A DNA stretch of 25,865 nt from a virus, in IMG/VR virus record IMGVR_UViG_3300044612_002755, positions 1-25,865 of that record. The stretch is one strand, 5' to 3'. This document shows, in pieces, positions 1 to 25,865 of this stretch. Every line of letters begins with the position of its first letter. Position 1 is the first letter of the stretch. The position numbers and the translations under genes are program-made. The notes below the pieces were generated by a model. That model was not told the DNA's origin and did not search any database. It saw only the letters and a program-made list of their open reading frames with translations.

Positions 1-130
1 ATTCGAATAACCTCGCAGGCCCGGGGCGCCAGAAGGACCCAAATAAATATAAACATATAAACAACAGATTGCAATTGCAGCTAATTATATATATCGCCAA
101 CATTTCCGATACAAACAATTATTTGCCTTT
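1..130. other. AT-rich left flank of the GC-rich island
   Basis: After about 40 mixed bases the sequence is strongly AT-rich up to about 130, with a run of alternating AT (about 85-95), and then switches abruptly to extreme GC. No convincing gene is visible. It mirrors the AT-rich flank at about 4143-4300 on the other side of the island. It could be a regulatory or junction region. Function is not determined. Confidence 0.5.
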
Positions 131-196
131 GAGCGTGGTTAGCGTTGCAGGTATCAGCTCGAGCGGTGGCGGTGGCGGCCCGGGTGACTGCGGCCC

Positions 197-366
197 GATA
201 TCAGCAAACGGGGCCAGATCGGTTAGGGGTGATATCAGCGGGGGCGGCCAGGCCAGGGGCGGCAGATATCAGCAGGGCCGGCCAGATCGGCCGCCCCGCC
301 GTCAGTGAGGCGGGCTTGAATCACGGGCGGCCGATATCAGCGGGCCCGTCTGCCGGGCGGCCCGGT
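197..366. repeat. Degenerate 34-bp tandem repeat (about five units)
   Basis: The word GATATCAGC occurs at 197, 231, 265 and 333, exactly 34, 34 and 68 bases apart. This implies five 34-bp units, with the fourth (299-332) degenerate. Units 1 and 3 also share GGCCAGATCGG after the core. A weaker copy (GGTATCAGC) lies at 150, out of register. No minus-strand gene covers this stretch, so the array is probably non-coding. It lies downstream of the five-gene minus-strand operon and its terminator. The role is unknown; protein binding sites or replication slippage are possible. Confidence 0.7.
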
Positions 367-373
367 GGCCACC

Positions 374-438
374 GGCGGCCCAGGGTGGCGGCCCAGGGTG
401 GCGGCCCAGGGTGGCGGCCCAGGGTGGCGGCCCAGGGC
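374..438. repeat. 13-bp tandem repeat, five units, inside an inverted repeat
   Basis: GGCGGCCCAGGGT is repeated head-to-tail five times (374, 387, 400, 413, 426), the last unit ending in C. The array is bracketed by inverted copies of GGCCACCGGCGGCCC (about 367-381 and 434-448). It lies between the 34-bp array and the operon terminator. It is probably a slippage-generated repeat in a region already biased to these words. Confidence 0.8.
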
Positions 439-449
439 CGCCGGTGGCC

Positions 450-486
450 AATAAAAAGACCCCCCGGCCAGGACGGCCAGGGGGTC
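450..486 (-). terminator. Intrinsic terminator of the island operon
   Basis: Read on the minus strand, GACCCCCTGGCC and GGCCGGGGGGTC can pair around a five-base loop (458-486), and the hairpin is followed directly by TTTTTATT (457-450). This is a textbook rho-independent terminator. It lies about 50 bases beyond the stop of the last gene of the minus-strand operon. Just upstream of it (480-515) the sequence GGGGTCA is repeated several times. Confidence 0.8.
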
Positions 487-533
487 AGGGGTCAGGGGTC
501 AGGGTCAGACGGTCAGGGCCGGCGGCCCAGGGA

Positions 534-1619
534 TCACCAAATCAGACGGGCGGCACCATCTGGCAACCGTTGCGGGTGATCGGTGGCGGCCAGGCTGAAC
601 TGATCCGCCACCAATCGATCGGCCCCCCTGCTGACCTTTACGGTCAAGGCCAACGCCACCCCGTGGGGATCGGCCCACCGGTGATCGGTAAGGTCACCCG
701 GAACCACCGGCACCGTTACGGGTGAGCCACCGGCGGGGGTGAGCTCGAGCGCCACCGGCAGGGCCTGCCCCCGGCCCAGGGCGATGGGCACGGCCAGGCG
801 GAAGCCGGCCCTCAGGGCGGCGGTGGCGTCAGCGGTGGCGGTGGCCCGATCGGCAGCCATCGATGCCGTCACATCCCACCCGGCGGCCCGTTGCGCAGCC
901 AGGCCCAGGGGCCCGGACACGGGGGCTTTGCTGTAATCGTAAAAGTGCAACGAGCCCTCGCCCCGTGGCACGGCCAGGGCCTGGGCCAGGGTGAGCTGAT
1001 CACCCGGAACCACCGGCAACCCGTAACGGTGGCCCAGGGCCGCCGTATCTGCCGGGGTGATCGGCACCCATAAGCGGTGCCACCCGATCGCCGGCCCCTC
1101 ATCGGTGCCCCTCAGTCTCACGGCCAGGGCCTGGCCGGCAGTCTGGGCCCTGGCCCAGGCCCGGGCGGTGGCCCATAGGACCGCCCGCCCATAGGTGACA
1201 GGGTCAGCGATCAGCGCAAGGGTGCGGCGGCCCCGGGCGGTGGCCACCGCCGCACTGATCCCACCATGGCCGGCCCAGGCCAGGCAACCGGCGGCGCATC
1301 CGGCGGTAGCCCAGGGGCACCCGTTCCACCGGCGGCCCCGATCGGCCACCCCCTCGCGGGCGGCCAGGGCGGCCAGGGCCGGCAGATAGGACCGGGGGGC
1401 GGTGGGCCCAGGGCGGCCAGGGGTCAGGGCGGCGGCCAGGGACCGGGCCGGCAGGTGATGCAGGATCACCCCGGCGGCCAGATCGGCCCCCTTGGCAAGC
1501 TTGGGGTTTGAATCAGTCAGCAAATCGGCCAGGGTCAGGCTGAACCGGGCCAGATGGGCCGCGATATCGGCCGGCAGTGCTAGCGGGGCGGTCCGGCGGG
1601 CGGTGGCAGTGGTTTGCAT
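534..1619 (-). CDS. DUF7227/gp88-like three-cysteine phage protein
   Basis: This 361-residue protein has the signature of phage proteins that I associate with DUF7227 or mycobacteriophage gp88-like families. NPKLAKG lies at residues 38-44, three cysteines in a C-x6-C-x3-C pattern at 101, 108 and 112, RLRGTDE at 168-174 and HFYDYSK at 225-231. The family is phage-borne and I know of no established biochemical role. The clustered cysteines suggest a bound metal or Fe-S centre, which is inference. It is the last gene of the island operon and is followed by a strong terminator. The family assignment is from motif memory only. Composition is extreme (Ala/Leu/Gly/Arg, GC-rich codons) yet all motifs are intact, so the gene is probably functional. 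Confidence 0.75.
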   Translation of the reverse strand: MQTTATARRTAPLALPADIAAHLARFSLTLADLLTDSNPKLAKGADLAAGVILHHLPARSLAAALTPGRPGPTAPRSYLPALAALAAREGVADRGRRWNGCPWATAGCAAGCLAWAGHGGISAAVATARGRRTLALIADPVTYGRAVLWATARAWARAQTAGQALAVRLRGTDEGPAIGWHRLWVPITPADTAALGHRYGLPVVPGDQLTLAQALAVPRGEGSLHFYDYSKAPVSGPLGLAAQRAAGWDVTASMAADRATATADATAALRAGFRLAVPIALGRGQALPVALELTPAGGSPVTVPVVPGDLTDHRWADPHGVALALTVKVSRGADRLVADQFSLAATDHPQRLPDGAARLIW

Positions 1620-1683
1620 GGTATGGGTGAGCGGGGCTCAGGGTGAGCCCCTAAGGGGGCCGGCATGCGGCCCCGGTAGGGGG

Positions 1684-1917
1684 TCAGGCCCAGGCCTGAA
1701 AAGCAAGGGTGGGCAGGGCAGCCGCGCCCCATAGGGGGCTCGAGTCTGCGGCCAGGCCCACCGCCCGCCCGAGCTGATCAGCGGCCCAGGCATGCGGCAA
1801 CCGACAACCGGTGGGCGGTGGCCCATAGGTTCGGCTCACCCGGCGGCCGGCCAGGGTGGCCCAGGCCCGATAACGGCCCGGGGCCGTCTGCCGGGTCCTG
1901 ATGACGTAGGGGGTCAA
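1684..1917 (-). CDS. Small basic protein of unknown function in the island operon
   Basis: A 77-residue protein. The start is TTG (1917-1915), overlapping the TGA of the upstream gene in a TTGA junction, which is why I prefer it. The first 35 residues are basic with beta-strand character (RYRAWATLAGRRVSRTYG), and the rest is Ala-rich and probably helical. The N-terminal shape resembles an arm- or SH3-like strand pair, but I do not recognise a family. It lies between the 258-residue gene and the DUF7227-like gene and is probably co-transcribed with both. Confidence 0.55.
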   Translation of the reverse strand: MTPYVIRTRQTAPGRYRAWATLAGRRVSRTYGPPPTGCRLPHAWAADQLGRAVGLAADSSPLWGAAALPTLAFQAWA

Positions 1918-2690
1918 GGGGTCACCCCCTGCAGGGTGGCGATGACGGCAGGGCAGCCGCCACGGGCGGCCAGGGCCTGGGCCACCGCGGCAGGGTCAGG
2001 GTCCAAGCCGATCACATCTGCCAGACGGCGGGCGGTGGCCCGCATCGGGGCCGTCAGGAGCCACCCGGCGGCCTGAGCTGCGGCCAGGGCACCGGCAGGG
2101 CTGAGCTCACCCGAGAATGCCAGCCCCTCGATCGGGCGGCCCAGGATATCGGCCAGGGCCACCCCCTCAGTGGGCCACTGCCACCCCGCCACCATCGGCC
2201 GGGGCCGATCGGTTCCGGTGGCAACCCGGGCCATCGCAACGGCCAGGGCCAGGGGGTCGGCAGGGTCGGCCGGCTCGGCCCCGGCGGTGATTGCCTCGAG
2301 CTCAGCAGCGGCGGCCAGGGCCCATACGGCCCGCTCACCCGCGGCCAGGGCCTGGCCCTCGCCTGGGTGAGCCATCACGTAAGCGTAGGTTTCGCCGCCG
2401 TCAAGCGATGCGGGGGCTGGCAGGGCCTGCCACGGGAGCCCCTCGCGGCGCAGCAGAGCTACGGCGGCGGCACAGGGGCCCTCTGCCGCGGGCACAGCCA
2501 GACGGGCGGCCCGATCGCGAGGTGAGCGCCTGATAGTGGCAACCCACTGGTTCCGGCCGTGGCTGTCAGAGCAGAATCGGACGATCACCGCGGGGCGGGA
2601 TCCGACAATCGGGCAGTGGCTGACGTCAGTGGCGACCCGATCGCGGCCCAGGGCGGCCAGGGCGGCAGGATCGTAGGGGTGAGAATGCAT
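1914..2690 (-). CDS. Hypothetical alanine-rich island protein
   Basis: This 258-residue protein starts at ATG 2690. Residues 20-60 look like a folded N-terminal segment (DVSHCPIVGSRPAVIVRF, then HGRNQWVATIRR). The rest is Ala/Leu-rich helix, with a conserved-looking stretch GWQWPTEGVALADILGRPIE near residue 170. No catalytic motif is recognised. It sits 19 bases downstream of the 51-residue gene and overlaps the 77-residue gene by four bases, so it belongs to the same operon. Its word usage matches the other island genes and differs from the rest of the window. Confidence 0.6.
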   Translation of the reverse strand: MHSHPYDPAALAALGRDRVATDVSHCPIVGSRPAVIVRFCSDSHGRNQWVATIRRSPRDRAARLAVPAAEGPCAAAVALLRREGLPWQALPAPASLDGGETYAYVMAHPGEGQALAAGERAVWALAAAAELEAITAGAEPADPADPLALAVAMARVATGTDRPRPMVAGWQWPTEGVALADILGRPIEGLAFSGELSPAGALAAAQAAGWLLTAPMRATARRLADVIGLDPDPAAVAQALAARGGCPAVIATLQGVTP

Positions 2691-2709
2691 GAGTCCTAGT
2701 GGTAAGGGG

Positions 2710-2865
2710 TCAGGGTTGAACGGGGGCCACCCTTAGATGGGCGTCGGGTGAGATACGGGCGGCCAGGGCGGCCAGGCGGTGGGCGTCAGATAGGGGCCGG
2801 GCGGCCCCTAACGTTTGCCACCCGGCGGCGATCCCACGCCACCGGCAGACGGTCGCGAGGATCAC
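2710..2865 (-). CDS. 51-residue small protein translationally coupled to the gene upstream
   Basis: The start is GTG (2865-2863), sharing GTGA with the stop of the 321-residue gene. Both the overlap and the change of residue composition at that point support this start. The protein (VILATVCRWRGIAAGW at the N-terminus) is probably helical and basic-amphipathic. A longer reading from 3003 would be out of style (Pro/Arg/His-rich) and overlap the upstream gene extensively, so I reject it. Function is unknown. Confidence 0.55.
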   Translation of the reverse strand: MILATVCRWRGIAAGWQTLGAARPLSDAHRLAALAARISPDAHLRVAPVQP

Positions 2866-3827
2866 AGCGCCACCCCCTGCCCACGGCAGAGCTCGAGCGC
2901 TCGGGCCTGGGCCCGGGTGACCGGGGGCAGGGCGGCCAGGGCGGCGGCGGCGGTGGCGATGGCCCCTATGGGCAGGGCGGCCAGGGCCCGATCGGTCGAC
3001 CACTCGCCCGCCATGATCGGGCCATCACTAACCCAGGACCCCGGCAGGGTGACCCCGGCCCCTGTCAGGGCCTGAGCGATCGGCCACAAGATGGCCACCC
3101 GCTCACCCTGCAGGGCCACCCGGGCCCGAGCCTCAGGGGTCCCCGGGTCCCAAGGTTGACCGGCCCAGGCGTCGCCCGTAGGGGCGGGGCTGAGCTGATC
3201 AGCCCAGGCAGTCAAGGCGTCAGCATGCGCCACCGCGGCGGCGGCCCTGTCAGGGTCACCCGCGGCGGCCAGGCGGGCCCCCTCGGCCGATCGGGTGATA
3301 GCCCGGGCCTTGAGGCTGTCAGGGCACGGGGCGGGCTCTGACAGGCCCACGGCTAAAAGGCGGGCCAGGCGGGCCAGACTGACAGGGCGGCCCGCTGCAG
3401 CGGCGGCCCTGAGCTCGGGCAGGGTGATCGGCTCAGCCGGTGGCGCGGGCGGGGCCGGTGGCAGGGGCTCACCCGGCAGCACCGGGCGGCGGCGGGCGGC
3501 CGGCAGATGGCCGACCCCGCTCAGGCCCAGGGATTGGCCCAGGTCAGCGGCCAGGGCGGCCAGATTGACAGGGGCGGGCTCAGACGTTGCGCTCAGGCGG
3601 GGCCGGGCCTGGGCCACCGGCTCAGCCACCGGGGCGGCCACCGGGGCGGGCTCAGCGGCGGCCATCTGCCGCAACCGGCCCAGGTTGACGGCGCGGCCAT
3701 CGACGACATACCGCAACGTTTGGCACCCGTACCGGCGGGCGGCGTCCGGGCCGGTGGCGCGGGTGACCGTGTGGCCGGCGGCCCGCAACGCGGCGACCGC
3801 GGCGGCGGCGGTGATCAGAACTGACAT
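2862..3827 (-). CDS. First gene of the island operon, hypothetical Ala/Pro-rich protein
   Basis: I place the start at ATG 3827, giving 321 residues. An ATG at 4004 would add 59 residues that look like translated spacer. Residues 1-55 form a compact domain: a helix (AAAAVAALRAAGHTVTRA), then CQTLRYVVDGRAVNLGRLRQM, which looks like strand-turn-helix. A Pro/Ala linker follows (about 60-150), then a helical C-terminal half ending LELCRGQGVAL. The family is not recognised. The upstream DNA carries a 35-bp tandem repeat array and an AT-rich inverted repeat that could control this operon. No clear Shine-Dalgarno sequence is seen before the start. Confidence 0.6.
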   Translation of the reverse strand: MSVLITAAAAVAALRAAGHTVTRATGPDAARRYGCQTLRYVVDGRAVNLGRLRQMAAAEPAPVAAPVAEPVAQARPRLSATSEPAPVNLAALAADLGQSLGLSGVGHLPAARRRPVLPGEPLPPAPPAPPAEPITLPELRAAAAAGRPVSLARLARLLAVGLSEPAPCPDSLKARAITRSAEGARLAAAGDPDRAAAAVAHADALTAWADQLSPAPTGDAWAGQPWDPGTPEARARVALQGERVAILWPIAQALTGAGVTLPGSWVSDGPIMAGEWSTDRALAALPIGAIATAAAALAALPPVTRAQARALELCRGQGVAL

Positions 3828-3967
3828 AACTAAGGGTGAGCAAAGGCCCCTTATAGGGGTCACCCATAAATAGGACCGCGGCGGCCGTTTGGCAAGGGCA
3901 CCCGGGGCGGCTGTGACAGATACCAGCCCGGCCCCGTTGCAGACGGCGCCACCGGTGGCGGGACCGT

Positions 3968-4142
3968 ACCGGCAGGCGGTCACCCCACCCGGGGCGGTCG
4001 CCACCGGCAGGCGGTCACCCCACCCGGGGCGGTCGCCACCGGCAGGCGGTCACCCCACCCGGGGCGGCGGACACCGGCAGGCGGTCACCCCACCCGGGGC
4101 GGCGGACACCGGCAGGCGGTCACCCCACCCGGGGCGGCGGCC
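3968..4142. repeat. 35-bp tandem repeat, five units
   Basis: Five 35-bp units start at 3968, 4003, 4038, 4073 and 4108. The first 30 bases (ACCGGCAGGCGGTCACCCCA plus ACCCGGGGCGG) are essentially identical. The last bases vary: units 1-2 end GTCGCC, units 3-4 end GCGGAC and unit 5 ends GCGGCC. The period is not a multiple of three and the array lies upstream of the operon, so it is unlikely to be coding. It could be an iteron or operator array, or simple slippage. Near-identity points to recent expansion. Confidence 0.85.
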
Positions 4143-4159
4143 AATCGACAAAATATAAA

Positions 4160-4256
4160 TATATCGTAGCGGTTGAGTTAATGATATTTTGCGATCTGCG
4201 CGGCTGGCTTATAGCGTGCATGTTGCAAAATATAGTTAACTCTCTGCGACGATATA
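4160..4256. repeat. AT-rich imperfect inverted repeat with 32-33 base arms
   Basis: The left arm (4160-4192), read in reverse complement, aligns with the right arm (4225-4256). They share GCAAAATAT, then TTAACTC, then GC-x-ACGATATA, with a spacer of 32 bases. A third partial copy of the core (ATTGCAAAATATAATTTA) lies at about 4275-4293. It sits between the 35-bp array and the ligase-side genes, with no gene of its own. Plausible roles are an operator or promoter pair, or an origin-type element. The rest of 4257-4423 has a GC-rich patch (4317-4380) and nothing else that I recognise. Confidence 0.65.
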
Positions 4257-4423
4257 GCAATCGCGCAAAAGTACGATTGCAAAATATAATTTACCTTATG
4301 CTCATACCCGCATACAGGGGTAGACCGTGCGCGAGCACTTCCGCGGGGCGGCGGGGCAGCGCCAAGGAGCTGGCCGCCATAAATCGCCAAGATCTTGTGT
4401 ATATAAAATCTTGAAAAAACACT

Positions 4424-4500
4424 ATAAAAACCGACCCTATGCAAGTCCCAAAAATTTTTGAGGCCCATCAAAACCGGCACTCCGCAAGTTCCAAATTTTT
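4424..4500. repeat. Imperfect direct duplication over the 3' end of the 4468-4842 gene
   Basis: Two copies of about 35 bases, at about 4424-4459 and 4467-4500, share AAAAATTT, GGxACTTGC and CGGTTTT when read on the minus strand. The second copy falls in the last codons and stop of the Cys/Trp-rich gene and the first lies just beyond it. The first copy also contains the perfect palindrome CAAAAATTTTTG. It looks like a partial tandem duplication of the gene end, or a terminator-like region. Confidence 0.5.
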
Positions 4501-4842
4501 CTGGCACAGATACATCCAATAATGCACAATCGCGTCAGTGACGTAACATTCGCAGTCCCACCAGTCTTCACACACTGCGTGCGAAACAATGTCGTTCCAG
4601 ATGTCATTGCAGAACCACACGTGCTTCCGTGATAAGATTTGTGACACCGCATAGATGAATCCGGCGGTGTCAATCGCAGCAGACCGTGAATCAATCGCAA
4701 TAATGTTCCACTGGCAGTAACCGGTCGCCCACATGCTGTCGAGCCATTCGGGCAGCTTCTCAGACAGCCTTGCCATCAAGAATTCAAACTGCTCGTCATC
4801 AATTGCGACCTCGACAGTCGCATAGCTGGTGTAGTTATTCAT
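4468..4842 (-). CDS. Unknown Cys/Trp-rich protein after the ligase
   Basis: I start this gene at ATG 4842, where ATGA overlaps the ligase stop, giving 124 residues. The N-terminus looks like strand-helix (ATVEVAIDDEQFEFLMARLSEKLPEWLDSM). The C-terminal half is rich in Cys, Trp and Asp (WFCNDIWNDIVSHAVCEDWWDCECY), which is unusual. No family is recognised. It has none of the zinc-finger, HhH or BRCT pattern expected of the missing ligase C-terminus. The overlap implies translational coupling to the ligase. Confidence 0.65.
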   Translation of the reverse strand: MNNYTSYATVEVAIDDEQFEFLMARLSEKLPEWLDSMWATGYCQWNIIAIDSRSAAIDTAGFIYAVSQILSRKHVWFCNDIWNDIVSHAVCEDWWDCECYVTDAIVHYWMYLCQKNLELAECRF

Positions 4843-5564
4843 GGCTTCAGTGCGATCGCCCAACGAGGTGCGCGGCTGGTGTGACCCATCCGTGCCTGCT
4901 GCATCTTGCTGTCGACCTTGACAACAAGACCATCGCAATCGAATGGCATTGCATGTTGCAGTGCGCAGAAATCCCTGAACATCGACTCAACATCAGCGAC
5001 ATCTTCAGCCGCCATACAGTCAAGAACTGCGAATCCGGCGCACTTGAGCCACTGCACCGCAGCGGTCACCGTCGCCACGTCGCGCATGCCCACCAGGTCG
5101 AACGCCAGCACCTGCAGTTTGACCTTGCCGTCACCGCGCCTCAGAGCGGCTGCACAGGCGTTCCGGGACAGCCCAGGTGCGATGACCTCGCCACGGACCT
5201 CCACCAGGCCCTCAGGATCGCCCGGGAGCTCGGTGATGATCCCTGCACGCAGCGCAGCCTCGGTGACGTCCCTGCCGCCGCGCAGGTGGGCGTGGACGAA
5301 CACGCCATCGCGGTACACGAGGTTGATCGAGACGCCGTCGGCCTTGAGCTGCACGCAGAAGGGCCCCTGAGAGGCCTCCAGCCATGCCTGCCAATGCGTG
5401 GGTACGTCGAGGGACAGCAAGGGGCCCTGCAGACCCTCCTGGGCGCCTCTGGCGGCCAGCCAGTCGAACCATTGGTCCGGGACGATGGGAGTGCCACGCC
5501 TGTAGGCCGCGTCAGCCAGCTTGATCAGTGCATTAAGCATCGGTTTAAGAACGTCAACGCCCAT
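4839..5564 (-). CDS. Truncated NAD-dependent DNA ligase (adenylation domain)
   Basis: The protein (241 residues from ATG 5564) carries the nucleotidyltransferase motifs of bacterial LigA. The catalytic KADG lysine is at residue 74. EVRGEV lies at about 122-127, DGLVVKVD at about 211-218 and APRWAIALKP at 232-241, the motif V lysine being the second-last residue. The N-terminus keeps part of domain Ia (VPDQWFDWL, then LLSLD near 51). The gene stops right after motif V, so the OB-fold, zinc finger, HhH and BRCT domains of a full-length ligase of about 670 residues are absent. It could activate with NAD, but nick joining without an OB-fold is doubtful. A split ligase, as in phage T5, is one model, but the neighbour does not look like the other half. 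ATGA and TGATG overlaps on both sides argue that the short length is real. Confidence 0.85.
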   Translation of the reverse strand: MGVDVLKPMLNALIKLADAAYRRGTPIVPDQWFDWLAARGAQEGLQGPLLSLDVPTHWQAWLEASQGPFCVQLKADGVSINLVYRDGVFVHAHLRGGRDVTEAALRAGIITELPGDPEGLVEVRGEVIAPGLSRNACAAALRRGDGKVKLQVLAFDLVGMRDVATVTAAVQWLKCAGFAVLDCMAAEDVADVESMFRDFCALQHAMPFDCDGLVVKVDSKMQQARMGHTSRAPRWAIALKP

Positions 5565-6262
5565 CACCGTATCGCACGCTCCAACGCTTCGTCAAGGTAT
5601 CGCGGGAAATTTTCCCGAGCGAAACGATCCGTAATGCCAAACCAGTCGTATTTGGTCCCCACGGTCGGCAGTTTGGGCGCATAGCCGAAGAGCATGAACA
5701 GCGATCGGCCCTTGCGCTGGTAAATGCCGGGCTTCAGGTTCCCGCGCTTGGGCCCGCTCTTGCGTCCGTCTGGTGTCGAGAAGAAGCTCCCGTCATCACG
5801 CCGCAGACCCGCCTTGACCTGCGAGTACTGGCTGGGCGCCATGTTCCCGTAGGCGTTCACCCGCACACCCCGCCCGCCGATGAACGGGATCGGGTGCTGG
5901 GTGGTGATGCCCTCCCGGCGCAGGAACGTGGCAAACCGGGTCTGGTACACCGGCTTCCGGCCGGCTCCGTCCTGGGTGCTGACCGGGTAGAGGTAGCTAG
6001 CCGGTGCCTGACCCTTCGGCCCGTCGGTGCTGATTCGAAACCTGAGCTCGAGGCCATCAGCCGAGTACCTGGGGCTGGCCAGCGTGAACGGCACCGGGTT
6101 GTCGAACCCACCGGACTCCATCCACTGCCGGTGGTGCTGCTTGAGCTCCCACCCGAGCTTCTTGAGCGCCTGCGACCCGGCGTAACGCATCTGCACGGCC
6201 CGGAGTGCGTCCAGGCGGCTGACCAACTGGCGTGCGTCGAACTGGATCACAGGGTTGGCCAT
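5564..6262 (-). CDS. Putative phage virion protein (head-tail completion type)
   Basis: This 232-residue protein resembles a widespread phage family from head-tail modules. It has an N-terminal helix pair (ALRAVQMRYAGSQALKKLGW), a central segment with RVNAYGNMAPSQYSQVKAGLR, and then PGIYQRKGRSLFMLFGYAP followed by YDWFG. A C-terminal helix typical of these proteins comes last (FPRYLDEALERAIR). The likely role is capsid, neck or tail completion. This is recognition from memory without alignment. Unusually it is the first gene of a unit followed by a ligase. ATG 6262 follows a purine-rich stretch (GGGGGGCAGAATTGGGAC). Confidence 0.6.
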   Translation of the reverse strand: MANPVIQFDARQLVSRLDALRAVQMRYAGSQALKKLGWELKQHHRQWMESGGFDNPVPFTLASPRYSADGLELRFRISTDGPKGQAPASYLYPVSTQDGAGRKPVYQTRFATFLRREGITTQHPIPFIGGRGVRVNAYGNMAPSQYSQVKAGLRRDDGSFFSTPDGRKSGPKRGNLKPGIYQRKGRSLFMLFGYAPKLPTVGTKYDWFGITDRFARENFPRYLDEALERAIR

Positions 6263-6319
6263 GTCCCAATTCTGCCCCCCGCGCCCCCTCAGGTGGAAAG
6301 ATCGACTGCGCTGGAACGG

Positions 6320-6742
6320 GTCTCATCGTGAGACTCAGTGCGACAGCAGTGAGAACCCAGTTGTACCAAGGGTTTTGCTGCCTGAAACGCCAAGAACCGT
6401 TGCGGCGCAAGGGTTGTTACGTTTTCAAGGGGCTGTAACGGTGACCGTTACACCGAGATCCCTTCCAGCGCAAGGCTTGTAACGTTGTAACACCATATCT
6501 CTAGATAGATAGGTAAGTAGTAAGAGGGGGGGGGTATAGGGGGGTATGGGTATATATGGGGGTGTTTCCCGGGAAAAAACGTTACAACCGTTACGCCCGT
6601 TACAACCCTTGGTACGACTGGATTTTTACCGTTACAAAGACCGTTACGGCGTAACGTTACACCCCGATTCTCATGAGACTCACCTTGAGACTCGCCTGTC
6701 TCATTTGAGTCTCACTTTGAGACTGACCCCTGGGACCGTTAC
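6320..6742. repeat. Iteron-like repeat region, candidate replication origin
   Basis: Two word families are clustered here. CCGTTAC or its complement occurs at 6435, 6445, 6588, 6597, 6629, 6641 and 6736. Related GTTAC/GTAAC words are at 6414, 6479, 6486, 6580 and 6651. One pair makes the perfect 19-bp palindrome 6434-6452, and GTAACGTTAC at 6651-6660 is another palindrome. TGAGAC(TC) words occur in both orientations at 6320, 6329, 6674, 6686, 6698, 6706 and 6718. A further CCGTTACGG lies at 9325, just upstream of the primase-helicase start. No convincing gene covers 6263-6773. Iterons next to a primase-helicase suggest an origin or an autoregulatory site; which it is remains inference. Confidence 0.7.
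6526..6562 (+). other. G-quadruplex-forming motif
   Basis: Four G-runs of 9, 6, 3 and 5 bases are separated by the AT-only loops TATA, TAT and TATATAT. This matches the canonical G3+ N1-7 pattern on the + strand. It lies in the middle of the iteron-like region, where such a structure could affect melting or fork progress. The AT spacers would also melt easily. Confidence 0.75.
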
Positions 6743-6773
6743 ACCTTCGGGCGAGGTTAAGAAGGTTTTTAAC

Positions 6774-9323
6774 CTATTCAAGGAATGTCGCAAGGGGTAT
6801 CACAGTTGCCCTGCTAACACCAGAACCCGCAAACCTCACCGGATTGGCCGACGCAGTTGCACCAGGGATACGCTTCAGCGATTGCCTGAAAGCATTGTTT
6901 GCCCAAGGTGTATCGCGCAAAATAGCGGCAAGGTTAGCGTTGTTGTTAGCGATTGCAAGGCTGCTGTCAATCACCCGAAGGCCATACCGACCGATAAGCG
7001 TATCGATGCTTTCACCGTCATCAAAACTTGAATGCGACACAATTCGCCTTCCTTTAACGTAGTCGGTGACAAGCTCAAGCATTGACATTCTCTTGCTTCC
7101 TCCTACGTTTAGGAGATATTGGAGGATGTAATTAAGGCACTTGTTTTCGTCCGCATCGGTCTCGTCGACCTGCTTCGAGCTCATGTCCATAGAACCGACC
7201 CATTCCCGGGCCTCTTCGATCGTCACCAGCCGATCACCCAATCCGGCAGGCATCAGGCTCCACGCACCGGCGAGGAGTGCCCCGTTCTGGTCGCCAAACC
7301 GCTGGCCATAGGCCTCGGCCAGCACCGACGCGAACACCTTGCTGTTGCTGCGAATGGTCGGGATGTGCTTGATGGTCCTCGCCACCAGCATGCGACCGAC
7401 CTCTTCGGTGCAGTGCTGAGTGATCTCGCGGCGCAGGGCCTCCCAGTGCTCCTTGGGCTTGTCCTTGGCGGGGACAAGGGAGAGGACGCAGATGCGATCG
7501 AAGTCGGCTTTCTGGAAGATGCCGACGGTGATCGAGCTAAAGCAGAACATCGATCGGATCTCGTAGGCCGCCGTGCCGCCGGTGGCTGTGCCTTTGATGA
7601 TCTGACCGCCTTCCGATGACGCGACCCGGGCCAGGGCCAGGACTGATTGGACGAGGGACTTGTCCTTGAGCTCGTTCTGCTCGAATTCGTCAAAAAGAAC
7701 GGGAATGGCATCAGAGCGGAGAGCGCCACGGATGCCGGCTTCGGTGGTGCCACCGGTTGCAGCTTTGAAGATGCCACCGAGGAGCGGGCGCATGAAATCG
7801 CGGAGCACCGTCGACTTGCCCGAACCAGCAGCCCCCGTCACCCAGATGTGCGGGCGCCAGGAGAGGGCACCGCAGACGGGCGCGAGAACGATCCAGCCGA
7901 GGAGGAGGTTGGCCGAAACGGGCGACTCCCAGGAGAAGCGCTCGGAGATGTTGGCGAGTGCTGTTGCGGCTTCGTCGGAGAGAGGCGTGTCGGATGGACC
8001 GTCGAGTGATTCGCTGTTTTCGTAGAAGTAGCGGGAATCGAATTGATGTGGCTTGGGGATGTGCTTGCCGTCAGCGATGAGTCGATTGCCGAGGTGAACG
8101 ATGACGGAGTTGCCATCGCACCAGGCCCCGCGACCGCGCACGAGGGAGGGTGAGTAGATGCCGGTTGATTGGCAGCGTGCGATGAGTGAGTTGACTGCCG
8201 AGTCCCAGTCAATGGCGCCCGTTTTGGTTTGGAAGAGGGTTGCCCACCAGGTGAGTGGGGCGAGGGTCATGAGGTTGTTCTTGGTGTGAGAACCGGCCGA
8301 GAGCTCGATCACCTGCCCGCCACGGGAGGGCATGTAATAGAAGTTGTTGCGGTTGAAGCCAAGGCAACGGAAGGGGGTGTCATCGGCGGGTGCGCCGCCT
8401 GCCGCAGGTGCCGGTGCGAGTGGTGGGAGGTCGCGGACGGGTCGTTTGCGCTTGTAGCCGTAGTGCTTGGCCCAGTACCAGAAGGTGGATTCGTTGACGC
8501 GTGCGCCACCAGAGCGTGCGACCTGCTGGATGCCCTTCCACTCAGGCGAGTGGGATTGCATTAGGGATATTGCTTCGTCTTCGTTGCCGGTTGCTTTTAT
8601 GAGGCCCCAGAGGATGTTGCGGTAGATGTCGTAGGTGTTGGTGCCGGGTTTGCGCGGGGGGATGCAGGCGAGTGCGTCGCGGATTTCATCGGGCGTTGAG
8701 GTAGAGGGGTAGTCGGTGAATTTTGCGGGTTCGTAGAGCTGCTGTTCTGAGGGGAGGAATGCGGCGAATTGTTCGACGGTGTAGTGGTTGTCAGAGGTGT
8801 GGATGATGTCGGTGCGGCCGTCTGGAGTGCCGTCCTTGTCCATGTGCATGGCACCGGGGAGGCGCATGACACGGGAGGGGTTTTTAAGTTTTGTGTCGGC
8901 CTCGAGGTAGTCGAGTAGCCGGGTTTGGATTGACTTCCATGTGTCAGAGGAGACCGGCTCTGAGAGCACCCAGTAGTTGTGGATGGACTTGCCGCCGGTG
9001 TCGACCTGGATGGTGGGCTCTGGGAGGTTGAATTCCTGCCATGCGGTGACCTGCCAGTCCTTGGGGCGGTCGTCCCATTCGGCGAAGAAGGCACGACAGG
9101 CGGTGATGTCGGCATCGGTGTCGCCGCCGTCATTGATGACGAGGTAGACGCCGCGCCCTTCGGATTGCCAACGGGTGATGGTGTTGCGATCGGGGCCAGA
9201 TTTGCGGCCGGAGTCGGAGTCCTTGAGGGGATGGCCGGCGGGGTAGAAGCCACGAAGCCTGATGGAGCCTGGGTCTTTGCCGAGGGCGAGGACGAAGGCG
9301 TTGGCAGCGTCGAAATCAATCAT
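6774..9323 (-). CDS. Bifunctional primase-helicase (AEP primase + AAA+ ATPase)
   Basis: This 849-residue protein probably initiates and drives phage DNA replication. The N-terminal part carries archaeo-eukaryotic primase signatures of the RepB/D5 type: FAEWDD at about 80-85 (metal-binding acidic motif), GGKSIHNYW at 110-118 (S-x-H motif) and NPSRVMRLPG at 148-157. A PriCT-like helical region (about 220-290, KPGTNTYDIYRNILWGLIKA) leads to a linker rich in Pro/Ala. The C-terminal part is an ATPase with Walker A GAAGSGKST at about 495 and a Walker B-like VLFDEFEQNE about 45 residues later. It starts at ATG 9323 with CCGTTACGG immediately upstream, and it ends next to the iteron region. Confidence 0.9.
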   Translation of the reverse strand: MIDFDAANAFVLALGKDPGSIRLRGFYPAGHPLKDSDSGRKSGPDRNTITRWQSEGRGVYLVINDGGDTDADITACRAFFAEWDDRPKDWQVTAWQEFNLPEPTIQVDTGGKSIHNYWVLSEPVSSDTWKSIQTRLLDYLEADTKLKNPSRVMRLPGAMHMDKDGTPDGRTDIIHTSDNHYTVEQFAAFLPSEQQLYEPAKFTDYPSTSTPDEIRDALACIPPRKPGTNTYDIYRNILWGLIKATGNEDEAISLMQSHSPEWKGIQQVARSGGARVNESTFWYWAKHYGYKRKRPVRDLPPLAPAPAAGGAPADDTPFRCLGFNRNNFYYMPSRGGQVIELSAGSHTKNNLMTLAPLTWWATLFQTKTGAIDWDSAVNSLIARCQSTGIYSPSLVRGRGAWCDGNSVIVHLGNRLIADGKHIPKPHQFDSRYFYENSESLDGPSDTPLSDEAATALANISERFSWESPVSANLLLGWIVLAPVCGALSWRPHIWVTGAAGSGKSTVLRDFMRPLLGGIFKAATGGTTEAGIRGALRSDAIPVLFDEFEQNELKDKSLVQSVLALARVASSEGGQIIKGTATGGTAAYEIRSMFCFSSITVGIFQKADFDRICVLSLVPAKDKPKEHWEALRREITQHCTEEVGRMLVARTIKHIPTIRSNSKVFASVLAEAYGQRFGDQNGALLAGAWSLMPAGLGDRLVTIEEAREWVGSMDMSSKQVDETDADENKCLNYILQYLLNVGGSKRMSMLELVTDYVKGRRIVSHSSFDDGESIDTLIGRYGLRVIDSSLAIANNNANLAAILRDTPWANNAFRQSLKRIPGATASANPVRFAGSGVSRATVIPLATFLE

Positions 9324-9387
9324 GCCGTTACGGTAGCACCTGAATTTTGTGGTACGCTATGCGAGTCGTTGCTTTTGGAGCACACCC

Positions 9388-9591
9388 TTGAATAGAAAAG
9401 ATAGATGCGGCGACTGCCGATGGTGGGACTGGATGGGGGAGCTGGAGGGCACCCCGGGCAGCATCGGCCGTTGCCGGCGGCATGCACCGGTCGTTTCGGT
9501 TCACACGGAGCACAGCCTGAGTCTGGCAATGATCGCTGTGTGGCCTCTCACCGGAAATGGTGAGTGGTGCGGTGAATGGAGGCGCAAGTGA
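9388..9591 (+). CDS. Small Cys-rich (zinc-ribbon-like) phage protein
   Basis: I choose TTG 9388 as start because GGAG lies seven bases upstream and the sequence becomes family-like from there, giving 67 residues. An upstream ATG at 9349 would add 13 unlikely residues. The pattern CGDCRWWDW...GRCRRHAPV...WPLTGNGEWCGEW matches small phage proteins with two CxxC-like Cys pairs and a C-terminal WCGEF/W tail. Metal binding is likely and the function unknown. It overlaps the next gene by GTGA. Confidence 0.7.
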   Translation: MNRKDRCGDCRWWDWMGELEGTPGSIGRCRRHAPVVSVHTEHSLSLAMIAVWPLTGNGEWCGEWRRK

Positions 9592-9902
9592 GGTGGCTGC
9601 TGGCTGCCGTGCTGCTGACGGCGCCGGTTCAGGCTCGAGAGGTGACCGCCAGCACCTATCACGAGTGGTATGACGGCCGGACGACCTATTGCGGCCAGGT
9701 CTACCGTCACTGGGGCGTGAGCGCAGCTCATCCCTGGCTGCGGTGCGGGACGATCGTGACCGTCACCCACCGAGGGCGTCGGTTGCGTGTGCCGATCACC
9801 GACAGGTGCGACTGCGGGCGAATTGACCTGTCTGCTGGCGCTGCGCATCGCCTGGGTGTGCCCCTGGACGGCATCGCAAATGTTCACATAACACATCCTT
9901 GA
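9588..9902 (+). CDS. Secreted RlpA-like double-psi beta-barrel protein
   Basis: The protein (104 residues from GTG 9588) begins with a signal peptide (RWLLAAVLLTAPVQA, cleavage likely after QA). The rest is a double-psi beta-barrel of the RlpA/3D type: ASTYHEW, then SAAHPWLRCGTIVTV, then VPITDRCDCGRIDLSAGAA. RlpA-like barrels bind or cleave denuded peptidoglycan glycans, so the protein may act on the cell wall. GTG 9588 has GGAGG five bases upstream and forms a GTGA junction with the previous gene; ATG 9576 is an alternative. Four cysteines in the mature part may form disulphides. It is separated from the lysis genes, so entry or lysis roles are both possible. Confidence 0.8.
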   Translation: MRWLLAAVLLTAPVQAREVTASTYHEWYDGRTTYCGQVYRHWGVSAAHPWLRCGTIVTVTHRGRRLRVPITDRCDCGRIDLSAGAAHRLGVPLDGIANVHITHP

Positions 9903-9904
9903 AC

Positions 9905-10561
9905 ATGAAGCTACTGATCATTGACACAGAGACCACAGCATTAAAACCGACCGATGGCAGCTTGGCCGAGGTTGGCATGATTTTCTTTAGCGTTGAACAT
10001 CGTGCGGTGATTGCACAGATGTCGTTCCTGCTGCCGGTGAGCTCCAATCCGGCTGAGCATGTGAACGGCATCAAGCCAGCACTGACAACATGTGCTCCTC
10101 CTGGCGCAACGGCTAACATGCAGGGCGCCGCTTACGACATGGCGTGTCATTGTGACGCTTATGTAGCGCATAATGCAGCATTTGATCGTCAATGGGTGGA
10201 GGATTTCTTGCCGAAGCGCCCATGGATTTGCACGATGGATGATGTTGAGTGGCCTGGTGTTCGCAAGCGTCCGGCGTTGCAGAACGTAGCCCTGGCCTAT
10301 GGTGTGCCGGTGTGGGCTGCACACCGAGCGCTGACAGATTGCATTTACATCGCGCAGGTATTTGAGCGGTGCCCGAATCTTGAGGTGCTGCTTGCTGATG
10401 CAATGAAGCCACGGTTTCTGTATCAGGCCATTGTGTCATTTGAGAGCAATGGCTTAGCCAAGGATGCTGGTTTCAGTTGGGACCGAGACCGTCGAGCGTG
10501 GACGCGGAAGATGACTGCGGAAGCTGCTGAGTTGTTGCCGTTTGGAGTGAAGCAGCTGTGA
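9905..10561 (+). CDS. DEDD-family 3'-5' exonuclease (DnaQ-like)
   Basis: The exonuclease motifs are complete. IIDTETT near the N-terminus gives the first Asp and Glu, HNAAFDRQW the second Asp, and HRALTDC the final His and Asp (a DEDDh type). The C-terminal segment after residue 170 (LAKDAGFSWDRDRRAWTRKM) resembles a small module often attached to phage epsilon-like exonucleases. It probably removes 3' ends during replication or repair. TTG 9899, overlapping the previous stop, is an alternative start. No strong ribosome binding site is visible. Confidence 0.9.
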   Translation: MKLLIIDTETTALKPTDGSLAEVGMIFFSVEHRAVIAQMSFLLPVSSNPAEHVNGIKPALTTCAPPGATANMQGAAYDMACHCDAYVAHNAAFDRQWVEDFLPKRPWICTMDDVEWPGVRKRPALQNVALAYGVPVWAAHRALTDCIYIAQVFERCPNLEVLLADAMKPRFLYQAIVSFESNGLAKDAGFSWDRDRRAWTRKMTAEAAELLPFGVKQL

Positions 10562-10731
10562 GCAAACGTCGCGCCGCTTTTGAGTGGTTGATCTTCTTTG
10601 TCCCTGTCATTGTCATTGCAACTATTCTTCACGATCATGCGCCGCTTCTATTACCAGATCAAAAGATTGAACAAGATCGGGATGGTGTGGGCCCGCAGCC
10701 GCGTCGAGGCTCTTCAGATTATTTCGTATAG
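10558..10731 (+). CDS. Small single-pass membrane protein
   Basis: A GTG at 10558 shares GTGA with the exonuclease stop and opens 57 residues. Residues 9-23 (EWLIFFVPVIVIATI) form a clear membrane helix preceded by SKRRAAF, so the basic N-terminus is probably cytoplasmic. The charged C-terminal tail (DQKIEQDRDG...) follows. It overlaps another small gene (10637-10777) in a different frame; either or both may be translated. Function is unknown. Confidence 0.5.
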   Translation: MSKRRAAFEWLIFFVPVIVIATILHDHAPLLLPDQKIEQDRDGVGPQPRRGSSDYFV

Positions 10732-10777
10732 CGCCGATGGCGAATTTATTGGTCAGATCGAATGGCTAACTGAATAA
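10637..10777 (+). CDS. Small basic hypothetical protein
   Basis: ATG 10637 opens 46 residues (MRRFYYQIKRLNKIGMVWAR, then ISYSADGEFIGQIEWLTE). The strand-like end and mixed composition look protein-like. It overlaps the membrane protein frame by 95 bases and the end of the convergent VRR-NUC gene by 12 bases. No family is recognised. Confidence 0.45.
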   Translation: MRRFYYQIKRLNKIGMVWARSRVEALQIISYSADGEFIGQIEWLTE

Positions 10778-11113
10778 CCGCTGGGCGTCTTCCACCGAGC
10801 GAGCAACGCCTGCGATGCCACCGCGAGAGCGGATGAAATCGATGAACCTCTGCTGTTCGGGCCTGACCCGACCAGTGGGGGTTTTTACTTCGCAGGCACT
10901 GAAGACGGCCATGGTGCGACCGACGTGCTCAGGGCCGATGGTGATGGTGCGGAGGCCGATCAGGTCCGAGCCGCCGGGATTGGCAACGCCGAATTCAACC
11001 CAGCGATTGGTGCGTGGGTCGGGGAGCTTGCCGCAGTTGTTGCGCCAGAGGGTGACGTCTGGCCTGGTACCGAGCGCAAGTCGAATTGCTTGTTGGACGT
11101 GCTGTTCGGACAT
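10766..11113 (-). CDS. VRR-NUC (PD-(D/E)XK) nuclease
   Basis: This 115-residue protein is a stand-alone VRR-NUC domain: GVANPGGSDLIG (the catalytic Asp region), then FSACEVKTPTGRVRPEQQRFI (the E-x-K core and following motif). Such proteins are common in phages, where they act as Holliday junction or flap-type nucleases. It is probably expressed with the helicase 51 bases upstream, although a hairpin with a T-run lies immediately before its ATG (see the terminator at 11114-11145). Confidence 0.85.
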   Translation of the reverse strand: MSEQHVQQAIRLALGTRPDVTLWRNNCGKLPDPRTNRWVEFGVANPGGSDLIGLRTITIGPEHVGRTMAVFSACEVKTPTGRVRPEQQRFIDFIRSRGGIAGVARSVEDAQRLFS

Positions 11114-11145
11114 AAAAAAGGGCCCCCCTTCACTTTGAGGCCCTT
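11114..11145 (-). terminator. Terminator-like hairpin between helicase and VRR-NUC
   Basis: On the minus strand AAGGGCC and GGCCCTT can pair (11139-11145 with 11118-11124) around a purine-rich loop, followed at once by T-residues that run into the ATG of the VRR-NUC gene. It could end helicase transcription or attenuate VRR-NUC expression. Any Shine-Dalgarno sequence for VRR-NUC (AAGGGG) would lie inside the loop, which suggests structural control of its translation. Confidence 0.6.
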
Positions 11146-11164
11146 GTTTGGTGCCGGGTGCAGT

Positions 11165-12538
11165 TTACGCCGTCTTGAGCTGTTTCCGCTGCCTTGCTTG
11201 CCAGATGTGCTTGGCCCAGCCCTCGGAATAGCCCTTTTCGCGAGCGCGTTGGACCAGATCTTCGTATGTTTTGCAACCTGCTGCAGGATGCGGCTTGCGG
11301 ATCTTCTGAGCTACTTCACTTGTAATTTCAAGAAGCTCACCTTCAACGATACGCGGTCCTTCACGTTCTGCAACAAAATAAGTATGTCCACAGCAAGGGC
11401 ACACGGGTGCCGGAGCGTGAGCGGCAAAGCATGCAGGACATTGACGCACAGGTGGTGCTGCCTGGCCTTTGCGCTTCCGTCGTCCTTCCAGGGTCCATTC
11501 TCGCGGCTCGTCTGGCATTCCATGCTCGAATACGTTTCCGGCATGATCGAGGACAACAAGGTCGCCTTTATCTTGATGGATACGCAGTCCTCTTCCTATC
11601 GATTGCAAGTAAACCGTGACTGACTTGGTGGGTCTCAAGAGAATCACGCAGCCGATGTTGGGGCAATCGACACCAGCGACCCACAGGCCGACGTTCGCCA
11701 CGAGATCGATCTGGCCGGCCTTGAGGGCCTCCAGCGCATGCTTCCGCTCACCGGCGGTCGATTTGCCTGAGATCGCGACTGCCCTGAACCCTGCAGCAGC
11801 GAATGCTTCTGCTGTGTGGGTGGCGTGCTTGATGTTGGTGCAGAACGCGACCGCTGGCCGGCCCTGGGCGTACTTGCGGTAGGCCGCGATGGCGTCGCCG
11901 GTGATGGTGGGCTGGTCCATGATCTCGGCCAAGTCGCCCTCGTCGTAATCGCCACCGCGATCGCGGACGTTGGTGAGGTCTGGCAGCGATGGGGCGTAGT
12001 AGCGGAAGGACGAGAGCAGGCCCTCATCGATCAGGTCCCGGGTGGAGCAAGTGGGCACGAGGTGATCGAAGAGCTCGTTGAGGCCCTTGCGATCGAGACG
12101 CTCTGGTGTGGCGGTGAGACCCAGGAGTCTCGGGTTGCCGGCTGCCTCGATGACGCGGAGGTAGGTCTTGGCGACTGCCAGGTGGCATTCGTCGATGATG
12201 ATCAGCGCTGGCTTGGACAGGATCGGCCGCCGTGCTGCGGTTTGCACCGAGACCACCTGCACCATGGCGGTCGGATCCGAGGGCATGCCGGCCATGATGA
12301 AACCGTGCTGGATGCCCTCACCGGTGAGCCGGCGGCTGGTGTCGAGCAGGATTTCCTGCAGGTGCGCGAGGAACCAGACGGGATTGCCCCGGCTGATCGC
12401 TGATCGGATGATCTCAGCGGCTGTTGCTGTCTTGCCCATGCCGGTCGGCGCGACGAGCACCACGGCATCCCGGCCGGCCCGGTAGGCAGCACGCAGATCA
12501 TCGACTGCTTTTTGTTGTCTGGGGCGTAGTGCAGGCAT
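11165..12538 (-). CDS. SF2 DEAD/DEAH-type helicase with a C-terminal zinc finger
   Basis: I take ATG 12538, giving 457 residues; an ATG at 12556 adds six residues and would place the start inside the promoter. SF2 motifs are Walker A APTGMGKT at 30-37, DECH at 116-119, TATPER at 142-147 and QSIGRGLRI near residue 320. Two CxxC pairs (CPAC and CPCC, near 380-395) form a probable zinc finger. The family includes phage ATP-dependent helicases that unwind or remodel branched DNA. It lies in a unit with the VRR-NUC nuclease and diverges from the RecE-like nuclease, which suggests a joint role in recombination. Confidence 0.9.
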   Translation of the reverse strand: MPALRPRQQKAVDDLRAAYRAGRDAVVLVAPTGMGKTATAAEIIRSAISRGNPVWFLAHLQEILLDTSRRLTGEGIQHGFIMAGMPSDPTAMVQVVSVQTAARRPILSKPALIIIDECHLAVAKTYLRVIEAAGNPRLLGLTATPERLDRKGLNELFDHLVPTCSTRDLIDEGLLSSFRYYAPSLPDLTNVRDRGGDYDEGDLAEIMDQPTITGDAIAAYRKYAQGRPAVAFCTNIKHATHTAEAFAAAGFRAVAISGKSTAGERKHALEALKAGQIDLVANVGLWVAGVDCPNIGCVILLRPTKSVTVYLQSIGRGLRIHQDKGDLVVLDHAGNVFEHGMPDEPREWTLEGRRKRKGQAAPPVRQCPACFAAHAPAPVCPCCGHTYFVAEREGPRIVEGELLEITSEVAQKIRKPHPAAGCKTYEDLVQRAREKGYSEGWAKHIWQARQRKQLKTA

Positions 12539-12572
12539 TGCCAAAGCATACTGCATCGTGTATGCTGTGCAA
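12538..12572. promoter_or_regulatory. Overlapping divergent sigma70-like promoters around a palindrome
   Basis: On the + strand TTGCCA (12538-12543) and TATGCT (12561-12566) are separated by 17 bases. On the minus strand TTGCAC (12572-12567) and TATGCT (12550-12545) are separated by 16. The two -10 boxes are the arms of the inverted repeat AGCATAC / GTATGCT (12545-12551 and 12560-12566). The two promoters face each other, so one bound protein or polymerase could block the other. The minus-strand promoter would give a nearly leaderless helicase transcript if ATG 12538 is the start. Confidence 0.65.
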
Positions 12573-12586
12573 GTCCTACCTTAGAT

Positions 12587-13477
12587 GTGACCTTGCATCC
12601 TGACGAGTACCACGCGCATCCGGCGATGTCCGCGACGCGCCTAAAAGCAATGGTGACCGGCACTGCGCTGGATTATTGGGCCAAGCATGTTGACCCTGAG
12701 CGGGAGGTGTTCCAGCCCACCGACGCGATGCGCCAAGGGTCGCTGGTTGACTGCCTGCTGACGGAGCCGACGGAGTTCCACAAGCGCTATGCGGTGCTGC
12801 CGGCTGACGCGCCGAAGAAACCGACCAGCAGCCAGCGCAATGCGGCCAAGCCATCGGAAGCGACCGTCCTGGCGATCGCCTGGTGGGATCAGTGGCTGCT
12901 GAGCAACGACGGGAAGGAGGTCGTGAATGAGGAGTGGATCGACACCGCTCACGCGATCGCCGGCCGGTTGCGTGCAGATCCAGTGATCGGGCCGCTGCTG
13001 GCGAGCTTGCCGACGAAGCAGAAACCGCATTTCTGGACTGATGCTGAGGGCCGCCAGTGCCGGTACAAACCGGACCTCGAGGTGCCGGGGCAGAAGATCC
13101 TGCTGGACCTGAAGAAGACGATCAGCGCTCACCCGCTGATGTTCAGGAACCAGGCGTGGAAACTGGGCTATGACGTGCAGCTCGCGCATTACAGCCTGGG
13201 CTATGCCGACCGGCACGGGTTTGCCCCTGAGCAGACGGGGTTCATCGCGTATGAATGGAAGAAGCCTTACAACTACTCACTTGTGTGGGCTGACGAGGAA
13301 TTCATCGACGAAGGCTTCCGCAGGCGCGACGAGGCATTCGACCGCATAGCCGAATACGAAGCGCGAAACGAATGGCCCAGCTACGGTGAGGCGTGGATTG
13401 TGCCGCCTGCGTGGGCTGATGTGTCATCCGCTGATGACGATACAAATCTTGATGATCTTGGCTTGGAGGGTCTATGA
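12587..13477 (+). CDS. RecE/Exo VIII-like PD-(D/E)XK nuclease
   Basis: This 296-residue protein starts with GTG 12587, about 20 bases downstream of the predicted -10. It has the RecE C-terminal nuclease pattern (DUF3799-like): AMSATRLKAMVTGTALDYW at the start, GSLVDCLL at about 51, then CRYKPDLEV...ILLDLKKT (metal-binding D and E/D-x-K core) and YDVQLAHYSLGY. These enzymes resect dsDNA ends to feed a recombinase. A matching recombinase (RecT/Erf) is not obvious in the window. The next gene overlaps by ATGA. It contains two HIP1 sites (12872, 12953). Confidence 0.9.
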   Translation: MTLHPDEYHAHPAMSATRLKAMVTGTALDYWAKHVDPEREVFQPTDAMRQGSLVDCLLTEPTEFHKRYAVLPADAPKKPTSSQRNAAKPSEATVLAIAWWDQWLLSNDGKEVVNEEWIDTAHAIAGRLRADPVIGPLLASLPTKQKPHFWTDAEGRQCRYKPDLEVPGQKILLDLKKTISAHPLMFRNQAWKLGYDVQLAHYSLGYADRHGFAPEQTGFIAYEWKKPYNYSLVWADEEFIDEGFRRRDEAFDRIAEYEARNEWPSYGEAWIVPPAWADVSSADDDTNLDDLGLEGL

Positions 13478-14049
13478 CTGCATTTCAATCGTTTGATGAG
13501 CTGTTCCCTGGGCGGTTCCTGAAGGCTGGTCTGTTCAACGGCGAGCCGGTCACCTTCACAGTTCGTGACATCGTTCGCGAAGAGCTCCAGGGCGAGCGTG
13601 GCGTTGAGCCGAAGGTGATCATGTCGTTCGAGGAGACGCCGCTGCAGTTGGTGCTGGCGAAGATCAACGCGGTCGCGATCAAGGCGATGTTTGGGCCCGA
13701 TCCGCGTCAGTGGGTGGGTAAACGGGTGACGCTTTACGGGACCACGAGCTTGATGCCGCACCCGAAACGGCGAAACGAGCCGTGCATCCGGGTGATGGGC
13801 AGCCCGGATCTGGCAGCGCCGGTGTCGTGTGAGTGGACGCCGCCGAGACGGAAGCCGATCGTGCAGAACCTGAAGCCCACCCAGGCCGATGATGTGTTCA
13901 AGAAGGCATTGGCGGCGATACAGGCAATGCCAATAGAGCAACTGGATTCGGTCGATGCGCTGCTTCAGGCTCGGTTCAATGAGCGAAAGATCACAGCCGA
14001 GCAGTACCAGCAGCTTTTCGCTGCAAAACAGGCCCGTTTAGGGGTATAG
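13474..14049 (+). CDS. Conserved phage protein linked to the RecE-like nuclease
   Basis: This 191-residue protein overlaps the nuclease by ATGA and belongs to a family often placed beside phage recombination nucleases. FPGRFLKAGLFNGEPVTFTV, FEETPLQLVLAKINAVAIKAMFG and DPRQWVGKRVTLYGT give the familiar order. The first 110 residues are probably a beta-rich domain and the C-terminal part is helical (DALLQARFNERKITAEQYQQL). A role in ssDNA handling or as a nuclease partner is inferred from context only. Confidence 0.7.
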   Translation: MTAFQSFDELFPGRFLKAGLFNGEPVTFTVRDIVREELQGERGVEPKVIMSFEETPLQLVLAKINAVAIKAMFGPDPRQWVGKRVTLYGTTSLMPHPKRRNEPCIRVMGSPDLAAPVSCEWTPPRRKPIVQNLKPTQADDVFKKALAAIQAMPIEQLDSVDALLQARFNERKITAEQYQQLFAAKQARLGV

Positions 14050-14071
14050 TGTCAATGCGTTCCGTATCGCA

Positions 14072-14404
14072 ATGAGTTTCAACGTCATTTCCGCCCAGGA
14101 CATCCCTACCACTACCACTCGAATTACAAAAACCTTCCCGTTGAGGACTGCCCTGCAGCAGCTCCAGATCGGTGAAGCAATCGAGGTGGCTTACGACACC
14201 GCCGATGAAGAGTTTGGCTACAAGGCCACCACGATCTCTCAGGTCGCTGGTGCAATGTCGGCTCGTTCCGAGACCATCCGCTATTCGGTGAAGCGCAAGC
14301 CCGATGGCAGCGGCTGCTATCTGATTGCCAATGCCAAGCCGGCACCTGGCACCGAGAAGAAGCGCGGCCGTCGCAGCACCAAGAAGGCTGAGGTGGAAGC
14401 ATGA
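14072..14404 (+). CDS. Small basic protein of the recombination operon
   Basis: A 110-residue protein whose N-terminal part holds FPLRTALQQLQIGEAIEVAYDTADEEFGYKATTI and whose basic tail (KKRGRRSTKKAEVEA) is typical of nucleic-acid binding. The middle (AMSARSETIRYSVKRK) could be a helix-turn-helix-like segment. No family is recognised. ATG 14072 follows a 22-base gap after the previous gene, and the stop overlaps the next gene as ATGA. Confidence 0.65.
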   Translation: MSFNVISAQDIPTTTTRITKTFPLRTALQQLQIGEAIEVAYDTADEEFGYKATTISQVAGAMSARSETIRYSVKRKPDGSGCYLIANAKPAPGTEKKRGRRSTKKAEVEA

Positions 14405-14964
14405 GCAGCTTTGCTGCCAATGGCGCCATCTTCCGTCAGGATCCGAATGTGCTGCGTCAGCGTATGGGTGACCGCTTCGATCCGTCGAAGCAGTATCCGG
14501 CGTACTCGGGGACGATCAATGTGCCGGCTGATCAGGCCTATGCGATCGCTGAGTACCTGATGAATGCGCAGCCCAACGAGCGCAACGAGATCCCGGTGAG
14601 CGTGTCTGGCTGGGACAAGTCCTCGAACACCCAGCCTTGGTACATGAGTGTCCAGCTCAAGCCAGACAGCCGGGTGCAGCCTGCTGCGGCCCCGGCTGCT
14701 GCTGCTGCTGCTGCGCCCGCTGCCCAGGCCGCCCCGGGCGCCTGGGGCCCGCCCGGTGCTCCGGCCGCCCCAGCTGCTCCGGCCGCACCGGCTGGCTGGG
14801 GGCATCCCGGCGCCCCGGCCGCCGCACCGGCTCCCGCTCCCGCTGCGGCCCCGGCAATGACCCCGCCACCGGTGAATCCACCTGGCTGGGGTCCGCCACC
14901 CAGCGCTGCACCAGCAGCCGCACCAGCTGCTCAGCCTCCTGGTGCCTGGCAACCTCCGTTCTGA
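14401..14964 (+). CDS. Putative ssDNA-binding protein with Ala/Pro-rich tail
   Basis: Residues 1-95 look like a compact beta-rich domain (YSGTINVPADQAYAIAEYL, then PVSVSGWDKSSNTQPWYMSVQLKP), shaped like small OB-fold phage SSBs. Residues 97-187 are a low-complexity tail of Ala, Pro and Gly with WG spacers, ending QPPF. Bacterial SSBs have a disordered tail ending in DDDIPF; this tail keeps only the final Pro-Phe and lacks the acids. Position after the nuclease operon supports SSB. The assignment is structural inference. A hairpin terminator follows. Confidence 0.5.
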   Translation: MSSFAANGAIFRQDPNVLRQRMGDRFDPSKQYPAYSGTINVPADQAYAIAEYLMNAQPNERNEIPVSVSGWDKSSNTQPWYMSVQLKPDSRVQPAAAPAAAAAAAPAAQAAPGAWGPPGAPAAPAAPAAPAGWGHPGAPAAAPAPAPAAAPAMTPPPVNPPGWGPPPSAAPAAAPAAQPPGAWQPPF

Positions 14965-14973
14965 TCAACAATG

Positions 14974-14996
14974 GGGCCTTCGGGCCCTTCAATTTT
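14974..14996 (+). terminator. Intrinsic terminator after the SSB-like gene
   Basis: GGGCC and GGCCC pair around a TTCG loop (14974-14987), followed by TTCAATTTTT. The TTCG tetraloop makes a stable hairpin. It separates the recombination operon from the gene starting at 15001, although read-through is possible because the next start is only a few bases away. Confidence 0.7.
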
Positions 14997-15000
14997 TCCC

Positions 15001-15444
15001 ATGATTACATTTACAAGCGAATTTCTCAGCCGCTCAGTCGAAATCGATCAAATTCAATCACTTAGCAAAGAAGAACTTGATGGCTTTCATGGCGAATTAA
15101 AAGCTGTTATCGCCTCTATCGATGAAGCACTATCGAAAGCCTCAGTAAAACAAGAAGCATCTGGCGTACCGTTTAGCTCGGCCTGGATGCATCGCATCAC
15201 TACCAAGAAGCGCATTGCATTGAAGTTCGCCGCTGAAGTGAATTCAGCCAAGAATGGCGGATCAGCACGAGATCAGCTCAATCAGTACAACAAAATCTTT
15301 AAGGTAAAGTTTCGTGAAATTCTTAGCAAGGAATTTTCAGAGGAAGAACTTCGGGAGATTGAACTCGAAGCTGTTGACGCTGCTCGAAAGGAGTACGAGG
15401 CTTGGATCGCCAAGACCGGCCAGAAGCTCTGGTACGTCCCATGA
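15001..15444 (+). CDS. Hypothetical helical protein
   Basis: ATG 15001 opens 147 residues, directly after the terminator hairpin. The protein is mostly helical and charged (SLSKEELDGFHGELKAVIASIDEALS, later EFSEEELREIELEAVDAARKEYEAW). It is more AT-rich than the preceding genes. No catalytic motif is seen. It overlaps the next gene by ATGA. Confidence 0.65.
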   Translation: MITFTSEFLSRSVEIDQIQSLSKEELDGFHGELKAVIASIDEALSKASVKQEASGVPFSSAWMHRITTKKRIALKFAAEVNSAKNGGSARDQLNQYNKIFKVKFREILSKEFSEEELREIELEAVDAARKEYEAWIAKTGQKLWYVP

Positions 15445-15584
15445 ACCAAGAATCGATCGAGGCCGCCTTCAAGGAGTGGTGGAAAGATTCCTATGGTCGC
15501 CTGCCTGCGCCTCATGCAGTGATGACCCACGTCGCCTTTGGCGAACACCTGCTGCGACTGCTGGAGTTGATGCGCGAGGCCTAA
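15441..15584 (+). CDS. 47-residue hypothetical protein
   Basis: ATG 15441 overlaps the stop of the gene before it, and its stop overlaps the next start (TAATG). The sequence AAFKEWWKDSYGRLPAPHAVMTHVAFGEHLL is helical and has the look of a small conserved phage protein. No family is recognised. Confidence 0.6.
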   Translation: MNQESIEAAFKEWWKDSYGRLPAPHAVMTHVAFGEHLLRLLELMREA

Positions 15585-15907
15585 TGCGAGGCAACCGGTT
15601 CTGGTATCACATGTCGTGCGACCTGGCCCGGGCGCTGCGACAGGCGGCGCAGGCCAGTCCGACGCCGGCGTTCGAGTGGCTGCAGTTGCTGGACAGGTTC
15701 AATTCCAGCAACGACCACGTCGAGTTGCGCACGGCCTTGCGCAATGATGTATCCTTATTGCATCCGCTGCTTCGAGCAGGGGTGTTCTCCGTCGACCACG
15801 TCCTAAGCCTTGAATTTGATGATTTGTTACTGATGGACCAAATCGGTCCCACAAGGGCCCATAGAATCATCGAGCTTTGCACTGCTTACAGCAATGGAGC
15901 TTCATGA
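15584..15907 (+). CDS. Helix-hairpin-helix protein, RNAP alpha-CTD-like
   Basis: From ATG 15584, 107 residues. The C-terminal third (about 65-105) reads LLHPLLRAGVFSVDHVLSLEFDDLLLMDQIGPTRAHRIIEL. This matches the fold pattern of the RNA polymerase alpha C-terminal domain and related HhH proteins, with IGPTRAHRI as the second hairpin. Such domains bind DNA minor grooves or other transcription proteins. The N-terminal part (WYHMSCDLARALRQAA) is helical. A host-transcription role is inference. Compare the second alpha-CTD-like gene at 18123. Confidence 0.6.
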   Translation: MRGNRFWYHMSCDLARALRQAAQASPTPAFEWLQLLDRFNSSNDHVELRTALRNDVSLLHPLLRAGVFSVDHVLSLEFDDLLLMDQIGPTRAHRIIELCTAYSNGAS

Positions 15908-15983
15908 TTTAGCTATCCGATTATTTGCTATCTGGGGCTTCTTTGCGTTGATTATTCTTGTTCTATCTAAAATGCTGCCATGA
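15894..15983 (+). CDS. 29-residue single-pass membrane peptide
   Basis: ATG 15894 opens a 29-residue peptide whose middle is one strongly hydrophobic helix (LFAIWGFFALIILVL). It overlaps the preceding gene by 14 bases and shares ATGA with the next. This is consistent with a translationally coupled tiny membrane protein. Confidence 0.5.
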   Translation: MELHDLAIRLFAIWGFFALIILVLSKMLP

Positions 15984-16153
15984 CTATTGAAGAAGCTAGG
16001 ACCGCCAAGATGGCCCTCGAGGTCACCATTCAAAACGCTCTGGATCAGTTTCTGAAGACCACCGGCTGCAAGGTGAGCAGCCTTGATCTGCAAGCATGCA
16101 GCACCACGGCCGGCGTCTATCGCTACATCGTGGATGTGGAGGTGCGGCTGTGA
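15980..16153 (+). CDS. Small hypothetical phage protein
   Basis: ATG 15980 gives 57 residues (TIEEARTAKMALEVTIQNALDQFLKTTGCKVSSLDL, then YIVDVEVRL). The pattern of a helix followed by a strand pair is common in small phage proteins of unknown function. ATGA before and GTGA after show translational coupling on both sides. Confidence 0.6.
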   Translation: MTIEEARTAKMALEVTIQNALDQFLKTTGCKVSSLDLQACSTTAGVYRYIVDVEVRL

Positions 16154-16623
16154 CTCAGCAATGGGAAACAGATGCAGCACGCTGGCCAGAAGCCATCCTG
16201 GAGCTGCGCACTAGGGTTGAGGCGCTGGAGGCTCCGCAGCAGCAGTCTGAGCCGATCGACGAGGAAGAGAACGACCGCCGCTTTCATGCGTGCATGGACC
16301 TGATCCGCAACGCCACACCGGAACAGATCCGTGCGGCGGCAGGGCTGCCTGAGCGCAAAGCTTCAAAGGTCTACGAAATCAACGAGCCACTGAAGCTGAC
16401 GTCCGAGCAGGCGCAACAGTTCAGGGATCTGCTGACGCCAAACTCCAAGCCAGCGGTCAAGGGGCCTTTGCTGGTCACCCGAGTGGCCGCCGCCATCAGT
16501 CAAGACGGCGAATCCATCAACTGGTCGGGAGCCTACGCCGCGATCCGCGAGGTGGCGGCGTGGTTGGACGAGAACACCGGCCGTGATGCCGCTTGGATAC
16601 TGACGCAAGAGGCCGAGCAATGA
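16150..16623 (+). CDS. Hypothetical protein of the small-gene array
   Basis: GTG 16150 overlaps the previous stop and opens 157 residues. The N-terminus is a probable coiled coil (ILELRTRVEALEA), followed by ATPEQIRAAAG and then LLVTRVAAAISQDGESINWSGAYAAIREVAAWLDENTG. The C-terminal segment is of a kind seen in picocyanobacterial and cyanophage hypothetical proteins. Function is unknown. Confidence 0.6.
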   Translation: MTQQWETDAARWPEAILELRTRVEALEAPQQQSEPIDEEENDRRFHACMDLIRNATPEQIRAAAGLPERKASKVYEINEPLKLTSEQAQQFRDLLTPNSKPAVKGPLLVTRVAAAISQDGESINWSGAYAAIREVAAWLDENTGRDAAWILTQEAEQ

Positions 16624-16814
16624 CTGACCTCTCTCCCGCCGCGCAGGCGGTGCTGATTGCTGTGGATGACCTATATGACTTTGGGGCCCCAGAAAATCGC
16701 GAAATTATTGCCGTCGCCCTTCGCGCTGCCGTTGATGTCTACCTGGAAGATGGAAATGGTGAAGGGCCTCAGTGGTTCCTCGCCATCGCCGCCGAGCTGG
16801 AGGAAATCAATTAA
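16620..16814 (+). CDS. MTDLSP-family small protein, copy 1
   Basis: ATG 16620 (ATGA junction) opens 64 residues beginning MTDLSPAAQAVLIAVDD and ending IAAELEEIN. It is a paralogue of the gene at 17205: the first 46 bases are nearly identical and both end IAAELE. I have seen this kind of small protein in picocyanobacterial and cyanophage genomes. Its function is not known to me. Confidence 0.7.
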   Translation: MTDLSPAAQAVLIAVDDLYDFGAPENREIIAVALRAAVDVYLEDGNGEGPQWFLAIAAELEEIN

Positions 16815-16817
16815 ACA

Positions 16818-17165
16818 ATGAAATGCCGCCAATGCAATAGCAAGAACACTCGTGTTACTTCCACAGATCACCAAGAAAAATTTACTAAACGTTATTGTCG
16901 ATGTCTTGATTGTAATTATCGTTTTCGCACCATTGAAAGATACGAAATTCCAAAACCAGGGCCAACTAAAGGAACGCCCCGACCTGGAATAATAGCCCGT
17001 GGTTCACAACACGGATCTTCTATTTTTACCGAACAAGACATTTTGAAAATGCGTCGCATGTATGAATTGAAACAACATACGATTCAAGAAATTGCCAAAC
17101 AATATGGCATCTCCACTTCTTACACCTCACGCATTGTTAATCGCAAAGCCTGGACCCATGTCTAA
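16818..17165 (+). CDS. Zinc-ribbon + HTH DNA-binding protein
   Basis: This 115-residue protein begins with an NrdR-like zinc ribbon (MKCRQCNSKNTRVTST, then YCRCLDCNYRFRTIERYE, giving two CxxC pairs). It ends with a helix-turn-helix (FTEQDILKMRRMYELKQHTI, then QEIAKQYGISTSYTSRIVNRKAWTHV). It probably binds DNA as a regulator or recombination factor. Codons are AT-rich, unlike the neighbours, suggesting separate acquisition. An eroded second copy lies at about 17879-17985. An 18-bp palindrome begins at its stop. Confidence 0.8.
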   Translation: MKCRQCNSKNTRVTSTDHQEKFTKRYCRCLDCNYRFRTIERYEIPKPGPTKGTPRPGIIARGSQHGSSIFTEQDILKMRRMYELKQHTIQEIAKQYGISTSYTSRIVNRKAWTHV

Positions 17166-17181
17166 ATTCAAATTTGAATTT
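17164..17181. promoter_or_regulatory. Perfect 18-bp palindrome before the second MTDLSP gene
   Basis: AAATTCAAATTTGAATTT is its own reverse complement. It begins at the end of the zinc-ribbon/HTH gene and precedes the gene at 17205, which has GGAGG at 17193 as a likely ribosome binding site. It resembles an operator for a dimeric regulator; the HTH protein just upstream is a natural candidate, by proximity only. Confidence 0.5.
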
Positions 17182-17204
17182 GTTTACAAAATGGAGGCTT
17201 GCCA

Positions 17205-17402
17205 ATGACTGACCTGTCTCCCGTCGCGCAGGCGGTGCTGGATGCGGCCTATGCCCTGCCACTCAGGAATGGCCAGCCAAGCATCGGCGCCGCCCTGCGA
17301 GCTGTTGCGGATCAACTGATCAATGTTAATTGGAGTTGTGAAATGTGGGAACTTCATCGTGATATTCACGCCATCGCCGCCGAGTTAGAGGGTGCGCAAT
17401 GA
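17205..17402 (+). CDS. MTDLSP-family small protein, copy 2
   Basis: ATG 17205 opens 65 residues (MTDLSPVAQAVLDAAYALP, then GAALRAVADQLINVNW, ending IAAELEGAQ). GGAGG lies eight bases upstream. Homology to copy 1 at 16620 is obvious at both DNA and protein level, so the pair arose by duplication. A longer start at 17199 adds only two residues. Confidence 0.7.
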   Translation: MTDLSPVAQAVLDAAYALPLRNGQPSIGAALRAVADQLINVNWSCEMWELHRDIHAIAAELEGAQ

Positions 17403-17689
17403 CTGACTTCCGTGCGCTGTCCGTCGAGCTGCTCGACTGCCTCGAAAAAGCTGACTGGCCTCCTCGTTATCGGGTGGTGTTCCAGCAATGGGTCGACATC
17501 GCTAGCGCAGCGCTTGCCGAGCCATGCCCGGCCACCAAGGCAATCCTGGAGGCATTTCACGAGCAGCAAAGCCCAAGCAAGGCGCTGGCCGCTGCGCTCA
17601 CCGTCTTGGCGGTTCGCATCAAAGGCGCCGATGGCATCCGCCAAGACATTTTCGACATCGTCAACGAATTGAACAATGACTCCAACTGA
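17399..17689 (+). CDS. Small protein of the MTD cassette family
   Basis: ATG 17399 overlaps the preceding stop (CAATGACTGAC) and opens 96 residues. It begins MTDFRALSVELLDCLEKADW and is helical throughout, with an Ala-rich middle (ATKAILEAFHEQQSPSKALAAALTVL). The opening is similar to the MTDLSP copies but the body differs. Function is unknown. Confidence 0.6.
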   Translation: MTDFRALSVELLDCLEKADWPPRYRVVFQQWVDIASAALAEPCPATKAILEAFHEQQSPSKALAAALTVLAVRIKGADGIRQDIFDIVNELNNDSN

Positions 17690-17882
17690 AATCATGTCCG
17701 ATGTGGCAAAAGGAATTACGTTCAAGCAGCGTCTTTTCTTTGCTTTTCTTGGCCTTCTTGTTCTATTCTTTCCAGGCTTCGTTTTCACGATTGTGATGCG
17801 CGGCATTGCGCAAGCGGTCAAAAAGCTCGCCAAAGACGACGCTGAATTCGTTGCTTTCTTCTCTGCTTTTTGCGAATCATGA
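17676..17882 (+). CDS. Small membrane protein
   Basis: ATG 17676 opens 68 residues; ATG 17694 is an alternative. Residues 18-42 form one long hydrophobic segment (RLFFAFLGLLVLFFPGFVFTIVM) that probably spans the membrane. Charged residues follow (QAVKKLAKDDAEF). It overlaps the previous gene by 14 bases. A holin-like or immunity role is possible but unsupported. Confidence 0.6.
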   Translation: MTPTEIMSDVAKGITFKQRLFFAFLGLLVLFFPGFVFTIVMRGIAQAVKKLAKDDAEFVAFFSAFCES

Positions 17883-17985
17883 GTAAACAGCTCTTTTCCG
17901 TGCTCACCGAGGACAGTGATTTGGCATGAACCGCGATCACACCAGCAGAATTCTTAACAGAAAACAATGGAAACATGTGCCCTAA
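17879..17985 (+). pseudogene. Eroded remnant of a zinc-ribbon/HTH gene
   Basis: The frame at 17920-17985 reads FGMNRDHTSRILNRKQWKHV. This aligns with the C-terminus YGISTSYTSRIVNRKAWTHV of the intact gene at 16818. Just upstream, in another frame (17879-17929), SVLTEDSDL resembles SIFTEQDIL of the same domain. The middle helices and the zinc ribbon are missing and the frames differ, so this is best read as a decayed copy with an internal deletion. Short peptides could still be made from ATG 17879 and ATG 17926. Confidence 0.5.
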
Positions 17986-18041
17986 AACACATTGCCCACT
18001 CATCCAGCCGTGGCATCCTGTGCGCGGCCACGCAGCTAATT

Positions 18042-18316
18042 CCATGCAGCCCTTCTATTTTGCTATTCCCTCAACATCTGTAATAGATTTTGTTTATGCA
18101 GAATCGCCCTTGAAAGCCCGTAATGCAGCCGAGTCAGAGTATCCAAACCAATCCTTGGTCGGATTTTCGACTGTTGCCAGAGACGCAGCAGCATATCTCG
18201 CAAAGGACACAAAACGCGCTGAAGCGTGGCGGATACGACACCGCGCAACAAATCATGTTGGCCAGCGGCAGCGATCTGATGAAGATTCGCAACTTCGGTC
18301 CACTGGCGCTGACTGA
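18042..18316 (+). CDS. Possible small protein overlapping the alpha-CTD-like gene
   Basis: ATG 18042 opens a frame beginning MQPFYFAIPSTSVIDFVYAE, followed by SPLKARNAAESEYPNQSLVGFSTV. This resembles small cyanophage proteins. However, the frame overlaps the alpha-CTD-like gene from 18123 by 194 bases, where the other frame has clear homology. It may be a real short protein whose C-terminal part is incidental, or a shadow. Confidence 0.3.
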
Positions 18317-18524
18317 GGTGGCAAACTGGCGCGAGGCGCTGATGCAGCAGGACGATCTCCTGTTTCAGCAGTGCCTGAAGGCAGTGATCACTGCCATGGA
18401 TCAGACGGAATCGATCACGTCTGAGAAGCGGGCTCGCGCAGCGATGAGAGCCATTTGGCAACTCATTGCAGACGGTCCATTCACGGCATGTCGTATTCGA
18501 CAATTACTCATTTCAAATAGCTGA
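18123..18524 (+). CDS. RNAP alpha C-terminal domain-like protein
   Basis: The 133-residue protein contains, at about 25-75, ISQRTQNALKRGGYDTAQQI followed by MLASGSDLMKIRNFGPLALTEV. This is strongly similar to the RNA polymerase alpha-CTD helix-hairpin-helix (consensus order: LSVRTxNxLKxxGI...LLKIRNFGxxSLxEI). No alpha N-terminal domain is present, so it cannot assemble polymerase. It may bind DNA or compete with the host alpha subunit. The C-terminal half (LLFQQCLKAVITAMDQ...) is helical and unknown. A second, more divergent such protein lies at 15584. Confidence 0.75.
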   Translation: MQPSQSIQTNPWSDFRLLPETQQHISQRTQNALKRGGYDTAQQIMLASGSDLMKIRNFGPLALTEVANWREALMQQDDLLFQQCLKAVITAMDQTESITSEKRARAAMRAIWQLIADGPFTACRIRQLLISNS

Positions 18525-18528
18525 ATTT

Positions 18529-18771
18529 ATGTCTTTCATTTGGCAAGAACATACAGAAGAGAATCAGCCGCTATTCGGCGATGGCATTTCTCGACCGAAG
18601 CCGACCGACATCACCAAGCCCTTTAAGGTGATCGTCCGCGTGCCCGGTGCGCTCCCGATGACCTGGACAACGCCGGCTCCGAACCCTGACGCAGCAATCT
18701 CCTATGCAAAAGCACGATGGCCCCATGCCCGAATTTCCCTGCCATCCGAAGACCGAGCAACTGAAAGCTGA
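18529..18771 (+). CDS. Small hypothetical protein
   Basis: ATG 18529 opens 80 residues starting MSFIWQEHTEENQPLFGDG, with a strand-like centre FKVIVRVPGALPMTWTTPAP and a helix DAAISYAKARWP. This is the shape of many small phage proteins. It sits five bases after the alpha-CTD-like gene and overlaps the next frame. Confidence 0.6.
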   Translation: MSFIWQEHTEENQPLFGDGISRPKPTDITKPFKVIVRVPGALPMTWTTPAPNPDAAISYAKARWPHARISLPSEDRATES

Positions 18772-18889
18772 TTTCCTGGAATATCTCTATCAACAATCTG
18801 GTCGCACAAACATGCTTTATACCGGACTTTGGCAAGAATTTTGCCTGCAATGCGGCCTCGAGGCAAAGCAAGCATGGTCTGAACAATGA
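18725..18889 (+). CDS. Small hypothetical protein before the dNMP kinase
   Basis: ATG 18725 gives 54 residues (MPEFPCHPKTEQLKADFLEY, then LYTGLWQEFCLQCGLEAKQAW); ATG 18704 is an alternative. The helical, cysteine-containing sequence looks like a genuine small phage protein. It overlaps the gene before it and joins the kinase at ATGA. Confidence 0.5.
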   Translation: MPEFPCHPKTEQLKADFLEYLYQQSGRTNMLYTGLWQEFCLQCGLEAKQAWSEQ

Positions 18890-19473
18890 TTATTGGACTC
18901 TATTCTCCTGCAGCGCAGTCTGGCAAAACCACGGTTGCGCAAGAAATTCAAAAACGCGGTTACAAAGTAAATTCATTCGCTCAACCGCTCAAGGACATGC
19001 TGAGTGCCATGTTGAGAAACATGGGTTATTCGGAGGATTTAATTGCTTATCATCTTTACGAAGACAAGGAAGCCTTGATTCCAGAGTTCAAGGTCTCTGC
19101 TCGGCACATGCTGCGCACCCTCGGCACCGAATGGGGGCGCACCTGCGTCTCTCCTTCGATGTGGATCGATCACTGGCTTGCCCGGGTCAGTCGATGCAAC
19201 TTCACAGTTGTTGATGATGTTCGCTTTGTGAACGAAGCTGAACTGATCCGCAACCTTGGCGGGCAAATCTGGCGCATTGTCAGGCCTGGTGTGATGCGGA
19301 ACACAACGCACGCATCAGAAGGCGGTCTTGATGAATGGCCTTATTTCACTCATGAGATAATCAATGGAGGAACTCTTGAGGAATTACTAAGTGCCATCCC
19401 TGAGATACCACTCGGGCCGAATGGTGTTGCTCCCGGCCGGGGATCAGTGGATTGTCCGCTTGAAGGTGGGTAA
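18886..19473 (+). CDS. Deoxynucleoside monophosphate kinase
   Basis: This 195-residue P-loop protein (SPAAQSGKTTVAQEI near residues 7-21) has the order of phage dNMP kinases. LRTLGTEWGR lies at about 75-84, then SMWIDHWLARV, and VVDDVRFVNEAELI with an Asp pair near 107-108. It probably phosphorylates dNMPs to dNDPs for phage DNA synthesis, in line with ThyX and dCTP deaminase encoded nearby. The last 30 residues (LGPNGVAPGRGS...) look like read-through overlapping the next gene. ATG 18886 overlaps the preceding stop. Confidence 0.85.
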   Translation: MIIGLYSPAAQSGKTTVAQEIQKRGYKVNSFAQPLKDMLSAMLRNMGYSEDLIAYHLYEDKEALIPEFKVSARHMLRTLGTEWGRTCVSPSMWIDHWLARVSRCNFTVVDDVRFVNEAELIRNLGGQIWRIVRPGVMRNTTHASEGGLDEWPYFTHEIINGGTLEELLSAIPEIPLGPNGVAPGRGSVDCPLEGG

Positions 19474-19696
19474 ACAGGTCGTGGAGCTCCCTTTGTCAGC
19501 CCGAGAACTGCCGTTGGCGATCGCCGAGGCCGAGCAGCTTTATGCGGATGCGAAGACCATCACCAATGGGCGCCCGACCTGCCAGCAATGCACTCACTGG
19601 CAGTTTGTAGCCGGTGAGTGCTCACTGGGATTCCCGGAGGGTAGGCGCTCTGGTGGTAGATGCGCCCACGAGTGCTCAGCGTTCTGGCTGGCCTGA
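19391..19696 (+). CDS. Small Cys-rich (zinc-finger-like) protein
   Basis: GTG 19391 (or ATG 19421) opens up to 101 residues. The middle reads WIVRLKVGKQVVELPLSARELPLAIAEAEQLYADAKT. The end carries four cysteines in CQQCTHW, GECSLGFPEG and GRCAHECSAFW, probably a metal site. Similar Cys-tailed small proteins occur in cyanophages. It overlaps the kinase by up to 83 bases, and its end overlaps the convergent HNH gene by about 100 bases. Confidence 0.55.
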   Translation: MPSLRYHSGRMVLLPAGDQWIVRLKVGKQVVELPLSARELPLAIAEAEQLYADAKTITNGRPTCQQCTHWQFVAGECSLGFPEGRRSGGRCAHECSAFWLA

Positions 19697-19998
19697 CGCC
19701 TCACCCAGGCCAGCACCCGCAGGGCCCTGGGAATGCTCCAGTATTTCTGCTGCGTCCACCATGCCCACACCGGCTGGTGACCCTTGTTGCCGTTGCAACG
19801 CTTGCAGGCGGGCACCAGGTTGTATTTCACGGTCAATCCACCGTTGAGTCTTGGCACAACGTGATCGAGCGTATCGGCATAGTTGCCGCAATACGCGCAA
19901 TTGTGTCCCCAAGCCTCAAAGATTGAATGCCGAAAACGCTGCTTACTTGCACGCTTGGGGATCAGCTCTGCTTCCTGAATCGCGTGATCCATCGTCAT
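19594..19998 (-). CDS. HNH endonuclease
   Basis: The 134-residue protein has a classical HNH core: CAYCG, then LDHVVPRLNGG, then NLVPACKRCNGNKG, with the zinc-holding CxxC pairs. It probably nicks or cuts DNA, as a free-standing homing or packaging-associated nuclease. The C-terminal 30 residues overlap the opposite-strand Cys-rich gene and may be untidy. The start (ATG 19998) overlaps the upstream small gene by 56 bases; a downstream start is possible. Confidence 0.8.
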   Translation of the reverse strand: MTMDHAIQEAELIPKRASKQRFRHSIFEAWGHNCAYCGNYADTLDHVVPRLNGGLTVKYNLVPACKRCNGNKGHQPVWAWWTQQKYWSIPRALRVLAWVRRQASQNAEHSWAHLPPERLPSGNPSEHSPATNCQ

Positions 19999-20161
19999 CG
20001 TCCAGAGGCAGCAGCGTGTTCTCTATCTCGATGTCAATTATTTTTTCATTCGATCGAAGATATTCCTCGATCCGAGCACAAAGATTTCCAGCCAATTCTT
20101 CTTCGTCGACATCGGACTCGATGATTAAGCGAGCCTTTACATCGACCAGATGGACTGACAT
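19943..20161 (-). CDS. Small acidic protein
   Basis: ATG 20161 opens 72 residues (MSVHLVDVKARLIIESDVDE, then EELAGNLCARIEEYLRSNEK). It has a ferredoxin-like strand-helix look and an acidic tail LLPLDDDDGS. Similar short proteins with VKARLIIE occur in cyanophages. It lies between the HNH gene and ThyX, and its end overlaps the HNH start. Confidence 0.6.
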   Translation of the reverse strand: MSVHLVDVKARLIIESDVDEEELAGNLCARIEEYLRSNEKIIDIEIENTLLPLDDDDGSRDSGSRADPQACK

Positions 20162-20185
20162 GGTTCCGTGCCCTCCGAGGGAACT

Positions 20186-20917
20186 CTAGGGGGCGAGACG
20201 TGCCTTTCCCAGGCGATGCTTCGTGTAATAGGCAGCAATTTCTGGCGCCCATTCCTGGATGCAAGGCCAAAGCAATTGCGAGAACTGCACTATTTCATGC
20301 TGAGCGTCGGCCTTGCCCCTGAGGTCCATAAAATGCAGCGCTGATCGCAGGTTAAAGCTGACAACAAAATCCTGTCTGATTGCGTAGGGGATCATGTCCC
20401 TGGCATGTTCCTCCGACATTCCTCGCTCCATTGCATTGCGAAATGCAACAGCGGCCTCGAGCAAGATGAAACTATCGACCTTGCGCTGGTCTTCGGTGTA
20501 CTGATAAGACTTGCCTTTGCGATCGTGGTATTCGCCAGGAGGTCGAAGATAGAATACGTCTTCGATTTCTCGCCTGCCTTCGGCTAGATCGATGATCCTC
20601 TTGCCGGTGTAGCGTCCCGACTGCACGTCAAAGCTGACGCCCACACGGTGGGTACGGGCCTGCTGCATCACCGAGTGCGGGAATCCGGCGACAGCCAGGC
20701 TGATCTGCGGATGCTCTAGGCAGCCATAGTGCCCTCGCTCGCCAGCCAGCAGCCGTTTGACTGCGATCTCGCCAGACACTCGCTCGCATGGTGGATCGAC
20801 GCAATCGATCACCGAATCCTCGCTGTAGTCCTGGTGCAATGCCAGCCAGACAAGCTGTTGCGGGCTTTCAGTGGCACGGAGCGTTTTAACGCGGAATCGT
20901 GAATCCATTTCAGCCAC
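20186..20917 (-). CDS. thyX: Flavin-dependent thymidylate synthase ThyX
   Basis: The 243-residue protein has the ThyX core: GHYGCLEHPQISLAV, then QQARTHRVGVSFDVQSGRYTG, and near the end AIRQDFVVSFNLRSALHFMDLR with HEIVQFSQLLWP. It converts dUMP to dTMP using methylene-THF and FAD. The signature reads R-T-H-R-x8-S (R88-R91 to S100) rather than the usual R-H-R-x7-S. It overlaps the dCTP deaminase by eight bases, and the pair forms a dTMP-supply unit. Confidence 0.93.
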   Translation of the reverse strand: MAEMDSRFRVKTLRATESPQQLVWLALHQDYSEDSVIDCVDPPCERVSGEIAVKRLLAGERGHYGCLEHPQISLAVAGFPHSVMQQARTHRVGVSFDVQSGRYTGKRIIDLAEGRREIEDVFYLRPPGEYHDRKGKSYQYTEDQRKVDSFILLEAAVAFRNAMERGMSEEHARDMIPYAIRQDFVVSFNLRSALHFMDLRGKADAQHEIVQFSQLLWPCIQEWAPEIAAYYTKHRLGKARLAP

Positions 20918-21425
20918 GGCTCGGTTGAACGCTCTTGTCCATGTTGTAGCGGCCAGTCTGCGAATAATCGCGCAGCGGTGCCGACAGCATTAGCTCAAAC
21001 TTCATCTGTCCAATTTTGATGCCATGCCATAGCTTCACCGGATGCAATTGGCGCAGGCAATGCAGTTCCATTGTCAGGCGGCTGCCATGCCACCCGGGAT
21101 CGCAATAGCCGCAAAGCGCATGGCTGATGCCCTCGCGGCCACGGCTTGATTTCAGGACGAACTGAGCGCAGATGTCATCCGGCAGATTGAATGTCTCGAT
21201 CGTCTCGGCCAAGATGAACTGTCCCGGCTGCAGATAGAACGGGTCATCTTTGGTGGTGTGCGCAATCGACACCGCTCTGAGCTCGTCGTCGACCGCGTCC
21301 TCGACCATGATCGTGGGCCCAAGACGCACATCCAGGCTGGCCGGATTGATCAGATCCGAATCGTAATCTTCAACCATTCCATAGATTTGACAATAACGAG
21401 CAATTTCGTGATCAGGTAAGATCAT
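20910..21425 (-). CDS. dcd: dCTP deaminase
   Basis: The 171-residue protein carries the dCTP deaminase/dUTPase-fold motifs: DLINPASLDVRLG, then VLKSSRGREGISHALCGYCDPGWHG, then the C-terminal GRYNMDKSVQPSRG. It makes dUTP (or dUMP if bifunctional) for ThyX. The gene order deaminase then ThyX, with overlap, fits a pathway from dCTP to dTMP. The deaminating Glu is expected in the FNLPDDICAQ to LTMEL part; I did not assign it by alignment. Confidence 0.9.
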   Translation of the reverse strand: MILPDHEIARYCQIYGMVEDYDSDLINPASLDVRLGPTIMVEDAVDDELRAVSIAHTTKDDPFYLQPGQFILAETIETFNLPDDICAQFVLKSSRGREGISHALCGYCDPGWHGSRLTMELHCLRQLHPVKLWHGIKIGQMKFELMLSAPLRDYSQTGRYNMDKSVQPSRG

Positions 21426-21446
21426 GAGTCTTTTGATTCCAGTGAA

Positions 21447-21734
21447 TTATGGCATATCAATACCAAGTCCGTCCATGATTTCTGCTGCCATTTCGTAATG
21501 TTTCTGCTCGACAGCGCCCGCCTTGTGTCCAGTCGTAGCCAGGGCCAGCTCGACCTCCAGGTGCGCAATCCGCTTGAGGGATTCCATGAGCGTGCTCTCT
21601 AGGATGAACACCTGGCGAATCAAGGTGGCGGTCAAGTCCAACAATTGCTGCGGATTTTTCAATCCGTGTTCCCGAGTCGACCGAACCATGAGCTCGCACT
21701 CGAGTTGAACACCAACCGGCAATTCAGGAATCAT
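21447..21734 (-). CDS. Hypothetical coiled-coil protein
   Basis: I start at ATG 21734, giving 95 residues (MIPELPVGVQLECELMVRST, later LLDLTATLIRQVFILESTLMESLKRIAHLEVEL). It is mostly helical and probably forms a coiled coil. It lies just upstream of dCTP deaminase in the same orientation. The opening is of a type found in cyanobacterial phages; no function is known to me. Confidence 0.6.
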   Translation of the reverse strand: MIPELPVGVQLECELMVRSTREHGLKNPQQLLDLTATLIRQVFILESTLMESLKRIAHLEVELALATTGHKAGAVEQKHYEMAAEIMDGLGIDMP

Positions 21735-21750
21735 GGAAGACACCAGCAGC

Positions 21751-21918
21751 ATGCCTCAATCTACTCGACCATATATCGAGGAACGTATCGAGCACGACGG
21801 TTCTGTTTCATATTGCGTTCACGGTCGCGGGATGATGTTCTGCCACCGCGAACGATGGCAGGCAGACGTGAAGTTGCATTACATGCAATGGTCCGTCAGT
21901 AATCCCAGCGCACCCTAG
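21751..21918 (+). CDS. Small hypothetical protein
   Basis: ATG 21751 opens 55 residues (MPQSTRPYIEERIEHDGSVS, then YCVHGRGMMFCHRERWQADVKLHYM); ATG 21733 is an alternative. It diverges from the coiled-coil gene and overlaps the end of the convergent endolysin by 23 bases. The sequence looks protein-like, with two cysteines and two histidines. Function is unknown. Confidence 0.45.
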   Translation: MPQSTRPYIEERIEHDGSVSYCVHGRGMMFCHRERWQADVKLHYMQWSVSNPSAP

Positions 21919-22957
21919 GGCGACCCTTTCGTATTCCGAGGTGGATGAAGCCCTTGGGAGCGCCATAGCCAAGGCTATATGGCCAATTCCTATCGCACCA
22001 TTCTTGGACTTTGTAGATGTCTGCGCCATCAATGTAAAAATCAACGGCTCCAACGCTAGGTGCGTCATAGAGGTGCTCTGAGCTGCTCGCGCCGCCAACG
22101 GCCCGGTTCACGGCCGGCGGCCTGTACCCCGAGGTGATGATGATCGGCTTACCACCAAATGCGATCCCCACGCGCTCGAGGAATGCGGCCAGCTCAGCAG
22201 CCGTGTCCACCTGGTGCTGGTGATCGAATCGCCTGGCCTCCTGCCCGAGTGCGAATTCGCCAAGGGTGATGTGCGGCGTGATCCGTGCCGTGAACGGGCT
22301 GTTGAGCGACAGCTTCGCCGGCTGCTGTTGCATCTCCGGCAGGCCCCAAAGCCGGCCCTCAGCCTGTCGCCGCCGCAGCAGGCCAGCCTCGACGCTGGTG
22401 CCCGGGTTGCGATAGAGCAGCATCGCCTCAGGCACCGCTGCCCAGTCTTTCTCCTTTAGCCGCTTGCTGATGGTCTCGAACCCGGTCGAGCCATAGAACC
22501 CGCTGCCGAGGTTGTAGGCGAAGCTGATCAGCGCCGATTGCTTGTCACCAGACATGGCGTTCCAGAACGGAACGGTGGCTCGAAGTTTCTCGACAATGCG
22601 CTCGATTTCGACATCGAGGAGCTTGCCGGCTTCGATGACCGTGATCTTGTCGCCGCGCTGTACCTTCCGGCCGTCGCTGTACCTGGTGGTGCCATAGCCG
22701 ATGGTCCAGGGATCACCGCCGCTGAGGGGATCTGGATAGGCCGAAAGATGGCAGCCTTCGAACTCTTTGATAAGTTTTGCTGCAGAATCGTAATTATGCA
22801 GCTTTCCGCCTTGTTGCCAGGTCTTGTACCAAGGCTGATCCTTATTAAAGACTTCTGGCGCAACCTTTAACAGCTCTGTTTCTAATTCAGAGATAGCCGC
22901 CATCTGGTGTGGCGTGCCGTGTTTGTAATAGCGGAACAGATCGCTCAGTTTGACCAT
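21896..22957 (-). CDS. Modular endolysin: GH24 lysozyme + peptidase M15-like domain
   Basis: This 353-residue protein joins two lytic modules. Residues 58-200 are a T4-type lysozyme (KEFEGCHLSAYPDP, then WTIGYGTTRY), with E67, D76 and T85 as the likely catalytic residues. Residues 225-353 resemble peptidase M15 of the YcbK/DUF882 kind: SGYRPPAVNRAVGG, SSEHLYDAPSVGAVDF, ending HLGI. Together they could cut both glycan and peptide bonds. No signal peptide is seen, so a holin is needed. It overlaps the frame upstream by 13 bases. Confidence 0.88.
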   Translation of the reverse strand: MVKLSDLFRYYKHGTPHQMAAISELETELLKVAPEVFNKDQPWYKTWQQGGKLHNYDSAAKLIKEFEGCHLSAYPDPLSGGDPWTIGYGTTRYSDGRKVQRGDKITVIEAGKLLDVEIERIVEKLRATVPFWNAMSGDKQSALISFAYNLGSGFYGSTGFETISKRLKEKDWAAVPEAMLLYRNPGTSVEAGLLRRRQAEGRLWGLPEMQQQPAKLSLNSPFTARITPHITLGEFALGQEARRFDHQHQVDTAAELAAFLERVGIAFGGKPIIITSGYRPPAVNRAVGGASSSEHLYDAPSVGAVDFYIDGADIYKVQEWCDRNWPYSLGYGAPKGFIHLGIRKGRPRVRWDY

Positions 22958-23148
22958 GGTGATTTGATGCTCATGGGGCCACCCAGCAACCGGCTCTGGC
23001 CAGTCTGCAGCTCATCATTCACCGGCTCATGGGTGATGACCGGTTGTGGCTCCGCCGGCTGGGCGGCGTGCCAATCTGCCTCAGCTTGATCGATCTTGGC
23101 CGGCAGGGTCAGCTCAAACCACCACCGGCGCCAACCGATCTCTAGCGC
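22945..23148 (-). CDS. Downstream part of a probable -1 frameshift product
   Basis: In the -1 frame after the slippery site, 67 residues follow: ALEIGWRRWWFELTLPAKID, QAEADWHAAQPAEPQPVITH and a tail ending in SPWSN. This has normal protein character. The frame has no ATG in its first 57 codons, and the only upstream start in frame is a TTG at 23250 inside the holin-like gene. The simplest reading is a 112-residue fusion (45 + 67) made by -1 frameshifting. Read as an independent gene it would have no usable start. It overlaps the endolysin by 13 bases. Confidence 0.5.
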   Translation of the reverse strand, partial: ALEIGWRRWWFELTLPAKIDQAEADWHAAQPAEPQPVITHEPVNDELQTGQSRLLGGPMSIKSPWSN

Positions 23149-23282
23149 TTTTTTGCCTTTAGCAGATTCAGGACTTGAAACACCAATTGAATGATGCTGT
23201 TGCTTTTGAGGGGCGACAAGGCAATCAGCTCGCTGGCAGCAGCGACACAAACCCAGAAGGCTGGATGGTTCAGAAAATCCAC
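23142..23282 (-). CDS. Small holin-like membrane protein ending at a slippery site
   Basis: GTG 23282 opens 46 residues: MDFLNHPAFWVCVAAASELI, then ALSPLKSNSIIQLVFQVLNLLKAKKR. One or two hydrophobic helices precede a lysine-rich end, as in small holins. Proteins of this kind accompany cyanophage lysozymes. Codons 44-45 are AAA AAG preceded by A, the A AAA AAG heptamer (23154-23148), and the stop TAG follows one codon later. The frame that continues after a -1 slip is listed separately. Confidence 0.6.
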   Translation of the reverse strand: MDFLNHPAFWVCVAAASELIALSPLKSNSIIQLVFQVLNLLKAKKR

Positions 23283-23364
23283 GATTGCTACCGTGTTGTG
23301 GTACTTCTATCGTAGCCGGTTGATCTGGTTGCGCTGGCTACATTGAATCCACTGCGGCCCAGCG

Positions 23365-23676
23365 ATGGTTCAACCGGGCGATGAAATAAATTTTTTTGAT
23401 ACAAGGGCTAAAAAGGCTCGGTACAAGCAACATGTCTTAAATTTTTGGAACAATCAGTGCGCTTATTGCAAAGAGCCCCTTGGTCGCTCTGGAACCCTTG
23501 ATCATATCGTGCCTCGTTCTAAGGGAGGTGAAACGGTTCGATCCAATCTGGTGGCATGCTGCTACTCATGCAACACCAGAAAAGGATCGCTGTCAGAATG
23601 GAGAGAATGGTTTAGGGCCCAAGATTTTTGGACCCAAGATTCGGAAGACGCTTTAGACTTGTGGCTCAACGGCTAA
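23365..23676 (+). CDS. HNH endonuclease (AT-rich)
   Basis: The 103-residue protein has the HNH core CAYCKEPLG, LDHIVPRSKGG and NLVACCYSCNTRKG, with paired cysteines holding a zinc. It is AT-rich compared with the flanking genes and lies on the opposite strand between the holin-like gene and the next membrane gene. Both features suggest an independently mobile homing-type insertion into the lysis region. It overlaps the convergent neighbour by 11 bases. Confidence 0.8.
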   Translation: MVQPGDEINFFDTRAKKARYKQHVLNFWNNQCAYCKEPLGRSGTLDHIVPRSKGGETVRSNLVACCYSCNTRKGSLSEWREWFRAQDFWTQDSEDALDLWLNG

Positions 23677-23899
23677 GCTCTAGCTTTAGAATACGTTGGC
23701 CCTGATCATCCACCCTGCCCTCAAGCGCCGTAATTTGCTTTTCAAATCGAGCCTGGCTTTGCAGTAGGTCGTCCAGTCGTGAAGGCACTGTGTACACCAA
23801 GTAGCCGATGCCACCCATGGTGGCACCAGCTCCAATCACAATCAATCCAGCCAGCGCTTCCTGCCGAACGGAGCGCCAAAATCCAGGTTGCGCGTCCAT
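23666..23899 (-). CDS. Single-pass membrane protein with coiled-coil tail
   Basis: I start at ATG 23899, giving 77 residues. Residues 14-35 (LAGLIVIGAGATMGGIGYLVY) are a membrane helix. A coiled coil follows (RLDDLLQSQARFEKQITALEGRVDDQGQ). Similar proteins beside cyanophage lysis genes suggest a holin or spanin-like role. The N-terminus MDAQPGFWRSVRQEA is short, so an N-in or N-out orientation cannot be decided. Confidence 0.6.
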   Translation of the reverse strand: MDAQPGFWRSVRQEALAGLIVIGAGATMGGIGYLVYTVPSRLDDLLQSQARFEKQITALEGRVDDQGQRILKLELSR

Positions 23900-23925
23900 G
23901 GCAGGCAGCAATGGCAGCAGTCAGT

Positions 23926-24063
23926 CTACCGACCCTGCCCTCTCAGCTTCTTGCGGCCACGACGCCGTGGGCGAGATCGCGCTCCCTGCCCAATCGAAGT
24001 GGTCTTCGGCGGCCCCACGCGATGCTCAACGCGAGCGGCCCCGGTCTTGGCTTTTACTGCCAT
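23926..24063 (-). CDS. Small strongly basic protein
   Basis: ATG 24063 opens 45 residues (MAVKAKTGAARVEHRVGPPK, then TTSIGQGARSRPRRRGRKKL) and overlaps the stop of the next gene upstream by ten bases. It is very basic and probably binds nucleic acid or another acidic partner. The same kind of short MAVKAKTG protein occurs in cyanophages and other phages. Function is unknown. Confidence 0.6.
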   Translation of the reverse strand: MAVKAKTGAARVEHRVGPPKTTSIGQGARSRPRRRGRKKLRGQGR

Positions 24064-24362
24064 GGCATGCCCGCCTGACGGCTCGGATGACGCTGTTCAT
24101 CAAGCTGCGCCTGCAAGGCCGCCTCGATCTCAGCCACCTTCTCGGGCCCGAACTTGTCCTTCACCCACTGAACGCACAGGTCCTCGGTGAGCTGGCTGAA
24201 CGGGATCATGCTGCCCTCGGGACGCTCGAGGCCCAAGCTGCCGTAGGCGCCAGCGCTATAGGCCTCGTCCTCGGCTGACACCGTGTAATGGCAAGTGAAA
24301 ACGAAACCATCGGCCGTCTCCCTCTCGAGCTGGCTGATCTTCCAAGTAAATGTGGTGGCCAT
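24054..24362 (-). CDS. Conserved small phage protein (DUF7936-like)
   Basis: The 102-residue protein begins MATTFTWKISQLERETADGF, continues VFTCHYTVSAEDEAYSAGAYGSLG and ends with LTEDLCVQWVKDKFGPEKVAEIEAALQAQL. I recognise this as a small phage family, possibly the one named DUF7936; the name is from memory. It is probably a beta-rich domain with a helical end. Genes for it often lie near structural or lysis genes. No function is established. Confidence 0.6.
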   Translation of the reverse strand: MATTFTWKISQLERETADGFVFTCHYTVSAEDEAYSAGAYGSLGLERPEGSMIPFSQLTEDLCVQWVKDKFGPEKVAEIEAALQAQLDEQRHPSRQAGMPWQ

Positions 24363-24389
24363 GCAATGCCTTTATTCGACGCCAATCTA

Positions 24390-25244
24390 TCAGATTTCTG
24401 GCATTGCATACTCTTGCGTGGTGTTGCAGTAATGCTTAAAGATCACCTCGCTGGTATTGCCAGCCCAGGCGGCCACCTGCGGCACGGGGATGCCGGCTTC
24501 GATCCAGTGGCTGATGGCCGTGTGCCTGCAGTCGTACGGCCGGTAAAGGTGTGAGATCAGGCCTGCCTGGTGCAGCGGTTGCAGTTTCTTGCGGAAGTAG
24601 CTCTGAAATGCCAGCCGGTCCCACGGAAACAGGTAATCGGACTCTCGCGGCAAACTGTCAAGGATTGCTTGACACTTGCCGTTCAACGGCACCCATCGCT
24701 TTTTGTTGGTCTTGGTGCTGTCCTTCAGGCCATGGGTCAGCGTCCAGTTCTGATGCACCAGGATCTTGCTGTCCTTGATGTCCGCCCATCGCAGCGCCCG
24801 CACCTCGCCGGTTCGCATGGCGGTCTGCAGCATGAACTCGGTGTATTGCGACCAGTTCACGGTCCGATAGGTCAGCTTTGCCTCAAGCGCTGCCAGGACC
24901 AGGCCGATCTCATTGCGCGGGATGACGATGATCTCTTCGTCCCGCTGCGGCGCCTTGGGCATCTTGAAGCTGGCCAGCGGGTTGCGGTCCAGGTAGCCGA
25001 CATCCTCCTGTGCCGCCCACTTGTACATCGTCTTGGTGTACATCGCCACGCGCCGCGATGACAGGACGGGCTTCTGCCCCAGCACCCAGATCATGACCTG
25101 CCGCGCCTGATCCAGGTCCTGCACCGGGCAGCGCCTGAGCCACTTGGTGACTTGCCTGTAATCAGATGTCAGGCTGGTTGGGCACAGCGAGATGGAACGC
25201 TCTGCGAGGAAGGCGTCCCATAGCTCGCTGACTGTCAGTGACAC
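24390..25244 (-). CDS. Tyrosine recombinase integrase
   Basis: From GTG 25244, 284 residues. The catalytic core shows TGEVRALRWADI (first Arg), KTNKKRWVPL (Lys), YDCRHTAISHW (second Arg and following His/Thr), WAGNTSEVIF and the Tyr of KHYCN. The N-terminal 100 residues look like a core-binding (SAM-like) domain. The usual H-x-x-R is Y-x-x-R here, a substitution seen in some phage integrases. It implies a temperate lifestyle. I could not identify attP or a tRNA nearby. Confidence 0.88.
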   Translation of the reverse strand: MSLTVSELWDAFLAERSISLCPTSLTSDYRQVTKWLRRCPVQDLDQARQVMIWVLGQKPVLSSRRVAMYTKTMYKWAAQEDVGYLDRNPLASFKMPKAPQRDEEIIVIPRNEIGLVLAALEAKLTYRTVNWSQYTEFMLQTAMRTGEVRALRWADIKDSKILVHQNWTLTHGLKDSTKTNKKRWVPLNGKCQAILDSLPRESDYLFPWDRLAFQSYFRKKLQPLHQAGLISHLYRPYDCRHTAISHWIEAGIPVPQVAAWAGNTSEVIFKHYCNTTQEYAMPEI

Positions 25245-25264
25245 AGGGTGACTATTGAGTAGGA

Positions 25265-25453
25265 CTAATCAGCAGGCCAAGCCTCATCAGCCACTGCCAT
25301 CAAATGATCAACGAAGCGTTGAAGCTCTTTTCGGCTGCCGAACTCTTGCTCGTACTCGCCATCGGAGTCGTTACACAGTAGGACTTTGCCGTTTTTGACC
25401 CAAGCGTAGTGTTGGTAGACGCCTTCGGTTGGAGCGTAGAAATCTGGGGTCAT
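25265..25453 (-). CDS. Small hypothetical protein
   Basis: ATG 25453 opens 62 residues: MTPDFYAPTEGVYQHYAWVK, then NGKVLLCNDSDGEYEQEFGS and an ending helix RFVDHLMAVADEA. The tyrosine-rich beginning looks like a tail- or adhesin-associated peptide, which is inference. It lies between the tail-fibre end and the integrase. No family is recognised. Confidence 0.6.
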   Translation of the reverse strand: MTPDFYAPTEGVYQHYAWVKNGKVLLCNDSDGEYEQEFGSRKELQRFVDHLMAVADEAWPAD

Positions 25454-25471
25454 GGTTCTAATGTAGGTGGC

Positions 25472-25865
25472 TACGCGACCTCAAGGGCTGCAACTTTGGC
25501 TTCCAGGGTTTCGATGCGCTCCATGGCTTCCTGCAGCGCCTTTACCGCCTTCATGTAGAGCACCGAATAGTTGATGCTCTTGGTGACGGTGCCAAGGTCG
25601 TTGCCATTTTCGTCACGGTCAGGAGATTCGCTGACAAGGCCGGGAGAAATGAGTTCAACCTCTTGGGCAATTACGCCAATCTGGCGGTGGGTCTGACCCT
25701 CTTTGAAATTAAAGTTGCGGACGCGAACAGCTTTTAAGTCATCCCATTGTGAGTTTGCGTCAGCAATGTTCTCTTTGAGTTTGACATCAGATAAAGCGCC
25801 ATAAGAATTATTTGTGTTTCTAACATCTCCATTTGTTCTGATGGCGATTGATGCTGTTCCTTCGG
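25472..25865 (-). CDS. Tail fibre/spike C-terminus with peptidase S74 chaperone domain (partial)
   Basis: The frame is open at the right edge. It reads GALSDVKLKENIADANSQWD, then LKAVRVRNFNFKEGQTHRQIGVIAQEV, and ends in a coiled coil (VLYMKAVKALQEAMERIETLEAKVAALEVA). This is the intramolecular chaperone of the S74 family: after trimerisation it cleaves itself before the Ser of the SD motif (LSD-x-KLKENI). The body of the fibre lies beyond the window. It probably carries host-binding adhesin sequences. Confidence 0.9.

What the first reader, a model, noticed from the sequence alone, without database searches (positions are those of the whole stretch)
1..4142. Extreme-composition island of repeated words flanked by tandem arrays
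From about 130 to 4142 nearly all the DNA, coding or not, is built from a few GC-rich words (GGCC, CAGGG, GATCGG, GGGTGAGC). CAGGG is frequent on the + strand while its complement is rare, so the island is strand-asymmetric. Arrays of 34, 13 and 35 bp lie at its ends and AT-rich DNA borders it. The non-coding 130-530 part has the same words as the genes, so this is not codon bias alone. Yet the five genes read cleanly and one has intact motifs. I see no HIP1 site in it. It looks like DNA with a separate history from the rest.
Basis: partly seen in the sequence, partly recalled or inferred. Interest (0 to 1): 0.75.

Follow-up and report, generated by a model that had tools for sequence, protein, structure and literature searches.

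The report
Word-iterated GP88 island beside cos
The last 4 kb of this virus genome is a swappable gene cassette whose DNA, in genes and between genes alike, is built from a small virus-specific stock of repeated GC-rich words; the same kind of cassette occurs in dozens of other uncultured phages and its cause is not known.

Summary
Window base 1 is the physical right (cos) end of a lambda-like phage genome, probably of picocyanobacteria: contig ends pile up on one 13-nt cohesive end, with lambda's GGGTCCT beside it and TerS-TerL-portal beyond it. The island is the terminal GP88 (PF17338) cassette. Some 60 viral contigs carry GP88 relatives; in nearly all island-lineage members checked, GP88 sits in a sharply bounded GC-rich island whatever the phage's own GC, at cos in one phage group and mid-genome in another.

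The surprise is at DNA level. Against a null keeping protein, codon usage and codon-boundary dinucleotides, most GP88 genes show about 2-5x too many repeated 8-12-mers. Ordinary genes of the same phages and 70-76% GC actinobacterial genes do not. Each phage has its own vocabulary, shared by coding and non-coding island DNA (p=5e-5), and it differs between phages with 89-98% identical terminases. Whole-unit indels (7, 12, 2x35 bp) separate the window from its nearest relative.

Best reading: a cassette swapped between phages, continually rewritten by short-word duplication and copying under purifying selection. The process that spreads the words is inferred, not shown.

The parts
1..13 (-). Right cohesive end of the virion DNA (AGGTTATTCGAAT on the - strand), shared 13 nt with left-arm contigs
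   Evidence: Ten left-arm contigs start and four right-arm contigs end at fixed bases 13 nt apart; adapter remnant in L030; same 13 nt at both ends of G001 and G003
34..40 (-). GGGTCCT, cosQ-like site
   Evidence: Conserved in relatives; same word about 30 bp from lambda's right end
41..130 (.). AT-rich border between island and cos
   Evidence: a similar border (20-40% GC windows) in nearly all relatives checked
150..345 (.). Non-coding part with five copies of TATCAGC / GATATCAGC amid island words
   Evidence: same word, in the other orientation, in L002
374..437 (.). 13-bp tandem array, 4.9 copies (5.4 in L002)
451..486 (-). Terminator-like GC hairpin with T run, just after GP88
   Evidence: Read from sequence; counterparts after GP88 in most relatives shown
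534..1619 (-). GP88 protein (361 aa), core gene of the cassette
   Evidence: PF17338 27.9 bits over cut-off 24.4; phrog_1617; dN/dS 0.14 against L002
1684..1917 (-). 77-aa protein of unknown function
   Evidence: Homologues in L002, L046, L003, L047; dN/dS 0.07
1914..2690 (-). 258-aa protein of unknown function
   Evidence: Homologues in L002, L043, L003, L046, L007; dN/dS 0.05
2710..2874 (-). Reading frame of about 54 aa, start uncertain
   Evidence: Homologues in L002, L047, L003
2862..3827 (-). 321-aa protein of unknown function
   Evidence: Homologues in L002, L049, L043, L046; dN/dS 0.19
3612..3664 (-). 12-bp tandem words inside the 321-aa gene; L002 has one more exact unit in frame
3968..4140 (.). 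35-bp tandem array, 4.9 copies (3.0 in L002)
4143..4310 (.). AT-rich border on the inner side
   Evidence: present in L002 across the junction

Best explanation
The island is the right-terminal accessory cassette, centred on GP88, of a lambda-like cos phage that probably infects picocyanobacteria. Shown: it ends at the virion's cohesive end; it encodes conserved proteins under purifying selection; homologous cassettes sit in sharply bounded GC-rich islands in many phages; each island has its own stock of iterated DNA words, used in genes and non-coding DNA alike; and GP88 has been exchanged between phages. Inferred mechanism: the cassette's DNA is continually rewritten by duplication and short-tract copying of words within itself (replication slippage, unequal exchange, template switching or ectopic conversion) and is passed between phages by recombination, while selection on the proteins only filters the result. 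The property travels with the cassette and not with its place beside cos, since it is equally present where GP88 lies mid-genome. What GP88 does for the phage is not known; an accessory enzyme is a guess.
For: Location: contig-end pile-up and 13-nt overlap, TerS-TerL-connector-portal beyond the motif, lambda cosQ word. Real island: L002 carries both junctions. Family-wide. DNA-level words: with GC-rich control genes negative. Private vocabularies. Exchange: terminases 89-98% identical but GP88 51-70% for most pairs, and L006 with 47% terminase but 70% GP88 identity to L049. Ongoing word gain and loss: three of six indels against L002 are whole tandem units, one of them in frame inside a gene. 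Synonymous differences tend to land on vocabulary words (p=0.035).
Against: Dispersal of words is not observed directly; only tandem unit gain and loss is. The excess does not fall with distance, which simple slippage would predict. The vocabulary test fails for L007, L008 and L053, and the word excess is weak in L003, L008, L009 and L010. Exchange is not unique to GP88, as the right arm is mosaic generally. No enzyme that would do the copying is identified; no reverse transcriptase was found.
Confidence: 0.45

Rival explanations
1. The words are selected: each island is a dense field of recognition sites for a sequence-specific protein (a Chi-like signal for a host exonuclease, a nucleoid protein, or GP88 itself), and the word set follows that protein.
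For: Words are phage-specific, frame-independent and found in non-coding DNA. In the cos group the island lies at the right end, which in lambda is the end left free (own knowledge). Vocabulary goes with the GP88 allele.
Against: Vocabularies are broad and hold many different words instead of one motif. The islands of the second phage group are not near the ends of their contigs. Vocabularies differ among phages with nearly identical terminases, which probably share hosts.
Confidence: 0.22
2. Simple transfer: the cassette was acquired, repeatedly and recently, from a GC-rich gene pool whose DNA already looks like this, and nothing special happens in the phage.
For: GP88 is incongruent with the phage backbone. 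Composition is foreign to low-GC phages.
Against: GC-rich actinobacterial genes lack the word excess. Almost no cellular source was found in the genome scan. Alleles are 50-60% identical, so old, yet still GC-rich in phages near 50% GC. L086, a 35% GC phage, keeps both effects. Unit indels show ongoing change.
Confidence: 0.2
3. A location effect: recombination at the cos end, the programmed double-strand break, with exonuclease VIII, drives GC-biased conversion of the terminal segment.
For: In the cos group GP88 is the last gene before cos. All complete cos-group genomes searched carry the exonuclease VIII family.
Against: The same word excess and GC island occur where GP88 is mid-genome and that nuclease family was not found. 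Edges are sharp instead of graded.
Confidence: 0.08
4. Artefact or trivial cause: chimeric assembly, or merely Ala-rich proteins with biased codon use.
For: Much of the GC excess is at codon positions 1 and 2, and most of the CAGGG asymmetry is expected from codon usage.
Against: An independent contig carries both junctions. The word excess is beyond a null keeping protein, codons and boundary dinucleotides. Non-coding DNA shares the words.
Confidence: 0.03

Closest known systems
Lambda-type cos site (cosQ-cosN-cosB) and lambda-like left end
   Same: GGGTCCT 27-30 bp from the end, cohesive ends, then TerS, TerL, connector and portal
   Different: 13-nt shared end instead of lambda's 12, with a different sequence
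GP88 family (PF17338, phrog_1617), function unknown
   Same: All 42 aligned members match PF17338
   Different: Here it lies in a GC-rich, word-iterated island; distant members L093, L097 and L098 do not show the word excess
Phage accessory modules of foreign composition ('morons') in mosaic lambdoid phages
   Same: Terminator-like hairpin, foreign composition, exchange between phages
   Different: Composition and word structure persist over deep divergence instead of fading, and cover a cassette of several genes
HIP1 (GCGATCGC) of cyanobacteria
   Same: Short words iterated in coding and non-coding DNA of a probable cyanobacterial setting
   Different: One palindrome genome-wide (PMC4390886) against many words, confined to one cassette and different in each phage; HIP1 itself is absent from this island
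Cryptically simple DNA (slippage-derived low complexity)
   Same: Excess of short repeated motifs and whole-unit indels
   Different: Excess is equally strong at long range, in reading frames under purifying selection
Synechococcus phage S-LBS1
   Same: Related terminase (44% identity to that of L008) and shared VRR-NUC / SF2 helicase module
   Different: 34.6 kb; the window's GP88 found no match in the phage collection, which holds S-LBS1

Membership tests
Lambda-type cos end | Fixed molecular ends shared by left- and right-arm sequences | tested here: met
   10 of 16 contigs start at one base, right arms end 13 nt further on, adapter remnant in L030; both ends of G001 and G003
Lambda-type cos end | cosQ word near the right end | tested here: met
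   GGGTCCT 27 bp before the overhang in the window; lambda has it about 30 bp before its end
Lambda-type cos end | Terminase small and large subunit genes directly beyond the site | tested here: met
   phrog_57 and phrog_15 in L002; same order in L003, L006, L008
Lambda-type cos end | 5' single-stranded overhang cut by terminase | not testable with these tools
   Only the filled-in overlap is seen
GP88 (PF17338) | Profile match over the curated cut-off | tested here: met
   27.9 bits against 24.4; all 42 aligned members match
Moron-type accessory cassette | Foreign composition and exchange between phages | tested here: met
Moron-type accessory cassette | Own promoter and independent expression | not tested
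   A terminator-like hairpin is visible; promoters were not examined
Moron-type accessory cassette | Not essential for the lytic cycle | not testable with these tools
   No isolate
HIP1-rich DNA | High frequency of GCGATCGC | tested here: not met
   0 copies in the island
Diversity-generating retroelement | Reverse transcriptase in the element's genome | tested here: not met
   No RVT_1 match in 18 records, control genomes ring; some records are fragments
Radical-SAM enzyme (for GP88) | Radical-SAM barrel fold | tested here: inconclusive
   QueE, LipA and HydE head the VIA list at Z 4.0-5.6, below the level typical of chance; Foldseek none
Radical-SAM enzyme (for GP88) | Canonical CxxxCxxC cluster motif | tested here: not met
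   Invariant cysteines are spaced C-x6-C-x3-C

The most novel reading that the evidence does not exclude
The GP88 cassette is a self-rewriting element: one of its products, or a phage function aimed at it, copies short DNA words from place to place inside the cassette. Each lineage thereby gets a private vocabulary that overrides synonymous codon choice and fills non-coding DNA. I know of no counterpart to such a targeted word-copying process.
Probability: 0.12. Interest if true: 0.92.

Novelty: new variant of a known kind. Interest (0 to 1): 0.64.

Why it matters
Synonymous sites and non-coding DNA in this cassette obey a phage-specific word list, not the genome's codon habits. That breaks the usual assumption that composition reflects either host mutation bias or donor origin. 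It gives a concrete, testable locus in dozens of phages for asking whether a DNA-level copying process or word-level selection can shape coding sequence. The cos mapping also shows that many 'linear fragment' viral contigs really end at packaging termini, which fixes orientation and completeness for a whole uncultured phage group.

Tried and rejected
Chimeric assembly: rejected. Codon bias or Ala-rich proteins alone: rejected as the full cause. GC-richness alone as the cause of repeated words: rejected with 12 Nonomuraea genes. Short-range slippage alone: rejected, excess equal near and far. Diversity-generating retroelement: no RVT_1 in 18 records. Cos-end recombination as a general cause: weakened by mid-genome islands in which that nuclease family was not found. 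Island as host DNA: the genome scan found only three hits, two of them on MAG contigs. GP88 in isolated phages: no tblastn match in 50,697 records. GP88 fold against the PDB: no Foldseek match at E <= 0.001 and no VIA match above the level common by chance; profile against PDB sequences: nothing. PADLOC and NCBIfam: nothing usable. Papers on PF17338 by accession or family name: none held. The 191-aa protein after exonuclease VIII as an annealing protein like that of S-LBS1: no similarity. No tRNA in the window.
Full report
OBSERVATION. The window is a virus record of 25,865 bases. From about 130 to 4142 GC is 71-78%, with abrupt edges and AT-rich borders. Five reading frames, all on the - strand, cover most of it. 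All five have diverged homologues and dN/dS of 0.05-0.27 against the nearest relative, L002, so they are real genes.

WHERE IT IS. On the - strand the island is followed by an AT-rich stretch, then GGGTCCT, then GCGAGGTTATTCGAAT, which ends at window base 1. Relatives that continue past this motif (L002, L003, L006, L008) run into terminase small subunit, terminase large subunit, head-tail joining protein and portal. A pattern scan found 16 contigs with the far side of the motif: ten start at exactly the same base (AGGTNNTTCGA), five read through, and one (L030) carries the tail of an Illumina adapter joined to that base. Right-arm contigs (the window, L004, L005, L022) all end at one base, 13 nt further on. 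The 58,260-bp and 55,495-bp contigs G001 and G003 carry the same 13 nt at both ends. Lambda's own right end has GGGTCCT about 30 bp before its terminus. PMC4669245 confirms that cosQ is a conserved 7-bp site; that its sequence is GGGTCCT is my own knowledge, in keeping. Window base 1 is therefore the physical right end of the virion DNA, and the island is the last 4 kb of a genome of roughly 56 kb (size inferred from G001, G003 and G004). L034 and L025, whose terminases are 99-100% identical to that of L002, start with the window's own 13 nt and are probably left arms of the same phage type. The host is probably a picocyanobacterium, from the best hits of ThyX and the module shared with S-LBS1; this is indirect.

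HOW GENERAL IT IS. A profile search found 65 viral loci encoding GP88 relatives. In the lambda-like group GP88 is at or near the right end, next to cos. In larger phages in which that terminase was not found (61-106 kb contigs) it lies inside the contig. In both groups it sits in an island of about 2-4 kb, typically 60-78% GC with sharp edges, although the rest is often near 50%. Four-fold-site GC of these GP88s is 61-86%, against 17-71% in the same phages' other genes. The coding strand is poor in purines and above all in adenine. A few distant PF17338 members (L093, L097, L098) do not lie in such islands.

DNA-LEVEL WORDS. The null shuffles synonymous codons while keeping the protein, codon usage and codon-boundary dinucleotides. 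Under it the window's GP88 has 87 repeated 10-mer pairs against 26 expected, and 25 repeated 12-mer pairs against 4. Most GP88 genes from other phages are about 2-5x over expectation. Thirteen ordinary genes from the same phages show little or none; the strongest is the low-complexity 187-aa gene at 14401-14964 (z about 2). Three distant GP88 homologues show little or none. Twelve genes of a 70-76% GC actinobacterium show none of note. The excess holds in frame and out of frame, and near and far. Some words that should occur 4-5 times never do, and these differ between phages.

PRIVATE VOCABULARIES. The k-mer profile of non-coding island DNA matches its own island's coding DNA better than that of other islands (14 loci in 10 groups, permutation p 5e-5 for k=4-6, also after removing dinucleotide effects). 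For most loci it matches the phage's own remaining genome poorly. The 5' half of GP88 predicts the 3' half of the same gene better than those of others, beyond codon and dinucleotide effects (29 phages, p 5e-5). L007, L008 and L053 fail the non-coding test, and L003, L008, L009 and L010 show weak word excess.

MOBILITY. Among phages with terminases 89-98% identical, GP88 identity falls to 51-70% for most pairs, and L006 (terminase 47%) has a GP88 70% identical to that of L049. Vocabularies differ within the same set. The right arm as a whole is mosaic, so exchange is not unique to GP88.

PROCESS. Of six indels of 3 bp or more between window and L002, three are whole tandem units: 12 bp inside the 321-aa gene, 2 x 35 bp, and 7 bp. 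Synonymous differences tend to fall on words already in the vocabulary (18.0 against 11.6, p=0.035). Word duplication is therefore seen directly at arrays; dispersal is inferred. No reverse transcriptase was found. Exonuclease VIII is present in the cos group but was not found in the mid-genome group, which argues against a general cos-end mechanism.

GP88 ITSELF. A confident model (mean pLDDT 89) has no significant structural match. Radical-SAM barrels are among the top of a list that is below the chance level, and the three invariant cysteines are spaced differently from the canonical motif. Function stays open.

VERDICT. The remaining finding is unusual and well controlled, but its cause is not established.

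Noticed in passing
L030 cos end; G001 1-58260; G003 1-55495: L030 keeps an Illumina adapter tail ligated to the cos end, and two contigs classed as 'linear' are complete cos-to-cos genomes.
   Followed up: partly
window 4839-5567 (-): NAD-dependent DNA ligase with only the adenylation domain (242 aa; PF01653) right beside the island.
   Followed up: no
window 5564-6262 (-): A minor tail protein (phrog_1924) in the right arm, away from the structural module.
   Followed up: no
window 10766-13477: VRR-NUC, SF2 helicase and exonuclease VIII genes together, a layout partly shared with Synechococcus phage S-LBS1.
   Followed up: partly
L114 711-2547 (G004): The terminase large subunit reads as several overlapping pieces in different frames, by sequencing error or real interruption.
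   Followed up: no
L012, L013, L016, L017, L020, L023: Viral contigs of another kind carry a variant of the same cos-like motif (GGGTCCT...CCGCGAGGTAGTTCGAACCCC).
   Followed up: no
window 19594-19998 (-), 23365-23676 (+): Two reading frames that look like HNH endonucleases by eye.
   Followed up: no
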